DNA from: an uncultured Rubrobacteraceae bacterium
GTDB taxonomy: Bacteria; Actinomycetota; Rubrobacteria; Rubrobacterales; Rubrobacteraceae
Assembly: GCA_902806085.1 (NCBI GenBank)
Contig: CADCVH010000090.1
Span: 1-64,000 of the forward strand
Reading direction: 5' to 3'
Length of the DNA: 64,000 bases
The notes below the pieces were generated by a model, which saw only the letters and a program-made list of their open reading frames with translations, was not told the origin of the DNA and did not search any database. This document shows, in pieces, positions 1 to 64,000 of this stretch (the stretch's first letter is position 1; every line of letters begins with the position of its first letter). A program made the position numbers and the translations under genes.

Positions 1-123
1 CTCGTCGAAGGCAACGAGCGGTGGGCCATATCCCTGGTCCAGATGCCGGCGCCGCACGGGTTGATGACCGGGGAGTTCAAGGAGTTGTACGAGGCCCTCA
101 GAGGAGGCGAGGGCTCGCCCTGA
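1..123 (+). CDS. 3' end of an unidentified protein
   Basis: The first 40 codons are open in frame 1 and end at a TGA at 121-123, so this is the C-terminal tail of a gene whose start lies outside the window. The tail reads LVEGNERWAISLVQ and ends EALRGGEGSP. I do not recognise the family from so short a piece. The stop is followed by about 440 bases without a convincing gene. Confidence 0.5.
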   Translation, partial: LVEGNERWAISLVQMPAPHGLMTGEFKELYEALRGGEGSP

Positions 124-566
124 GCAGCGGTCCTGCCCAATACCCGCCCCCATCGCCTCCTCGCATAGTGGCATGCTAGCAACGCCTTGCCACCGCGTGA
201 CAGAGTTTCGAAGGCGTCCGAACTACGGGTTCGGGTACCGATTTCCCTCCATCATCAAAAGGCCGACAGGGCCTACACTTGATGGCGAGGTTTCATCGCA
301 TAACCACGAACCGGTCGAAACCGGCTTCTTCAACAGGCCCGAGGAAAATCGTCCGTCAAGGAATCGCCCGGGCCTCCCCGACGGATCGTTTCCTCAACGC
401 GCTGAAACCGTCCGCGCCGACGGCGGTCCCGCCATGGGCGTCGACGCCCTGTTCCGCCACGAGGTCGCCGCCATCGTCCGGGACCGGGGCCAGGCTCGCA
501 ACCGGTCCTCGTAAAGGTGGTAGCCAACCGCTCGCCGGACTTCGGCCGCGGCGAAGAGAACGGGTA
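124..566. other. Intergenic region with an inverted repeat, no supported gene
   Basis: Open frames exist here in several phases, but their translations are rich in Arg and Pro with no domain-like pattern, as expected of random GC-rich DNA. The visible structures are the large hairpin listed at 341-395 and a short UUCG-loop hairpin on the minus strand near 308-330 (CCGGT-TTCG-ACCGG). Both lie downstream of the minus-strand LysR gene. Confidence 0.4.
341..395. repeat. Imperfect inverted repeat (large hairpin)
   Basis: Left arm 341-357 (GAGGAAAATCGTCCGTC) and right arm 380-395 (GACGGATCGTTTCCTC) are near-complementary apart from small bulges. They enclose a 22-base loop that contains CCCGGG. 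No T-tract follows on either strand, so a classic intrinsic terminator is not supported. It could still be a 3' hairpin for the minus-strand LysR transcript or a remnant of a small mobile repeat. Confidence 0.5.
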
Positions 567-1478
567 CTACGCGGGCGGGTCGACCATGCGTTCGGCCACC
601 TCGACGAACGCCCGCACCACGGGTGAACCCTCGTCCCGCCTCCACGCCAACACCAGGTCCCAGCCCGCTTCCGGCCCGTACACCGGCCGGCAGACCGCCC
701 CGGGGTTGTTCAGGCTCTCCGGGATGTTGACGGTCAGCGAGACGCCCAGGCCCGAGGCGACCATGCCCGCGATGGACTGCAACGCCGCCGAGTCGGACTC
801 CGACTCCGCCGATTCCTGTACCACCCGCGGGCTGAACCCCGCCTGCCGGCACAGGCCGATCACCCGGTCGTGTATGGCCGGCGAGAGGCGGCGGGGCGGG
901 AGCACGAAGCCCTCGTCCGCAAGCGCCGCAAGCGGGACGCGCTCTTCGGAGGCCAGGGGGTGATCTTCGGGCAAAACGGCGAGCAGCGCCTCGCGGGACA
1001 CCGGCAGCACCTCGAGGAGGTCGTGCACCGGCGGGCTCCTGAGCAGGCCCGCGTCTATGCGCCCCTCTTCGAGAGCCCGTACCTGCTGCGGAGTGTAGAG
1101 CGACCGCAGCTCCAGCTCCACGTCGGGGCGATCTTCCCGGAACGCCCTGACGAGGCGGGGCAGCACCTCGTGGGCCGCCGAGCCCGTGAACCCCAAGGAG
1201 AGCCGCCCGACCTCCCCGCGATCGGCCCTCACGGCGGCGCGCCTCGCCCCCTCGGCCTGCCCGAGCGTCGCCCGCGCCCCCTCAAGAAACGCCGAGCCCG
1301 CCGGCGTCAGCCGTACCCGGCGCCCGGACCGGTCGAACAACTTGACGCCCAGGTCGTCCTCGAGCTTGCGTATCTGCTGGCTCAGGGCCGGCTGGGCGAT
1401 GCGTAGCCGCTCGGCGGCCCCGCGGAAGTGCAGGTCCTCGGCGACGGCCACGAAGTACCTCAAGTGCCTCAACTCCAA
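567..1478 (-). CDS. LysR-family transcriptional regulator
   Basis: The protein has the standard LysR plan. An N-terminal winged helix-turn-helix covers about residues 1-60 (LRHLRYFVAVAEDLHF, then AERLRIAQPALSQQIRKLE), followed by a periplasmic-binding-like effector domain. Length is about 303 residues, normal for the family. I chose the TTG at 1478: the protein then begins with the usual LELRHLRYF, and a GGGAG ribosome-binding site lies six bases upstream. An in-frame ATG at 1514 would add 12 unconserved residues. The gene is divergent from a dehydrogenase, and the AT-rich gap between them carries operator-like repeats, so the dehydrogenase is the likely target. The effector cannot be read from the sequence. 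Confidence 0.88.
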   Translation of the reverse strand: MELRHLRYFVAVAEDLHFRGAAERLRIAQPALSQQIRKLEDDLGVKLFDRSGRRVRLTPAGSAFLEGARATLGQAEGARRAAVRADRGEVGRLSLGFTGSAAHEVLPRLVRAFREDRPDVELELRSLYTPQQVRALEEGRIDAGLLRSPPVHDLLEVLPVSREALLAVLPEDHPLASEERVPLAALADEGFVLPPRRLSPAIHDRVIGLCRQAGFSPRVVQESAESESDSAALQSIAGMVASGLGVSLTVNIPESLNNPGAVCRPVYGPEAGWDLVLAWRRDEGSPVVRAFVEVAERMVDPPA

Positions 1479-1511
1479 AGAAAGCTCCCTGCCGCCGTTT
1501 GATAAGTTTCG

Positions 1512-1550
1512 CATATCGTAAAGCTACCAATATTATATTGGACATATCGT
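1512..1550. promoter_or_regulatory. LysR-type operator region
   Basis: A perfect 7-1-7 palindrome (CCAATAT-T-ATATTGG, 1527-1541) is flanked by two direct copies of CATATCGT at 1512-1519 and 1543-1550. The stretch is strikingly AT-rich for this genome and lies between the LysR gene and the divergent dehydrogenase. LysR proteins typically bind an interrupted dyad of the T-N11-A type close to their divergent target, so this is the best candidate site. Binding itself is inference. Confidence 0.6.
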
Positions 1551-1566
1551 TTTCCCTGTGTAGCAT
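1538..1566 (+). promoter_or_regulatory. Candidate sigma-70-type promoter of the dehydrogenase
   Basis: TTGGAC (1538-1543) and TAGCAT (1561-1566) are separated by exactly 17 bases and point at the dehydrogenase start 35 bases downstream. The -35 hexamer overlaps the right arm of the palindrome, so a LysR protein bound there would touch RNA polymerase directly. Confidence 0.45.
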
Positions 1567-1600
1567 CGGTGTACATCAGTGTTACGAAGGAAGGATTGCC

Positions 1601-2449
1601 GTGGCGAAGACCTGGTTTATCACGGGAGCATCCAAGGGGTTCGGCCGCGAGTGGGCCGAAGCCGCGTTGGAGCGCGGCGACAACGTCGCGGCGACCGCGC
1701 GCGATACCGACGCGCTGCGACCGCTGGTCGGGCGGTACGGAGAGGCGGTGCTGCCGCTCCGTTTGGACGTGACCGATCGTGGCGCGGCGTTCGCCGCCGT
1801 GCGGCAGGCGGCCTCGCGCTTCGGCTCGCTCGACGTGGTGGTCAACAACGCCGGCTACGGCCACTTCGCCATGGTCGAGGAACTGGGTGAGTCCGACATC
1901 CGCGCGGAGATGGAGACGAACTTCTTAGGCGCGCTGTGGGTCACCCAGGCGGCGCTGCCGATCATGCGCGGGCAGGGCTCGGGCCGCATCCTGCAGGTGA
2001 CGAGCGAGGGCGGAATCCGCGCCTTTCCGCAGTTCGGGGCGTACCACGCCTCGAAGTGGGCGCTCGAGGGTCTGTCCCAGTCCGTCTCGCAGGAGGTCGC
2101 GGACTTCGGAATCCGTGTGACGATGGTCGAGCCCGGGCCGTACGCTACGGGCTTCGGCAGCACCGGGCTGAAGACGAGCGAGCACAACCCCGCGTATGAC
2201 ACGGTGCGAGCCGGGTACCAACCGGCGTTCGCGGCGTTAGAGCTCGGCACCGCGAGTGCGACGCGAGGGCCGATCCTCCGGGTCGTAGACGCCGAGGATC
2301 CCCCGCTCAGGATCTTCTTCGGCAAGTCGCTAGGCCCCGTCACCGAGGAGTACGAGCAGCGCCTGGCGACCTGGCGGGAGTGGGAAGCGGTCTCGCTCGA
2401 GGCGTTCGGTGAGGAGCAGGGCTACTCGGAGCGACTCCGCAACCGCTGA
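1601..2449 (+). CDS. Short-chain dehydrogenase/reductase
   Basis: This is a classical SDR of about 282 residues. The N-terminal Rossmann signature TGASKGFG binds the nucleotide, NNAG follows at the end of beta-4, and YHASK gives the catalytic Tyr and Lys; the upstream Ser lies in VTSEGG. The GTG start at 1601 is preceded by GAAGGAAGG at 1586-1594 and gives the expected N-terminus MAKTWFITG. The family oxidises or reduces alcohols and carbonyls with NAD(P)(H); the substrate is not predictable. The divergent LysR gene and shared operator suggest inducible expression by a small molecule that may be the substrate. Confidence 0.9.
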   Translation: MAKTWFITGASKGFGREWAEAALERGDNVAATARDTDALRPLVGRYGEAVLPLRLDVTDRGAAFAAVRQAASRFGSLDVVVNNAGYGHFAMVEELGESDIRAEMETNFLGALWVTQAALPIMRGQGSGRILQVTSEGGIRAFPQFGAYHASKWALEGLSQSVSQEVADFGIRVTMVEPGPYATGFGSTGLKTSEHNPAYDTVRAGYQPAFAALELGTASATRGPILRVVDAEDPPLRIFFGKSLGPVTEEYEQRLATWREWEAVSLEAFGEEQGYSERLRNR

Positions 2450-2455
2450 GCGCGA

Positions 2456-2617
2456 TTACGCAGGTCGTGCCGCCTCGCCCTGGAAGGCGGCGACGAGCAT
2501 CAGGAGCGCCAACACGGCCCCGCTGGCCGTGCACAGGTGCACGAAGACCGTCTTCATCCTAAACCAGGACGGCGTGGTCTCTTCGCTACCGGTCTCTTCG
2601 ATACCGTGTTCGCCCAT
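2456..2617 (-). CDS. Small single-pass membrane protein, hypothetical
   Basis: From the ATG at 2617 the frame encodes 53 residues: an acidic N-terminus (GEHGIEETGSEE), then one hydrophobic segment (ASGAVLALLMLVAAF) and a short tail. A GGAGG ribosome-binding site lies five to six bases before the ATG, and this decides the start over a longer Arg-rich extension. The stop is seven bases from the convergent dehydrogenase stop. I do not recognise a family. A real small membrane protein and a chance open frame both remain possible. Confidence 0.45.
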   Translation of the reverse strand: MGEHGIEETGSEETTPSWFRMKTVFVHLCTASGAVLALLMLVAAFQGEAARPA

Positions 2618-2813
2618 CTGGCCCTCCACCGTGTTCGGACGCGACTCCGAATCGGCACCGAGAAGACGCGCCCCTTCTTGCCCATCGTGGCGCTGCCTCC
2701 TGCGTCGTAAAGGACGGGAGGTCACGCTGGCGCCCCGGCGGCTTCCACGCGTGGGTCGGGGCGTTCTGCAACGGCCTGCGCCGTTATCGAAAGCGTCGCG
2801 GCGGCCGGGCGGT

Positions 2814-4082
2814 TCACCGACAGGGCAGGCGGAGGCTGAAGGTCGCCCCGCCGGCTTCTTGGCCCGCCCTCGCGTCCTCGGCCAAAAGGTCGCCGCCCTG
2901 GGCCCTGGCGAGTTCGCGGCCGATCGCGAGGCCGAGGCCCGTTCCCCCGCCGGATTCGCCCCTCGTGCGGGCAGCGTCGGCGCGGTAGAACCGGTCGAAG
3001 ACGCGGGGCAGGTGCTCCGGCGGTATCCCCGGGCCGCTGTCCGCCACGCTTGCCTCCGTCCACCGATCGCGCGGGCGGCCTTCCACGACGACGGTGCCCC
3101 CGGGGGGCGTGAACCTCACGGCGTTGTCGAGGAGGACGGCGAGGATCTGGGCCGTCCTCTTCGCGTCGCCGTGGGCCGGAAGCTCGTCCGGGGCGAGGAC
3201 GTCGAGCCTGACCCCTTTGGCCGTCGCCCGCGGACCGAAGCGCTCCGCCGCCTCCGAGAGGACGGCGGAGAGGTCGAAGGGCTTGCCGGCCACCTCGAGC
3301 TTGCCGGCGTCGAGCCGGGCCACCAGGAGCAGGTCGGACAAGATCGCGCCCATGCGGTCGGTCTCGCCGAGCTGGTGCTCCAAAAGCGCGCCGTCCTCGG
3401 CGTTCAGGTTGCCCCGGTAGAGCACCATCTCGGCGTCGGCCCTGATCAGGGTCAGGGGCGTCTTGAGCTCGTGGGAGGCGTCTGCGACGAAGGCCCGCTG
3501 CCTCTCGAAGGATTCGCGCGCCGGGCGCACGGCCCTCCCCGACATATACAGGCCCCCGAGCAGGGCGGCCCCCACGCCCCCCAAAGCCAGCGGTAGCAGG
3601 ACGAGGAGCAGGCGGTTGACGGTCTCCTGCACGCCCCGTTGGGAGCGCGCGTACTGCATGACGCCTACCACCTCGCCCCCGTCGCGCATGGGCACGCTCA
3701 GGACCCTGACCCTCCCCTCGGGCCCGCGGATCGTCTCCGAGACCGCCACGCCTTCTTCGCGAGCCAGCGCGGCGAGATCCTTGGTGGGGAGGCCCAAGGT
3801 GCCCGATGCCGCGGCGGTCGGGTCCCTGTCGGTGACGCGGCCTTCCGGGCCCAGCGCGACCCAGCTGTACTCGGCCGAGCCGCTCGCGAGGACCTCCCTG
3901 TCCTCGCCGTCGAGCAGGTTGGCCGTCTGGTCCTTGGCCTCCTGGGCGAGCAGGGTGTCCTGCTGCATCGTCAGCTCCCTGGAGAAGCCGACCACCGCGG
4001 CCGTCCCGAGAAAGAGCAGGATGAGGGCGAAGACGCCGGCGTACCCGAGCGTCAGGCGCCGTCGCATCCTATCGAGCATCAC
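2814..4082 (-). CDS. Sensor histidine kinase of a two-component system
   Basis: The protein has an N-terminal transmembrane helix at about residues 12-32, an extracytoplasmic sensor of about 130 residues, and a second helix near 160-182. The HisKA dimerisation helix carries the phospho-acceptor in [10 protein letters not shown]. The ATPase domain shows the N box ([13 protein letters not shown]), the G1 box ([10 protein letters not shown]) and the G2 box ([13 protein letters not shown]). No clear HAMP domain is visible between the second helix and the H box. The gene starts at GTG 4082 (or ATG 4079) and overlaps the response regulator stop by four bases, so the pair is translationally coupled. 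The signal is unknown. Confidence 0.93.
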
Positions 4083-4774
4083 GTGGCCGACCTGGGGTCG
4101 AAGGTGTAGCCGGCGCCATGCACGGTTCGCACGCGCGAAGGTTCGCCCTCGCGGTCGAGCTTTCGGCGCAGGTAGTGGACGTAGAGGTCAACCGCGTTCG
4201 TGTAGGCACCGGTAGTACCGCCCCACACGGTATCTAGAAGCACCGAGCGGGTGAAGACCTGCCCCGGGCGTTGCATCAGGGTGGCGAGCAGCGCGAACTC
4301 CTTGGCCGTAAGGTCGATGCGCTCCCCGGCGCGCCGGACCTCGTGCCGGCCCGGGTCCAAGACGACGTCGCCGGCCGCGAGCACCGTCTCTTGCTCCTTC
4401 CTCTCGGGGGGCCTCCTGGCGAGGGCCCGCACCCTCGCGAGCAGCTCGGGGAAGGCGAAGGGCTTTGGGAGGTAGTCGTCGGCGCCGGCGTCGAGGCCCT
4501 CCACGCGGTCCTCCAGCTGCGAGCGGGCGGTGAGCATGAGGACGGGGACGCCCACGTCGGCCGCCCTCAGCCTTTTTACGACCTGGACCCCGTCGAGGTC
4601 CGGCAGCATCCGGTCGAGCACGAGCAGGTCGAAGTCCTCGCTAAGGGCGCGGGCAAGGCCCGTCCTGCCGTCGAACGCCGTCTCTGCGGCGTGGCCCTCC
4701 CTGCCGAGCACCTCGGCGACGAGGCGGGCCAGGTGCTCCTCGTCCTCCACGATCAGGATTCTCATCATCGCCAT
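4079..4774 (-). CDS. OmpR/PhoB-family response regulator
   Basis: The receiver domain (about residues 1-115) has the acidic pair in VEDEE, the phospho-acceptor Asp in [13 protein letters not shown], and the conserved Lys in [10 protein letters not shown]. The C-terminal winged helix covers about 135-230 and contains the trans_reg_C pattern ([23 protein letters not shown]). Three closely spaced ATGs are possible (4774, 4768, 4765); the last gives the typical [10 protein letters not shown] start. The kinase gene follows directly. Upstream, two AATCCTA copies 42 bases apart (4782-4788, 4824-4830) could be operator half-sites for autoregulation, though this is weak evidence. Confidence 0.94.
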
Positions 4775-4939
4775 CCGAAACAATCCTATCCCAGCGCGGG
4801 GCCCCGGGCACCGGTCCTTTGAAAATCCTAATGGGCGCCAAAGGCCGAACAAAAACCCAGGCGCCAAACTAACGGTCCGGACGAAGGACCCGATGAAACG
4901 GAGCCCGGGAAGCGGAAAGGGAAGGCGGGGAGGAGAGAC

Positions 4940-5197
4940 GTGGGGCTTACCAGCTGGGTAGTGGTCGGGGCCATAGCGGGGGTCCTGGCCGAACGGATCG
5001 TGCCGGGGCCGGACCCGGGCCGCTTCGTCGTCACGGTCCTCCTGGGGATGGCGGGCGCCTCCGTCGGCGGCTTCGTCGTGGGGGCCCTTGGTGACTCCGG
5101 GGTAACGGGCTTCAACGTCTGGTCGGTCTTCGTGGCCACCCTGGGCACCTTCCTCTTGCTGTGCGCCTACGGTATCGTCGCCCGGCGGACCGCTTGA
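4940..5197 (+). CDS. GlsB/YeaQ/YmgE-family membrane protein
   Basis: This 85-residue protein has three hydrophobic stretches with the glycine-rich pattern of the transglycosylase-associated/GlsB family (WVVVGAIAGVLAERIVPG, LLGMAGASVGGFV, VATLGTFLLLCAYG). Members are small inner-membrane proteins linked to envelope stress, and their biochemical role is not settled. The GTG start at 4940 follows an AGGAGAG ribosome-binding site. It is divergent from the two-component system, which makes it a plausible target of that regulator. Confidence 0.85.
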   Translation: MGLTSWVVVGAIAGVLAERIVPGPDPGRFVVTVLLGMAGASVGGFVVGALGDSGVTGFNVWSVFVATLGTFLLLCAYGIVARRTA

Positions 5198-5244
5198 GCC
5201 GGGCGAAGCCCCACGGTCGCCGCCCCGGCGTCGGAACAGGGAGG

Positions 5245-6702
5245 ATGCAGGCCGGGAGTACCGGCGTGGAGGGGCCCCCGCGCGGTCGCCCCGGCGCCCC
5301 CCATGGCAGGGGCACAACGGGCGGGATCGGCGCCGCCCTCTCCGCCCTGTTGGCGGCGGTTCTCGCGGTGTTCTTCCTCTCTGCGTGCGCCCCCTCCGAG
5401 GAGACAGCGGCCCCGGAGAGGCCGAACGTGCTGCTCGTCGTCACCGACGACCAGCCGGCAACGACCGTGCGCCACATGCCGAAGCTGAAGAAGCTCGTCG
5501 GGGAGCGGGGGGTTAGCTTCGGACGGGCCTACCTGTCCGATCCGCTGTGCTGCCCGTCGAGGGCGACGATCCTGACCGGCAAGTACACCCACAACCACGA
5601 CGTCACCAACAACCACCACCGCAAGGGCGGGGCGCGCAAGTTCCGCGAGGAGGGCCTGCACCGCGACACCATCGGGACGCGCCTTAAGGAGTCCGGCTAC
5701 GCCACCGGCTACTTCGGCAAGTGGATGAACGGCTACGACGGTGGCTACGTGCCCCCCGGGTGGGACCGCTGGTTCGCCTTCTCCGGGGACCTGAACCGCC
5801 CGGACTCTTACGAGGTGAACTCCGACGGCCGGCCGAGGACCTTCTCGCGCGGATACAACGAGACCGACCTCCTCCGGGACGAGGCCGCGGGGTTCGTAAA
5901 GGAACATCGGGACGAACCCTGGATGGCCGTGGTCGCGACGCACGCCCCGCACGGGCCCTACTGGCCGCCGGAGAGGCACGAGGGCAGCTTCGACGGCGCG
6001 AAGCTGCCGCGGACGCCCGCCTTCGACGAGAACGACGTCTCGAACAAGCCCGAGGCGTACAGGCGCCCGCCGCTCTCCGGCGAGGAGAAGCGCAAGCTGC
6101 GCGGGGCCTACGAGGGCAAGCTGGAGGCCTTGCAGGGCGTGGACGACCTAGTTGGGGGCCTGGTCGGCGTCCTCGAAAAGACGAAACAGCTCGAGAACAC
6201 TTACGTCGTCTACCTCACGGACAACGGCTACCTGCTTGGGGAGCATCGTCACGAGGCCAAGGGCAAGCCCTACGAGGGCTCGATAAGGACCCCGCTGCTC
6301 GTCCGCGGACCCGGCGTGCCCGCAGGCGAGAGAAGAGAGGAACTGGTCGCCAACGTGGACCTTGCGCCAACCATCGCCGCATGGGCCGGCGCGCCACCTC
6401 CGGAGAACCCGGACGGCCGCTCGCTGGCGCCGGTGCTCTCGTCCTCCCCGCCGGACTCGTGGAGGGAGGCCTTGCTGATCGAGCACTTCGTCGGATCCGA
6501 CTGGGCGGGCCTGCGCACCCCGCGCTACGCGTACGTCGAGCACGAGGACGGCGACAGGGAGCTGTACGACATGCACAACGATCCCTACCAGATAGATAAC
6601 ATCCACGATAAAGCCGGAGGTACGCTCCTAAAGGCGCTGCGGGCCCGTCTGGACAGCCTGAAAGGCTGCGCCGGGAAGCAGTGCCGCGAGGCTGAGAGTT
6701 GA
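5245..6702 (+). CDS. Lipoprotein sulfatase (arylsulfatase / GlcNAc-6-sulfatase-like)
   Basis: After a signal segment with a lipobox (LAVFFLSAC), the sulfatase domain begins at PNVLLVVTDDQ, whose two Asp residues are metal ligands. The formylglycine motif is C-C-P-S-R within DPLCCPSRATILTG, so the first Cys should be oxidised by a formylglycine-generating enzyme, which is not in this window. Further family motifs are GYFGKWMNGY and the C-terminal metal site in YLTDNGYLLGEHR. Length is about 485 residues. The start is uncertain: ATG 5245 has GGAGG directly adjacent, while GTG 5266 has better spacing. It should act outside the membrane, hydrolysing sulfate esters of sugars or phenols. Confidence 0.88.
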   Translation: MQAGSTGVEGPPRGRPGAPHGRGTTGGIGAALSALLAAVLAVFFLSACAPSEETAAPERPNVLLVVTDDQPATTVRHMPKLKKLVGERGVSFGRAYLSDPLCCPSRATILTGKYTHNHDVTNNHHRKGGARKFREEGLHRDTIGTRLKESGYATGYFGKWMNGYDGGYVPPGWDRWFAFSGDLNRPDSYEVNSDGRPRTFSRGYNETDLLRDEAAGFVKEHRDEPWMAVVATHAPHGPYWPPERHEGSFDGAKLPRTPAFDENDVSNKPEAYRRPPLSGEEKRKLRGAYEGKLEALQGVDDLVGGLVGVLEKTKQLENTYVVYLTDNGYLLGEHRHEAKGKPYEGSIRTPLLVRGPGVPAGERREELVANVDLAPTIAAWAGAPPPENPDGRSLAPVLSSSPPDSWREALLIEHFVGSDWAGLRTPRYAYVEHEDGDRELYDMHNDPYQIDNIHDKAGGTLLKALRARLDSLKGCAGKQCREAES

Positions 6703-7241
6703 ACCGGCCCGCCAAAGAACCGCCGTTGGGCTCCGCTACGGCCCGTATTGGCCGGGAAACAGCCGACTCGTCGCGGACGGAAGGAGGGTACCGGGATGGG
6801 ACGAAAAAGACGTCACGCGTGCGCGGGACATCGCCTCCCGGGCGACTCGCGGGTACGGCGGGACGGCGCAACCCGTACTGGCTGGTGGAGGACCGCGATA
6901 CAACCGAGCCGGAAGCAGGAGTCTCGACTTTAACCGACGGTCGCAGGGTGCTGCCGGTTTTCGGTTTCGAGGAGGAGGCCGACCTCTTCGTCCGACTGGT
7001 TCCCCGGGACGGTCGGGGCGTTCGGCGGATCGAGGCCGGTGAACTCGTCTCGCTGCTCCACGGCCCGTTTAACGGCGTCGAGCTCGTGGCCCGCGACCCT
7101 TTGTCGGACGCCCCGGCCGACGTGTTGGGCGGGGCGGTTGGCCTGACCAGGCGGGAGTCCCTGGATTTCCTACTCAGGCCGGGAACCCCGGCCGGGCCCG
7201 GGAGTCCGGTTGGCGGAGGACCCGCGGGGGTGGGTTCGTGA
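6699..7241 (+). CDS. Hypothetical protein downstream of the sulfatase
   Basis: The TTG at 6699 overlaps the sulfatase stop. The first 55 or so residues are basic and low in order. A more protein-like part begins near RNPYWLVEDRD and continues through VLPVFGFEEEADLFVRL and LVSLLHGPFNGVEL, with an alternating hydrophobic pattern typical of a small alpha/beta fold. I do not recognise the family. The true start may lie further inside. The 3' end overlaps the preferred start of the acyltransferase by 32 bases, which suggests a shared transcript with the sulfatase and acyltransferase. Confidence 0.55.
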   Translation: MNRPAKEPPLGSATARIGRETADSSRTEGGYRDGTKKTSRVRGTSPPGRLAGTAGRRNPYWLVEDRDTTEPEAGVSTLTDGRRVLPVFGFEEEADLFVRLVPRDGRGVRRIEAGELVSLLHGPFNGVELVARDPLSDAPADVLGGAVGLTRRESLDFLLRPGTPAGPGSPVGGGPAGVGS

Positions 7242-9456
7242 AGAGGTCATGCATCGTGGCTGGGCATCGCGGTGGGCCCCGTGCAACCCGCCGGGGATGG
7301 GGCGACGGTTGCGTAAGGTAGTAGCCCTGGCGGTGAACGGGTTGTGGCCCAATCGCACCGGCGACCAGCGGCCAAACGCCGAAGGCGGCCGGACGCACCC
7401 CGGATCCGAACCGGCCTCCGGCAAGGGCGGGTTCCGTCCCGACGTGGAGGGCCTGCGGGCCGTCGCCGTTTTGGCCGTGCTCCTCTACCACGCCGGGGTG
7501 CCCTTCGCGGGGGGCGGCTACGTAGGCGTGGACGTCTTTTTCGTGATCTCTGGCTTTCTCATCACCGGCCTGCTGGTCCGCGAGCTGGAGAAGACCGGAA
7601 CCCTGTCGCTCGCGCGTTTCTACTCGCGGCGGGCCAAGCGCCTGCTGCCGCTGACGGTGGTCGTGCTGGCGGTCGTGGCCGTCCTTTCCCGGTTGCTGTT
7701 CGACCCGGTGCGCATGGAGGAGGTCTCCATCGGCATCGTCGCGGCCGGCCTCTACTTCATGAACTGGCTGCTCGCCGCCCGGGCGGCCGACTATTTCGCG
7801 GCCGGCCTGGAGGCGAGCCCGGTGCAGCACTTCTGGACGCTGGCGGTCGAGGAGCAGTTCTACCTGGTCTGGCCCGTCCTGATCCTGGCCGCCGCCTGGT
7901 GGGGCCGCCGCGCGGGGTTGGGCCTCAGGCCGGTGCTCGCGGCGGCCTTCGCGGCCGTCGTCCTCTCGTCCCTCGCCTACGGCGTCTACTCCACGCAAAC
8001 GCAGGCCGGGGCCGCCTACTTCTCCACGCTGACCCGCGGCTGGGAACTCGCGCTCGGTGGGCTCTTGGCGCTCGTGCCCGCCTCCCGGTTCGGTCGGCTG
8101 CCGCGGGCGGCGGCGGGTGTCATGTCGGCGGCGGGCCTCGCCGCGATCGCCTTCGCGACCGTCCGGTTCGACGACGACACCCTCTTCCCGGGGCACGCCG
8201 CGCTCGTGCCGACCCTGGGGACGGCGGCGATCATCGCGGCGGGCCTCGCGACGACCACGGCCGGCCCGTCTCGGCTGCTCACGCTCGGCCCGGTGCGCCA
8301 CGTCGGCCGTATCTCCTATTCCTGGTACCTGTGGCACTGGCCGCCGCTGGTCTTCGCCGCCGCGATATGGGGGGAACTCTCCCCGCTAGAGGGCGTGGCC
8401 GTGCTCGCCGTCTCCTACGTCCCGGCCCTCCTAACCAACCGTCTCGTGGAGAAGCCCTTCCTCCGCTCGGAGACGCTGAGCCGCTACCCCCGCAAGGCCC
8501 TGGCCCTCGGCGGCGCCTGCACCGCCTGCTCCGTCGCCCTAGGCCTGCTGCTCTTGGCGGCGACCCCGGCCGTCCCGGAGGCGCCCGAAAACGAGGTGGC
8601 GGGCGCCGCGGCGCTGCGGGGCGGCTACTCGCCGCAAAAGAGCGCCGAAGCAGTCCATCCCACCCCGCGCGAGGCCGAGAAAAAGGACAACAGGCCCCGG
8701 ATGTACGCCGACGGCTGCCACCTCGATCTCGAGGAGACGAGGTCCCCCGATTGCGTCTACGGCAACCCCTCCTCCGGCACGACGGTAGTGCTCTTCGGCG
8801 ACTCCCACGCCATGCAGTGGTTCCCCGCCCTGGAGGAGCTCGCCAAGGAGCGCGACTGGCGCCTGCTCGGGTTCTCCAAGAGCGCCTGCCCGCCCGCAGA
8901 TATAAAGGTCTACAGCACGGGGCTGCGCAGGGAGTACCGCGAGTGCGAAGAGTGGCGCGGACGCACGCTGGAGCGCATAGTGCAAAAGGAGAACCCGGAC
9001 CTGGTCGTCACGAGCATGCTCAACCGCTACCGGGCCAGGGAGGACGGCAAGGGTCTTCCCGATAAGGCGAGCAACGAGGCGGTCGTCGAGGGCTACGCCT
9101 CCACCCTGAAGAAGCTGCGGAGCACCGGGGCGCCGGTCGCGGTCATAGAAGACGTCCCGAGCCCGGACAAGGACATACCCGAGTGCGTCTCCCGGTCGCT
9201 CGGGCGCCTGCAAGACTGCGCGTTTCCCCGGGGAGTGGCCCTCGACCAGCCCCGGGTCAACGCCGAAGCCGCGGAGAGGGTCGAAGGGGCGAGCCTGATC
9301 GACCCGACAAGCGTGGTGTGCCCCGAGAAGACCTGCCCGGCCGTCATCGGGGACGCGCTCGTCTACCGCAACGGCGCCCACCTCACGCGGACCTACGTCA
9401 ACACCCTCGCCCCCTGGCTCGGCGAACGGCTGCCCGAACCGGCCCCGTCGGGTTGA
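7210..9456 (+). CDS. OafA/YrhL-type acyltransferase-3 with C-terminal SGNH domain
   Basis: The N-terminal half is an acyltransferase-3 membrane domain. It opens with FRPDVEGLRAVAVLAVLLYH (the family R and H residues) and GVDVFFVISGFLITG and continues through about ten hydrophobic helices. The C-terminal part, from about residue 515, is an SGNH-hydrolase-like domain with the nucleophile in LFGDSHAMQW and the late His in NGAHLTRTY. Such fusions move acyl groups across the membrane onto cell-surface glycans. The TTG at 7210 has a GGGAG site five bases upstream; ATGs at 7249 and 7297 are alternatives. With the sulfatase upstream and an esterase downstream, it fits a surface-modification cluster. 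Confidence 0.9.
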   Translation: MAEDPRGWVREEVMHRGWASRWAPCNPPGMGRRLRKVVALAVNGLWPNRTGDQRPNAEGGRTHPGSEPASGKGGFRPDVEGLRAVAVLAVLLYHAGVPFAGGGYVGVDVFFVISGFLITGLLVRELEKTGTLSLARFYSRRAKRLLPLTVVVLAVVAVLSRLLFDPVRMEEVSIGIVAAGLYFMNWLLAARAADYFAAGLEASPVQHFWTLAVEEQFYLVWPVLILAAAWWGRRAGLGLRPVLAAAFAAVVLSSLAYGVYSTQTQAGAAYFSTLTRGWELALGGLLALVPASRFGRLPRAAAGVMSAAGLAAIAFATVRFDDDTLFPGHAALVPTLGTAAIIAAGLATTTAGPSRLLTLGPVRHVGRISYSWYLWHWPPLVFAAAIWGELSPLEGVAVLAVSYVPALLTNRLVEKPFLRSETLSRYPRKALALGGACTACSVALGLLLLAATPAVPEAPENEVAGAAALRGGYSPQKSAEAVHPTPREAEKKDNRPRMYADGCHLDLEETRSPDCVYGNPSSGTTVVLFGDSHAMQWFPALEELAKERDWRLLGFSKSACPPADIKVYSTGLRREYRECEEWRGRTLERIVQKENPDLVVTSMLNRYRAREDGKGLPDKASNEAVVEGYASTLKKLRSTGAPVAVIEDVPSPDKDIPECVSRSLGRLQDCAFPRGVALDQPRVNAEAAERVEGASLIDPTSVVCPEKTCPAVIGDALVYRNGAHLTRTYVNTLAPWLGERLPEPAPSG

Positions 9457-9503
9457 CCTTCGGCAGATTCGCCTTAGAGTAATCCGGGGCCCGGAAAAGA
9501 CGG

Positions 9504-10919
9504 GTGCCCGGTGACGGTCGCGCCGGAGCACCCGCCCACCGCTCCGGCGAAACCATCGACGGGGGAGGATCTCTGTTTTCGAGGAGAGCGCCGGACTTCG
9601 GGGCGTGGAAGCGGTTGGCGGCGGGGGTCGCGCTGTCGTGGGCCGTCATCGGGCTGCTGTGGGCCCAGGTGATCGCGCTCCCAAAGCCCCTCCTCCCACC
9701 GCCGTTCTTCGCCGAGCTGCTCGGCGACGTCCCGGCCACCACCACCCCCGAGCGGTTCGTGGTCATGATCTTCAAGGAGACGAGCCTCCTGCTCTGCGCC
9801 TTCGCCTTGCTGGGCCTGCTCCCGGCCGCGGCGGCGCTCGGGTTGGGGGCCCGCAAGAGCCCGCTCGTCGCCGCCGCCCTGTGCGCGGTGGCGGTGGCAG
9901 TCTCCTTGGCCCCGACGGCCGAGGCGCGGAGTACCGCCGCATCCGAGGGCGTGCCCCTCTCGCTCTCGGAGTACTTTGCGGCCCCCCTCCCCGCGGCGGG
10001 CACCGTCCCCGAGACCGCGACCTACGCCCGCCCGAGGGGAGAGGAGCTCAAGCTTGACGTCTGGCGACCGCCCGAGGCCCCCGGCGAAAGCCCCGACCCG
10101 GCCCCCGGTCCGGTCCCCGGTCCGGTCTTCGGTTCGGTCCCCGACGCGGGGCGTGGGCGGCCCGCGGTGGTCGTGGTGCACGGCGGCGGCTGGCGCTCGG
10201 GGACCCGCGGCGAGTTTCCGGCCTGGAACGCGTGGCTCGCGGAGAGGGGGTACGTGGTCTTCGACATCGACTACCGGCTCTCGCCCCCGCCGAGCTGGCA
10301 GGAGGCCCCCGGCGACGTGCGGTGCGCGGTCGGCTGGGTCAAGGAGAACGCGGTCCGCTACGGGGTCGACCCCGAACGCGTGGCCCTCATGGGCCGCTCC
10401 GCGGGCGGGCACCTCGCCCTGCTCGCGGCCTACACGGAAGGACCGTCCGCCTTCCCGGCCGGCTGCGGCGTCCGCGGCGAACCGGACACGGCGGTCGCGG
10501 CGGTGGCGGCCTTCTACCCGCCCACCGACCTCGCCAGCCTCTCCTCCCGGGGATACCTGCCCGGAATAGACCGCTTCCTCGGGGGCGCGAGGGGCGCGGT
10601 GCCCGGGCGTTACCGCCTCTTTTCGCCCGTCGCCCGGGTGGACGCCGGGGACCCGCCGACGTTCCTCGCCCACGGGGAGGACGACGAGATAGTGCCGCCC
10701 GGCGAGTCCGAGCTCCTGGCGGGCCGCCTGGGCGACGCCGGCGTGCCCCACCGGCTCGTCGGCCTGCCCTGGGCCAACCACACCTTCGACTTCTTCTGGG
10801 GCGGCTGGGGATCCCAGATCACCCGCTCCTCGCTCGAAGAGTTCTTAAGGAGCCACCTCGAGACCCCGGCCGAGGCGGGGCACGAACCTGCCGGACGTCG
10901 CGACAAGGGGACGGGTTAG
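9504..10919 (+). CDS. Membrane-anchored alpha/beta hydrolase (BD-FAE / HSL-like esterase)
   Basis: Three hydrophobic helices fill the first 140 or so residues, then a Pro-rich linker built on short CCGGTCC repeats leads to the hydrolase domain. The oxyanion motif is HGGGW, the nucleophile elbow is GRSAGG, the acidic residue lies in GEDDEIVP, and the catalytic His is in WANHTFDFF, so the triad is complete. The family hydrolyses short acyl esters. The start is uncertain: GTG 9504 lacks a clear ribosome-binding site, whereas a good one (GGGGGAGG) lies just before SLFSRRAPDF without a standard codon. It may deacylate what the neighbouring acyltransferase adds, which is inference from position. 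Confidence 0.85.
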   Translation: MPGDGRAGAPAHRSGETIDGGGSLFSRRAPDFGAWKRLAAGVALSWAVIGLLWAQVIALPKPLLPPPFFAELLGDVPATTTPERFVVMIFKETSLLLCAFALLGLLPAAAALGLGARKSPLVAAALCAVAVAVSLAPTAEARSTAASEGVPLSLSEYFAAPLPAAGTVPETATYARPRGEELKLDVWRPPEAPGESPDPAPGPVPGPVFGSVPDAGRGRPAVVVVHGGGWRSGTRGEFPAWNAWLAERGYVVFDIDYRLSPPPSWQEAPGDVRCAVGWVKENAVRYGVDPERVALMGRSAGGHLALLAAYTEGPSAFPAGCGVRGEPDTAVAAVAAFYPPTDLASLSSRGYLPGIDRFLGGARGAVPGRYRLFSPVARVDAGDPPTFLAHGEDDEIVPPGESELLAGRLGDAGVPHRLVGLPWANHTFDFFWGGWGSQITRSSLEEFLRSHLETPAEAGHEPAGRRDKGTG

Positions 10920-11324
10920 CGCGGCTCCGGCCGGTTGGATTCGATCGGCTCCGTAAACCCTTGCCGATGCGCCGCACGCGCCAAGGCTTGGCTCTGCGAA
11001 CCGGGTCGAAAAGCCGTCGGCACCGTCCGGCCCCGTGTGGGGTCGGGGTACGGCCGCGAAGGCCGTGTCTCGGGGCCGTTGGAGGCGGCCGCCCCCGGCC
11101 GCTTTGGCCGAAGGTCGCGGGACCGACGGCGCCCCTCTCCGGAAATCTGCCTCGGCGGATCTCGGCCAGGCTCCTCCCGGGTCCCGGGTTGTTTGAGGAC
11201 TCTAATCGTCCCCAAACGCCGTTCACACCTGTCGGGTCCAAACTACGTGGGCAGGAGGCGAGAAGCCGAGCGGCCCGCCGAGGTAGGCAACCGGAACCCG
11301 CGTTCGCTCGGGAAAGGGGCACCA
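10920..11324. other. Intergenic region with a hairpin, no supported gene
   Basis: About 400 bases with no convincing coding pattern. The one clear structure is a 10-bp stem at 11191-11217 (GTTTGAGGAC, loop TCTAATC, GTCCCCAAAC, one mismatch). It has no T-run after it. It could end the esterase transcript in a factor-dependent way, but nothing more can be said. Confidence 0.4.
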
Positions 11325-11666
11325 GTGAGACCCGTACCGACGCACGAGCAGCCCACGCGCTTCGCCGGTCCATCGGCGCCGAAGGCGGGGTCTCTTCGGA
11401 TCGGCACGTCGGCGGGATCGGGACGATGCCAGGTGCGAACCGGCACCGATTTCCCCTGCGGCCGACCGGCGGTTACCGAGGTTCTGGGCGTACCGTTCTG
11501 CGGGCGCTGCGCCCGAGAGCAAGAGGACTACTTCGTCGTCGGCGAGCTCACGCAGGTCCCCAGGGGCCGGAGGGGGGCACGACGAGCCTTGGGTATGACG
11601 ACACCGGGATGCACCGCCCGCCCGCTCCCGCGGGACGTTGGCGACGTTTTCGGGAAACGGTGGTGA
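11325..11666 (+). CDS. Small zinc-ribbon-like protein, hypothetical
   Basis: The central part reads like a real protein: a four-Cys pattern C-x8-C-x12-C-x2-C (RCQVRTGTDFPCGRPAVTEV, then GVPFCGRCAREQEDYF), as in a treble-clef or zinc-ribbon fold. The flanking sequence is less convincing. The GTG at 11325 has GGAAAGGGG five to six bases upstream and gives 113 residues. I do not recognise a named family. The 3' end overlaps the start of the decayed lipoprotein. Zinc binding is inferred from Cys spacing only. Confidence 0.5.
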   Translation: MRPVPTHEQPTRFAGPSAPKAGSLRIGTSAGSGRCQVRTGTDFPCGRPAVTEVLGVPFCGRCAREQEDYFVVGELTQVPRGRRGARRALGMTTPGCTARPLPRDVGDVFGKRW

Positions 11667-11917
11667 CGGGCGGCAGGGTTCCGTATTTCCTGGTCGTGCT
11701 GGTTTTGGCCTCGGCGCTCGCTTCGGCGGCTTGCGGCGGGCCCGAGCAGGCTCGGCCGCTACCGACCCGAAGGCCGAGCAGGCGGGAGAAGCCAAAGAAC
11801 GCCCGCCCACCGCGGACCGGGCCGTTGCACGGGCGGGCGATGCCGAGGCCCGCGCGGCGGCATTGGAAAAAACTAATCTCTTTCAAAGGCTATCCCCATG
11901 CTCGGGTCCCACACTGA
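11609..11917 (+). pseudogene. Frameshifted small lipoprotein gene
   Basis: From ATG 11609 the frame encodes a signal peptide and lipobox (FLVVLVLASALASAACGGPEQA) and then degenerates into Arg/Pro-rich sequence. The -1 frame, read from the same region near 11750-11765, gives a hydrophilic Ala/Glu/Lys helix (TDPKAEQAGEAKERPPTADR, EARAAALEKTN) of the kind that normally follows such lipoboxes. The two halves fit one small lipoprotein joined by a single-base frameshift. A sequencing error is the other explanation. Ribosome-binding evidence at the start is weak. Confidence 0.4.
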
Positions 11918-11940
11918 TCTCTTGTAGGTGGAGCGTGCAG

Positions 11941-11975
11941 AGAAAACCTCGTCCGACCCCCGGGGTCAGACGAGG
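11941..11975 (-). terminator. Near-perfect inverted repeat with minus-strand U-tract
   Basis: The 14-base arms 11947-11960 and 11962-11975 (CCTCGTCCGACCCC and GGGGTCAGACGAGG) match with one mismatch around a single central base. Read on the minus strand, the stem is followed by TTTTCT, the form of an intrinsic terminator. No minus-strand gene is seen upstream of it, so it might stop antisense transcription, act in both directions, or be a protein-binding palindrome instead. Confidence 0.4.
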
Positions 11976-12057
11976 CCCAAGGCCGGACACGACGCGATGT
12001 CTCCCGCCTGCTTGGCTACCGTGCGGGCGTTCGCGGCGAAGGGAAAGGGCAGGCGGC

Positions 12058-12606
12058 ATGATCGATCTGGCGGGTTTCTGGTACGCGGGGCGTCACCGGG
12101 AACTGCTGCGTGAGGCAAGCCGAGAACGTTTGGCGAGGGAGTTGGGACGCGCACGGAAGGCCGCGCGTAAGGCCGCGCGTAAGGCCCGCGCCGGACGGCC
12201 GGCGACGTTCGATGCGGACGGGCTCACGCGCCCGCCCGCGAGCACACGCGCGGTGGTGCGCCGGGGGCTCGCCGAGGACGCGCCCCGGGTCGCAGGGCTT
12301 TTGGAGCCCAACGGGATGCCCCGCTGGGTGGCCTTCGAGGAGCGCTTCATCGTCGCCGAAGAGGGCGGCAAACTGGTGGCGGCCCTGCGTTTTCGGGAGG
12401 GTTCCGGACGGCTTCACTTGGGGCTGTTGGTGACCGACCCGTGGGCCGAGGAGGGTTCCCTGGCGGTGGCGTTGTACGCCGGGGCGCGGGCGATGGCGCG
12501 CGGCCTCGGTTTGCGGGAGGTCAGGGCCAGGACGCGCCGGCACCAGAGGCACCTGCGCGAGGCCGGCTACCGCGCGCGTGGCGGGGTTTGGCGGACCTTG
12601 CCATAA
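12058..12606 (+). CDS. GNAT-like N-acetyltransferase domain protein
   Basis: The first 60 residues are a basic linker with a 12-bp tandem repeat (ARKA units, near 12155-12190). The remainder has the GNAT rhythm: VVRRGLAEDAPRVAGLL for beta-1/alpha-1, VAFEERFIVAEEGGKLVAAL for the central strands, a poorly conserved acetyl-CoA loop, and the typical end LREAGYRARGGVW. Length is 182 residues. The ATG at 12058 has AGGGCAGG upstream. The usual R/Q-x-x-G-x-G/A loop is not obvious, so activity is uncertain. The substrate is unknown. Confidence 0.65.
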   Translation: MIDLAGFWYAGRHRELLREASRERLARELGRARKAARKAARKARAGRPATFDADGLTRPPASTRAVVRRGLAEDAPRVAGLLEPNGMPRWVAFEERFIVAEEGGKLVAALRFREGSGRLHLGLLVTDPWAEEGSLAVALYAGARAMARGLGLREVRARTRRHQRHLREAGYRARGGVWRTLP

Positions 12607-12652
12607 TCCCCTAGCGCAAGGCGGCGTTGACACCGGAGGAGAGGTAAGCGGT

Positions 12653-14221
12653 TTGCGCGAACGGGGAGGGGGCGTCTCGGACGCCGCGATCACGCGGAGG
12701 AGGTTCCTCAGGATCTCGGCCGTCGCTTTGGCCGGCACCGCGGCCGGCACCGCGGGCGGCGTTGCGGGTTGCGGGCCGCCCGGGCGCGTACGGCCCCTCC
12801 ACCAACCCCGCCCGGAGGGTCACGCCTGGGCCTTCCGCTCGCGACCGGACCTCCGCCCGCCCACCGTCGACATCGCCCGGCGGGGGAACGGGACCGCCGC
12901 GGGCCACGTGTTCGTCGCGCCCAAGAACGGTCCCGGGGAGACGGGGCCGGGACAGCGTGGGCCGATGATCGTGGACGGGGAAGGGTTGCCGGTGTGGTTT
13001 CATCCCTTATCCGACGGCGACGAGGACGCCATGGACTTCAAGGCGCAGCGCTACCGGGGGCGGTCCGTCGTCACCTGGTGGCAGGGCCCGCATACCGCGT
13101 ACGGCCAAGGTGAGTACGCGATCCTCGATGGCTCCTACCAAGAGATCACCCGCGTACGCGCGGGCCGCGGCTACCGGGGTGATCTGCACGAATTTCTCAT
13201 CACCACGGGGGACACCGCGCTCATCACCATCTACGAGCCCGTGCCCTATGACCTCTCCCCGGTGGGCGGCCCGAAGGACGGCATGGTGGCGGAGGGCGTC
13301 GTCCAGGAGATAGACATCGAGACCGGGAAGGTGCTATTCGAGTGGCACAGCCTGGAGCACGTCGGCGTGGAAGAGTCGTACTACCCGCCGCCCACCGATC
13401 CCGCCGAACCCTTCGACTACTTCCACATAAACTCCATCGAGGTCGACACCGACGGAAACCTCCTCGTCTCCGCCCGCAAGACAAGCGCCACGTACAAGAT
13501 CGACCGCGGGAGCGGCGGGGTGATCTGGCGGCTGGACGGCAAAAAGAGCGACTTTGCGATGGAGGAGGGCACCCGCACCCGCTACCAGCACGACGCCCGC
13601 CGCAGGCCCGACGGAACGCTGACGATCTTCGATAACGGCGAGGAGGGAGTGAGCGAGCGGTCCCGCGCCGTCGTCGTGAGGCTCGACGAGGCGGCCATGA
13701 GGGCCAGCCTGGTGCGCGAGTACGTCCAACCGTGGGGGCGGTTTTGCATCACCCAGGGCAACATGCAGACCTTGCCCAACGGTAACGCCTTCGTCGGCTG
13801 GGGCAGCGAGCCCGGCTTCTCCGAGTTCCACGGGGACGGCCAACTTCTTTTCGACGCTAGCCTCCCGGCCGGGGTGGAGTCCTACCGCGCCTTCCGCTTC
13901 CCGTGGGTCGGCGGGCCGAAAGACGAACCCGCGGTGGCCGCCGAACCCGGGCCGACCTCGGGCGAGATCTCTGTCCACGTCAGCTGGAACGGCGCCACGG
14001 AGGTCGCCTCCTGGGAGGTCCTCGCCGGGCCGTCCCCCGACCGGCTGAAGACCCTGGGCCACGTACCCAGGGACGGCTTCGAGACCTCCGCCGCGGCGCG
14101 CACGGACGGGCCCTACGTCCGCGTGAGGGCCCTCGACCACCGGGGCCGGACGCTCGGCGAATCCAGGGCGATCCGGCCGGGAGAGCGGGTGCGGCCCGTC
14201 CCGAGGCCGCGCTCTTCTTGA
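12653..14221 (+). CDS. Tat-exported arylsulfotransferase (ASST family)
   Basis: The N-terminus carries a twin-arginine signal (ITRRRFLRISAVALAG) ending at a lipobox-like VAGC, so the mature protein is probably a membrane-anchored extracytoplasmic lipoprotein. The body follows the arylsulfotransferase beta-propeller pattern, with repeats such as LHEFLITTGDTALITIYEPV, HINSIEVDTDGNLLVSAR and RYQHDARRRPDGTLTIFDNG; the last contains the His expected in these enzymes. A fibronectin-like tail ends the protein. The TTG at 12653 follows GGAGGAGAGG and gives 522 residues. The family moves sulfate between phenolic esters and acceptors without PAPS. Together with the sulfatase it suggests sulfate-ester chemistry at the cell surface. 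Confidence 0.85.
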   Translation: MRERGGGVSDAAITRRRFLRISAVALAGTAAGTAGGVAGCGPPGRVRPLHQPRPEGHAWAFRSRPDLRPPTVDIARRGNGTAAGHVFVAPKNGPGETGPGQRGPMIVDGEGLPVWFHPLSDGDEDAMDFKAQRYRGRSVVTWWQGPHTAYGQGEYAILDGSYQEITRVRAGRGYRGDLHEFLITTGDTALITIYEPVPYDLSPVGGPKDGMVAEGVVQEIDIETGKVLFEWHSLEHVGVEESYYPPPTDPAEPFDYFHINSIEVDTDGNLLVSARKTSATYKIDRGSGGVIWRLDGKKSDFAMEEGTRTRYQHDARRRPDGTLTIFDNGEEGVSERSRAVVVRLDEAAMRASLVREYVQPWGRFCITQGNMQTLPNGNAFVGWGSEPGFSEFHGDGQLLFDASLPAGVESYRAFRFPWVGGPKDEPAVAAEPGPTSGEISVHVSWNGATEVASWEVLAGPSPDRLKTLGHVPRDGFETSAAARTDGPYVRVRALDHRGRTLGESRAIRPGERVRPVPRPRSS

Positions 14222-14261
14222 GGACCCTTCCGAGCGGGCGCGGTGGTCGGATCGGGACGCC

Positions 14262-14651
14262 GTGATCGACTATATGGTCGAAGGAGAGCCTCCGTTCGCG
14301 GGCTCGCGACCCTTCGACGAGGCGGCCATACGCGAGATCGCGGCCCGCGCCTTCGATCGCACGACCAACCTCGCCTCCGGCATTACCAACCACGCAGGCG
14401 TCGACACGGGAGATCGATGGAGGGAGCGACTCGGGGAAGTGAGCGCCCCCACGCTCGTAGTACACGGCACCGAGGATCCCATGTTCCCCCACGGCAACGC
14501 CGTCGCGCTGGCGAAGGAGATCCCCGGCGCCCGGCTGCTCGCGCTGGAGCGGGTGGGTCACGAGGCGCCCCCTCGGGATCTCTGGGACGTCGTCGTGCCC
14601 GCAATATTGCGGGCACGACGCCGCCGACCCGGGATGCCACCCGGAACTTGA
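14262..14651 (+). pseudogene. C-terminal remnant of an alpha/beta hydrolase
   Basis: The translation matches the last third of an alpha/beta hydrolase: the lid region (DYMVEGEPPFAG), the strand with the acidic residue (PTLVVHGTEDPMFPHG), and the catalytic His in RVGHEAP. The nucleophile elbow and oxyanion loop are missing. The same frame stays protein-like upstream of the GTG (LEDPSERARWSDRDAV), right up to the arylsulfotransferase stop, which shows that the N-terminal part was deleted rather than mis-started. The 3' end is altered by a perfect 30-bp palindrome. No function is expected. Confidence 0.75.
14591..14620. repeat. Perfect 30-bp palindrome
   Basis: CGTCGTGCCCGCAAT at 14591-14605 is followed immediately by its exact reverse complement at 14606-14620, with no spacer. 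It falls in the final codons of the hydrolase remnant, where the family normally ends shortly after VVVPAIL; the second half of the palindrome replaces that end with an Arg-rich tail. Such an arm-to-arm copy is typical of template switching during replication. Confidence 0.9.
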
Positions 14652-14803
14652 CCAACCTTTCATTCACCCGACCTCCTGGACGAGGCGTTCTCGAAACTCC
14701 GCATACGGGATGTCGCATAGAACGACGCCCCGGAGGTCCTCGGATCACCCCAGCGACATCGTGGGGCGTACGAGGCGACACGACATCTTGGGGCGGCGCA
14801 TGG

Positions 14804-14966
14804 CTACGCGTTGTAGGCGTAGTCCGCGCGCCTGGCGTCTATGTAGGCCCTAGAGTTTCCGCGTATGAGCTCCGTCTCGCGGTTCTTGATCGTCGTGCCG
14901 AACGCGCTGGTCCCCGCCTCATGCTGGCGTCTGGGACCGTCGACGTCGCCGCCTACCGGGCCGCGC
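14804..14966 (-). pseudogene. C-terminal fragment of an unidentified protein
   Basis: Reading the minus strand, an open stretch of about 54 codons ends at a TAG (14806-14804). Its last 30 residues look like real protein (SAFGTTIKNRETELIR, then AYIDARRADYAYNA). It has no start codon and begins just after a TAA, so it is probably the tail of a deleted gene. I do not recognise the family. Confidence 0.35.
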
Positions 14967-14971
14967 GGCCC
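14958..14971. repeat. GC palindrome after pyrD
   Basis: GGGCCGCGCGGCCC is a perfect 14-base palindrome located 14 bases after the pyrD stop codon on the minus strand. It could form a strong stem at the 3' end of the pyr transcript, but no U-tract follows, so it is at best a factor-dependent terminator or an mRNA-stabilising hairpin. Confidence 0.4.
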
Positions 14972-14984
14972 TTACCAGCGGGTG

Positions 14985-15881
14985 CTACCGCAGTGCGCCC
15001 GTCAGCTCCGCGGCGCCCATACCGGCCTCTCGCAGGTAATCGGAGAACTCCGCCAGGATCTCAACCGGGTCACGCACGAAGCTGGCGGTCCCGACCTGGA
15101 CGAGGGTGGCGCCGGCGAGCATGAACTCGGCGACGTCGGTGCCGCTCGTCACCCCCCCGCCCCCGAGTACCGGAACGCGAACGGTCCGGGCGACGTCGTG
15201 GACTGCCTTGAGCGCGACGGGCTTCACGGCCGGCCCGGAGAGGCCGCCCCGCACCAGCACGGACCTCCTCTTCGCGTCTATCGTGAGGGCCGGGATCGTG
15301 TTCATGACCGTTAGCGCGTCGGCGCCGGCGGACTCGGCCGCGCGGGCGTTCCCGACGACCCCCTCGTGGGTCAGCTTGGCGAAGAGCGGCTTCGTCGGCG
15401 CCGCGGCGCGGCAGGCGGTCACGACCTCTTCCACGGCGGCGGGTCCCGCGCAGAAAGTGAGCCCGCCGTGCTCGACGTTCGGGCACGAGAGGTTCAGTTC
15501 TACGGCGGCAACCCGCCCGTCCTCGGAGACCCGCTCGCACAGCGCCGCGAAGTCCCGCACCGTCTCCCCGGCCACCGAGACGAAGAGGGGAACGCCGAGG
15601 TCGAAGGCGTCGAGGTCCTCCATGAAGCGCTCCACGCCGGGGTTCTGCAGCCCGATGGAGTTGACCATGCCCGCCGGCGTCTCGGCGACGCGCGGCGGCG
15701 GGTTGCCGGCCCTGGCCGCCGGCGTCGTGGTCTTGGGCAGTATCGCCCCGTAGACGCCCTCGACCTCCCCTAGCGCCTCCTTCGCCAGCGTCCCGGAGGC
15801 CGGGACGAGGGGCGTGCTCAGGGTTATCCCGCACATCTCTACCGAGAGGTCCACGCCCGTCACCCGCTCCCGCACTACCAC
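14985..15881 (-). CDS. pyrD: Dihydroorotate dehydrogenase, class 1B catalytic subunit
   Basis: This FMN enzyme oxidises dihydroorotate to orotate in pyrimidine synthesis. The class 1 catalytic Cys lies in ELNLSCPNVEHGG; NSIGLQNPG and the late FMN phosphate site in VPVLGGGGVTSG are also typical. Length is 298 residues. Its immediate neighbour is the iron-sulfur/FAD subunit PyrK, which places it in class 1B (NAD-linked, PyrD2K2 complex). The GTG start at 15881 overlaps the pyrK stop by seven bases and has GGAGG seven bases upstream, so the two subunits are translationally coupled. It is the last gene of the operon here. Confidence 0.96.
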   Translation of the reverse strand: MVVRERVTGVDLSVEMCGITLSTPLVPASGTLAKEALGEVEGVYGAILPKTTTPAARAGNPPPRVAETPAGMVNSIGLQNPGVERFMEDLDAFDLGVPLFVSVAGETVRDFAALCERVSEDGRVAAVELNLSCPNVEHGGLTFCAGPAAVEEVVTACRAAAPTKPLFAKLTHEGVVGNARAAESAGADALTVMNTIPALTIDAKRRSVLVRGGLSGPAVKPVALKAVHDVARTVRVPVLGGGGVTSGTDVAEFMLAGATLVQVGTASFVRDPVEILAEFSDYLREAGMGAAELTGALR

Positions 15882-16609
15882 GCCAGCACCTCCGCGCGGA
15901 AGACCGGTCCCTCGACGCAGGACCGCACGTACCCCCCGTCCACGGGCACCACGCAACCGTTGCACGAACCGTTCCCGCAGCCCATCCGCTCCTCCACGGA
16001 GAGCTGCCGCAGCCCGTCCGGCCCCGCGGCGTCCTTGACGGCGGCCAGCATCGCGTTCGGACCGCAGGCGTAGACGACCGGATACTCCAACAGATCCGGC
16101 GCGGCGTCGAGCACCGTGCCGTGGGTGCCCGCGGACCCGTCCATCGTGGCGACGGAGGCGCCGGCAAAGTCGTCGGCGACGGCGGCCGTCCCCGCGTCGA
16201 GAAAGCCCAGGAACACGTCGTGGTCGATGCCGCGGGCGGAGAGCTCTCTGCCCAGGATCTTGAGTGGCGCGACCCCGATGCCCCCGCCGAGGAGCGCGGC
16301 CCGCCCGGCGGAGGCGTCGATCTCGAATCCCCTGCCAAGCGGGGCGGTTACCTCTACCGTCCGTGTCGCCCGGTCCAGCAGCGCCGTGCCGCGGCCCCGG
16401 ACCTCGAAGAGGAGGCTCGCCACCCCGTCCTCGAAGTCGTAGAAGGAGAACGGTCGGGCCAGGAACGGGTCGAGGGTTACCGGGTAGCCGGCCGCGCGGG
16501 CCATCACGAACCGGCCTGGCTCTACCTTCTCCCCCGGCCAGCGGTAGCTGATAAGGGTGTAGGCGCCGAGCTCGCGGCGGGCTTCGATCTCTACCGTGTA
16601 GAACTTCAC
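15875..16609 (-). CDS. pyrK: Dihydroorotate dehydrogenase electron-transfer subunit
   Basis: PyrK carries FAD and a [2Fe-2S] cluster and passes electrons from PyrD to NAD. The FAD-binding strand RPFSFYD lies at about residues 52-58 and the nucleotide-binding loop [12 protein letters not shown] near 108. The cluster ligands are the four Cys of CGNGSCNGC and the later VRSC. Length is 244 residues, close to the Bacillus protein. The start overlaps the carB stop by four bases. Confidence 0.95.
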
Positions 16610-19600
16610 GCGCGCGCCGCGTAGAGGCCCTGAAGGCTGTTCACGCGGCGGGTTCCGCCCCTGATACGGGCCTCGATGCCCTGGACGGCGGCGGCGGAGC
16701 CCGCGAGCGTCGTTATGCAGGGGACGCCGTGCATGAGCGCCCTGCGCCGGATCAGGTACCCGTCCGTCCGCGCCCCGCGGCCCCAGGGGGTGTTGACGAT
16801 CAGGTCCACCCCACCCTCCTCGATAAGCGAGAGAACGTCGTCCCCAGACTCCCCTATCTTCGGCACCACTACGACCGCAAGACCATTGCTGCGGAGAACC
16901 TCCGCCGTCCCCTCGCTGGCCGAGATCTCGAACCCGAGGTCCGCGAAAGCCCTTGCTATGAGCACCACCGAACGCTTGTCCCTGTTCGAGACCGAGATGT
17001 ACACCCGTCCCGACACCGGCAGCGTCTGCCCCGCCGCGATCAACGCCTTCGCGAAAGCCCCCCCGAAGGTCCGGTCTATCCCCATCGCCTCACCCGTCGA
17101 ACGCATCTCCGGACCCAGCAACGGGTCCACGTCCGCGAAACGGTCGAACGGGAAGACCGGCGCCTTTACGGAGAAGTGTCCGTTTGTGGACGAATGGGGC
17201 TGTATATCCCTGAGTTTCTCGCCCACGGAGACCCTGGTCGCCAGCTTCGCGAGCGGCACACCGGTCGCCTTGGAGATAAAGGGCACCGTGCGGGAGGCTC
17301 GGGGGTTGCACTCGATCACCATGATCTCGTCGCCGCGCACGATGAACTGGACGTTCATCAGGCCCACGACGCCGACGGCGAGGGCCAGGCGGCGGGTGTA
17401 GTCCTCTATCCTCTCGACCAGCGCCCTATGGAGCGTGATCGGGGGGGTGACGCAGGACGAATCCCCGGAGTGGACCCCGGCCTCCTCGACGTGCTCCATG
17501 ATCCCGCCTACAAAGACCTCATCCCCGTCGCAGACGGCGTCCACGTCCACCTCGACGTAATCCTCCATGAACTTGTCCACGAGCGTCGGGTGCGTGGGGC
17601 TGGCCGCAGCACCCGTCCTCAGGTACAGGTCCAGGTCCTCGCCGCTGTACACGATCTCCATCCGGCGCCCGCCGAGCACGTAAGAAGGCCGCACCACGAC
17701 CGGATAGCCGAGATCCTCCGCCACCGCGCGCGCCTCGGTAGGGGTCGTCGCCGTGCCGAACCGGGGGTGCGGGATGCCGAGGTCCTCGAGCAGCCGCCCG
17801 AAGCGCGAGCGGTCCTCGGCGAGGTCTATGGCGTCGGGCGAGGTCCCCAGAATCGGCACGCCCTCTCTCTCGAGTTCGCGGGCGAGCTTCAGGGGGCTCT
17901 GGCCGCCGAACTGCAGGATGACGCCGTGAGGCTTCTCGCGCCGGATCACCTCCAGGACGTGCTCCGCGGTGAGCGGCTCGAAGTAAAGGCGCGTGGAGGC
18001 GTCGTAGTCCGTGGAGACGGTCTCGGGGTTGGAGTTGACCATTACCGAGTCGTAGCCCGCGTCCTTGAGGGCGTAGCTGGCGTGGACGCATGCGTAATCG
18101 AACTCCACGCCCTGCCCGATCCTGTTAGGCCCGCTGCCCAAAACGACCACCGAGGGGTTCTCCCCGCGAACCACCTCGTCCTCGTCCTCGTAGGTCGAGT
18201 AGTAATACGGCGTTTGCGCGGGAAACTCGCCGGCGCAGGTGTCCACGGACTTGTAGGTCGGCGAGACGCCAAGGGCGCGCCGCACGCCGCGCACCACCTC
18301 CGTCGAGGTGCCGGAGGCGGCGGCGACGGTCTCGTCGGTGAGGCCTATCCTCTTCAGCTCCCAAAGCTCCTCCGCGTCCAAGGGGATGGAGATCGCGCCC
18401 TCGGCGGCCACGATGCGGGCTATGGAGGCTATAAAGAAGGGATCTATGCTGGTGCGGTGGTGGATCTCGCGTATGTCCAACCCCGACCGGAGCGCGTCGA
18501 AGATCGCGAAGACCCTGTACGGCCCCGGCTCGTCGAGCCCGGCCTTCACGTCCTGCGGGTCGACCTCCAGGGACGCCATCGCCTTGCTCAGGCTCTCCGT
18601 GAACGTCCTGCCTATCGCCATGACCTCACCCACCGAGTGCATCCTGGAGGTCAACCTCGGCGAGGCGCCCGGGAACTTCTCGAAGGCGAAGCGCGGTATC
18701 TTGGTCACCACGTAATCCAGCGCGGGCTCGAAGGAGGCGGGAGTGGCGCGCGTTATGTCGTTCGGGATCTCGTCGAGCGAGTACCCCACCGCGAGCTTGG
18801 CCGCTATCTTCGCGATCGGGAACCCCGTCGCCTTGCTCGCTAAAGCGCTCGACCGGCTCACCCGCGGGTTCATCTCGATCACGTAGAAATCGTCGCTCCG
18901 CGGGTCCACCGCAAACTGGATGTTCGAACCCCCCGTGCTCACCCCGATCTCTCGTATTATGCGTAAAGAGGCGGAGCGGAGGGTCTGGTACTGGCGGTCC
19001 GAGAGGGTCTGGGCGGGGGCCACGGTTATGGAGTCGCCGGTGTGGACGCCCATGGGGTCGACGTTCTCTATGGAGCAGATGACGACCACGTTGTCGTCGA
19101 GGTCGCGCATGACCTCGAGCTCGAACTCTTTCCAGCCGGCGACGCTCTTTTCTACGAGGACGCTGCCGACGGGGCTTGCATCGAGGCCATCGGAGACGGC
19201 GCGGCGGAGCTCTGCGTGGTCGTTGGCGGTGGCGCCGCCCTTGCCGCCAAGGGTGAAGCTCGGGCGGATGATCAGGGGGTAGCCGATCCTGCCGGCCAGC
19301 TCCTCGGCGCCCGCGAAGCTCTTCACCGTGCGGCTCGGCGGGACCTTCAGCCCGATCTCCGTCATCGCGTCGTGGAAGAGCTGCCGGTCCTCGGCTTTAT
19401 GGATGGAGTCTATGGACGCGCCCAGAAGCTCGATGCCGAGCTCGTCGAGGACCCCCGCCTCGTGAAGCTCGATGGACAGGTTCAGGGCCGTCTGTCCGCC
19501 CAGCGTCGGCAGCAGCGCGTCGGGGCGCTCTTTGCGCAGGACTTCGGCGACGGCCTCGACCGTGAGCGGCTCGACGTAGGTGACGTCGGCGACCTCGGGG

Positions 19601-19770
19601 TCGGTCATGATGGTGGCGGGGTTCGAGTTCACGAGGACTACGCGGTAGCCCTCGTCGCGCAAAGCCCGGCAGGCCTGGGTGCCCGAGTAGTCGAACTCGG
19701 CGGCCTGGCCGATCACGATAGGGCCGGAGCCGATTATCAGGATCTTCTCGATGTCGTCGCGCCTCGGCAT
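16606..19770 (-). CDS. carB: Carbamoyl-phosphate synthase large subunit
   Basis: At 1054 residues this has the full duplicated architecture: an N-terminal carboxyphosphate half starting at [19 protein letters not shown], a second ATP-grasp half starting at [20 protein letters not shown], and a C-terminal MGS-like allosteric domain ([14 protein letters not shown], then VNTPWGRG). It makes carbamoyl phosphate from bicarbonate, ammonia and two ATP, with ammonia tunnelled from CarA. It lies two bases downstream of carA and overlaps pyrK by four bases. The regulatory domain suggests UMP control, by family knowledge only. Confidence 0.98.
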
Positions 19771-19772
19771 GT

Positions 19773-20900
19773 TTAGCCGACCACCGCCTTCGGCGAGACG
19801 CTGTCGATAAAACCGTCGAAGAGGTAGCCCGAGTCCCGCGGCCCCGGGCTGGATTCCGGGTGGTACTGGACGCTCCAGGCGCGGAGGTCCGGCGCGGAGA
19901 TGCCCTCCACGGTGCCGTCATAGAGGTTGCGGTGGGTCAGCTCGACGCCCCGCGGCAACGAGCCCTCGAGGACGGCGAAGCCGTGGTTCTGGCTCGTGAT
20001 CTCGATCCTGCCGTTCTCCAGGTTCCGCACCGGATGGTTCGCCCCGTGGTGCCCGAACGGCATCTTGTAGGTCTCGCAGTCCAGGGCGAGGCCCAACAGT
20101 TGGTGGCCCAGGCAGATGCCGAAGACGGGCACCTCGCCCAGCGCGGGACGCAGGGCGTCCACGGCCCGCTCCAGGGCCGCAGGGTCCCCGGGCCCGTTGG
20201 AGAGAAAGAGCCCGTCTGGCTTCGACTCCAGTATCTCCTCGGGGGCCGCCGAACCGGGCATGGCGAGCACCGTCGCCCCGCGGCTGCGGAGCTCTTTGTA
20301 GATGGAGCCCTTCACGCCGTAGTCGAGGGCCACGACCCGGCACCGCTCCTCGCCGAAGGCCGGCATGAGGGTCGGCTCGGTCAGGTCGGAGCCCGAGGAG
20401 GCAAGATCGAGGCCTAACATCGAGGGGTGGGCGTTGGCCTTCTCGCGGAGAACGTTCTGGTCTCTCTCTACGGTGGAGATAAAGCCCCGCATCGCGCCCC
20501 TGTCCCTTATTCGCCGGGTGAGGGCGCGCGTGTCCATGCCCTCGATGCCGAGGACGCCGGCCGCGTCGAGGGTGGCGGCGAGGGACTCCTCGCTCGCCCA
20601 GTTGCTGTGGTAGGGGGTGTACTCGCGGACGAGGACGGCGGCGGCCTGGACGTCGCGAGATTCCTCGTCGCCGGGGATCATGCCGTAGTTACCTATGAGG
20701 GGGTAGGTGAAGAGCACGATCTGGCCCCGGTAGGAGGGGTCGGTGATCGTCTCCTGGTAGCCGACCATGCTGGTCGTAAAGACCACCTCTCCGGCGACCT
20801 CGCCGTCCCCGGCAAAGCTCCAGCCCTCGAAGACGGAACCGTCCTCGAGCACCAGCGTCGCCCTGCTGCGTCCCTGACGCCGGCTACCCGCGTGTTCCAA
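19773..20900 (-). CDS. carA: Carbamoyl-phosphate synthase small (glutaminase) subunit
   Basis: The N-terminal domain ([16 protein letters not shown]) is followed by a class I glutamine amidotransferase domain with the nucleophile Cys in [16 protein letters not shown] and the His/Glu pair in [10 protein letters not shown]. Length from the TTG at 20900 is 375 residues, close to the E. coli protein. I prefer this TTG because GGGAG lies six bases upstream; a longer TTG at 20939 has no ribosome-binding site. The gene start overlaps the pyrC end by 17 bases. It supplies ammonia to CarB. Confidence 0.96.
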
Positions 20901-22181
20901 GTTTCGCTCCCGTTCTGTCGTGTACCAATTCTCCGCCAACTATAGTACCCACCACCCGGCCCGTTAAGGTTCTCCCGAGATAAGGGGAGTTGGAAGAGCG
21001 GCTGATCATGGTCCCGGAGTCGACCGTCCACCGCTCCGAAAGGTCCACCAGCGCCAGGTCGGCGGTCTCCCCCACCGCCAGCCTGCCGCCCTCCCCTACC
21101 CAACGCCCCGGCGCGCAACTCATCGCCTCGACGAGCCGGTGGAGGGTGAGCTTGCCGGTCAGGACGAGCTCGGAGTACAACGCCGCGAACGCCGTCTCGT
21201 GGCCGAGAAAGCCGGGGGCCGCCTCTTCGAGCGGCAGCTCCTTCTCCTCTGAGGCGTGCGGGGCGTGGTCCGTCGCCACGAAGTCGAGCACGCCGGCCCG
21301 TAGCGCCTCGCCCACGCCGGCCCTGTCGGCATCCGGCCGCAGCGGCGGGTTGACCCGGTAGAGCCCTTCAAGGGTCGAGACGAGGTCGTCCGTGAGGGTG
21401 AGGTGGTGCGGGGTCGTGTCCGCCGTGACGCTCGCGCGGTCCCTGAAGAAGGCGACGAGGGCCGCGGATAACGCCGTCGAGACGTGGGTTATGTGGGTGG
21501 TGGCGCCCGTCTCGGCGGCCAAGATCAGGGCCGTGGCGGTGGCGACGTCCTCGGCGCCCGCGGGGGAGCCGGGGAGGCCCGCGAGGGAGGCGGCGACGCC
21601 CTCGTGCACCACACCCGTGGCGAGCGTGTGGTCCTCGCAGTGCAGGATCAGGGGCAGCCCGGCCGATCGGGCGTAGGTCATCCCGTTGCGCAAGATCCCG
21701 GCGGAGGCGGTCCCGAGCCCGTCGTCCGACACGCAAAAGGCGCCGGCCTCTTTGAGGAGCCGCATCTCCGTGAGCCGCTCCCCTTTGAGGCCGACGTGGA
21801 GCGCGGCGGAGATCCGTGCCCGGACGCGGGACTCCCGCTCTATCCGGCGGGCGAGCCCGCTTACGACGACGGGGCTGTCCACGACGGGGTCGGTGTTCGG
21901 CATCATGACGACGCCCGTGAACCCGCCGGCGGCGGCCGAGGCGGACCCGGTCTCGATCGTCTCCTCGTCCTCCCGGCCCGGGGTGCGCCAGTGGGCGTGG
22001 ACGTCCACGAAGCCGGGGAAGAGGTGCAGGCCGTCGGCGTCGAGCTCGCGCGCCCCGCGCAGGTTCCCGCCGACCTCGGCGATCCTGCCGCCCGTGAGCC
22101 GAACATCCGTGACGCCGTCGAGCCCGGTTCCGGGGTCGAGGACGTGGGCGTGGCGGATTACGAGGTCCGTCGGGGCCGGGA

Positions 22182-22185
<4 letters not shown>
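20884..22185 (-). CDS. pyrC: Dihydroorotase
   Basis: This is the amidohydrolase that cyclises carbamoyl aspartate to dihydroorotate. The zinc motif D-x-H-x-H is in [12 protein letters not shown]; later metal ligands lie in [10 protein letters not shown] and THITHVS, and the catalytic Asp in [16 protein letters not shown]. Length is 433 residues, in the range of the Bacillus-type enzyme. It overlaps pyrB by four bases and carA by 17, within one operon. Confidence 0.96.
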
Positions 22186-23661
<1,476 letters not shown>

Positions 23662-23700
23662 TCACGGGACGCCGTTAAAGGTCGGTGTTGCTAACAGCGG

Positions 23701-23729
23701 AAGCTAACAGAGCACAGTAGGGACGTCAA
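23701..23729 (-). promoter_or_regulatory. Candidate pyr operon promoter with direct repeats
   Basis: On the minus strand TTGACG (23729-23724) and TAGCTT (23706-23701) are 17 bases apart, about 60 bases before the pyrR start. Two copies of GCTAACAG (23690-23697, 23703-23710, plus-strand reading) overlap the -10 region and could be a repressor or RNA-binding site. The -10 match is weak. Confidence 0.35.
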
Positions 23730-23814
23730 GCGTCGGGCCCCACGGAGCCCCTACCAGAACCTGGGTTGGATCCATCGCGCGCACGCGGGTGACGGGATAT
23801 TTTCTCCGGTCTGC

Positions 23815-24057
23815 CTACCGGTCGGCGGCCGTTGCGGCCATCTCCCGTTCGCCCCGGTCGGTGAGCCGCACCTCTAGGATCCCGCCCGATGGGTCTTCGG
23901 TTAGCTCGGTCAACCCTTCCTCACGCATGTCGCGCAAAACCGGCGAGAGATCCCGGGAACTCCAGCCCCACGGCGACAGCCAACGCGCCAACTCCCTGAA
24001 CGCGACCCCGGTGGCCCCCGCCGCCCGCAACGCGAAACTCAAAGCTCTGTCCTTCAC
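23815..24057 (-). CDS. Small winged-helix-like protein, hypothetical
   Basis: The protein has 80 residues with a helix-helix-wing look: FRELARWLSPWGWSSRDLSPVLRDMREEGLTEL would be the recognition region (residues about 20-52), and GILEVRLTDRGERE the wing. The GTG at 24057 is preceded by GGAAAGGAAG. It resembles short PadR or MarR-like DNA-binding domains but no family can be named with confidence. It stands alone between the pyr operon and the division cluster. Confidence 0.65.
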   Translation of the reverse strand: MKDRALSFALRAAGATGVAFRELARWLSPWGWSSRDLSPVLRDMREEGLTELTEDPSGGILEVRLTDRGEREMAATAADR

Positions 24058-24201
24058 GGATGTCTTCCTTTCCTCTGCCCGGCCTCTATCGGGCCGCGCG
24101 CGTAGCCTCCTACTACGCCGCGGCGATCGCCGGGTTTCGCGGGGCGGTTTGGCCGCGCAACGAAGCGACCCACTTCGCCGTTGGCGGGATCCCCGGCGGG
24201 G

Positions 24202-25092
24202 CTAAGCCGGCCGCGGCAGGCCCAGACGCGCCGCCACGTCCGCGAGGTCCCGCGGTATGGGGGCCTCGAAAGCCAATCGTTCTTGCGTGAGCGGGTGCCG
24301 GAAGGAGAGCTTCTCGGCGTGGAGCCAGAGCCGCCGCCCGGGCACGGGCGTGCCGTAGAGCGGGTCGGCGTAGACGGGGTGGCCGATGGCGGAGAGGTGG
24401 ACCCGGATCTGGTGCGTCCTCCCCGTCTCTAACCGCACCCGCAGCATGGCGTGGGCGTCCGTCTCCCCGATCCGCCCAAAGTGCGTGACCGCGTGCTTGC
24501 CGACACCGGCGGTCATGAACGTCGGGTTGTCCGGGTCGCGCCCGACCGGCGAATCCACGGTCCCCGTCTCCGGCAACCCGCTCCCAACGACCACGGCGCG
24601 GTAGACCCGCTCGACCTCCCTCCGGGACATCATGCCGACGAGCGCGGAGTACGCGGGCTCCCCCTTAGCGACCACCATGAGCCCGGAGGTGTCCCTGTCG
24701 AGCCGGTGCGCGACGCCGGGCCTGTCGGCGTCGTCTCCCCCCCCTATGCCCCTACCCAGTAGCGCGTTGACCAGGGTGCCGGACGGGTTGCCCGCCCCCG
24801 GATGCACCACGAGCCCGGCGGGCTTGTCCACGACGACGATGTGCCCGTCTTCGAAGACGATGGGCACGGGTATCTCTTCGGGGAACAGCCCCGGCTCCGG
24901 CATCTCGGCCGAGATCGCGTCGCCCTCCCGTACCCTGTACGAGGGGCTCTCGCGCCTGCCCGCGACGAGCAGGAGGCCGTCTTCGATCAGGCGCCTGGCG
25001 GCGCTCCGGCTTATCTCGAGGCGGCCGGCCGCCAGGCGGTCCAGCCGCTCTCCCGTCTCCCCGGGTTCGACCCGGAAGCCCTCGGAGGACAC
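24202..25092 (-). CDS. RluA/RluD-family pseudouridine synthase
   Basis: An N-terminal S4 RNA-binding domain (residues about 8-70, GERLDRLAAGRLEISRSAAR) precedes the catalytic domain, whose active-site Asp lies in VAHRLDRDTSGLMVVAKG. The end motifs TGRTHQIRVHLSAIGHPV and ADPLYG are diagnostic. Length is 296 residues. It converts uridine to pseudouridine in rRNA or tRNA; RluD, acting on 23S helix 69, is the likeliest member. The GTG at 25092 overlaps the end of the upstream small gene. A gene of this type near divIVA is common; the lspA gene often found beside it is missing. Confidence 0.92.
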   Translation of the reverse strand: MSSEGFRVEPGETGERLDRLAAGRLEISRSAARRLIEDGLLLVAGRRESPSYRVREGDAISAEMPEPGLFPEEIPVPIVFEDGHIVVVDKPAGLVVHPGAGNPSGTLVNALLGRGIGGGDDADRPGVAHRLDRDTSGLMVVAKGEPAYSALVGMMSRREVERVYRAVVVGSGLPETGTVDSPVGRDPDNPTFMTAGVGKHAVTHFGRIGETDAHAMLRVRLETGRTHQIRVHLSAIGHPVYADPLYGTPVPGRRLWLHAEKLSFRHPLTQERLAFEAPIPRDLADVAARLGLPRPA

Positions 25093-25096
25093 AGGC

Positions 25097-25402
25097 CTAT
25101 GGCAGGTGCGAGGAGATCGCCTCCCGCGCCCTCGCCGCGCCCTCGCCACCCAAAACGACGGTCTTGTCCCTCGCGGACACGCCCCGGACGACCCGCGCCT
25201 TCTGAGGTGCGGCGCTAACGAGGCCGGCCATGAACCGCTCGACCTCGGCGTTCGCCTTGCCGCCCACGGGCGGTGCGGCGACCCCAAGCTTCAGCGCCTC
25301 CCCGCCGTAAGCGCCCCGCAGTCCCGTGCTTTTGGCCCCCGGCGACACCCGCAGACGGACGAGCACGCCGTCGCCCCTGGGGACGACGAAACCGCTACTC
25401 AC
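25097..25402 (-). CDS. DUF167 / YggU-family protein
   Basis: The 101-residue protein matches the YggU fold pattern: LVRLRVSPGAKSTGL, then the diagnostic APPVGGKANAEVERFMA and VVRGVSARDKTVVL. The function of the family is not established. It overlaps divIVA by eight bases and rluD-like by a few bases. Confidence 0.9.
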   Translation of the reverse strand: MSSGFVVPRGDGVLVRLRVSPGAKSTGLRGAYGGEALKLGVAAPPVGGKANAEVERFMAGLVSAAPQKARVVRGVSARDKTVVLGGEGAARAREAISSHLP

Positions 25403-26543
25403 GCCTGCGGAGGAAACGGCTCGCGCGGGAGATGCGGCTGTCGCCGCCCTGCTTGCCGGAAGACTCCCGGTCGAAGAACTCGTGGGAGCTGCTCTCCTCG
25501 GCGAGCGTCGGCTCCTCGCGCTCGACCTCCTCCGAAGCCCGCGGTTCCCCGGCCGCGGCGTCGTCCGCCGTCCCGGCCGTCGATGGTTCCGTCTCGGGCT
25601 CCTCCGCGACGGTCTCGTCGGCCACGGGTTCGGCGGACGCGGTCCCTTGCGCCGCGGGCTCCTCGGCGTCGGAGGGCTCGGTGGACCACACGACCCGACC
25701 CGACCCTTCGCCGTCCGACTCTGCGTCGTCCGGCCCGTCTCCGGCCGAACCTTCGGGCCGCAGCACCTGCGTCTCCTGCTCGTCCGCCGGGGCGTATTCC
25801 GGAGACGGTCCCTCCGCCAGCGGGCCCGTTGCCTGCGTCTCCTGGGTCTCGGGCGCGTCCTCGGGCTCGATCGTCGCGGCGGTTTCGGGTTCTATGCGCC
25901 CGGTCGCGCCCGGGTCCTCCACGTCGCCCGCGTCGTGCCCCCCGAAGGCCGGCTCGTCGTCCCCCGCCCCGGTCGGCTCCTGCTGGGAGGCGGCCCCGTG
26001 GACCACGGCGATGGACTCGGTATCCAGCCGCTCGCGCAGGGAGGCCTCTATCTCCCTCGCGGAGCTGACCTCCATGCTCTCCATCATGTCCATGTAGGTC
26101 TTGAGGAGGTGGCGGAAGTCGTTGGCGAAGCCCTTCTTGGCCTCCTGCAGCGCCTCGTAGGAATCCTGGGCCCGCTCTATCCGCGAAGAAGAGTCGGCGA
26201 GCATCTGGTGCGAGCGGGCCTGGGCGTCCCGCATCGTCAACTCCGCGTCCCGCCTCGCGCCCTGCCGGACGTCCTCGGCCTCCCGGTTCGCGCTGCTGCG
26301 CACGTCGTTGGCCGCCTGCTCCGCGTGGACCAGGGCCGCCCGGATCGAGCCCTCCAAATCCTCGAACTGCTGCAGGCGGTCGCGGAGGCCAGAGACCTCC
26401 TCGCGCATCCTCTGGTTCTCGTTGTAGGTCCGCTCGAACTCGTCGGCCACCGTGTCAAGGAAGTCGTCGACCTGGTTCGCGTCGTAGCCGCGGAAGCCGT
26501 TCCTGAACTCCTTGCGCCTGATGTCTACCGGTCGAATCGGCAT
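25395..26543 (-). CDS. divIVA: DivIVA-domain cell-division/polarity protein
   Basis: The N-terminal membrane-curvature-binding domain is clear: PVDIRRKEFRNGFRGYDANQ, then VDDFLDTVADEFE. A coiled coil runs from about residue 35 to 160 (REEVSGLRDRLQQFEDLEG, ANDVRSSANREAEDVRQGAR). The remaining 220 or so residues are an acidic, Glu/Ala/Pro/Thr-rich disordered tail ending in a basic cap (SRFLRRRE). DivIVA homologues mark poles and septa and in actinobacteria direct wall synthesis. The unusually long acidic tail is the distinctive feature. Confidence 0.95.
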   Translation of the reverse strand: MPIRPVDIRRKEFRNGFRGYDANQVDDFLDTVADEFERTYNENQRMREEVSGLRDRLQQFEDLEGSIRAALVHAEQAANDVRSSANREAEDVRQGARRDAELTMRDAQARSHQMLADSSSRIERAQDSYEALQEAKKGFANDFRHLLKTYMDMMESMEVSSAREIEASLRERLDTESIAVVHGAASQQEPTGAGDDEPAFGGHDAGDVEDPGATGRIEPETAATIEPEDAPETQETQATGPLAEGPSPEYAPADEQETQVLRPEGSAGDGPDDAESDGEGSGRVVWSTEPSDAEEPAAQGTASAEPVADETVAEEPETEPSTAGTADDAAAGEPRASEEVEREEPTLAEESSSHEFFDRESSGKQGGDSRISRASRFLRRRE

Positions 26544-26564
26544 CTCACATCACCCCGTGGTCGG

Positions 26565-26900
26565 TCATACGATCGGTCCTATGAACTGTCTGATGATTAT
26601 AGTGAGCAACGTCCGGGCTATGGAGAGCCCGAAGATCGCGATGATCGGCGAGAGGTCTATCCCGAAACCGCCGAGCTGAAGCATCGGCACCCTGCTCCTG
26701 ATCGGCATAAGTATGGGGTTCGCGACCGCCCTCACGGCGTCGTAGACGGCCTGCATAAAAGAGCTCGACGGGTAGCCCGGGAACCAGGAGAACAGGATCG
26801 AGGCGATGATGGCGCCGAAGAGGATGTAGTACGCGTAATCCACGACGGTGACGAGCAGGCCCACGATGTCGTAGCCGAACTGCTGGAGCAGGGCGACCAT
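26565..26900 (-). CDS. yggT: YggT-family membrane protein
   Basis: This 111-residue protein has two hydrophobic blocks of the YGGT domain (LLVTVVDYAYYILFGAIIAS and LSPIIAIFGLSIARTLLTII) joined by the conserved ANPILMPIRSRVPM. The position between proC/sepF and divIVA is typical in Gram-positive bacteria. The family is linked to membrane and division functions but has no firm biochemical role. Its start directly abuts the proC stop. Confidence 0.92.
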   Translation of the reverse strand: MVALLQQFGYDIVGLLVTVVDYAYYILFGAIIASILFSWFPGYPSSSFMQAVYDAVRAVANPILMPIRSRVPMLQLGGFGIDLSPIIAIFGLSIARTLLTIIIRQFIGPIV

Positions 26901-27689
26901 CTAGCCCCCGAGCTCCCGCGCCTGCTCCGTGGCGGCCTCGATGCCGTCGTGGACGGCCCCGACGAAGCCCGCCTTCTCCATCGCCACGAACGCCGCCGCC
27001 GTCGTCCCGCCCGGCGTCATCACCTCGTCGCGCACCTGGTGGGCGCTCCGGTCCTTGAGCAGCACCGCCGTCCCCCCTATCGTCTCGACGACGAGCCTCC
27101 TCGCAACGTCCCGCGGGATGCCCTGGCGCACGCCCGCCTGGATCAGGGCGTCGGCGAAGAGGGCGACGTAGGCTGGTCCGGAGCCGTGCAGGGCGGTGGC
27201 CGCGTCGAAGAGGCGTTCGGGTAGCTCCATCACGTCGCCGACGTGGCGGAAGATGCCCATCACGTCCTCCAGCCTCTCCCTCCCCGCCTCGTTCGCCGTC
27301 ACGACCGCGGACCCGAGCCCGACTGAGGCGCAGACGTTAGGCATCACGCGCAAGACGGCCGCCCCTTGCGGGAGCCTCTCGGAGATGTTGGCGATGGTCA
27401 CACCGGCGGCCACGCTGGCCGCGGCCTTTCCGCCATCGGGGCCCATGACCGGTGAGATCTCCTCCATGACCTGCCCCACGTCCCACGGCTTCACGGCGAC
27501 GAAGACGAGGTCGCTCTTCTCGGCGACCTCGAGGTTTGAGGCGACGGTGCCCACGCCGGCCCTCTCGAAGACGCCGAGCTGCTCTTTGTGGATGTCGCTC
27601 GCGAAGAGCTCGAACTCGCCGGAATCGGCGAGCCTTAGGAGGAGGGAGCCCCCGATCTTGCCCACCCCGATGATGCCGACCTTCCGCAA
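26901..27689 (-). CDS. proC: Pyrroline-5-carboxylate reductase
   Basis: The Rossmann motif GVGKIGGSLLLRL opens the protein, VFVAVKPWDV follows, and the C-terminal signature is ALHGSGPAYVALFADAL with DEVMTPGGTTAAA. Length is 262 residues. It catalyses the last step of proline synthesis with NAD(P)H. In actinobacteria and firmicutes it often sits beside sepF and yggT, as here; the link to division is positional. Confidence 0.95.
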   Translation of the reverse strand: MRKVGIIGVGKIGGSLLLRLADSGEFELFASDIHKEQLGVFERAGVGTVASNLEVAEKSDLVFVAVKPWDVGQVMEEISPVMGPDGGKAAASVAAGVTIANISERLPQGAAVLRVMPNVCASVGLGSAVVTANEAGRERLEDVMGIFRHVGDVMELPERLFDAATALHGSGPAYVALFADALIQAGVRQGIPRDVARRLVVETIGGTAVLLKDRSAHQVRDEVMTPGGTTAAAFVAMEKAGFVGAVHDGIEAATEQARELGG

Positions 27690-27706
27690 GTCCCCCCTCG
27701 GGCCCC

Positions 27707-28285
27707 TTAGAGCTGGTTGAAGAACGCCCGCTCGGCGATGCGCTTGCGCTCCTCGGCGCTGACCTCCACGTCGCGCGGCGTGAGCAGGAAGACCCTGTTG
27801 GCGACGGACTGGATGTTGCCGTCCATCGCGTAGGTGAGCCCGGAGCAGAAGTCCACCATCCGCCGCGAGAGGTCGCCGTCCACGTTCTGCAGGTTCAGGA
27901 TGACGGGCTGCTGGCGCTTGTAGCGGTCCGCGAGCGACTGGGCGTCGTTGAAGCTGGCCGGCTCGACCACGCTCACCCGGGTCGGCCGCTGGTCCGGGAC
28001 GGGGCGCAGGTGGGAGGGTTGGTTCTGGCCGGCGTAGCGGTCCCCGCCGCGACCCGTCCCCTCGCTGCCGAAGAGGTCGCCCAGGGAGGTGCCGAAGGCC
28101 GAGGAACGCTCCGAGCGTCCGAGGCGCCTGACCGTGGGCCCCGGCTCACCGCCGCGCGACCCGTTCGCGTTCGCGTCGTTCGCGTAGCGACGGTCCTCTT
28201 CCTCTTCTTCCTCGTAATAGTCGCCCTCGTCGACACCGAACCCGAACCAGGCTGCGATCCGGTCCAGTCGGTCCCTAACTGCCAT
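27707..28285 (-). CDS. sepF: SepF, FtsZ membrane anchor
   Basis: The N-terminal amphipathic helix (MAVRDRLDRIAAWFGFG) should bind the membrane. A variable acidic linker follows (residues about 20-100), and then the SepF core from SVVEPASFNDAQSLADRYKR through VDFCSGLTYAMDGNIQSVANRVFLLTP. The ATG at 28285 has AGGAGG four bases upstream, which rejects an ATG 21 bases further up. Length is 192 residues. FtsA is also encoded in this cluster, so the organism has two FtsZ tethers. Confidence 0.95.
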   Translation of the reverse strand: MAVRDRLDRIAAWFGFGVDEGDYYEEEEEEDRRYANDANANGSRGGEPGPTVRRLGRSERSSAFGTSLGDLFGSEGTGRGGDRYAGQNQPSHLRPVPDQRPTRVSVVEPASFNDAQSLADRYKRQQPVILNLQNVDGDLSRRMVDFCSGLTYAMDGNIQSVANRVFLLTPRDVEVSAEERKRIAERAFFNQL

Positions 28286-29003
28286 CTTGCCTCCTAACGG
28301 GCCCATCCCCCTCTATTAGCATCCGCCCGATCCTGACCACGGTAGCGCCCTCTTCGACCGCCACCTCGTAGTCGCTGCTCATTCCCATGGAGAGCTCGGA
28401 GAGATCGAAGTGCGGGCTCCAGCTTCCGCGTAGCCTATCACGGATGGATCTCAATTTCGCGAAGACGTAACGCACCTGCTCGGGGTCCTCGACGAGCGGC
28501 GCGATGGTCATAAAACCCCTCGCCCGTACCCTGCCCTCCGTCGCCGCCGCGGCCTCGAGCAGGCGCTCTACCTCGTCCTCCTCGACCCCGTACTTGGACT
28601 CCTCGCCGGAGACGTTGACCTGGAACAGCACCTCGACCCCGCCCCCCGGCGCCCGCCCGGCGAGCTCCTCGACGAGCCGCACCGAATCCACCGAGTGCAC
28701 GAGGCTCACCCTCGGCGCCACGACCTTCGCCTTGCGCCGCTGCAGGTGGCCGATAAAGTGCCACTCGAATGCGCCCCCGAAAAGCTCCTGCTTCTCGACG
28801 AGGTCCTCGGCCCGGTTCTCCCCGAGCAGGTCCACGCCCACGGCCGAGAGCGCGCCCACCTGCTCGGGCGCGTAGTACTTGCTCGCCACGAGCACCCTCA
28901 CCCCGCCGGGCGCGCGCCCGGTCCTCTCGAGCGCCGCGGCCACGTTCTCGCGCACCCGCGCGAGCTTCGCCCGTATACCGGCCCCCGTCGCCGGCGTCGT
29001 CAA
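28275..29003 (-). CDS. yggS: YggS-family PLP homeostasis protein
   Basis: The fold-type III PLP barrel is recognisable: the Lys that binds PLP is in VLVASKYYAPEQVGAL, followed by LLGENRAEDLVEK, WHFIGHLQRRKAK, and the phosphate-binding end SMGMSSDYEVAVEEGATVVR. Length is 242 residues from the TTG at 29003, which overlaps the pgeF stop. The family manages pyridoxal phosphate levels rather than a single reaction. Placement between pgeF and sepF is conserved in Gram-positive division clusters. Confidence 0.95.
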   Translation of the reverse strand: MTTPATGAGIRAKLARVRENVAAALERTGRAPGGVRVLVASKYYAPEQVGALSAVGVDLLGENRAEDLVEKQELFGGAFEWHFIGHLQRRKAKVVAPRVSLVHSVDSVRLVEELAGRAPGGGVEVLFQVNVSGEESKYGVEEDEVERLLEAAAATEGRVRARGFMTIAPLVEDPEQVRYVFAKLRSIRDRLRGSWSPHFDLSELSMGMSSDYEVAVEEGATVVRIGRMLIEGDGPVRRQDGS

Positions 29004-29761
29004 CGCCCCACCTTCACGACCGCGGCCAGGCTCCGCCCGGTCACCGGCTTCTGCTTGCGGTGGGAGAAAAAGAGGTCGGGGCGGCAGCCCGTGCAGAGCC
29101 CGAGGTCGACCACCTCCACCCCAGCCCGGCCGAGATCCCCCCCGATGGCCTCGGGCAAGGAGAGATGCCGCCCCGACACGACGCCCTCCCCGAACTCCGC
29201 CGCAAAGGCCCTGGCCAACTCCTCGGACACCTCGTAGCAGCAGCCGCGGATACACGGCCCTATATACGCCCGCGGCCTTGCCCCGGGCATCCTGCCCGCG
29301 GCCTTGCCGGAGATGCCCGAAAGCGTCCCGCGCCAGCCGGAGTGGACCATCGCCACGTCCCCCTCCCCAACCAGCGCCACCGGCACGCAGTCGGCGACGG
29401 CCACGTTGAGGCAGAGCCCCTCCTCCGAGGTGACGAGCGCGTCGGCCTCGCCTGCGAACCCGCCCTCGGAGACGCGCGTCACCCCGTCGCCCGCGACCTG
29501 CTTGACCCAGGCCGACGGCACGCCGCCCACGGCCTCGTGAATTATGGAGATGTTCTCCGCGACCGCGTCCGGCTCGTCGCCGACCTTCACGGAGACGTTC
29601 AAAGCGTCGAAGGGCGGCCGGGAGACGCCGCCTAAGCGGGTAAAGAAAAGGACCTTTGCCCCCTCGGGCTCGGGTTGCGGGGAGACGTAGACGGCGCCCC
29701 CGGCCGCCGTGTGGACGGTAACGGGGGCGCCGTCGTGGAGTTTCGGGAAATGCGCGCGCAC
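29000..29761 (-). CDS. pgeF: PgeF/YfiH multicopper-oxidase-like protein (peptidoglycan editing factor)
   Basis: The metal ligands of the family are visible: the Cys in LNVAVADCVPVALVG, the His in VAMVHSGWRGTLSGI, and the later His in FFSHRKQ; the GPCIRGCCYEV motif is diagnostic. Length is 253 residues. E. coli YfiH corrects muropeptides in which serine replaced alanine, consistent with its place directly after ftsZ. Older annotations call the family laccase or polyphenol oxidase. Confidence 0.93.
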   Translation of the reverse strand: MRAHFPKLHDGAPVTVHTAAGGAVYVSPQPEPEGAKVLFFTRLGGVSRPPFDALNVSVKVGDEPDAVAENISIIHEAVGGVPSAWVKQVAGDGVTRVSEGGFAGEADALVTSEEGLCLNVAVADCVPVALVGEGDVAMVHSGWRGTLSGISGKAAGRMPGARPRAYIGPCIRGCCYEVSEELARAFAAEFGEGVVSGRHLSLPEAIGGDLGRAGVEVVDLGLCTGCRPDLFFSHRKQKPVTGRSLAAVVKVGR

Positions 29762-29787
29762 GCCCGGGAAACTCAGGCTCGCCGCGG

Positions 29788-30864
29788 CTACCTGCGCCTC
29801 AAGAAGGCCGGGATATCCAGGACGTCCCCTTCACCGGAACCGCCCATCGGCTGCTCCTCCTCGCGCGGCGGCTGCGGCTCGGCGACGGCGCGCTCGGAGC
29901 GGCGCTGGTTCGCCAGCCGCTGGTCGAAGCCCGTCGCGATCACCGTAACGCTCACCCGGTCGCCGTAGCCGTCGTCTATAACGGCCCCGAAGATCAGGTT
30001 CGCGTCCTGGTGGGCGGCGTTGTGCACGATCTCCGCCGCCTCGTTGACCTCGAAGAGCCCAAGCTCCGGCCCGCCGGTTATGTTCAGGATGATCCCGGTG
30101 GCCCCCTCGATGCTCGCCTCGAGCAGCGGGCTCGAGATCGCGGTCTTCGCCGCCTCGGCCCCCCGGCTCTCGCTGGTCGACTCCCCGATGCCCATAAGCG
30201 CCGACCCGGAGTTGTGCATGATCGTGCGCACGTCCGCGAAGTCCAGGTTGATGAGCCCAGGCACGGTGATGAGGTCCGTGATGCCCTGCACACCCTTCCT
30301 GAGGATGTCGTCGGCCATCTTGAACGCGTCCATCATGCTCGTCCGCTTCTCCGCAACCTGCAAGAGCCGGTCGTTCGGGATGATGATGAGCGAGTCCACG
30401 TTTTCCTTGAGGCGCTTGATGCCCTCCTCGGCGTACGTCGAGCGCCGCCGGCCCTCGAAGGCGAAGGGCCGCGTCACCACGCCCACCGTAAGCGCCCCGG
30501 AATCCCGCGCTATCTTCGCGACCACCGGGGCCGCGCCGGTCCCGGTCCCGCCGCCCTTGCCCGCGGTGACGAAGACCATGTCGGCCCCGCGCAGGGCCTC
30601 CTCGATCTCGGCCTTGTTCTCCTCGGCGGCCTCCATCCCGATCTTCGGGTCGGCGCCAGCACCCAGGCCGCGCGTGATCTTCTCCCCTATGTGGATCTTC
30701 TGGTCCGCGTCGCACATCTGCAGGGCCTGCGCGTCCGTGTTTACCGCGATGAACTCAACCCCCTGCAAACCGGAGTTGATCATGCGGTTCACGGCGTTGG
30801 TCCCGCCCCCGCCGATGCCCACAACCTTGATGACCGCCAGATAGTTCGTCGCCGCGTCCAGCAT
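29788..30864 (-). CDS. ftsZ: Cell division GTPase FtsZ
   Basis: The tubulin signature [15 protein letters not shown] binds GTP phosphates. [15 protein letters not shown] is the N-terminal loop, and the T7 catalytic loop is in [13 protein letters not shown]. After the core (to about residue 315) a short Pro/Glu-rich linker leads to the C-terminal tail ending [12 protein letters not shown], which resembles the conserved peptide that binds SepF and FtsA. Length is 358 residues. ftsA lies 44 bases upstream. Confidence 0.98.
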
Positions 30865-30908
30865 CCGTTCCTAACCCTCCATCGCACGCTCTCCGGGGGC
30901 CCGCCGGT

Positions 30909-32111
30909 CTACCCTCCCCGGAACCAGCCCTTAACCGCCTCCACTATGCTACCAAAACTGGTAATTCCTGCACCTTTACCCTTCGGTGCAGGGTCACCGT
31001 CACGGGCCGCGAAGTATAGCAGACCTACAGAGGTAGAGTACTGAGGCTTCTGTACAGGTTTAACCTCGCCCTTCACGCGTTGCGGCATCGCCGTTCGGAC
31101 GCGCATCCCGAGTATGTCCTCGGCCAGATCGGGCATTCCCTCCAGCAGGGAGCCGCCGCCGGTTAGGACGACGCCCCCGGGGAGGAAATTGCGGGCGTTG
31201 GCCGCGTCGAGGGTGTCGCGGACGTACTCGAGGACCTCGCGGGCCCGGTACTCCAGGATCTGGCTGACAAAGTTCGCGTTGTAGTGGCGGTCGCCGAGCT
31301 TGACCGCCGCGACGGAATCCACGGTGGCCGAGAGTACCGTCCCGTAGCGCAGCTTGAGGGCCTCGGCGGTACGCTGCGGGACCTGCAGGCCGTAAGCCAC
31401 GTCTGAGGTGAAGCTCTCGCCGCCTATGGGTATCACGGCCGTGTGGGTGAGGGCGCCGCGCATGAAGGTGGCCACGTCGGTGGTGCCGCCGCCTATATCC
31501 ACGAGGGCCACGCCGGCCTCCCGGTCCCCGTCGTGGAGGCAGGCCTCCGCGGAGGCCAGGGGTTCGAGCACGACGCGCGAGACCTCTACTCCGCAATCCT
31601 CGACCGCGCGCAGGAGGTTTTGGATGCTCGAGACCGCCCCGCAGACGACGTGGGCGCGCATCGTCACCTTGCGGGCGGCGAGGCCGAGCGGGTTCTTTAC
31701 GCCCTCGGAGCCGTCCAGGACGTAGCCGCGGGGGACGACGTGTATGATCTCCTCGTCCTCGTGCAGGTCGAGCTGCATCGCTTCCTGCTCAAGCTTCTTC
31801 AAGAAACGCTCGTTCACCGTGAGGTTGCGGCTGCGGTTGAGCAGGGTGACCTCGGTGTTGAACGACGAGATGTGGCTCCCGGCGATGCCGACGCTGACCT
31901 GCCCGCCACGCACGCCGCACGCCTCCATCGCCTCGGCCACCGACTCGGCGGCGGCCTGCCGGTCGATCACGACGCCCCTCTTCAGCCCGTAGCTCGGCGC
32001 CTCCCCGATGGAGAGCACCTCGGTCCACCCGCGCCGCGCGTCGACGCGCCCGGCGACGGCCACGATCTTCGTCGTGCCAACGTCGATACCGTAGACCAGG
32101 GGGGTTGCCAA
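30909..32111 (-). CDS. ftsA: Cell division actin-like protein FtsA
   Basis: The actin-like ATPase motifs are present: phosphate-1 (YGIDVGTTKIVAVAG), phosphate-2 (ALVDIGGGTTDVATF) and the adenosine motif (GVVLTGGGSLLEGM). The FtsA-specific 1C domain lies around residues 85-160. The C-terminus ends in an amphipathic helix (GSIVEAVKGWFRGG) typical of its membrane anchor. Length is 400 residues. FtsA tethers FtsZ and recruits late division proteins. Most actinobacteria lack it, so its presence is informative about lineage. Confidence 0.96.
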   Translation of the reverse strand: MATPLVYGIDVGTTKIVAVAGRVDARRGWTEVLSIGEAPSYGLKRGVVIDRQAAAESVAEAMEACGVRGGQVSVGIAGSHISSFNTEVTLLNRSRNLTVNERFLKKLEQEAMQLDLHEDEEIIHVVPRGYVLDGSEGVKNPLGLAARKVTMRAHVVCGAVSSIQNLLRAVEDCGVEVSRVVLEPLASAEACLHDGDREAGVALVDIGGGTTDVATFMRGALTHTAVIPIGGESFTSDVAYGLQVPQRTAEALKLRYGTVLSATVDSVAAVKLGDRHYNANFVSQILEYRAREVLEYVRDTLDAANARNFLPGGVVLTGGGSLLEGMPDLAEDILGMRVRTAMPQRVKGEVKPVQKPQYSTSVGLLYFAARDGDPAPKGKGAGITSFGSIVEAVKGWFRGG

Positions 32112-32117
32112 GACCCG

Positions 32118-32783
32118 TTAACCTTCCGCCCCGTCGTCCGCCCCGGCCGCCACCACGACCCTCTCCGGCGAGCGCAGGTCGAGCGTGGACGCCCCGGGAT
32201 GGCTCTCCATGACCTCCCGGAGCGCGCGGGCCTGCTCCGCGCTCACGTCCCCGGAGAAGACGACGCGGCGGCCCTCGACGGTGGCCTCGAAGCCGGCGGC
32301 ATTGGCCTCCTCCAGCGCCCCCATCTCGAGCCCGTTCTCCCTCAAGACCCTCCCGAACCTCAAGACGTCCCCTAACTGATCCTCGTCCAACTCCACCCTG
32401 CTCAAACCCGCCCCCCCGAGCCCCGGTAACTCCGTGCCGTCCACCGCCAGGGCCTTGCGCTCCCCCTCGACCTCGGCGTCTAGCACCGCCCGGCGTTCTT
32501 TAACCTGAACGGTAACTATACCGGATTCGAAATTCCCGGTCACCTCCGCACCCTCAACCCAAGGGTTAGCTTCCACCTTACGCTCCAGCCGCTCCTCGTT
32601 CAGGGTTAGCAGGCTCGCGTGCTCGGAGACGGCTTCCCAGGCGTCCGATTCCGGGTACATGCTGGTGCCCTCGACCCGGATCCCGGTGACGGGAGAGCTA
32701 AGGTAGGCCACGACGAGGACGAGCAGGGTCGTAGCCACGGCCACGGCCAGCGAGAGGAGGATGGAGCGCAGGTAGGAGGACAT
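32118..32783 (-). CDS. ftsQ: Cell division protein FtsQ/DivIB
   Basis: A short cytoplasmic N-terminus and one transmembrane helix (residues about 8-29) precede the POTRA domain (ITGIRVEGT-like start at VTGIRVEGTSMYP, LERKVEANPWVEGAEV) and the FtsQ beta domain. Length is 221 residues. It is the extracytoplasmic scaffold linking FtsL/FtsB-type proteins to FtsW/FtsI. It follows murC by five bases and precedes ftsA by six. Confidence 0.9.
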   Translation of the reverse strand: MSSYLRSILLSLAVAVATTLLVLVVAYLSSPVTGIRVEGTSMYPESDAWEAVSEHASLLTLNEERLERKVEANPWVEGAEVTGNFESGIVTVQVKERRAVLDAEVEGERKALAVDGTELPGLGGAGLSRVELDEDQLGDVLRFGRVLRENGLEMGALEEANAAGFEATVEGRRVVFSGDVSAEQARALREVMESHPGASTLDLRSPERVVVAAGADDGAEG

Positions 32784-32788
32784 GGTCT

Positions 32789-34141
32789 CTATCGCGGGGC
32801 CTCCAGAAGGTCCAGGAGCTCTTCCCCAACCTGCGAGATGTCGCCGGCGCCCAGCGTCAGGACCAGGTCGCCGGGTTCGGAGACGTCGCGCAGGACGCGC
32901 GGGATGGCGTCCTGTTGGGGGAGGTAGAAGACCTCGGGGTGGTTCGGGGTCTCGCAGATGGAGTCCGCGATCAGCTTCCCGTTCACGCCGGGCTGGGGCA
33001 TCTCCCCCGCCCCGTAGACCTCCGTGATCACGACGGCGTCGGCCGAACCGAACGAGCCGCCGAACTCCTTGTACAGGGCCCGGGTACGGGAGTAGCGGTG
33101 GGGCTGGAAGACCGCGATCACGCGCCCACCGCCCGCGGTCGAGCGCGCCGCGTCGAGGGTGGCCGAGAGTTCGGTGGGGTGGTGGGCGTAGTCGTCGACC
33201 ACCCGGACCTGCGCCCGCTCCCCCTTGAGCTGGAACCGACGCCTGACCCCGCCGAAGTCCGCGAGCGCCCGCGCGGCTTCGAGGGGGTCGTGCCCGAGCC
33301 AGCGCGCCGTCGCGGCGGCGGCCAGCGAGTTGAGCACGTTGTGGCGCCCGTAGACCCCGAGCTCGACCGTACCCCGCTCCTCGCCGTTCTCGAGGAGCGT
33401 GTAGCTGTTCGGGCCGAGCACCTCCGCCCGCAGGTCCCCGCCACGAATGCCGTAGGTGGTCGACGGGCAGGGCGCCCCGGCGGCCAGTTGCAGGCAGACG
33501 GGGTCGTCCGCGCAGGTGACGAGGTGGCCGTCCGGCGGCAGGGCGGCGAGGAACGCGGAGAAGGCCTCTATAACGTCCTCGAGGGATGAGTAGAAGTCGG
33601 GGTGGTCGAACTCGACGTTTGTGACAACCGCCACCTGGGGGTGGAGGTAGAGGAAGGAGCGGTCGCTCTCGTCGGCCTCGGCGACGACGAGGTCCGAGCG
33701 GCCGAAGGCCACGTTGCTGCCGATGTCGTTGAGCTCCCCGCCTACGAGGGCCGTCGGGTTCTCGCCGAGGAACTTCAGGACGTGGGCGATCATGCTCGTG
33801 GTGGTCGTCTTCCCATGGGTGCCGGCGACGGCTACGCTGCGGTTACCTTCGAGGATGGAGGCAAGGGCGGCGGCGCGGGGGAGGACCGGGATGGAGCGCC
33901 GGCGCGCCTCCAGCAGCTCGGGGTTCGTCTTCGGGATGGCCGTCGAGATCACGACCTGATCCACGTCCCCGACCTGGCCCGTGTCGTGCCCTATGTAGAC
34001 GGTGATGCCGGCCTGCCCGAGCCTCCTCGTGAAGGCGGACTCCTTGAGGTCCGAGCCCGAGACGTCGTGACCCCGGCTCTTGAGGACCTCGGCTATGCCG
34101 CTCATCCCCGCCCCGCCGATGCCTATCATGTGGATCCTCAC
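32789..34141 (-). CDS. murC: UDP-N-acetylmuramate-L-alanine ligase
   Basis: The Mur-ligase architecture is complete: N-terminal UDP-binding domain (HMIGIGGAGMSGIAEVL), central ATPase with the P-loop AGTHGKTTTTSMIAHVL, and the C-terminal domain with VVDDYAHHPTE. Length is 450 residues. It adds L-Ala to UDP-MurNAc, the first amino-acid step of peptidoglycan precursor synthesis. murB, often next to it, is absent. Confidence 0.97.
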   Translation of the reverse strand: MRIHMIGIGGAGMSGIAEVLKSRGHDVSGSDLKESAFTRRLGQAGITVYIGHDTGQVGDVDQVVISTAIPKTNPELLEARRRSIPVLPRAAALASILEGNRSVAVAGTHGKTTTTSMIAHVLKFLGENPTALVGGELNDIGSNVAFGRSDLVVAEADESDRSFLYLHPQVAVVTNVEFDHPDFYSSLEDVIEAFSAFLAALPPDGHLVTCADDPVCLQLAAGAPCPSTTYGIRGGDLRAEVLGPNSYTLLENGEERGTVELGVYGRHNVLNSLAAAATARWLGHDPLEAARALADFGGVRRRFQLKGERAQVRVVDDYAHHPTELSATLDAARSTAGGGRVIAVFQPHRYSRTRALYKEFGGSFGSADAVVITEVYGAGEMPQPGVNGKLIADSICETPNHPEVFYLPQQDAIPRVLRDVSEPGDLVLTLGAGDISQVGEELLDLLEAPR

Positions 34142-34144
34142 TGC

Positions 34145-35242
34145 CTACTCCTCTCCGGCCGCACGGAGCAGCCTCCCCGCGACCGCATCGGCGGCCCCCG
34201 GCGTGGCGAGCGCGGCCATGCGCCCCGCAAGCTCTTCGCGCCTCACGTCGTCCTCCAGTAGTCCCTCGACCCGTCGCCTCAGGGATTCCGCCGTGACCTC
34301 CGCGTCCATCATCAACTCCGCGGCCCCCCGCTCCGTGAAGTACCTGGCGTTGTGCAGCTGGTGGTCGCCCGTCGAGAACGGGAACGGCACGAGGATCGCC
34401 GCCCGCCCGACGGCCGCGATGTCGAACAGGGACCCGGCGCCCGCACGGCTCACGACCAGGTCCGCGGCGGCCAGGTAGCGCCAGATGTCGTCGACGTACT
34501 CCAGGATGCGGTGGCGGGGGTTCTCCGTCGAGAGCCGCGCGAAGTCCCTGCGGCCCGAGACCTGAACAACCGTGTACGGCGTGCCCCCCCCAAAAGCCTC
34601 CGCCGCGGCGAGGTTGAGCTTGAGGGCCCCGCCGCTGCCCCCGAAGACGACGACCACCGGCGGCTCCAGCCCGAGGTCCCGGAGTGCCTCTTCCCTCGAG
34701 GCGCCGAAGAACTCCGGGCGCGTCGGCATCCCGACCCGCACGGCGCTCGGTAGGTGGTCGAGGGCCGCGGGGAACGTCGCCAGGGTCTCCCCCGTCAGCC
34801 GGCCCGCCAGCCGGTTCACCCTCCCAGGCACGGAATTCTGCTCGTGCAGAAGCGTCGGCACCCCGAGCGTCCTCGCCGCCACCACCGCCGGCGCGCTCGC
34901 GTACCCCCCAACCCCCAGAACCGAACCGGGCCGGAACTTTTGTATTATGCGCCTACAACTGCCTATGGCTTTGAGAAAGAGGGCGGCGGCCCGGGCGCGG
35001 GCCAGCGGGTTGCCGGCGAGGCCGGTGAGGGGCAGGGGGTGGAGGGGGAAGCCGGCCTTGGGGACGAGGGCGGTTTCGATGCCCGATTCGGAGCCGATAA
35101 ACTCGACCGATACGCCCATGGACTTCAAGCTAGAGGCCACGCAGAGCGCGGGGATCGCGTGCCCGCCCGTTCCGCCGCCGGCTATCAGGATCCGGGGCGG
35201 CCTTTGATTTTTGACGGGGTTTGATCTCTCTTGCTCGTTCAC
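34145..35242 (-). CDS. murG: UDP-GlcNAc:undecaprenyl-PP-MurNAc-pentapeptide transferase MurG
   Basis: This GT28 glycosyltransferase opens with the membrane-facing G loop ILIAGGGTGGHAIPAL and carries the second G loop VVVFGGSGGALKLN and the acceptor/UDP motif VVSRAGAGSLFDIAA. It converts lipid I to lipid II. Length is 365 residues. The GTG start at 35242 has a strong GGAGG five bases upstream, and this puts the first 113 bases inside the ftsW gene. Confidence 0.97.
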   Translation of the reverse strand: MNEQERSNPVKNQRPPRILIAGGGTGGHAIPALCVASSLKSMGVSVEFIGSESGIETALVPKAGFPLHPLPLTGLAGNPLARARAAALFLKAIGSCRRIIQKFRPGSVLGVGGYASAPAVVAARTLGVPTLLHEQNSVPGRVNRLAGRLTGETLATFPAALDHLPSAVRVGMPTRPEFFGASREEALRDLGLEPPVVVVFGGSGGALKLNLAAAEAFGGGTPYTVVQVSGRRDFARLSTENPRHRILEYVDDIWRYLAAADLVVSRAGAGSLFDIAAVGRAAILVPFPFSTGDHQLHNARYFTERGAAELMMDAEVTAESLRRRVEGLLEDDVRREELAGRMAALATPGAADAVAGRLLRAAGEE

Positions 35243-36287
35243 TGTCCTCCGATATGCGGTAGAGGATTCCGACGGCGGCGAAGCATACCAGGAGGCTCGA
35301 TCCCCCGTAGCTCACGAAAGGGAGCGTCATCCCGGCCAGCGGCAGCACGACCATCGCGGCCCCCATGTTGAAGACCGCCTGCAGGGTGAGCATCGTCGTC
35401 AGGCCGGCCGCCACGCAGCGGGCCATCACCGACGGGGCCTCCAGCGCTATCTTCACGCCGCACAGCGCCAGAAAACAGAAGGCCGCGATCACGCCGACCA
35501 TCCCGAGAAGGCCGAGCTCCTCGCCGACGAGCGCGAAGATCATGTCCGTGTTTATCTCCGGCACGATGGCCCCCCGTCCGCCCGACCCCGCCCCCGAGCC
35601 GAAGATGCCGCCCGCCTTCATCGCGATCATGGCCTGCACGTTCTGGTAGCCCGTGGTGTCGGCCACCGCCAGAGGGTCGAGGAAGGTCATGAACCTCTCC
35701 CTGCGGTACGGCGCCAGCACCATAACCACCGCGAGCGCCGCGACGGCCCCGGCGCCCGTGAGCAGCAGGTCCCTCGTGCGGACCTCGGAGGCCCACAGGG
35801 CGCCCGCCGCACCGGACAGCAGGATGACAGAGGTGCCGAAGTCCGGCTCGATCAGGACGAGCCCGAAGAGCAGGCCGACCGCGGCCAGCGGCTTCAGCGG
35901 CAACCCGGAGCCCGGCTTCAGCCGCGCCAGGGCACAACTCAGATAGACGACGCCCGCGACCTTCGCGAACTCCGAAGGCTGGAGGTTCATGAACCCGACG
36001 TCGAGCCACCGGCGCGAGCCGTTGACCTCCAGGCCTATCCCCGGCACCAGCACGAGGACGAGCCCGACCAGCACGCCCACGTAGAGGACCGTGGCGTACC
36101 GGCGCCAGACGGTGTAGCGAACCCGGCTGACCACCGCGAACACGGCGAGCCCCAGCACCAGGTGCAGGATCCTGTCTTCCAGGGCCGCCGTGCCGACGAA
36201 CCTGTACGTGGCGGAGTAGACCATCACCACCCCGAGCAGCGAGAGCCCGAGCGAGACGAAGAGCAGGTTCGCCCTGACCCCCGTCAC
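35130..36287 (-). CDS. ftsW: Lipid II polymerase FtsW (SEDS family)
   Basis: The SEDS pattern of about ten helices is clear, with family motifs NGSRRWLDVGFMNLQPSE, YQNVQAMIAMKAGGIFGSG and the end motif PFVSYGGSSLL. Length is 385 residues from the GTG at 36287, which overlaps the murD stop. The last 38 residues (after GILYRISED) are a basic cytoplasmic tail that exists only because the frame runs through the 5' end of murG. FtsW polymerises septal glycan with FtsI. Confidence 0.96.
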   Translation of the reverse strand: MTGVRANLLFVSLGLSLLGVVMVYSATYRFVGTAALEDRILHLVLGLAVFAVVSRVRYTVWRRYATVLYVGVLVGLVLVLVPGIGLEVNGSRRWLDVGFMNLQPSEFAKVAGVVYLSCALARLKPGSGLPLKPLAAVGLLFGLVLIEPDFGTSVILLSGAAGALWASEVRTRDLLLTGAGAVAALAVVMVLAPYRRERFMTFLDPLAVADTTGYQNVQAMIAMKAGGIFGSGAGSGGRGAIVPEINTDMIFALVGEELGLLGMVGVIAAFCFLALCGVKIALEAPSVMARCVAAGLTTMLTLQAVFNMGAAMVVLPLAGMTLPFVSYGGSSLLVCFAAVGILYRISEDSERAREIKPRQKSKAAPDPDSRRRNGRARDPRALRGL

Positions 36288-37615
36288 CGCCCCGCCACCC
36301 CCTGCCGCCCGGCGAGCTCCCGGGCGAGCCGGGCGAACGCCGCGCCCCGCTCCGCGTACCCGGCGAACTGGTCGAAGCTCGCGCACCCGGGCGAGAGCAG
36401 CACCACGTCGCCGGCCCGCGCGACCTCCGCAGCCCGGGATACGGCCGAGCCGAGATCCCGCAGGCGCTCGACAAGATCGCCGTACCCCCCGTCTTCGAGA
36501 TACCCGGCGATCCGTGGCCCCGCCTCCCCCTGGCACAGCACCGCCCGGCACCTCCCGAGGTGAGGCAGTATCTCCGAAAAGTCCGTGTACTTCTCCGAAC
36601 CGCCCAGGATGAGCACGACGATCCGGTCCAACCCGCCGAGCGCTGCCGCGACCGCCGCCGGGTTGGTCGCTTTGGAGTCGTCCACGTAGCTCACGCCCCC
36701 GGCCTCGGCGACGATCTCCAACCGGTGCGGCTTGAGGCGGTAAGCCAACAAACCGTCCCGGATAGCTCCCCTCTCGACGCCCAAGCCCTCCGCCGCGGCG
36801 GCGGCGAACAGCGCGTTCTCGTGGTTGTGCGTGCCCGCGAAAGACAGCTCATCGGCGCGCACGACGGGCTCACCGCGCAGGAAAAGCCGTCGGTCCCAAA
36901 CGGCCGTGTCCCCTTCCCCGATGAGGAGGACCGCTCCGGCGAGGCCGGGGGCGGCCCCGCTCCCGACCGGATCCCCGGCGCTCACGAGGGCGAGGTCCTC
37001 CGGCCCCTGCCCCCCGAAGACGCGCAGCTTGTCCCGCCGGTACTCCTCGAACGAGGCGTGCCAGTCCATGTGGTCCGGGCGGGTGTTCAGCAGCGCCGCG
37101 ACGGCGAAGCCGGGCTCGGCCATGTAGTGCAGTTGAAACGACGACACCTCCAGGACCAGCAGCCCGGTCTCCCGGGCCTCGTCGAGGCACCCCGTCAGCG
37201 CCCGCCAGGAGTTCCCGGCGACCGTGTGCGGAACCCCGGCGGTCTCCAGGACCCGGCGCAGCATGTCCGCAACCGTCGTCTTGCCGTTGGTCCCGGTGAT
37301 GGCCGCCACGCGCACCCCGGGCCCGAGAAGCTCCAGGCCGAGCGCGACCTCCGAGACGACGGGCACGCCGCTCTCCTCCGCCGCCCGCAGCACCGGGTCC
37401 GACGGCCGCACACCCGGGCTGACGACGATGCGGTCCACGCCTTCCAGCACCTCCGGGCCAGCCGCGAGGCTCCCTTCCACCCGGAGCTCCAGGAGGGTCG
37501 ACCGCAGGCGTTCGCCGTCGTTGGCGTCCGCCGCGCGCACGTCGAGGCCTTCCTCGGCGAGGGCGTGCGTGGCGGCGATGCCCGATTCGCCGAGCCCGTA
37601 GACGAGGGTCTTCAC
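36284..37615 (-). CDS. murD: UDP-N-acetylmuramoylalanine-D-glutamate ligase
   Basis: The protein has the MurD plan: N-terminal Rossmann-like domain (VYGLGESGIAATHAL), ATPase P-loop ITGTNGKTTVADML, and C-terminal domain with the substrate motif YVDDSKATNPAAVAAAL. Length is 443 residues. It adds D-Glu to UDP-MurNAc-L-Ala. It is four bases downstream of mraY and overlaps ftsW by four. Confidence 0.97.
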   Translation of the reverse strand: MKTLVYGLGESGIAATHALAEEGLDVRAADANDGERLRSTLLELRVEGSLAAGPEVLEGVDRIVVSPGVRPSDPVLRAAEESGVPVVSEVALGLELLGPGVRVAAITGTNGKTTVADMLRRVLETAGVPHTVAGNSWRALTGCLDEARETGLLVLEVSSFQLHYMAEPGFAVAALLNTRPDHMDWHASFEEYRRDKLRVFGGQGPEDLALVSAGDPVGSGAAPGLAGAVLLIGEGDTAVWDRRLFLRGEPVVRADELSFAGTHNHENALFAAAAAEGLGVERGAIRDGLLAYRLKPHRLEIVAEAGGVSYVDDSKATNPAAVAAALGGLDRIVVLILGGSEKYTDFSEILPHLGRCRAVLCQGEAGPRIAGYLEDGGYGDLVERLRDLGSAVSRAAEVARAGDVVLLSPGCASFDQFAGYAERGAAFARLARELAGRQGVAGR

Positions 37616-37619
37616 GGGG

Positions 37620-38615
37620 TCAGCCGACCGCGTTGTAGAGGAAGAGGTAGTAGAGAAAGAAGCCGAAGGCGGAGAAGGCGGCCTGGACGATCCAGAACCG
37701 GACGACGACCTTGTTCTCCTCCCACCCGAGAAACTCGAAGTGGTGGTGGATCGGGGCCATCTTGAAGACCCTCTTGCCCGTGAGCTTGAAGACGGCGACC
37801 TGGATCATCACCGAGAGCGCCTCCAGCACGAAGAGCCCCCCTATGACGGGCAACAACAGCTCCGTCTTGGTCAGCACCGCGGCCGCGGCCAGAACGCCCC
37901 CTATGGCCAGCGACCCGGTATCGCCCATAAAGACGTCGGCCGGGTGGGAGTTGTACCAGAGGAACCCGATAATGGCGCCCACCATCGCGCCGCAGATGAT
38001 CGCGACGTCGTACTGCCGCTCCAAGAACGCGATGGCCGTGTAGGCGAGGAGCGCCAGCGCCCCGGCCCCGGCCGCGAGCCCGTCCAGGCCGTCGGTCAGG
38101 TTCACGGCGTTCGTCGTGCCCGCGATCACGAGCAGCAAGAAGCCGCTGAAGAGCGCGAGCCCCACTATCCCGGGCCCGAGCACGAGGCTCAGGTCGAAGT
38201 ACGGAACGAGCACGGTCTGGGTGACACCGACGTAATAGACAGAAAGCACGTCGGCCAGCACGACGGCGAGCGTCAGGAGCCCGAACTTGTAGCGCGCGCT
38301 CAAGCCCTCGGGCCGTTTCTTGGAGATCTTCTGCCAGTCGTCGTAGAGGCCGATACCGGCCACCACCGCCACCAGCAGCAGCGTCGCGAAGGTCGCCGCG
38401 TTCGCCCGCGCCACCACCAGGAGCGCCGCGACGAGGCCCATGAGCATCACGACCCCGCCCATGGTCGGCGTGCCGGCCTTGATCAGGTGCGTCTGCGGCC
38501 CCTCTTCCCTTACGAACTGCCCGAATTTCCGCGACTGCAAGAAGGCTATGAACGTCGACCCGAGCCCCACGGTCACGACGAACGCGACCGCCGCCGCAAG
38601 CACAACGCTAAACAA
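37620..38615 (-). CDS. mraY: Phospho-MurNAc-pentapeptide transferase
   Basis: This ten-helix enzyme makes lipid I. Catalytic motifs are the Asp-rich GLYDDWQKI, TNAVNLTDGLDGLAAG, and MGDTGSLAIGG, followed by the UDP-binding PIHHHFEFLGW. Length is 331 residues. It overlaps murF by eight bases. Confidence 0.97.
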   Translation of the reverse strand: MFSVVLAAAVAFVVTVGLGSTFIAFLQSRKFGQFVREEGPQTHLIKAGTPTMGGVVMLMGLVAALLVVARANAATFATLLLVAVVAGIGLYDDWQKISKKRPEGLSARYKFGLLTLAVVLADVLSVYYVGVTQTVLVPYFDLSLVLGPGIVGLALFSGFLLLVIAGTTNAVNLTDGLDGLAAGAGALALLAYTAIAFLERQYDVAIICGAMVGAIIGFLWYNSHPADVFMGDTGSLAIGGVLAAAAVLTKTELLLPVIGGLFVLEALSVMIQVAVFKLTGKRVFKMAPIHHHFEFLGWEENKVVVRFWIVQAAFSAFGFFLYYLFLYNAVG

Positions 38616-39987
38616 GAGCTAGACTTTTCTTTAACTGACGGGTTAGGGTGTCGAGCTGAACCCCCCTGGACCCCTTCACGATCAGGTAATCCCCGGGCTC
38701 CAGCAGGCCGCCCACCTCCGAGGCCGCGGCGGCGTCGGGGTAGAAGAGGGTCTTGCCGGAGAAGGTCTCTGCGTACCAGCGGGCCTCGTCGCCGACGCAG
38801 GCGAGCAGGTCGACGCCGAGGTCGTCGGCTAAAGCGCCGATCTCGCGGTGGTAGGCGCGGGCGCTAGGCCCGAGCTCGAACATGCCCCCGAGCACGACGA
38901 CGAGGCGGCGCTCCTGGCGGCGTGCCGTCTCCGCCGCGTACCGCAGCACGGCGGCCATAGAGGGCGGCGACGCCGCGTTGTACGAGTCGTCGTAGACGAG
39001 GACGTCGTCCCGCAGCCGGTACACGTCGCCCCGCATCCCGGTCCGCTTGAGGCGCGAGATGCCCCGCGCAGCCTCCTCGAGGTCGAGGCCGAGCGCCACG
39101 GCCCCGCCCATCGCCGCGAGCAGGGGCTCGACGAGGTGCGTGCCGAACACGGGCGAACGGACCGCGGCCGACCGGTCGCCCAGATGGGCCACGAAGCCCA
39201 GGCCATCCTCGTCCTCCGCGAAGCCCGAGGCCCACAGGTCGGCGCCCCCGGCCCCCTTCGCGGAGAAAACGATGCGGCGCGCGAGGTCCTTCTCCGGCGC
39301 CACGGCCACGTCGGGCACGCCGAGGGGCGAGACGAGCGAGCCCTCCGGCGGCAGGGAGGCGGCGAGCTCGCCCTTCGTCGCGGCGAGCGCCTCCAGGCTA
39401 CCGAAGGATTCGAGGTGGGCCGGGGCTATGGCCGTCAGGATGCCGTACCGCGGGGAGGCGATGGAGCACAGCTCCGCTATGTTGCCGACGTGGTCGGCGC
39501 CCATCTCCAGCACCAGCACCTCCGAGGTGGCCGCGGCGGCGAGCACGGTAAGGGGGAGCCCGATCTCGTTGTTCAGGTTGCCGGCCGTGGCCGAGACCTT
39601 CACGCCGGCGGAGCGCAAAACTGCAGAGAGCGCGTCCTTGGTCGTGGTCTTGCCGACGCTGCCCGTGATCCCGACGACGGCGGGGGCCTCGACGCCGGGA
39701 CGCCGCAGCGACCAGCGCGCCAGGTCCTGCAGGGCGGCCAACGGATCGTCCACCACGAGGGTCGGACCGTCGAGGGGACGCGTGGCGACGGTCGCCACGG
39801 CGCCCAACCGCAGGGCCTCGCCCGCGAAGTCCGCCCCGTCGGTTCGGCCCCGCAGGGCGAAGAACAAGCCGCCCTCCCGCGCCTGCCTGGAGTCCGTGAC
39901 CGCCCCCCGCACCTCCGCGTCCTCGTCCGCCCCGTGCAGCCCGGCCCCGAGCGCCGACGCGACCTCTCGAAGCGCGGCGGGCCTCAC
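38608..39987 (-). CDS. murF: UDP-MurNAc-tripeptide D-Ala-D-Ala ligase
   Basis: The P-loop GITGSVGKTTTKDAL and the C-terminal substrate motif YDDSYNAASPPSMAA identify a Mur ligase; the latter is typical of MurF rather than MurE. Length is 459 residues. It adds D-Ala-D-Ala to the tripeptide. It overlaps ftsI directly; murE, which usually lies between them, is missing from the cluster. Confidence 0.96.
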   Translation of the reverse strand: MRPAALREVASALGAGLHGADEDAEVRGAVTDSRQAREGGLFFALRGRTDGADFAGEALRLGAVATVATRPLDGPTLVVDDPLAALQDLARWSLRRPGVEAPAVVGITGSVGKTTTKDALSAVLRSAGVKVSATAGNLNNEIGLPLTVLAAAATSEVLVLEMGADHVGNIAELCSIASPRYGILTAIAPAHLESFGSLEALAATKGELAASLPPEGSLVSPLGVPDVAVAPEKDLARRIVFSAKGAGGADLWASGFAEDEDGLGFVAHLGDRSAAVRSPVFGTHLVEPLLAAMGGAVALGLDLEEAARGISRLKRTGMRGDVYRLRDDVLVYDDSYNAASPPSMAAVLRYAAETARRQERRLVVVLGGMFELGPSARAYHREIGALADDLGVDLLACVGDEARWYAETFSGKTLFYPDAAAASEVGGLLEPGDYLIVKGSRGVQLDTLTRQLKKSLALV

Positions 39988-41864
39988 CCTTCGCCCCCTT
40001 CGGACTCCGAGGCCGGGTGGTCCGGGGGGACGTTGTAGTAGCCGAGGGCAAAGCTCATGACGTCCTGAAAGTACGGGGCCGCGGCCAGCTCGCCCCAGTA
40101 GGTCGTCTGGGGTTCATCCACGGCTATGAGCATGACGAACTCCGGATCGGTTGCGGGCGCGAACCCGATAAAGGAGGAGACGTACTCGGTCGTGTAGGTG
40201 CCGGTTTCGGGGTCCACTTTCTGGGAGGTCCCGGTCTTGCCGGCCACCGTGTAACCGGGAATCTGGGCCAGGTGGCCCGACCCATCTTCGACTACGCCCT
40301 GCAACATCGTGCCTACTATATCCGAGGTCTCCTCGCTTATCACCCTGGGCCCCGGGGACGCAGGGGCCCCGCCCTCCTCGACGTGCGGCGTGACCCTCTG
40401 GCCGCCGTTGGCGAGCGCGGCGAAGCCCGACACGAGCTGCAGCGGCGTCACGGTCAGGCCCTGCCCGATGGGTATGTTGCCGATGGAGGAGCCGCTCCAG
40501 TCCTCGTAGGCCGGCACGAGGCCGGGGTCCTCGCCCCACATGTCGAAGCCCGTCGGCTCCCCGAAACCGAAGCGCCGGATCGCGTCGTGCAACCCCTCCC
40601 CCCCGAGCGCCTGCGCGACCTGTATGGCCCCGACGTTGCTCGACTCCCGCAACACGTCAGCCGGCGCCATCACCTTCGTCTCGTGCGGCCGGGAGTCGTG
40701 TATTATGCGGTCAGAGACCGTCATATGGTCCGGCACTACGAAGGTGGACTGCGTGGAGACGGCGCCGGCCTCGAGGGCCGAGGCGACGGTGAACGGCTTG
40801 AAGGTGGACCCAGGCTCGTAGGGATCCGTCAGCACGCGGTTGCGCTGGGCGTCTACGGGCGCGTCGCCGAACTCGTTGTTGTCGTAGCCCGGAGAGTTGG
40901 CCAGCGCGACGATGGAGCCGTCGTCCACGCGCATCATCAAACCGACGGCGCTCTTCGCCTCATGCTTCTCGATGGTCGCCCCGAGGGCGTCCTCGAGCTC
41001 CTGCTGGACGGCGGTGTCTATCGTCAGGGAGACGTCCCTGCCCGAACCGAGCCGCTGGTCCCACCGCGATTCGGCGCCGCCGAACGCCTCGCCAAAGTCG
41101 CCCTGGTAGCCGGTTAGCTGGCTCGCCAGGGCGCCCTCTGGGTAGACCCTGAGCGTATCGGGCTCGGTCGTGAGGCCCGCTATCCCGAGCTCCTCGGCCT
41201 TCGCCTCGACCTTCCGGGCGGCGTCCGGGGGGACGTCGGTGGCGACCTCGCTGTAACCGGCGGGCTGCCCGGTGGGGCCCTTCGTGGTGAGCGAGGCCAG
41301 TATCTCCCTCTGCGTGAGGCCGACGGCGGGGCCGAGGACGTCCGCCAGGGTCCGGGCCGCGAAGCCCGGGTCCTCGATCAGGTACGGGGTCGCGACGATT
41401 CGGGCGGCCTCCAGCGTCTTGGCGAGCTCGCGCCCGTCGGCGCTTAGGATGCTGCCGCGCGGGGTGCCGGGGGAGGCCAACTGCTCGACGCCGATCTCGG
41501 CCGCGTACGCCCCGTAGGCCTCGTCGTCGCCGACGCCGATCTGGACGGCCCTCCCGCCCAACAGCAGCCCGATCACGACGAAGACCGCCGCCACGATCCG
41601 CAACCGCCCGAACCCGACGGGCGTCCGGCGGCCGGCGTCGGCGGGGCTTTTGGGTCGGGGGTTTCCGTTGGGGCGCTTGCTGCGGCGTCCCGCGATGGGG
41701 ACGACGCGGGGCCCGGCGTCTCTGCCCTTCCGGGATCTCCGGAGGGAGTTTTTGGGGGTGCCGACTCCGGCTTTTGCTCTCCGGCCCATCGCGCGTCTAG
41801 CGCGGTCGCGGCTCCCCTCCTTTCGCTTCTCCCTCATTTTGCGTCCCATCCTCCCGTTTGCCAT
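39984..41864 (-). CDS. ftsI: Septal transpeptidase FtsI (class B penicillin-binding protein)
   Basis: A very basic cytoplasmic N-terminus of about 85 residues precedes one transmembrane helix (LRIVAAVFVVIGLLLGG), the dimerisation domain (RGSILSADGRELAKTL), and the transpeptidase domain. The active-site triads are SxxK in PGSTFKPF, SxN in ESSNVGA, and KTG in VAGKTGTSQ. Length is up to 626 residues. Three ATGs at 41864, 41849 and 41837 are possible starts and none has ideal spacing. The first 68 bases overlap ftsL. It cross-links septal peptidoglycan with FtsW. Confidence 0.95.
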   Translation of the reverse strand: MANGRMGRKMREKRKEGSRDRARRAMGRRAKAGVGTPKNSLRRSRKGRDAGPRVVPIAGRRSKRPNGNPRPKSPADAGRRTPVGFGRLRIVAAVFVVIGLLLGGRAVQIGVGDDEAYGAYAAEIGVEQLASPGTPRGSILSADGRELAKTLEAARIVATPYLIEDPGFAARTLADVLGPAVGLTQREILASLTTKGPTGQPAGYSEVATDVPPDAARKVEAKAEELGIAGLTTEPDTLRVYPEGALASQLTGYQGDFGEAFGGAESRWDQRLGSGRDVSLTIDTAVQQELEDALGATIEKHEAKSAVGLMMRVDDGSIVALANSPGYDNNEFGDAPVDAQRNRVLTDPYEPGSTFKPFTVASALEAGAVSTQSTFVVPDHMTVSDRIIHDSRPHETKVMAPADVLRESSNVGAIQVAQALGGEGLHDAIRRFGFGEPTGFDMWGEDPGLVPAYEDWSGSSIGNIPIGQGLTVTPLQLVSGFAALANGGQRVTPHVEEGGAPASPGPRVISEETSDIVGTMLQGVVEDGSGHLAQIPGYTVAGKTGTSQKVDPETGTYTTEYVSSFIGFAPATDPEFVMLIAVDEPQTTYWGELAAAPYFQDVMSFALGYYNVPPDHPASESEGGEG

Positions 41865-42252
41865 CTCCCACGATTTCCAGATCGGCGCTGCCCGCGTCCC
41901 GCATCCCGAGCTTCTCCCGGGCCAACGGCCGCACCCTGTCCGCCGCCGACAACTCCGCGACCTCGACCTCGAGCCTCTCCCCAGTGGCCCTCGCCCCGTC
42001 GAGCTCTTCTTGCAGCGCCGCCTCCCGGCTCTCGATCCCGCCGGATACGGTATGCAGGTAGACGCTGCCCAACATCAGCAGCACCGGCACGACCACCAGC
42101 ACCGCGAACCGCCGTCTTCGCCCGTGCTCCTTCCGCCGGACCTTCCCGGCCCGGGGCTTCCCGACCGGGGGCTTCTCCGGTGCCTGCTCCCACGGGGGCA
42201 ACGCCGGCTGCGTCGGCAGGGTCGAGCGGTAACGCCGCTGCGGCGCGGCCAT
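41797..42252 (-). CDS. ftsL: FtsL-like septum-formation protein
   Basis: The protein has 151 residues: a Pro/Arg-rich cytoplasmic segment, one transmembrane helix (RFAVLVVVPVLLMLGSVYL), a leucine-zipper-like coiled coil (REAALQEELDGARATGERLE), and the short motif DRVRPLAREKLGM that is shared by FtsL and DivIC. The position between rsmH and ftsI is the standard ftsL slot. The start overlaps the rsmH stop as ATGA. Sequence conservation in this family is low, so the call rests on topology and position. Confidence 0.85.
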   Translation of the reverse strand: MAAPQRRYRSTLPTQPALPPWEQAPEKPPVGKPRAGKVRRKEHGRRRRFAVLVVVPVLLMLGSVYLHTVSGGIESREAALQEELDGARATGERLEVEVAELSAADRVRPLAREKLGMRDAGSADLEIVGDGKREDGTQNEGEAKGGEPRPR

Positions 42253-43181
42253 CAGACGTCCCCCGGCGGCTCGGAGGTCCTCGTGGCCGACCGCAACCGG
42301 GCGGAGGCGCTGCGCGGGTTCTCCCCTACCTCCTCCTCGGACGGGCGAACCACCGGGCCCCGCCGGAAGACGGGGCTCGCGCCGCACACGCAGACCGGCA
42401 GCTCCGGCGGGCAGACGCACCGGCCCTCGCGCTCCGCGATAAACCGCTTGACGATACGGTCCTCGCCGGACTGGAAGGTGATAACCGCGAGACGCCCCCC
42501 GGGGACGAGCAGCCGCTCCGTCGCTTGCAGCGCCCGCCGCAGGCCCTCCAGTTCGTCGTTGACCCGCACGCGTACAGCCTGAAAGACCCTTTTGGCCGGG
42601 TTGCCGCCGCGCTCCTTCCACCCCACGGCCGCCCGCACGGCGTCGTGCAGGTCCGTGGTCGTCGAGAGCGGCCTTCGGCGCACGACCTCGCGCGCGATCC
42701 GTCTTGCCTCCCCGCGCGGAACGTCCCCGTACCGCCCGAGCGCCTCGATCAGCTCCGCCACCTCGACCGTGTTCAGGTACTCGGCCGCCGACACCCCGGA
42801 CCCGGGGTCCATCCTCATGTCGAGCGGGCCCGCCGCAACGTAAGAGAAGCCGCGCCGCGGCTCGTCGATCTGGAAGCTCGAAAGCCCGAGGTCGAAGAGC
42901 ACCGCATCGGCGCGCTCCCCCCTCTCGACCATCCCCCGCAAGACCTCGTCGTAGGGACCGGCCTCGAAGGTGAAGCGCTCGTCGCGCAGAAGGTCCCGAG
43001 CCCGCCCGGCCGCCGCCGGGTCCCGGTCTATTCCGACCACGCGCCCAGGGGAGGCCTCCTCCAGTACCCGGCGCGTATGCCCTCCGCCGCCGAAGGTGGC
43101 GTCCACGACCACCGACCCGGCCTCGACCGCGAGGGCCGAGACGGCCTCCTCGAGCAGAACCGGTTTGTGCCCGGCCGCCAT
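42252..43181 (-). CDS. rsmH: 16S rRNA m4C1402 methyltransferase
   Basis: The S-adenosylmethionine motif VVDATFGGGGHTRRVLE opens the domain. LFDLGLSSFQIDEPRRGFSY and DMRMDP are RsmH signatures, and ITFQSGEDRIVKRF is the late motif (usually FHSLEDR, here with Gln for His). Length is 309 residues. It methylates N4 of C1402 in the ribosomal P site. The start ATG overlaps the mraZ stop by three bases. A Cys-rich stretch near the C-terminus (CVCPPELPVCVCG) is typical. Confidence 0.95.
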   Translation of the reverse strand: MAAGHKPVLLEEAVSALAVEAGSVVVDATFGGGGHTRRVLEEASPGRVVGIDRDPAAAGRARDLLRDERFTFEAGPYDEVLRGMVERGERADAVLFDLGLSSFQIDEPRRGFSYVAAGPLDMRMDPGSGVSAAEYLNTVEVAELIEALGRYGDVPRGEARRIAREVVRRRPLSTTTDLHDAVRAAVGWKERGGNPAKRVFQAVRVRVNDELEGLRRALQATERLLVPGGRLAVITFQSGEDRIVKRFIAEREGRCVCPPELPVCVCGASPVFRRGPVVRPSEEEVGENPRSASARLRSATRTSEPPGDV

Positions 43182-43636
43182 CAACCGCCGAGCTCCCTGC
43201 CGGCGAACTCCTCGACGATCTCCGAGAAGGAGTCGTCGGCGCCCGAGACGTAGCCGTCCCACTCGGCGGTGTCCCAGATCTCCAACCTGTCGTCCACCCC
43301 GGTCACCGTCACGTCCCGCTGGAGCCCGGCGTACCTGGCGAGCTTCGTCGGGATCAGGACCCGTCCCTGCCTGTCCAGCGTGGCCTCGAAGGCCATCGAG
43401 AAGAACATGCGCGAGAGCTGCCGACCCCGCGCCGAGAGGTCCGTGTTGGCTTTGATGTTGGCCTTGAACGTAGCCCACTCCTCCGGCGGAAAGGCGAACA
43501 AACAACGGTCCACCCCTTTGGTCACGACGATCCCACCCTCGAAATACGGACGGAGACGGGAGGGGAGGGTCAGGCGCCCTTTCTCGTCCAGCGTGTGTTC
43601 GTACTCGCCTAAAAGGGCCAGAGCCTTGCCTCCCAC
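43181..43636 (-). CDS. mraZ: MraZ, transcriptional regulator of the dcw cluster
   Basis: MraZ has two tandem SpoVT/AbrB-like half-domains; both signatures are visible, EYEHTLDEKGRLTLPSRLR and FEATLDRQGRVLIPTKLARY. Length is 151 residues. The GTG at 43636 falls inside the third operator repeat upstream. A start slightly further in, at LALLGEYEH, would match shorter homologues but lacks a standard codon. It is the first gene of the cluster and should repress its own operon. Confidence 0.94.
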   Translation of the reverse strand: MGGKALALLGEYEHTLDEKGRLTLPSRLRPYFEGGIVVTKGVDRCLFAFPPEEWATFKANIKANTDLSARGRQLSRMFFSMAFEATLDRQGRVLIPTKLARYAGLQRDVTVTGVDDRLEIWDTAEWDGYVSGADDSFSEIVEEFAGRELGG

Positions 43637-43656
43637 TCCACTCCACTTTGACCCAC
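43632..43656 (-). promoter_or_regulatory. MraZ-box direct repeats
   Basis: On the minus strand GTGGG, GTGGA and GTGGG begin at 43656, 43646 and 43636, giving three repeats with five-base spacers and 10-bp periodicity. This is the arrangement known for MraZ operators (TGGG-N5 repeats). The last repeat overlaps the assigned GTG start, so bound MraZ would also mask initiation. Confidence 0.75.
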
Positions 43657-43666
43657 AACTGGCGAA

Positions 43667-43695
43667 ATTCTTGCATATGCACCGAAAATAAGCAA
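43667..43695 (-). promoter_or_regulatory. Candidate mraZ promoter
   Basis: On the minus strand TTGCTT (43695-43690) and AAGAAT (43672-43667) are 17 bases apart and end 11 bases before the first MraZ box. Both hexamers are imperfect. The position relative to the boxes makes repression by steric block plausible. Confidence 0.4.
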
Positions 43696-43955
43696 CGTAG
43701 GCACCGTTCGAGGGGCCCAGAAGGGTCCCCTAAACCCGAAAATCGCTCCTATACCCACCCCCCAAGGGGTATGGACCCCCTATAAATAGGCGCCGTAGCA
43801 ATAGGTAAGGGTTACCCGATGCTGGCAGGCGCGGGGCGCGGCGCGTGTGAGATGTGGGGGGAGTGGCCGTGAAAGCACGCAACATCTTGGGGCTTCGGAA
43901 AACGGTGGTTGAAAGGGAGGAGCTTCTGAAGAGCGCGGTGCGGCGGGTGCTAATG
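43696..43955. other. Intergenic region between tRNA gene and mraZ
   Basis: No gene is supported. The minus-strand sequence downstream of the tRNA can form two hairpins: an ATACCC/GGGTAT stem near 43751-43772, and AGGGG(A)CCC-TTCT-GGGCCCCT near 43711-43732. Either may end tRNA transcription or structure the mraZ leader. A small GGTAA-GGG-TTACC repeat lies near 43804-43816. Confidence 0.4.
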
Positions 43956-44029
43956 TGGGCCCACCAGGACTCGAACCTGGGACCGTCCGATTATGAGTCG
44001 GATGCTCTAACCAACTGAGCTATGGGCCC
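43956..44029 (-). tRNA. tRNA with CAT anticodon (tRNA-Ile2 or elongator tRNA-Met)
   Basis: A complete 74-base cloverleaf folds on the minus strand: acceptor GGGCCCA/TGGGCCC, D-arm GCTCAGTTGGTTAGAGC, anticodon loop CTCATAA, T-arm with GGTTCGAGTCC, discriminator A. CCA is not encoded. The anticodon alone does not separate Met from the lysidine-modified Ile2. The acceptor stem GGGCCCA, with C4-G69 and C5-G68, resembles Ile tRNAs and the pairs favoured by the lysidine enzyme TilS, so Ile2 is at least as likely. It is not the initiator, which has a mispaired first position. Confidence 0.9.
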
Positions 44030-44059
44030 TTGGCGGCGTACCCTGAGGACACCGTCCTG

Positions 44060-44132
44060 CTCCCCCGGCTGGACTCGAACCAGCAACCCTTCGATTAACA
44101 GTCGAATGCTCTGCCAATTGAGCTACAGGGGA
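44060..44132 (-). tRNA. tRNA-Asn (GTT)
   Basis: A 73-base cloverleaf on the minus strand: acceptor TCCCCTG/CGGGGGA, D-arm GCTCAATTGGCAGAGC, anticodon loop CTGTTAA reading Asn codons, T-arm GCTGGTTCGAGTCCAGC, discriminator G as expected for Asn. CCA is not encoded. It lies 30 bases upstream of the CAT tRNA, so both are probably cut from one transcript. Confidence 0.95.
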
Positions 44133-44150
44133 AAGGTTGCAGCGCAGAGG

Positions 44151-44179
44151 ATTATACGTGCGCTCCGCGCGCGCTTCAA
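44151..44179 (-). promoter_or_regulatory. Strong promoter of the tRNA pair
   Basis: On the minus strand TTGAAG (44179-44174), a 17-base spacer and a consensus TATAAT (44156-44151) precede the 5' end of tRNA-Asn by 19 bases. This is the clearest sigma-70-type promoter in the window. It starts just after the dnaG stop codon. Confidence 0.75.
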
Positions 44180-44181
44180 GG

Positions 44182-47181
44182 CTACGAGGAGGAGGCGCGC
44201 AGCGCCCCTTCGAGGGCTCTTATGTCCGCGCTGAGCGCCTCTTTCTCGTCGTAGTCGTCGGTCTCTCGCTGGCTGCGGCGGCGGCTCAGGATCACGAGGC
44301 GCAGCCAGAGCTCGCGGATGGAGCTCTTCGACGAGTAGAGGCCGTCCCTGCGTATCCTCTCCGCTTCGGTATCGAGGGTCATGAGCGTGTCCATCAAAGG
44401 CCGGGTCCGCTCGTCGGAGAAGACGGCGCTTATCTCCTCCCCCGCGTGCTCCTTGAGCACGGCGAAGACGCGGGCCTGGGCCTCGTCGCCGAAGTCTTCG
44501 GGCAGCAGCATCAGGGGGTCTGAGAGCGAGGGGGCCCGAACCCCCCGTCTCAGGGGTTCGGCGCTGAGGTCGGGGCGGGCCAGGATCGCGGCCAGCGTCT
44601 CGCGCCCGGCCTCTTTGAGAGGGTCGCCGAAGCCGGAGGCGGACCGGGGGTTTCGTCCGGGCCGCTGCGCGCGGGGCGCCGGCTGCGCCTCGATGGGCGA
44701 CCCCTTCCGCTCCCCTTGCAGCGCCTCCTGATTCACGCCCAGAGTCTCGGCGGCGAGACGGATAGCCTCCCCGTGGAAGACGGGGTCGTCGATCCGCCTG
44801 ATGAGGCCCTTGATCTCGGGCAGCATCCGGGACCTTTCGGTGGCGTCGGCACCCCGCGCCCGCTCGGCCTTGCGGCGGAATATGTACTCGAGCAGGGGCA
44901 TCGTCTTCGTCTTCAGCATTGCCCTGAACTCTTCCGGGGAGTGTTCTTGCAACCAGTCCGCCGGATCCTCGGAGAGCCGCATGACGCGCAGGTCGAGCTT
45001 CAACCGCGCCGCCTCGACCGCCGCGTCCGCTTCGCCCGCGTCGTTTGTCCCTTCCAGGGACTGCGCGGTCGCGTCGACGCGTTCGAGCGCCCTCTCACCC
45101 GCCGCGTCCGGGTCGAAGAGCACGTAGATCCTGTCCACGTAGCCACTAAGGGTCCGCAAGTGGGCCGGGGTCGTGGCCGTGCCCAGGGTCGCGACCGCGT
45201 TCTTGATGCCGGACTGGTAGAGCATCAAGACGTCCGTGTAGCCCTCCACGATGAGCGCGGCCCGCTCCTTGCGCATCGCTTCGTCCACCTGCGGAAAGCC
45301 GTACAAGAGGTCGCGCTTGTTGAAGATCTCCGTCTCGGGAGAGTTGAGGTACTTCGGCTGGGCATCCCCCAGGGCACGCGCCCCGAAACCAACTATCCGG
45401 CCCCGCCGGTCGGAGATGGGGAACGTGATCCTACCCCCAAAACGCTCCCCGCCCCGCGACGACAGCAACCCCGCAGCGTCCAGGCTAGACCGCTCGATAC
45501 CGAGCTTCTTTACCGCCTGAAAAAAGCCCGAACCCCCGCGCGGCGAATACCCCAAACGGAATTCTTCTATAGTAGAACGCATCAAACCACGGCTCTCCAG
45601 GTAGTCGCGGGCGTGCTCGGCTTCCGGGCTGGCGGACTTGAGGAGGTACTTGTGGTAATAGATGGCGGCGGCGGCCAGGGCCCTGTAGATCCCGCGCCGG
45701 CGGCCGGCGCGTTTCTTGGCGGCCTCCGCGTCTCCCCCGCCCTCGAACTCCAGCTCGACGCCGGAGCGTTCGGCGAGGTAGGAGACCGCCTCGGCGAAGT
45801 CCAGGGACTTGAGATCCATCAACAGTTTGATGGCGTCGCCGCCCCGCTGGCAGTTGTGGGTAACGCCCATCTTTGTCAGGAATGTGTGGGATCCCGTGGT
45901 GGTTATATCGACTACCGTCGCGGATTCCTCTCGATCCGTCCCCACCTGCTGGACCACCGAGAGGAAGTAGTCCACACCGTCGATATTGATGAAGAAGCCT
46001 TTCAACGACTCCTTGCTCAGGATGTGTACGTAGTAGCACTTTCTGCGACGCACGCCGTCGTTGCCCTCGCGGGCGGCGAGGCTAGATGATGAGCACACCC
46101 GTCCGGCCTGGATGCAGAGCGCGAAGATGCCGTATGCCAGCTCTTCCGACACCGACGCGCCCGATGTGATGCCGTTGGCGAAAGACCCGTCGCCATCCAT
46201 ATACCCGTCTATCAAGGCGGCCTGGCACTCGCGCGACCAGTTGAGCGCCTCGAACGGTATCCGCTTGTGTTCGCAGCCGCTGCCGAACCAATGCCCGAAG
46301 AGCAGGGAGAGATCGGTGCTTGAGCAGGCGACCTCACACAGATCCCGCTCTGGACGGGAGAAGATCGTGGCCTGCCCGCCGAACTCCTCGTTGAGCACGT
46401 GGGCCACCCTGCTTGCCAGGGAATCTTCTTCGTGCGCGCCGAGGCTCCACTTGATGCCGCCCCTGTAGAGGGACCCTTCGGCCAGCCAGACGCCGTAGAG
46501 CCAGGCCGTCTTCGGATTCACGGGCAGGGTGGAGATCCTCCGGGCACGGGGATCCTTCGTGTAAGGCTTTATTACCCGTTCGCCGGGTAGGGGCGAGTCG
46601 TTGCGCTCGTCGTCGGGGACCACGGGGTACAGCCAGAAGTCGCCCTCCCGGACATCCGACGCGGGTCCGACCGTAATACGGGCGTTGGAGCCTTTCCGGC
46701 GAAGCTTTCGGGAGAACCGCATCGTTTTCTCGCCGGCGCTTCGGAGGTGGACCCCGGGTATGGAGCGCAGCGCTTCCTCCCGCGAGACATAGAGGCAGGT
46801 GTGGTCCGGCGTGAGTTCGATGCCCTCCTTGGCCGCCCCGGTCGAAATCTTTGTGGTGGACCCGGACCTGAACCATTTATCGGTGATGGTCTCGCGGCGT
46901 CCGTCGCGGCCGATAACCTCGTCGCCCGGCTCGGTTGCGCCTATCGGGATCAGGCCCCTCGAAGTCCAGATGCGCTCGTTGGCCTCCAGGCAGCCGAAAC
47001 AGTAATAGAAGCCCCTGTCGGCGGAGACGCTGAAGGAGGGGGTTTTTTCCTGGTGGTCGGGGTAGGGGCAGAGGCCCGAGAAGCGGGCCCCTTGGCGGCG
47101 GAGGGCGGTGAACTCGGAGGTTACTTCGACTATGTTGGCCGCCTCGCGGACGTCTTCTATGCTGCGCTGCGAGATCCTCAA
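44182..47181 (-). CDS. dnaG: DNA primase DnaG containing an intein
   Basis: The 999-residue precursor is a 619-residue primase interrupted by a 380-residue intein after residue 63. Extein domains in order: CHC2 zinc ribbon (C38, H43, C61, and the Cys that follows the intein, within CQRGGDAIK), the core with TOPRIM motifs (ALIVEGYTDVLML, then IYVLFDPDAAGERAL), and a C-terminal helicase-binding region. Without splicing the ribbon is split and the fourth ligand is displaced by 380 residues. The TTG at 47181 starts MRISQRSIEDVREAANIVEV, typical for DnaG. DnaG makes replication primers and is essential, so splicing must work unless there is another copy. The gene is divergent from ppc. Confidence 0.95.
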   Translation of the reverse strand: MRISQRSIEDVREAANIVEVTSEFTALRRQGARFSGLCPYPDHQEKTPSFSVSADRGFYYCFGCLEANERIWTSRGLIPIGATEPGDEVIGRDGRRETITDKWFRSGSTTKISTGAAKEGIELTPDHTCLYVSREEALRSIPGVHLRSAGEKTMRFSRKLRRKGSNARITVGPASDVREGDFWLYPVVPDDERNDSPLPGERVIKPYTKDPRARRISTLPVNPKTAWLYGVWLAEGSLYRGGIKWSLGAHEEDSLASRVAHVLNEEFGGQATIFSRPERDLCEVACSSTDLSLLFGHWFGSGCEHKRIPFEALNWSRECQAALIDGYMDGDGSFANGITSGASVSEELAYGIFALCIQAGRVCSSSSLAAREGNDGVRRRKCYYVHILSKESLKGFFINIDGVDYFLSVVQQVGTDREESATVVDITTTGSHTFLTKMGVTHNCQRGGDAIKLLMDLKSLDFAEAVSYLAERSGVELEFEGGGDAEAAKKRAGRRRGIYRALAAAAIYYHKYLLKSASPEAEHARDYLESRGLMRSTIEEFRLGYSPRGGSGFFQAVKKLGIERSSLDAAGLLSSRGGERFGGRITFPISDRRGRIVGFGARALGDAQPKYLNSPETEIFNKRDLLYGFPQVDEAMRKERAALIVEGYTDVLMLYQSGIKNAVATLGTATTPAHLRTLSGYVDRIYVLFDPDAAGERALERVDATAQSLEGTNDAGEADAAVEAARLKLDLRVMRLSEDPADWLQEHSPEEFRAMLKTKTMPLLEYIFRRKAERARGADATERSRMLPEIKGLIRRIDDPVFHGEAIRLAAETLGVNQEALQGERKGSPIEAQPAPRAQRPGRNPRSASGFGDPLKEAGRETLAAILARPDLSAEPLRRGVRAPSLSDPLMLLPEDFGDEAQARVFAVLKEHAGEEISAVFSDERTRPLMDTLMTLDTEAERIRRDGLYSSKSSIRELWLRLVILSRRRSQRETDDYDEKEALSADIRALEGALRASSS
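45853..46992 (-). mobile_element. LAGLIDADG intein in dnaG (380 residues)
   Basis: The intein starts at Cys (46992) in CLEANERIWTSRGLIPIG and ends in THN (45853), with Cys as the first residue after it; this is a class 1 layout with Cys1, terminal His-Asn and Cys+1. Block B is TPDH (intein residues 61-64) and block F VVDITTTGSHTF (360-371). Two LAGLIDADG helices are present, YGVWLAEGSLYRG (acid at 172) and LIDGYMDGDGS (acid at 266), so the homing endonuclease may be active. Three 60-base lines I counted inside are about 48-65 percent GC, against 73-77 percent in two flanking lines, consistent with acquisition. Confidence 0.95.
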
Positions 47182-47194
47182 CCCCGGTCCCCCG

Positions 47195-47210
47195 TTGTAC
47201 CGATGTACAA
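47195..47210. promoter_or_regulatory. Palindrome between dnaG and ppc
   Basis: TTGTAC-CGAT-GTACAA is a perfect 6-4-6 palindrome 14 bases upstream of the dnaG start. It covers the first possible ppc ATG at 47203. The size and spacing suit a dimeric repressor. No regulator can be named. Confidence 0.45.
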
Positions 47211-50082
47211 ATATGTGCGGTTACTTGCCGTTCCCATGGGGCGTAATGTTACTCTACCGACCGTGAGTATCCGGCAGACATCTTCCGAGGCACCCCGGGC
47301 GGGGTACGCGGACCTCCCGCCCGGGGTCGGGTTCGAGCCCAAAGACGAGCCGCTAAGGCGGGACATCAACCTGCTCGGGCGGGTGCTGGGTCAGGTCTTG
47401 ATCGAGCAGGAAGGCCGGCGGCTCTTCGAGACCGAGGAGGAGATAAGGCTGCTGTGCAAGCGGCTGCGGTTCGACTACGACCCCGCGCTCGACGAGCGGC
47501 TGCGCGCCCTTATAGACGGCCTCGATTCGGACGAGGTGGAGAGGATCGTCCGGGCCTTCTCGGTATACTTCCAGCTCGTCAACATAGCGGAACGCTACCA
47601 TCGGGTTCGGAGACGCCGGCAGTACGAGTCGTCGTCGGGGAACCCGCCGCAGCGGGCGTCGGTGGCAAGCGCCCTCTCCCGCTTGAAGGACGAGGGGATG
47701 GACGCGGGACGCTTGCAGGAGGTGCTCGACGGTCTCAACGTCGGGCTCGTGCTCACGGCCCACCCGACGGAGGCCACGCGCAGGAGCGTCCGGCGCAAGC
47801 ACGAGCGCATCGGGGAGATGCTGGCAAGCCTCGAATCGCCGTCGCTCACCTGGAGGGAACGCCGGCGTCTGGAGGAGGGCCTGGCCGAGGAGATCACGGT
47901 CCTCTGGCAGACGGACGAGCTCAGGGTCCGCCGCCCGGAGGTGGTCCAGGAGATAGAGCGGACCCTGCTCTTCTTCGAGCATCCCCTCGTCTCGGCGACG
48001 CTCGAAGCGTACCGGGAGTTCGAGGACGAGCTGGAGATCCAGTTCCCCGAGCAGACGCCGCGCCTGGGGCGCGTGCTCGAGTTCGGGTCGTGGGTCGGGG
48101 GGGACCAGGACGGCAACCCCTTCGTCGAGCCCCCGATGATAAACACCGCGCTCGGCCTGCACCGGGCCCTGATCCTGAAGCGTCATATAAGCTCCGTCTC
48201 GGAGCTTGTGGACCACATGAGCCAGTCCGAGAGGCTGACCGGCGTCTCGGAAGATCTCCGCGCGGCCGTCGAAGGGTACGAGCGTCGGATACCGGAGGTC
48301 GCCGAACGCTACCAGGCCATCGACCCGAACGAGCTCTACCGCAAGATGCTGCTGTTCGTGGCCGAGCGCCTGCGGGCCACCCTCGAAGACCCCGAATCCG
48401 CGGCGGCCTACGAGGGGGTTTCGGGTTTCCTGACGGACCTCTCGCTCGTCAGGGAGAGCTTGCTGGAGCACGGCGGCGGACGCACGGCGGCCGGGGGACT
48501 GCGCGACCTGATCCGGCAGGCCGAGGTCTTCGGCTTCCATCTCGCCAAGCTGGACGTCCGGCAGGAGAGCTCGACGGTGGTGCGGGCTACCGCGGTCGTC
48601 GTCTCACAAGCCACGGGCGAGGACCTCCTGGCAATGAACGAGGAGGAGCGCGCCGCGTGCCTGCGAACGCTCCTCTCGGATCCGGACCTCCCGGACGGCA
48701 CCCCGGGCGACCTGCCGGAGGAGTCGCGGAAGGTACTGGACACCTTCGAACGGATTCGCGCGGCCCGGGAGGAGTTCTCGGAGACGCCGGTGGAGGCGTT
48801 CGTGTTGAGCATGGCCCACCACGCGAGCGACGTGCTTTGCGTGCAGTTGCTGGCCCGGCGGGCGGGGCTGCTCGAGGTGGACGCGGAAGGCAGGTGCACG
48901 GCCAACCACCTGAGGGTAACGCCGCTCTTCGAGACGGTGGACGATCTGAAGCGCGCCCCCGACGCGCTGCGGAGCCTGCTCGAGGACCCCTTCTACCGTT
49001 CGTCCCTCTCTCACGGCGGCGGCCTGCAGGAGATCATGCTCGGCTACAGCGACTCCGGGAAGGACGCCGGCTACATCGCGAGCAACTGGACCCTGTACAA
49101 GGCGCAAGGGCACCTCGCGTCGGTGGCCCGCGATTACGGCGTCAGGCTCAGGGTCTTCCACGGTCGCGGCGGCAGCGCGAGCCGGGGCGGCGGTCCGAGC
49201 TACCAGGCGATCATGGCCCAACCACCCGGCACGCTCGACGGCAGCATCAGGATCACGGAGCAGGGCGAGGTGATCTCCTTCAAGTACAGCATGCGTGGCC
49301 TCGCCCGCCGCAACCTGGACACCGTCCTGGCCGCGGTCCTCGAAGCGACCGCCGCCCACTCCCCTTCGACGCCGGACCCGCGCTGGGTCGAGGCGATGGA
49401 AGCACTCTCCGACACCGCCAGGGACACGTACCGCGACCTCGTCTACAAGGACGAACGCTTCCTGCCTTTCTTCTCCCAGGCGTCCCCCATCGGCGAACTC
49501 TCCTCCCTGAATATGGGCAGCCGCCCCGCCCGAAGGGTCAAAAACCCGGAAGTGGAGAGCCTGCGGGCCATCCCGTGGGTCTTCGCGTGGACCCAGAACC
49601 GCTCCCTGCTGCCATCCTGGTACGGTTCGGGCACCGCGCTTCGCTCTCACACCGGGTCGGAGGAGAAACTGCGCACCCTGCGGGAGATGTACGGGAGCTG
49701 GCCTTTTTTCCGGACACTTGTCGACTTTATGCAGATGACGCTTGCAAAGAGCGATTTGCGGATAGCGAAGACGTACACTTCCCTCGTCTCGGACGATCAG
49801 ATCAGGGCCGGTTTGTGGGCCAGGATCTCGGAGGAGCACTCAGCCTGCGTCGAAGCTTTGCTCCTCATTACGGGCAACGAGAACCTGCTGGACGACAGCC
49901 CGGTCCTGCAGCGCTCGATCCGTCTCAGGAACCCCTACGTGGACCCGCTCTCCTACGTCCAGGTCAGCCTCCTGCGCCGGCTCCGCAACCTCTCCGAGGA
50001 CTCCCCCGAGCGCGAAAGCGTCCTGAAGACCCTCCTGCTAACCGTCTCCGGTATCTCCTCCGGCCTGCTGAACACCGGCTAA
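47203..50082 (+). CDS. ppc: Phosphoenolpyruvate carboxylase
   Basis: This enzyme makes oxaloacetate from PEP and bicarbonate. Catalytic motifs are VLTAHPTEATRRS (His), GSWVGGDQDGNPFV, MLGYSDSGKDAGYIAS (Lys/Asp), FHGRGGSASRGGGPS, and the C-terminal QxxR-type tail ending SGISSGLLNTG, which carries the conserved final Gly. Length is up to 959 residues. Three in-frame starts are possible (ATG 47203, ATG 47236, GTG 47263); none has a ribosome-binding site, and homology begins only near DEPLRRDINLLG, so the N-terminus is open. The gene is divergent from dnaG. Confidence 0.95.
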   Translation: MYKYVRLLAVPMGRNVTLPTVSIRQTSSEAPRAGYADLPPGVGFEPKDEPLRRDINLLGRVLGQVLIEQEGRRLFETEEEIRLLCKRLRFDYDPALDERLRALIDGLDSDEVERIVRAFSVYFQLVNIAERYHRVRRRRQYESSSGNPPQRASVASALSRLKDEGMDAGRLQEVLDGLNVGLVLTAHPTEATRRSVRRKHERIGEMLASLESPSLTWRERRRLEEGLAEEITVLWQTDELRVRRPEVVQEIERTLLFFEHPLVSATLEAYREFEDELEIQFPEQTPRLGRVLEFGSWVGGDQDGNPFVEPPMINTALGLHRALILKRHISSVSELVDHMSQSERLTGVSEDLRAAVEGYERRIPEVAERYQAIDPNELYRKMLLFVAERLRATLEDPESAAAYEGVSGFLTDLSLVRESLLEHGGGRTAAGGLRDLIRQAEVFGFHLAKLDVRQESSTVVRATAVVVSQATGEDLLAMNEEERAACLRTLLSDPDLPDGTPGDLPEESRKVLDTFERIRAAREEFSETPVEAFVLSMAHHASDVLCVQLLARRAGLLEVDAEGRCTANHLRVTPLFETVDDLKRAPDALRSLLEDPFYRSSLSHGGGLQEIMLGYSDSGKDAGYIASNWTLYKAQGHLASVARDYGVRLRVFHGRGGSASRGGGPSYQAIMAQPPGTLDGSIRITEQGEVISFKYSMRGLARRNLDTVLAAVLEATAAHSPSTPDPRWVEAMEALSDTARDTYRDLVYKDERFLPFFSQASPIGELSSLNMGSRPARRVKNPEVESLRAIPWVFAWTQNRSLLPSWYGSGTALRSHTGSEEKLRTLREMYGSWPFFRTLVDFMQMTLAKSDLRIAKTYTSLVSDDQIRAGLWARISEEHSACVEALLLITGNENLLDDSPVLQRSIRLRNPYVDPLSYVQVSLLRRLRNLSEDSPERESVLKTLLLTVSGISSGLLNTG

Positions 50083-50445
50083 CCGGGCACCTCGATACTG
50101 TGGGGCGGGGTCGCCCGCGGGATGATCGAAGAAACCCAGGCTGTGGTCTCGGCCGGTGGCCTCCAGCTCAAGGGCGTAGGCGGGAATCATGTAGCGCCGC
50201 GTCTCGCCCTGGTCGATGGGCAGCCCGTGCTCCGCGGCCGGGACCTCCGCGGCCAGGGCCTCTACGGCCTCCGCCTCGGCCAGGGTGATCTCGGTGTCGG
50301 GGCTGCCGGAGAACTTCCCCCGCCCCTCGGAGTAACGGTCGCCCTTCGGGCCGCGCCCGGGTACCGCGTGGGCCTCGGCGACCCCGCGCATCGGCTCCGG
50401 CGCCGCGGACGTCAGGTGTATCGACGCCACGATCTTTTCGGTCAT
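50038..50445 (-). pseudogene. Truncated MOSC-domain gene
   Basis: The first 85 or so residues match a small MOSC protein (KIVASIHLTSAAPEPMRGVA, KGDRYSEGRGKFSG, ITLAEAEAVEAL, QGETRR). Immediately after ETRR the family sequence (NIVTRG and the later conserved Cys region) is replaced by unrelated residues, and the frame ends in antisense to the last codons of ppc. The sulfur-carrier Cys and half the beta barrel are therefore missing. It follows the EamA gene by three bases and was probably co-transcribed with it. A deletion during rearrangement is the simplest explanation. Confidence 0.7.
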
Positions 50446-50448
50446 CTC

Positions 50449-51432
50449 CTACCCCTCCCGACCCGTTTTCGCGGGGGCGGTCTTCCCGTCCCCGGCACCA
50501 TCCCTGGCGCTGGCCTTGACCCTGGTTCTCTGGCCGACGGCGACGCTGCCCAAGACAAGCAGGGCGCAAAGGACGGTCAAGAGGCCTATGCGCTCCCCGA
50601 GCAGCAGGGCGGACCAGAGGAGAGTGAGGATGGGCTGGGAGAGCTGGACCTGCCCGACGCGCGCCACGCCCCCCTCCGCCAGCCCCCTGTACCAGGCGAA
50701 GAACCCCAGGAACATGCTCACCACCGACACGTAGGCGAAGCAAGCCCACGCGGCCGGACCGGCACCGGCGAGCCCCGCACCGCCGGGCCCGAAGACCGAC
50801 CAGGCCACGAACGGCGCGAGGAAAGGGGCGAAGATAACGAGCGACCAGGAGATCACGCGCCAGCCGCCGATCTCCTGGGCCAGGGCCCCGCCCTCTGCGT
50901 ACCCCAGGGAGCACAACACCACGGCGAGCAGCACCAGTAGGTGACCTCGATCCGGCACCAGCCCCGCCCCCTGCGAGGCGGCGAACAGCAGGACCGCGAA
51001 GAGCCCGAACGCGCACGCCCCCCAGAACGCCCGCGAGGGCCGCTCGCCGGCCCGCAACACGGCCATCACCGCCGTCGCCGCCGGAAGCAAGCCCACGATC
51101 ACCGCCGCGTCCGCCGCCGGAAGCTCCCTCAAGGCCAGCGACGTGAACAGCGGGAAGCCCACGATTACCCCAGAACCCACCACAACCAGCCGACCCCAGT
51201 GCCGCCGCTCCGGGAGCCCCTGGCGCGTGACGAGGAGCAGCGCCGCGGCCAGCGCCGCCGCCACCAGGGCCCGCCCGAGCCCCACGAACGCGGGATCGAG
51301 CCGCGCCACCGCCACGCGCGTGAGGGGGACCGTGAGGCTGAAGGCCAGGACCCCCAAAAACCCGAACAGGAGACCCCGCGGGATGCCTTGCGTTTTCGAC
51401 GACGTCTTAGTAACGTTACTCTTATTATCCAT
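50449..51432 (-). CDS. EamA/DMT-superfamily transporter
   Basis: Ten hydrophobic helices arranged as two EamA repeats are visible, beginning LLFGFLGVLAFSLTVPLTRV with the conserved Pro and Arg of helix 1, and ending in the second repeat (QPILTLLWSALLLGERIGLL, the family's conserved Glu). Length is 327 residues. Members export or import amino acids, nucleotides or sugars; the substrate is unknown. The ATG at 51432 overlaps the ATG of the divergent MocR gene, an arrangement that often marks a transporter controlled by its neighbour. Confidence 0.9.
   Translation of the reverse strand: MDNKSNVTKTSSKTQGIPRGLLFGFLGVLAFSLTVPLTRVAVARLDPAFVGLGRALVAAALAAALLLVTRQGLPERRHWGRLVVVGSGVIVGFPLFTSLALRELPAADAAVIVGLLPAATAVMAVLRAGERPSRAFWGACAFGLFAVLLFAASQGAGLVPDRGHLLVLLAVVLCSLGYAEGGALAQEIGGWRVISWSLVIFAPFLAPFVAWSVFGPGGAGLAGAGPAAWACFAYVSVVSMFLGFFAWYRGLAEGGVARVGQVQLSQPILTLLWSALLLGERIGLLTVLCALLVLGSVAVGQRTRVKASARDGAGDGKTAPAKTGREG
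51409..51420. promoter_or_regulatory. Palindrome at the EamA-MocR divergent start
   Basis: AGTAACGTTACT is a perfect 12-base palindrome, 11 bases before the MocR start and inside the first EamA codons. A TATTAT hexamer (51423-51428) follows it on the plus strand. It is a candidate operator for the MocR regulator; a further ATAAC pair lies at 51441-51452. Confidence 0.45.
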
Positions 51433-52861
51433 GTACAACGATAACACCATAACGCGCGTGGTTGAAGACCTCAGGGGGCTCGCGGAGTCCGGCTCGCCCG
51501 GGGAGAGGCTGCCCTCGGTGAGGGAGCTGATGGCGCGCCACCGGGCCGGGCCGGTGACGGTGCAGCGGGCGGTGCAGCGGCTCGTGGTGGAGGGGTTGGT
51601 GGAGGCGTGGCCGGGGCGGGGCAGCTTCGTCGCGGCGCGCGATGCCGTCAGTCCTTTGGGCCGGCCCGCGCCGGACTACGGGTGGCAGAGCGTGGCGCTG
51701 GGAGAGAGGACGGTCTCGGCAGACGGTCTCGGCGAGCTCCTGGCGGTGCCGAGGGCCGGGGCGATACCGCTCACGAGCGGGTACCTCCCGGAGGAACTAC
51801 AGCCGTTGGGCACGCTCTCTGCGGCCATGGGGCGGGCGGCGCGCCGCCCGGGCGCGTGGGACAGGGCGCCGATCGAGGGCTCGGAGCAGCTCAGGGCGTG
51901 GTTCGCCAGGGAGGCGGGGGGCGGCTTCGGGGCGCACGACGCCGTGGTCGCCCCGGGCGGGCAGGCGGCGCTCTCGGCAGCGTTCCGGGCGCTGGCAGCA
52001 CCTGGCTCCCCGGTCCTGTTCGAGTCGCCGACCTACGTGGGCGCGCTCGCGGCCGCGCGGGCGGCGGGGCTGGTTCCGGTGCCGGTGCCCACGGACGCGG
52101 GCGGGGTGCGCCCGGATCTTCTGGAGGAGGCGTTCGCCTCCACGGGCTCGCGGCTGTTCTACTGCCAGCCGCTCTACGCCAACCCGCACGGGGCGGTGCT
52201 CGCCCCGGGCCGTCGGGACGCCGTGTTGAGGGCGGCCAGGGGCGCGGGGGCGTTCGTGATCGAGGACGATTGGGCGCGCGACTTCGCGCTGGAGGGCGGG
52301 CCGCCCCCGACGCTGGCGAGCAGCGACCCGGACGGGCACGTCGTACACGTCAGGTCCCTGACGAAGATCCTGGCGCCGGGGATGCGGGTCGCGGCGATGT
52401 GCGCCAAAGGGCCAGCGGGCGCGAGGCTGAGGGCCGCCCGCCTGGTGAACGACCTCTTCGTCGCGGGCCCGTTGCAGGAGGCGGCGCTGGACGTACTATC
52501 TTCGCCGGCGTGGGAGAAGCATCGCCGGCGTGTGCGCAAGGAGCTTCGGGTCCGGCGCGACGCGCTCGTGTCCGCCGTCCGCGGGCGCCTGCCGGGGGTG
52601 AGTATCCCGGCCGTGCCCGGAGGCGGGCTGCACCTGTGGGTCGGGCTTCCCGAGGGGACCGACGACGCCCTCGTGGCGGCCGAGGCCGGGAGGGCTGGGG
52701 CGGTGGTGAGCCCGGGGGGGCACTGGTTCCCGGCCGAGCCGACCGGCCCCTTCCTGCGCCTCAGCTACGTCGGGGCGGGCCCCGAGGCGCTCGCCCGCGG
52801 CGTGGAGATCCTGAAGGGGGTGCTGGACGGGCCGGGGTGCAACGCGAGGCGGCCCGGCTAG
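51431..52861 (+). CDS. MocR-family (GntR-aminotransferase) regulator
   Basis: An N-terminal GntR winged helix (residues about 8-70: ERLPSVRELMARHRAGPVTV, EGLVEAWPGRGSFV) is fused to a fold-type I PLP aminotransferase domain. The PLP Lys is in HVRSLTKILAPGMRVA, with DDWARDFAL and GGLHLWVGLPEG as further family motifs. Length is 476 residues. MocR proteins sense PLP or amino-acid-derived adducts and usually control a divergent gene, here the EamA transporter. No ribosome-binding site precedes the ATG at 51431, so a leaderless mRNA or a start at GTG 51458 is possible. Confidence 0.93.
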   Translation: MYNDNTITRVVEDLRGLAESGSPGERLPSVRELMARHRAGPVTVQRAVQRLVVEGLVEAWPGRGSFVAARDAVSPLGRPAPDYGWQSVALGERTVSADGLGELLAVPRAGAIPLTSGYLPEELQPLGTLSAAMGRAARRPGAWDRAPIEGSEQLRAWFAREAGGGFGAHDAVVAPGGQAALSAAFRALAAPGSPVLFESPTYVGALAAARAAGLVPVPVPTDAGGVRPDLLEEAFASTGSRLFYCQPLYANPHGAVLAPGRRDAVLRAARGAGAFVIEDDWARDFALEGGPPPTLASSDPDGHVVHVRSLTKILAPGMRVAAMCAKGPAGARLRAARLVNDLFVAGPLQEAALDVLSSPAWEKHRRRVRKELRVRRDALVSAVRGRLPGVSIPAVPGGGLHLWVGLPEGTDDALVAAEAGRAGAVVSPGGHWFPAEPTGPFLRLSYVGAGPEALARGVEILKGVLDGPGCNARRPG

Positions 52862-52996
52862 CGCCAGTGGCCGCGGCTGGTGCAACATACCCGGGAAGTG
52901 ACCGTCAGGCGCGTGAAAGCATTTCGTAGTTGGTGAAGGGCATTCATCGGGGACCGCTTGATCGCGACCACTCGAGGAACCGTGACTTAGCCTCTA

Positions 52997-53054
52997 CCCG
53001 GGCCAAACCTCGCCACCAACCCCGCGACCCATGGGCGGGGTGAGGTCGGCGGAA
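52997..53054 (+). repeat. Left copy of an inverted repeat flanking the TSUP gene
   Basis: From CCCGGGC to GGCGGAA this 58-base segment aligns with the reverse complement of 53948-54004. Over the last 50 columns I count 38 identical positions, including an unbroken GCGACCCATGG. The copy points toward the transporter pseudogene. It also contains ACCCCGC...GCGGGGT, which can fold locally. Confidence 0.6.
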
Positions 53055-53094
53055 AAACCTATCGGGGAGGCGCCCCTTCTTACACCGGTCGGGT

Positions 53095-53927
53095 TTACAC
53101 CTGCCGGACGGGACCTGGCCCCGCGGGCGCGGCCGACGCAAGATCGTCGGTCCCGGCCCCGGCGGCACCGCCGACCGTCGCCCCCCACGCCGTCTGCGCC
53201 GCGATCAGGAGCCCCGCGCACAGCAGGGCCGCAGCGACCACGCGCCGCAGCGCCGCGGCTGGCGCCGCGTGGGCGATCCGGGCTCCGACCGCCACCCCCA
53301 CGGCCGCGACCAGCCCCACCGCCGTGCCGAGTACGAAATCGACCGAGCCGTAGAGGACGTAGCCGACGGTGGAGAAGGCCACCACCGGCAGCGCGACGGC
53401 CTGGGCGGCGCCCACGGCCGCCAGCACCGGCGCCCGCAAGAGCAGCAGGACCGGGACGAGCAGGACGGCGCCGCCGGTGCCCGTCAGCGCGGAGCCGAAC
53501 CCGACCGAAGCGCCGCCGGCGAGCAGGGCGGGCACCCCGAAGCGCCGCCCGCCCCCCTCGACGGCCTTGCCCCCGAGCAAGGCGTCGACGCCCGAGGCCA
53601 CCATCAGCGCGGCGAGGAGGGCCATCAGCAGGCCCTCCGGCAGCGCGGCGTTGGCCCGGGCCCCGGCGACCGCCGTCGGGATGACGCCCGCCCCGACCCA
53701 CGCCGCCAGGCGCCGATCGATGCTGCCGCGCCCGGAGTAGCTCACGGTACCCGCCGCCCCGGCGAAAAGGCAAGCGCCCACATGCTCGTCGCCGCGGCCA
53801 GGTGGAAGCCGAGGCCGCCCACGTAGACGAGGGTGGGCGTCAGCAGGACCCCGCCGATGCCGACGCAGCCTATCAGCATCCCCACCACCAGGGCCGCGAC
53901 CAGCATCAAGACGAGCGTCGGCGTCAC
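53095..53927 (-). pseudogene. Frameshifted TSUP (TauE/SafE-family) transporter
   Basis: The 5' part from 53927 encodes the first helices of a TSUP permease (LVLMLVAALVVGMLIGCVGI, then TPTLVYVGGLGFHLAAATSM) and then runs into a stop. The next frame, starting near 53781, continues exactly where the family should (LFAGAAGTVSYSGRGSIDRR, VGFGSALTGTGGAVLLVPV). The break lies near 53765-53780. Joined, the two give about 275 residues and eight helices, the family size. TSUP proteins export sulfite, sulfonates or other anions. Either a disabled gene or a sequencing error would explain it. Confidence 0.8.
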
Positions 53928-53947
53928 CCGCCGATTCTACCCCGCGC

Positions 53948-54004
53948 TTCCGCCACCCATACTCCGGCCATGGGTCGCAGGGCTTGTAGTGAGGTTAGCC
54001 CGGG
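53948..54004 (-). repeat. Right copy of the inverted repeat flanking the TSUP gene
   Basis: This is the partner of 52997-53054, in opposite orientation and also pointing toward the transporter gene. It lies about 20 bases upstream of the transporter start. The pair brackets about 890 bases, the layout of terminal repeats of a small mobile unit, although no transposase and no clear target-site duplication are visible. Confidence 0.6.
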
Positions 54005-54069
54005 CCGGCACGGGGTAGATGGGGGCCGCCGGTTTCGGTGGTGCTCTGGGGCGTTGGCCGCATGAGCGC

Positions 54070-55044
54070 TCAGGCGAAGATTTCGCCCCGCGGCATGAAA
54101 AGGCGCCTGTAGGTCGCCAGGGCATACCGGTCGGTCATGCCCGCCACAAAGTCCACGGTCTCGATCAGCGGGTCCGGGTCGCTGCGTCCGCGCTCTTCCG
54201 GGTGTGCCAGGTAGTGCTCGAAGAGCGCCGCAACGACGCCCGAGGCCTTCTGGTTCTCGCGCGAGCGCCCGTCGCGGTAGACGTTCTCGAAGAGCCAGCC
54301 GCGCAGGCCCATGAGCGCCGCATACCCGTCGTCCGAGAGGGATATCTGACCCTTATCTTTAGAGGTAGAGATCATATCCCGCACCAGGGCGTCGATCCGG
54401 AGGCTCATCTTCTCCCCTAAGAGGGAGATGGGGTCCAGGGGCAGGTCTTCCGGGGCGATGATACCGGCCCTCAAGGCGTCGTCCACGTCGTGGTTCACGT
54501 AGGCGATGCGGTCCGCCACCCGCACTATCTCCCCCTCCCGGGTAGACGGATAACCCTCTCCGGTATGGTTACGTATCCCATCTCTTACCTCCAACGTGAG
54601 GTTTAATCCGCCGCCGTCTTTCTCGAGGTGGTCCACGACGCGGAGGGAGTGTTCGTTGTGGCGGAAGGTGCGGCCGTGTTCGGAGAGGGCTTTTGAGAGG
54701 GCGGCCTCTCCGGTGTGGCCGAAGGGGGTGTGGCCGAGGTCGTGGCCGAGGGAGATCGCCTCGGCGAGGTCCTCGTTGAGGCCGAGCGCGCGGGCGATGG
54801 TGCGCGAGATCTGCATCATCTCCAGCGTGTGCGTCAGGCGGGTGCGGAAGTGGTCGCCGTCCGGGGCTATAAAGACCTGGGTCTTGTGCATGAGACGCCG
54901 AAACGCCTTGGCGTGGATGATGCGGTCCCGGTCGCGCTGAAAGTCGTTGCGCACGCCGTCGGGCGGCTCGTGGCGGAGGCGGCCCGCGCTCTCCTCGCAG
55001 GCCCAATCCCACCGACGGAGCCCCGGTTCGTTCGGTGGCGTCAC
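54070..55044 (-). CDS. dgt: dGTPase-like HD-domain triphosphohydrolase
   Basis: The HD-domain metal ligands are in FRTRLTHTLEM and LGHDLGHTPFGHTGE, with the later Asp in REGEIVRVADRIAYVNHD. The N-terminus RDRDRIIHAKAFRRLMHKTQ is the family's substrate-binding stretch. Length is 324 residues, the shorter type-2 form. It hydrolyses dNTPs to deoxynucleosides and triphosphate. The GTG start overlaps the recO stop by three bases. Confidence 0.94.
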   Translation of the reverse strand: MTPPNEPGLRRWDWACEESAGRLRHEPPDGVRNDFQRDRDRIIHAKAFRRLMHKTQVFIAPDGDHFRTRLTHTLEMMQISRTIARALGLNEDLAEAISLGHDLGHTPFGHTGEAALSKALSEHGRTFRHNEHSLRVVDHLEKDGGGLNLTLEVRDGIRNHTGEGYPSTREGEIVRVADRIAYVNHDVDDALRAGIIAPEDLPLDPISLLGEKMSLRIDALVRDMISTSKDKGQISLSDDGYAALMGLRGWLFENVYRDGRSRENQKASGVVAALFEHYLAHPEERGRSDPDPLIETVDFVAGMTDRYALATYRRLFMPRGEIFA

Positions 55045-55796
55045 GCGGGGCGTCGGGAGCGGGAGGCGAGCCGGGCGCCTGAGAGGGTGTTGCCGGGGGC
55101 GTGGGCGAGGACGTGGGCGCGCACGACGCGCAGCACGCTCTCCCTGAGGTCTGCGCCCGCCGGGGCGTCGCGGACGGGGCGCTCTACCGTCTCCCTCAGC
55201 CGCCCCAGCGTGCCGGGCGCCATCGGGAAGGCGTCCGCGGTAGACGGGCGGCATTCGGCGCAGAGCACGCCGCCGTGCTCGGGGGCGAAGTGCAGGGGCT
55301 CGGGTGCCTCGTCGAGGTCCACCTCGCAGGCCAGGCAGCGGTCGAGCTGGGGCGCGTAGCCGGCCAGGACGGAGAGCTTCAGGCCGAGGGCGGCCTCCAC
55401 GGCCTCGAAGCCGGAGTCGCGGGACTCCAGGGCGTCGAGGCCGTTGTAGAGGAGGTTGAAGACGCGGCGGTCGGCCTCGTCCCCGCCGGAGAGGGCGCGC
55501 ACGCTGCCGACCATGCCGGCGGCGGCCTCGAAGCGGGACAGGTTCTCCCTGATGCCGTGGAAGCTACGGAGGGTCTCGGCCTGGGTGATCGTGTCGAGCG
55601 TCCGGCCGCCGTAGGCGACGAAGTCCACGCAGGAGAGGGGCTCAAGCCTGGCCCCGAAGCGGGACTTCGTGCGCCGGATGCCCTTGACGATCGCCGATAC
55701 GAGGCCCGCGTCGCGGGTGTAGAGGTCGAGGATGCGGTCCGCCTCCCCGTAGCGGATCGAGCGAAGCACGATCCCCTTACTCTTGTAGACCGCCAC
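55041..55796 (-). CDS. recO: DNA repair protein RecO
   Basis: An N-terminal OB fold (YKSKGIVLRSIRYGEADRIL, VKGIRRTKSRFGARLEPL) is followed by a helical domain with a zinc site made by CLAC and CAEC (residues about 158 and 184). Length is 251 residues. RecO loads RecA on gapped DNA together with RecR. It overlaps deoC by 20 bases; the era-deoC-recO order suggests one transcript. Confidence 0.94.
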   Translation of the reverse strand: MAVYKSKGIVLRSIRYGEADRILDLYTRDAGLVSAIVKGIRRTKSRFGARLEPLSCVDFVAYGGRTLDTITQAETLRSFHGIRENLSRFEAAAGMVGSVRALSGGDEADRRVFNLLYNGLDALESRDSGFEAVEAALGLKLSVLAGYAPQLDRCLACEVDLDEAPEPLHFAPEHGGVLCAECRPSTADAFPMAPGTLGRLRETVERPVRDAPAGADLRESVLRVVRAHVLAHAPGNTLSGARLASRSRRPA

Positions 55797-56484
55797 CCTC
55801 GGCCTCCTCCATCACGGCCACGCTGGCGCTCATGCCCAGGCGCGAGGCCCCTGCGTTGAGTATGTCGAGGGCGTCCTCCAGCGTCCGGATGCCTCCCGAA
55901 GCCTTCACCGCGACGCCCTCGGGCGCCTCCTCGCGCAAGAGGGCCACGTCCTCGGGGGTGGCGCCGCCGGGGCCGAAGCCCGTCGAGGTCTTCACGAAAT
56001 CCGCGCCGCTGGAGGCCACGATCTGGGTGGCGAGCCGCTTCATCTTGTCCGTGAGGTAGGCCGTCTCGATGATGACCTTCATCACCACGTCGTTGAGGCC
56101 GTTGTTCATGGCGACGACGCTCACCTCCTGGGTGAGGCTCGCGAGTTCGTCGGCGACGTAGTCGAACTCGCCGGAGAGGAACTTGGAGACGTTCATGACC
56201 ACGTCGATCTCCGAGGCGCCGCGGGTGATGGCCTCCCTCACCGCCGAGATCTTGACCGCCGTCGCGTCGTTGCCGAACGGAAAAGAGACAACCGTGGCGA
56301 CCTTCACGTCCGTCCCCCGAAGCTCCTTCGCGGCGATCTTGACGTAACACGGCGGGACGCACACCGCGGCGAAATGGTACCTCGCCGCCTCCTCGCAGAG
56401 GGTGATTATCTGGTCCTCGGTGGCGTCCGGCTTCAAGAGGGTGTGGTCCACCGTCTTCGCGAACTCCCGCACCCTCATCGCCAA
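55777..56484 (-). CDS. deoC: Deoxyribose-phosphate aldolase
   Basis: The Schiff-base Lys lies in DFVKTSTGFGPGGAT and the second active Lys in VAVKASGGIRTLEDAL. VDHTLLKPDAT is the N-terminal signature. Length is 235 residues. It splits deoxyribose-5-phosphate to glyceraldehyde-3-phosphate and acetaldehyde. With cdd two genes upstream, it fits nucleoside salvage. Confidence 0.96.
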   Translation of the reverse strand: MAMRVREFAKTVDHTLLKPDATEDQIITLCEEAARYHFAAVCVPPCYVKIAAKELRGTDVKVATVVSFPFGNDATAVKISAVREAITRGASEIDVVMNVSKFLSGEFDYVADELASLTQEVSVVAMNNGLNDVVMKVIIETAYLTDKMKRLATQIVASSGADFVKTSTGFGPGGATPEDVALLREEAPEGVAVKASGGIRTLEDALDILNAGASRLGMSASVAVMEEAEGGGLQE

Positions 56485-56521
56485 TTCTTCTTCTCCTCGC
56501 TAGACGCCACAGTGGGGCTGA

Positions 56522-57445
56522 TTATAAACCCAAGCGCTCCAGAAACTGCTTGTCGCTGCGCCACCCGGGGCTCACCTTTACCTTGAGGTCCAGGTAGATC
56601 CTGGTGCCGAGGAGGCGCTCGACGTCGCGGCGGGCTTCGGTGCCGATCTTCTTGATCGTCTTGCCGCCTTTGCCGAGCACGATCATGCGCTGGGTGGAGC
56701 GCTCGACGTGGATGATGGCGTAGACGACGGTGACGTTCTCCTTGCGCTCGACCTCGTCCACCTCGACCATCACCGCGTGCGGGACCTCCTCGCGCAGCTC
56801 GTTCAGGGCCTTCTCCCGGATGTACTCGGCCAGGATCAGGGACTCCGGGTAGTCCGTTACCGTCCCCTCGGGAAAATACCTCGGCCCGGGCGGCAAGAGC
56901 CCGACGACCGCCTCCATCAGGGCGTCCACGTTCGTGCCGTCGGAGGCGCTGATCTGGAATATCTCCCGCCAATCGCCGAGCTCGGCGACGCCCTGAACGA
57001 CGGGCAACGCCCGGGTCGGTTTGTCGAGGAGGTCGATCTTGTTGAGGCATACCATCGCCGGCGTTCTGCTGTCGACGACCAGACGGGCGACGTAGCGGTC
57101 GCCGGTGCCGATCCCCTCCGCCGCCTGGGGCGCGTCCAGCAGGAACAGGACGATGTCAGATCCCGAGAGGCTGTCCACGACCTGTTCTTGCATACGGGCC
57201 CGGAGCGTGTCCCGCGGCTTCTGGGAACCGGGAGTGTCCACGAAGATCGCCTGGTAGTCCTTGCCGTTGCGGACTCCCCGGATGGGGCTGCGGGTCGTCT
57301 GCGGCCGGGGGGAGGTTATGGAGACCTTCTCGCCCACGAGCCGGTTCACCAGCGTGCTCTTCCCCACGTTCGGCCTGCCCACGACCGCGATAAAGCCGCT
57401 CTTCAGGCCGTTTCGGGAGGCGCCGTCGCCCGCGATGTCCCTCAC
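56522..57445 (-). CDS. era: GTPase Era
   Basis: The GTPase motifs are G1 (VVGRPNVGKSTLVNRL), the effector loop TSPRPQTTR, G3 (VDTPGSQKP) and G4 (CLNKIDLL). The C-terminal KH domain that binds the 3' end of 16S rRNA follows (RMIVLGKGGKTIKKIGTEAR). Length is 307 residues from the GTG at 57445, which overlaps the cdd stop. Era acts in 30S subunit maturation. Confidence 0.97.
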   Translation of the reverse strand: MRDIAGDGASRNGLKSGFIAVVGRPNVGKSTLVNRLVGEKVSITSPRPQTTRSPIRGVRNGKDYQAIFVDTPGSQKPRDTLRARMQEQVVDSLSGSDIVLFLLDAPQAAEGIGTGDRYVARLVVDSRTPAMVCLNKIDLLDKPTRALPVVQGVAELGDWREIFQISASDGTNVDALMEAVVGLLPPGPRYFPEGTVTDYPESLILAEYIREKALNELREEVPHAVMVEVDEVERKENVTVVYAIIHVERSTQRMIVLGKGGKTIKKIGTEARRDVERLLGTRIYLDLKVKVSPGWRSDKQFLERLGL

Positions 57446-57846
57446 AAATGCTCCGGCCCGAAGGAGTTTGGCAGGATCTCCTCGAACGGGTAGCGTCGCA
57501 GGCCGGAGGCGTCTTCGACCACGACTTCCTCGCAGCCGAACTCGCGCAAAAACTGGCGGCACGCGCCGCACGGAAAGCAGGGGGCGGCGTTCGGGCTGAA
57601 CACGGCCACGCTTTTGATACGCCTGTCCTCGCCGTTCGCGGAGATCATCGTCGTCGCGGCGTTGCGCTCGGCGCAGATGGAGAGGCCGTACGAGGCGTTC
57701 TCGACGTTGCAACCCGCGTGCACGGCGCCGCCCTGCGTGAGGATCGCGGCCCCGACGAGAAAGCGGCTGTAGGGCGCGTAAGCCCGTTCTGAGGCCTCGC
57801 GGGCCGAGCGCATCAAAGAGTCCAAGTCCGGGCTCCTCTCCGTCAT
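57442..57846 (-). CDS. cdd: Cytidine deaminase
   Basis: The zinc and catalytic residues are in NASYGLSICAERNA (C-A-E) and AAPCFPCGACRQFL (P-C-x2-C). Length is 134 residues, the tetrameric short form. It converts cytidine and deoxycytidine to the uracil forms. The ATG overlaps the previous stop as ATGA, and the stop overlaps era. Confidence 0.96.
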   Translation of the reverse strand: MTERSPDLDSLMRSAREASERAYAPYSRFLVGAAILTQGGAVHAGCNVENASYGLSICAERNAATTMISANGEDRRIKSVAVFSPNAAPCFPCGACRQFLREFGCEEVVVEDASGLRRYPFEEILPNSFGPEHL

Positions 57847-58577
57847 AAGAGTTGAAAGATCGACACGGTCAGGAGGGCGCCGATGGCCGCCCCGACCGCC
57901 ACCTGGAAGATGCTGTGGATGCCGCTCTCGATGCGGCTCTGGCAGACCAGGAGGGCCATGAGCAGCGAGATCAAGGAGACGAGCCCGGCGTACCGCCCCC
58001 CGGCGGCCACGAAGCTCGCCGCGACCCACCCGGCGAACGCGACCGCCGCGTGCCCGGAGGGCATCCCCCCGTAAAAAGAGTTGGGCGAGCGCGTGAGCGC
58101 CTTGCCGAGGACGACCACCAGAACGACGACGCCCAAAGAGACGAGGGTCAGGTGCCCGGGCCAGCGCCGGATGCCGTTCAGCGTCTCCATCGAGAGGGGC
58201 CCCAGATCGTCCGCCAGGACGAGATATCCGACCAGGACCGCCCCCACGCTCGAGACGAGGACCGCGCCCGCGGAGACGTCTTTGGCGAGCTTGGCGAGCG
58301 GGTGGTACTCGGTGGTGACGAGGTCCACGACGAACTCCATCGCCGTGTTGAGCATCTCCGTAACAAAGACCAGAAGGATGGTCAGGACCAGCACGGCGAG
58401 CTCTAGCTCGCTCACGCCGACGAGCAGGCTCAAGACCAGCACCCCGACCGCGGCAAGGACGTGGAAGCGCATGTTGCGCTGGGTCCGCACGGCGGAGACG
58501 ACGCCGCGGTAGGCGTGCTCGAAGCTGCGGCCCACCCCCTGCTGGCCCTTGGACGGTTTCCGGGCCCCCTTAACCAC
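57843..58577 (-). CDS. DgkA-type lipid kinase fused to a PAP2 phosphatase
   Basis: Residues about 15-125 form a DgkA domain with three helices and the catalytic motif EMLNTAMEFVVDL. Residues about 140-244 form a PAP2 domain with MPSGHAAVAFAG and SRIESGIHSIFQ. In Gram-positive bacteria DgkA enzymes phosphorylate undecaprenol, and PAP2 enzymes remove phosphate from prenyl or lipid phosphates, so the fusion joins opposing activities on related lipids. The last PAP2 motif normally ends in Asp; here the residue is Gln. Length is 244 residues. The position next to ybeY and cdd is the usual dgkA slot. Confidence 0.92.
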   Translation of the reverse strand: MVKGARKPSKGQQGVGRSFEHAYRGVVSAVRTQRNMRFHVLAAVGVLVLSLLVGVSELELAVLVLTILLVFVTEMLNTAMEFVVDLVTTEYHPLAKLAKDVSAGAVLVSSVGAVLVGYLVLADDLGPLSMETLNGIRRWPGHLTLVSLGVVVLVVVLGKALTRSPNSFYGGMPSGHAAVAFAGWVAASFVAAGGRYAGLVSLISLLMALLVCQSRIESGIHSIFQVAVGAAIGALLTVSIFQLL

Positions 58578-58953
58578 GCGTCTCTTCCATCACGGCCTGC
58601 TGGATCCGGGACATCTCGCTTTCATCGAAGTCCTCGCCGTGGTCCATGCCGGCGAGGTGCAGGGCGCCGTGCACGACGAGCTCTTCGACGCCCATCTCGG
58701 CGCACTCCGGGCAGATCACGACCTCACCGACCATCTCCCCGTAGGGACCGTCAACCTCGAAAGAGAGCACGTCCGTCTCCCGGTCCTTGCCCCTGAACCT
58801 CGAGTTCAGGTCCCGTATCGTCCCCGGCGCGACGAGGGCCACGGAGGCCTCGCCCACGCGTTCGAGGTCAAACCCCCTGCTGCCGAAGGCCGCCGCGAAG
58901 AGCCCGGTGGCGCGCCCCGCAGAGAGTTGGCCGTACCCGACCTCGTCGAGCAA
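58570..58953 (-). CDS. ybeY: Endoribonuclease YbeY
   Basis: The metal motif is VVHGALHLAGMDHGED (H-x3-H-x5-H). NSRFRGKDRETDVLSFE is the other signature. Length is 127 residues from the TTG at 58953, slightly short; the frame stays open upstream (RPTPFAVE) without another standard start, and the ribosome-binding site is poor. YbeY trims 16S rRNA 3' ends and acts in ribosome quality control. It overlaps the kinase fusion by eight bases. Confidence 0.93.
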   Translation of the reverse strand: MLDEVGYGQLSAGRATGLFAAAFGSRGFDLERVGEASVALVAPGTIRDLNSRFRGKDRETDVLSFEVDGPYGEMVGEVVICPECAEMGVEELVVHGALHLAGMDHGEDFDESEMSRIQQAVMEETRG

Positions 58954-58985
58954 CTCGACGGCGAAGGGTGTGGGCCGTACGCCGC

Positions 58986-60659
58986 TCAGATGTTCTCCCG
59001 CGGGGCCCTGTTTGCCTGGTTGGGTTTCTCCACGCCCTTGCGGGGGGTCGCTCTACCGTTGGCGGCCCTGCCGTTGGCGGCCTTGCCGTTGGCGGCCCTG
59101 CCGTTGCGCGCTTCGCCGGTGTTACTGCCTGGGTACTCGATGCGCGGGCCGAGGAAGCCGACGAGGGCTTCGAGGATCGCCTCGCCCACCTCGTGGATCT
59201 CGCGCATCGTCAGGTCGCACTCGTCGAACTGGCCGTCGTCGAGCTTGCGGTTGATCGTGTCCGTGACGATGTCTTCTATGCGCTTCGGGGTCGGCTTGGC
59301 GAGGGACTTCACGGTCGCCTCCACGGAGTCGGCGAGCATCACGATGCCGGCCTCCTTGCTCTTGGGCAGGCCGCCCGAGTAGCGGAAGTCCGCCTCGTTC
59401 ACCTTGTCGCCGTCCACCTCGATGGCCTTGCGGTAGAAGTACTCGATGCGGGTCGAGCCGTGGTGCTGGGCGATGATGTCCAGGATCTCCTGGGGCAGCC
59501 CCCAGGCCCGGCCCATCTCCATGCCGTCCTTGACGTGGCGCCGGATCACCTTCGCGGAGAGCGTCGGCGAGAGGGCGTCGTGGGGGTTGATCTGGCCTAT
59601 CTGGTTCTCGATAAAGTACGCCGGGTGCTCCATCTTGCCGATGTCGTGGTAGTAGGCGCCGACGCGGGCGAGCAGCGCGTTGGCCCCGATCCTCTCGGCC
59701 GCGTTCTCCGCGAGCGTCCCGACCTGCATCGAGTGGGTGAACGTGCCCGGCGCCTTCTGCAAGAGCTTGTGTATGAGGGTGTTGCTCGTGTTGGAGAACT
59801 CGAGCAGCTTCATGGGCGTGAGGATGTTGAACGCGTCTTCGAGCAGCGGCAACAGCACCATCGCCAGCATCAGGGAGAGAAGCCCGCTCCCGAGGCCGAG
59901 GACGCCCTGCCAGGCCGCATCCGCGAAGGTGCCGCCCCCAATCAGGCCGACGGCGAAGGTCACGACGGCGGTGACCGCCGCGATGACGAGCCCGGCCTTT
60001 AGCAGCCGCTGGCGCGAGTCCACCCGCACCACCGTGTAGATGGCGAAGCCGGACGAGAGCAGGAGGGCCGCGGTCAGCAGGAAATCGTTGCCCTTCATCA
60101 CCCCGATATTGACGGCCGTGACGACGACCATAAGGAACATCAGGCGCGGGCCGAGGAGCATGGTCCCGATCACCGAGAGGCCGGCGAGCGGGGTGAGGTA
60201 GGCGTTGAAGTCCAGCTCGATAAAGAACCGGGCCAGCGCCGTGAAGAGGATCGTCAGGGAGGCGGCCAGGGCTATCCGGATGGCGGTGTTCGTCTTCAGG
60301 ATGCGGCGCCCGAAACGCTCTAGGAAGTACCAGGCGATCCCGAGCTCGATCGCCACGACCATCGCCACGCCGAGAAGAACCGTCCAGCGGTTGGGTTCTT
60401 GCAGCAGGGACTCTATCCGCTCGAAGTTGCCGCTCTCTATGATCCCCTCGGGAACGTTGCGCTCGATGGGCTCGCTGGATCCGAGCCCGATCAGGACGGT
60501 CAGGGCGATCCAGGTAACCAGCGTAAGCCAGACGTAGACCCGCAAGGTGGGCAGGCCCTCCATCCACTCCCTCAGACGCTCGAAGCGCGTCGGCGGCCGG
60601 TGGAGGTCGTCCACGCGGGAACCCAAAGCCGGGCTGGGTATGCTCTTTTTGAGCTTCAT
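58986..60659 (-). CDS. pgpH: PgpH-type 7TMR-HD cyclic-di-AMP phosphodiesterase
   Basis: An N-terminal membrane helix, a shortened extracytoplasmic segment, and about seven helices (7TMR) lead to a C-terminal HD domain with the ligands in APGTFTHSMQVGTL, YYHDIGKMEHPAYF, ALSPTLSAKVIRRHVKDG and AQHHGSTR. Length is 557 residues. PgpH enzymes cleave c-di-AMP, and this gene sits in its usual place between phoH and ybeY. The last 40 residues are a disordered Asn/Gly/Arg/Ala tail encoded by 15-bp tandem repeats. The ATG at 60659 gives a basic N-terminus. Confidence 0.93.
   Translation of the reverse strand: MKLKKSIPSPALGSRVDDLHRPPTRFERLREWMEGLPTLRVYVWLTLVTWIALTVLIGLGSSEPIERNVPEGIIESGNFERIESLLQEPNRWTVLLGVAMVVAIELGIAWYFLERFGRRILKTNTAIRIALAASLTILFTALARFFIELDFNAYLTPLAGLSVIGTMLLGPRLMFLMVVVTAVNIGVMKGNDFLLTAALLLSSGFAIYTVVRVDSRQRLLKAGLVIAAVTAVVTFAVGLIGGGTFADAAWQGVLGLGSGLLSLMLAMVLLPLLEDAFNILTPMKLLEFSNTSNTLIHKLLQKAPGTFTHSMQVGTLAENAAERIGANALLARVGAYYHDIGKMEHPAYFIENQIGQINPHDALSPTLSAKVIRRHVKDGMEMGRAWGLPQEILDIIAQHHGSTRIEYFYRKAIEVDGDKVNEADFRYSGGLPKSKEAGIVMLADSVEATVKSLAKPTPKRIEDIVTDTINRKLDDGQFDECDLTMREIHEVGEAILEALVGFLGPRIEYPGSNTGEARNGRAANGKAANGRAANGRATPRKGVEKPNQANRAPRENI
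59056..59107 (-). repeat. 15-bp tandem repeat at the 3' end of pgpH
   Basis: The unit CCGTTGGCGGCCCTG (plus-strand reading) occurs at 59056, 59071 and 59086, with a partial fourth copy at 59101. It is in frame and encodes repeats of NGRAA or NGKAA. Copy number could vary among strains without breaking the gene. Confidence 0.85.
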
Positions 60660-60680
60660 GCTCGCTCCCGCGCCGGCCCT

Positions 60681-61649
60681 CTAGGCCCCGTCGCCCTCTT
60701 CGGCCCCCTCGTAGGCGTCCACTATACGCATCACGAGGTCGCTACGCACTATATCGTCGCGCTGGAGACCCACGAAGGAGACGCCCTCCACCCCGGTCAA
60801 GGCCCTCCGCGCGTCGTCCAGGCCGCTCACGCGTCCCTTCGGGAGGTCCACCTGCGTGCGGTCGCCGGTTATGACCATCTTCGAGCCGAAACCGAGGCGC
60901 GTCAGGAACATCTTCATCTGCTGGGGGGTGGTGTTCTGTGCTTCGTCCAGGATGATGAACGCGTCGTTCAAAGTCCGCCCTCTCATAAAAGCCAGCGGCG
61001 CTATCTCAATTATACCCCTCTCCAGGTGACCCTGGAACTGCGCGGGATCGACCATCTCGTAGAGCGCGTCGTACAGCGGCCGGAAGTACGGATCGACCTT
61101 CGCCATCATGTCCCCGGGAAGGAACCCGAGCGACTCCCCCGCCTCGACCGCAGGCCTGGTCAGGATGATCCTGGACACCTCCCCCCTGTTCAACGCCTCG
61201 ACCGCCAAAGCAACCGCAAGGTACGTCTTTCCCGTCCCCGCCGGCCCTATCCCGAACACGACCTGGTGGTTGCGAATCGAATCCGTGTAGGCCTTCTGGT
61301 TGCGGGTCTTGGGCGCGACCCGGCGGCCACGGTGCGTCAGGATCACGTCCCCTAGCACCTCCCGTCCGCCCCCGCCGTCGGCCATCTTGTACAGCCTCTC
61401 GGCGGTCTCGGGCGTCGGGTTGTGCCCCTCCTCCGCGAGCCCCACGAGCCCGTCGAAGACGGCCTCGGCCCTCTCCACGGCCGCCTCGCCCCCGCGAAGC
61501 AGGATCTCGTTCCCCCTCACCACCACCTCGCACTGCACGAGCTCCTCGACCCGCCTCAAAACGGAGTCCCGCTCGCCGAAAACGTCGAGCATCCGGCCCG
61601 GCGGTATGACGAGCTTGGCCTCTACCTGGCTGCTGGTTCTGGTGTCCGT
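60681..61649 (-). CDS. phoH: PhoH-family ATPase
   Basis: The N-terminal domain (KLVIPPGRMLDVFGERDSVL) is followed by the ATPase with P-loop GIGPAGTGKTYLAVALAV, SLGFLPGDMMAKVDPY, and Walker B FIILDEAQNTTPQQMKMFLT. The frame can be read back to an ATG at 61757, but that adds 36 residues translated from an AT-richer repeat. An in-frame ACG at 61649 lies five bases after AAAGGAG and gives 322 residues, the size of other PhoH proteins. I therefore place the start there, with reservation. The exact role of PhoH is unsettled; RNA-linked functions are proposed. Confidence 0.93.
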   Translation of the reverse strand, partial: TDTRTSSQVEAKLVIPPGRMLDVFGERDSVLRRVEELVQCEVVVRGNEILLRGGEAAVERAEAVFDGLVGLAEEGHNPTPETAERLYKMADGGGGREVLGDVILTHRGRRVAPKTRNQKAYTDSIRNHQVVFGIGPAGTGKTYLAVALAVEALNRGEVSRIILTRPAVEAGESLGFLPGDMMAKVDPYFRPLYDALYEMVDPAQFQGHLERGIIEIAPLAFMRGRTLNDAFIILDEAQNTTPQQMKMFLTRLGFGSKMVITGDRTQVDLPKGRVSGLDDARRALTGVEGVSFVGLQRDDIVRSDLVMRIVDAYEGAEEGDGA

Positions 61650-61668
61650 CGTAACTCCTTTCGCGAAG

Positions 61669-61799
61669 GCTTTAGGCTCGAGGTTTTGGGCTTTAGGTTG
61701 CGGGTAACCGGAACTATGTGGCGCACGACGAACGCACCTCGACCTCTGTGGCCGCACGCAGGCTTCGAGCTACTATCCCTGACTCCTCAAGCCTAAAAC
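61669..61799. repeat. Repeat-bearing leader upstream of phoH
   Basis: CTTTAGGCTCGAGG (61670-61683) and CCTCAAGCCTAAAAC (61785-61799) are inverted copies that could pair over about 100 bases. A second CTTTAGG word lies at 61690-61696. The stretch is poorer in GC than its surroundings. It looks like a dispersed intergenic repeat or a structured leader of the phoH message, with no gene on either strand. Confidence 0.5.
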
Positions 61800-61808
61800 T
61801 AAAAGCGT

Positions 61809-62252
61809 TCATTGCAACCTCTGTTTCACGAGGGCGGAGAGCTCTCTGCCCTCGGCGCGGCCTTCCGAGAGCTGCGTGGCCCGGCCCATGACCTTGCCCA
61901 TGTCCCGCATCCCCGCCGCGCCGGTCTCCTGGATCGCTCTGTCTACTATGGTTTCCAGCTCTTCCTGGGAGAGCGGTTGGGGAAGGTAGGCGCGGACGAC
62001 CTCGGCCTCGGCGGCTTCGGAGGCGGCCTGTTCTTCCCGGCCGGCCTTGCGGAAGGCCTCGGCGGACTCTTCCCTCTGTTTGAGCTGGCGCCTGAGGATG
62101 GTCTGCTCTTCTTGCTCTTCGAGGGACCTTCCGGCTTCGATCTGGCCGTTCTTGAGCGCGGCGCCGAGCATCCGCAGCGCTCCGAGGCGGGCCTTGTCCC
62201 GCTCCTTCATCGCGGTCCTGGTGTCTTGCTGGATCTTCTCTGCGGCGCTCAC
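61809..62252 (-). CDS. yqeY: YqeY / GatB-like domain protein
   Basis: The 147-residue protein has the YqeY helical pattern: DTRTAMKERDKARLGALRML, RRQLKQREESAEAFRKAGRE, ADVVRAYLPQ-like text (EAEVVRAYLPQPLSQEEL), and the C-terminal MGKVMGRATQLSEGRAEG. The family is related to the tRNA-binding tail of the amidotransferase GatB; its own role is not firm. The GTG at 62252 overlaps the HIT gene stop. Confidence 0.92.
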   Translation of the reverse strand: MSAAEKIQQDTRTAMKERDKARLGALRMLGAALKNGQIEAGRSLEEQEEQTILRRQLKQREESAEAFRKAGREEQAASEAAEAEVVRAYLPQPLSQEELETIVDRAIQETGAAGMRDMGKVMGRATQLSEGRAEGRELSALVKQRLQ

Positions 62253-62599
62253 GGCATCCCCAACTTTCTGCCGCCGAGGACGTGCAGGTGGAGGTGGAGG
62301 ATCTCCTGCCCGGCGTCGGGGCCGTTGTTGATCCTGACGGCGTAGCCGCCCTCGTCTATCCCGAGCTTCCTGGCGACCTCGCTGGACACCTCGAACAGCC
62401 GCTTCGCCACCGCGTCCGGCAGGTCCGCCATCGCCTCCAGGTTTGGCACGTGCCGGCGGGGGATGACGAGGACGTGGACCGGCGCCTGGCCGTTTATGTC
62501 CTTGAAAGCCACGACCTCTTCCTCTTCGTGGACCATCTCGGCGTCCATCTCCCCGCCGGCTATCTTGCAAAAAATGCAGTCCGGTTCGACCAAGATCAC
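62249..62599 (-). CDS. HIT-family hydrolase (HinT-like)
   Basis: The histidine triad is in EILHLHLHVLGG; CIFCKIAGGEMDAEMVHE is the zinc-binding HinT start, and APVHVLVIPRRHV the second motif. Length is 116 residues. HinT enzymes hydrolyse nucleoside phosphoramidates. The GTG at 62599 has GGAGG four to five bases upstream and overlaps the rsmE stop. Confidence 0.95.
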   Translation of the reverse strand: MILVEPDCIFCKIAGGEMDAEMVHEEEEVVAFKDINGQAPVHVLVIPRRHVPNLEAMADLPDAVAKRLFEVSSEVARKLGIDEGGYAVRINNGPDAGQEILHLHLHVLGGRKLGMP

Positions 62600-63315
62600 A
62601 CGCCTCCTCTCACCCTCATTTTCTTCTCCAACGCCGCCCGTGCCCTGGACACCGCGACGATCCCGGCGGTCTCGCTCCGCAACCTCCGCGCCCCGAGGCC
62701 GGCCAAGACGAGGCCCGCCCGTTCCGCCAACCCCAACTCCGCCTCGGCCCAACCGCCCTCCGGCCCGACGAAGAGCCGAACACCCGGCTCGACCACGTCC
62801 TCGATGTCCCTCAGCCCGGAGACGTTGTGCAGCAACACGCCGGCCTCGCCCGCCTCCCGGACGGCCACCTCGAAGGCCACGGGCTCACGCACCTCCGGCA
62901 CGAACAACCCGAGCGACTGCCTCGCCGCGGCCTCCGCGACCCGGCGCCACCGGTCCACCTTGCCCTCGCGGGGGCTCACGACCCCGCGCCCCGTGAGCAG
63001 CGGCACGATGCCCGTGGCGCCGACCTCCGTCGCCTTCTCCACAACCAGGTCCATCCTCCCGCCCTTGGGCACGGCCTGGTACAGGTACACCTCGGCCTCT
63101 CCCTCGGCGACTTCCAACTCCTCGACGACGGTCGCAGCACTTCCTCTCCCGAGTTCCGCGAGAAAGAGGCGGCCACGGGCCGCGACCTCGACGAGGTCAC
63201 CCTCGCGTCCCCGCAGAACTCTGAAGACGTGTCGCGCCTCTCCCTCGGGGATTTCCAGCGCTTCGCCTACCTCCGGTGCGGAAGGGAGAAAGATGCGCGT
63301 GATGGGCGTTGGCGT
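62596..63315 (-). CDS. rsmE: 16S rRNA m3U1498 methyltransferase
   Basis: The SPOUT domain is clear: LYQAVPKGGRMDLVVEKATE, ARQSLGLFVPEV, and the knot loop LFVGPEGGWAEAEL with LGARRLRSETAGIVAVSRA. The only standard start, a TTG at 63117, would delete the N-terminal PUA-like domain. The frame remains open and family-like upstream (RIFLPSAPEVGEALEIPEGE, ARHVFRVLRGREGDLVEVA). An in-frame ACG at 63315, five bases after GGGGAGG, gives 239 residues, the normal RsmE size. I use it as the start, with reservation. It methylates U1498 of 16S rRNA. Confidence 0.93.
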   Translation of the reverse strand, partial: TPTPITRIFLPSAPEVGEALEIPEGEARHVFRVLRGREGDLVEVAARGRLFLAELGRGSAATVVEELEVAEGEAEVYLYQAVPKGGRMDLVVEKATEVGATGIVPLLTGRGVVSPREGKVDRWRRVAEAAARQSLGLFVPEVREPVAFEVAVREAGEAGVLLHNVSGLRDIEDVVEPGVRLFVGPEGGWAEAELGLAERAGLVLAGLGARRLRSETAGIVAVSRARAALEKKMRVRGGV

Positions 63316-63326
63316 GGTGGCCTCCC

Positions 63327-64000
63327 CTACCTGAAGACGCCCCTGAGACGATCGAAGAAGGAGCCTCCACCACCGTTGTAGGTCTCCTCGCCGCTCGTCT
63401 CTTCGAACCGCTCCAGCAGCTCCCGCTGTTCCCCGGTAAGCCGCGTTGGGACCATCACGTCCACGAGCACCTTGAGGTCCCCGCGTCCCCTGCCCCTTAT
63501 GCGCGGCATCCCCTCGCCCCTGAGCTTCAGGGTCGCCCCTGGCTGCGTGCCCGCCTCGACCCTCACGGGACTGGGTCCGTCGAGGGTCGGGACCTCGACC
63601 TCCGTGCCGAGCGCGGCGCCCACGAAGCTGACCTGGAGGCGGTGGATCAGGTCCTCCCCATCGCGCACGAGCTCGGGGTCTTCGGTAACGTTGACCCTGA
63701 CGTACAGGTCCCCCGGCGCGCCGCCGGGCTCGCCCGCGTGGCCCCCGCCGGAGACGCGCAGGCGCATGCCGCTCTCGATGCCCTGGGGGACGCGCAGCCG
63801 CCGCGTCTGAAGGTCGGAGACGCGCCCGCCGCCGCGGCAGTTATCGCAGGTAACGTCGATGATCCTGCCCCGCCCGCCGCACGCCGAGCAAGCCTGCGTG
63901 CTGACCACCTGGCCGAGGATGCTCTGGCGAACCGTCCGCACGGCGCCCGCCCCGCCGCACGTCCCACAGGTGTGCGACTCGGTCCCGCCCACGCCCTCGC
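63327..64000 (-). CDS. dnaJ: Chaperone DnaJ, C-terminal part
   Basis: The 5' end is beyond the window. Visible are three zinc-finger repeats (CGTCGGAG, CSACGGRG, CDNCRGGG), the first repeat lying outside or at the edge, then the two beta-barrel client-binding domains (GDLYVRVNVTEDPELVRDGE, GRGDLKVLVDVMVPTRLTGE) and a short C-terminal tail. The J domain is not seen. It is the first of the rsmE-HIT-yqeY run and lies 11 bases before the proposed rsmE start. Confidence 0.95.
   Translation of the reverse strand, partial: EGVGGTESHTCGTCGGAGAVRTVRQSILGQVVSTQACSACGGRGRIIDVTCDNCRGGGRVSDLQTRRLRVPQGIESGMRLRVSGGGHAGEPGGAPGDLYVRVNVTEDPELVRDGEDLIHRLQVSFVGAALGTEVEVPTLDGPSPVRVEAGTQPGATLKLRGEGMPRIRGRGRGDLKVLVDVMVPTRLTGEQRELLERFEETSGEETYNGGGGSFFDRLRGVFR

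Follow-up and report, generated by a model that had tools for sequence, protein, structure and literature searches.

The dnaG gene of an uncultured Rubrobacteraceae bacterium carries 380 additional codons inside the zinc ribbon of its product, which raises the question of what the insert is, how it came to occupy this position and what it means for the primase. The gene lies on the minus strand of the window, the whole 64,000-nucleotide stretch of DNA that was analysed.

Organization of the interrupted dnaG gene

The list of open reading frames and the translation give dnaG as a single open frame of 999 codons (Table 1). Domain models place the DnaG zinc ribbon at the N terminus of the product and the DnaG core and Toprim domains at residues 517-702. 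The insert is matched by no primase model and by LAGLIDADG_3 (PF14528) above the Pfam cut-off. It is flanked by CFG on the N side and CQRGGD on the C side, and contains the splicing and endonuclease blocks Cys1, TPDH (with His64), WLYGVWLAEG, LIDGYMDGDG, VVDITTTGSHTFL and VTHN/C, where the slash marks the splice junction. WLYGVWLAEG and LIDGYMDGDG are the two LAGLIDADG-type motifs. Subtracting 380 residues from 999 leaves a DnaG of 619 residues. The original prediction had placed a class 1 intein here; its ends, length and remainder are exact, and the blocks, invariant residues and fold match bear out the assignment.

Table 1. Features of the intein-bearing dnaG gene, in coordinates of the window
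Feature	Position	Strand	Evidence
dnaG, intein-bearing DNA primase precursor, 999 aa (619 aa spliced)	44182..47181	-	ORF; DNAG_N, Zn_ribbon_DnaG, Toprim and TIGR01391 matches; sole PF08275 match in genome
N-extein, residues 1-63, zinc ligands Cys38, His43, Cys61 (Cys61 = extein -3)	46993..47181	-	translation; Zn_ribbon_DnaG match at residues 4-68
Intein, 380 aa, Cys1 (first Cys at 46992) to His379-Asn380 (last Asn at 45853)	45853..46992	-	invariant C1, H64, D268, H379, N380 in 23-intein alignment; AF2 pLDDT 92.1, matches solved inteins
Block A, splice-site nucleophile Cys1, CLEANERIWTSRG	46954..46992	-	23-intein alignment
Block B, GIELTPDHTC, catalytic His64	46795..46824	-	23-intein alignment
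Homing endonuclease domain of LAGLIDADG type (residues ~150-335), with E172 and D268 as catalytic acids	45988..46545	-	Pfam LAGLIDADG_3; PI-SceI/PI-PkoII profile match; E172 and D268 invariant in 8 DnaG inteins
Blocks F and G, TVVDITTTGSHTFL ... KMGVTHN	45853..45915	-	23-intein alignment
C-extein, opening with Cys444 (splicing Cys+1 as well as fourth zinc ligand) and continuing into the catalytic core and Toprim	44182..45852	-	translation, domain matches; empty-site relatives read CFGC gapless

The DnaG core family PF08275 has one match in the whole source genome (G000), so that dnaG is the only copy found. Since it is single, the gene must presumably give a working primase. A PEP carboxylase gene (47180-50082, plus strand) starts divergently beside it, and genes for a MraW-type methylase, a penicillin-binding protein and a Mur ligase lie beyond dnaG. 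No prophage signs are present in the neighbouring genes checked, and the setting is ordinary chromosomal. Plus-strand frames of at least 100 aa opposite dnaG (e.g. 44716-46089) look like high-GC shadow frames.

Conservation and structure of the insert

The insert was aligned with 22 other inteins (alignment A3), giving 8 DnaG inteins and 15 from DnaE, SufB, DnaB and other actinobacterial hosts. The block A nucleophile Cys1 is invariant in all 8 DnaG inteins and all 23 rows. His64 of the block B TPDH, Asp268 (the second catalytic acid) and His379-Asn380 are likewise invariant across the alignment, and a His-Asn C terminus is present in 8/8 DnaG inteins. Together with E172, these residues are unchanged in all same-site inteins, which are 61-82% identical to the window copy. 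In addition, Cys66, just after His64, is invariant in the 8 DnaG inteins and absent from the 15 others; Cys219, Cys223 and Cys240 of the endonuclease are also invariant in all 8.

A profile built from the 8 same-site inserts matches the window with an E value of 4e-224. This score, along with dozens of relatives in which the insert is exactly absent, argues that the insert is not a chance feature. Against solved structures, the insert profile finds PI-SceI (E 8e-6) and PI-PkoII. An AlphaFold2 model based on an alignment including DnaE, SufB, DnaB and other inteins has a pLDDT of 92.1; a model from the 8 close relatives alone reached 53 and was set aside. The top Foldseek matches of the former in the PDB are the TliVMA (E 8e-20), PhoVMA and PI-SceI inteins, and the predicted structure has the HINT fold. 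TliVMA and PI-SceI, which are VMA inteins with a LAGLIDADG endonuclease, share the two-domain fold (TM about 0.7 with TliVMA), but reside in an ATPase of a eukaryote or archaeon and are less than 20% identical to the DnaG intein.

The dnaG insert is a canonical class 1 intein, ordinary in kind and probably mobile, and its endonuclease domain is of the LAGLIDADG homing type. A scan of the source genome with TIGR01445 (intein_Nterm) found the DnaB intein and gave no match to the DnaG intein; this reflects the sensitivity limit of one model and not a defining residue.

The best profile matches outside DnaG are two actinobacterial DnaE (Pol III alpha) inteins, L047 and L048. They resemble the DnaG intein in being class 1, with Cys1 and Cys+1, the same LAGLIDADG type, a replication host and a similar length (385-387 aa), but differ in host protein and site and share only about 23-25% identity with it. 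Both (L047:1039-2199, plus strand; L048:1297-2451, minus strand) lie in the N-terminal PHP region of DnaE in two actinobacteria and read IG/CLxAGQEI ... HN/CE. Full-length relatives of these DnaE inteins, with 25-42% identity, occur in viral-labelled contigs (L143-L151).

Distribution among Rubrobacteraceae

The sample comprised 40 genomes of the source's class, part of which have a readable zinc ribbon. Among the roughly 34 Rubrobacteraceae genomes whose site is readable, 8 (G000, G002, G004, G005, G007, G022, G028 and G033) carry an intein of the same length (380) at the same site. In the remaining readable genomes, dnaG goes from residue 64 directly to 444 and is otherwise intact. The empty sites read CFGC without a gap, confirming the seamless CFG/CQRGGD junction, and often belong to the sister genome of an occupied one. 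Those occupied genomes with visible record titles are metagenome-assembled or apparently so.

The insert could in principle be a permanent primase domain or an assembly artefact, as the open frame runs through it unbroken. Such an insert would split the zinc ribbon, though, and is exactly absent from most relatives; moreover, the same bond is interrupted in 8 genomes, at least seven of them in separate public assemblies. The probability of this reading is negligible, and the comparison with relatives speaks for an intein rather than for a folded part of the primase.

A scan of 84,980 genomes, which covered other phyla for close relatives only, retrieved just seven records of the close intein family, namely the seven other occupied genomes. 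Most are titled as Rubrobacteraceae or Rubrobacter MAGs, and one simply as an Actinobacteria bacterium. When 397 actinobacterial genomes were scanned with a profile, the only matches outside Rubrobacteraceae were distant ones in inteins of other hosts, nearly all at the level of the endonuclease. No same-site intein was found outside Rubrobacteraceae in these scans, and no close relative in viral contigs, phages or plasmids. Long dnaG frames of other actinobacteria (G042, G043, G046 and G056) show no insert elsewhere; their extra length is upstream open frame. The odd match in G375 also proved to be an empty site with a partly deleted C-extein. In this gene (L142:418-2049, minus strand), about 50 C-extein residues are missing right after CSKGGDAI, reflecting either a real deletion or an assembly error.

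The source genome contains a second intein, of 422 aa, in the replicative helicase DnaB (contig C132:48307-49572, plus strand; L069:1501-2766), which follows LSDLRD and ends in SHN/S. Both primosome partners are therefore intein hosts in G000. DnaB of relatives has none, one or apparently two inteins. No coupling to the DnaG intein is seen: G005 and G022 combine a DnaG intein with an inteinless DnaB, and G006 and G003 show the reverse.

Gain, loss and selection

Mapped on the dnaG tree, intein presence requires seven changes, six of which are forced by supported branches (at least six). Sister genomes differ in occupancy in the pairs G004/G003, G005/G008 and G028/G020. Pairwise intein identities of 61-82% roughly track extein identities. 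Synonymous change is near saturation, and dN/dS is about 0.1-0.25 where measurable, including the endonuclease domain; by this sequence measure, the DnaG intein is under purifying selection.

The flanks of occupied sites carry a signature. The codon GGG at -1 (GGG/TGC) is found in 6/8 occupied and 2/23 empty alleles (Fisher p 0.0009). At +2, Gln occurs in 8/8 and 12/23 (p 0.03). Both p values are inflated by shared ancestry. Sequence identity dips at the junction in G005/G008 (0.73 vs 0.94), G022/G030 (0.79 vs 0.86), G033/G036 (0.83 vs 0.89) and G028/G020 (0.85 vs 0.91), with few controls: one close pair above 0.83 has both sites empty. No dip is present at the junction in G004/G003. The pattern is compatible with co-conversion during homing, flank replacement at loss, or resistant alleles, and the signature bears only indirectly on cleavage of empty sites. 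The patchy tree and the signature of occupied alleles appear to indicate homing and loss.

Much of the intein's history may nevertheless be vertical with loss, because in several pairs intein and host have diverged to roughly similar degrees. In the extreme case, it would be a purely vertical, ancestral family intein that is now only being lost and whose endonuclease no longer cuts. Intein and extein identities are indeed alike in many pairs (e.g. 82/82%), the intein tree joins G000 with G004, two genomes that are also close on the host tree, and some LAGLIDADG motifs are altered (GYFDADA in L006 and GYMVGDG in L007). Even so, both catalytic acids are invariant and the endonuclease is under purifying selection; the flank signature is present in most occupied alleles and not in their closest empty relatives; and the G002 and G005 inteins, at 74% identity, are more diverged than their exteins at 83%. 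We regard strictly vertical descent as rather unlikely.

Almost certainly, the insert in the DnaG zinc ribbon is a cis-splicing intein of class 1 that includes a LAGLIDADG endonuclease in frame, would splice to leave a 619-aa primase, and would be spread by homing and also lost. The sequences and the model show its anatomy, fold match, empty sites, conservation and purifying selection; splicing, DNA cleavage and homing we infer. Cys1 would undergo an N-S acyl shift, and Cys+1 would receive the branch by transthioesterification. Cyclisation through His379/Asn380 would release the intein and ligate CFG to CQRGGD, regaining the Cys-His-Cys-Cys zinc site and the 619-aa primase. The endonuclease would promote homing into empty Rubrobacteraceae dnaG alleles and, with losses of the intein, produce the patchy distribution.

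Position in the zinc site

By what is established for DnaG zinc ribbons and by the alignment, the zinc ligands of DnaG are Cys38, His43, Cys61 and Cys64. The intein, unusually, separates the third of them from the fourth. Cys(-3) is a zinc ligand, Cys1 the nucleophile and Cys+1 the fourth zinc ligand; because the insertion falls exactly on a metal-binding cysteine, intein chemistry and the primase zinc site share residues. The cell, with one dnaG, presumably depends on splicing to regain this site.

The spacing CFG/C1, with Cys at extein -3, occurs in 8/8 DnaG inteins and equals that of a known intein redox trap. A Cys-3/Cys1 disulfide forms this trap naturally in the P. abyssi MoaA intein and by engineering in Ssp DnaE (PMC3922620, PMC10663303). 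Zn2+ blocks splicing of several inteins, including M. smegmatis DnaB (PMC10663303), and oxidants pause a mycobacterial DnaB intein; oxidation of the DnaB intein has been proposed to halt replication (PMC6195587). By analogy, the DnaG intein could also be a regulatory switch, in which a Cys61-Cys1 disulfide, or Zn2+ bound by Cys38/His43/Cys61/Cys1, holds the precursor so that primase matures only under reducing or suitable zinc conditions. On the other hand, Cys61 is kept in empty sites too, where it is conserved for zinc binding, so that the Cys(-3) motif is a side effect of where the intein sits. That sister genomes often lack the intein also argues against a needed function. A switch is unlikely on balance. 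A specific metal-ligand relay is quite improbable. In the precursor, intein Cys1 would complete the primase zinc site with Cys38, His43 and Cys61, which would keep the nucleophile locked (alternatively, Cys61 would be joined to Cys1 by a disulfide); zinc loss or reduction would free splicing, and Cys+1 would then become the fourth ligand. Still, a zinc- or redox-gated primase is a fair hypothesis by analogy.

The MoaA intein shares Cys at extein -3 and Cys1 with the DnaG intein, but has an archaeal MoaA host and a demonstrated redox effect, whereas the DnaG intein is known from sequence and its Cys-3 is an expected zinc ligand. Mycobacterial DnaB inteins, responsive to redox and zinc, also occupy an actinobacterial replisome protein, but M. 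smegmatis DnaBi1 is class 3 in a helicase and the DnaG intein class 1 in a primase. Mycobacteriophage TOPRIM inteins (PMC5050341) also reside in a primase/topoisomerase-like protein, but one of phages.

Significance

The primase zinc ribbon had been flagged as an unusual intein site. DnaG already appears in a 2018 review's table of bacterial intein hosts, which tempers the hint of novelty, although the table names no site or organism (PMC5874633). No papers on Rubrobacter inteins, DnaG zinc-ribbon inteins or this DnaG site were found in the open literature. DnaG as a host was already known, and the insertion point is the interesting part. With this finding, bacterial primase has a defined intein site that is recurrently occupied and lies at a residue needed for both splicing and zinc binding. 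Empty and occupied sister genomes provide a system for the study of intein gain and loss, and the DnaG intein is a natural test of redox or zinc gating of replication-protein splicing. If the relay were true, both zinc and the redox state would affect primase supply in this stress-tolerant family.
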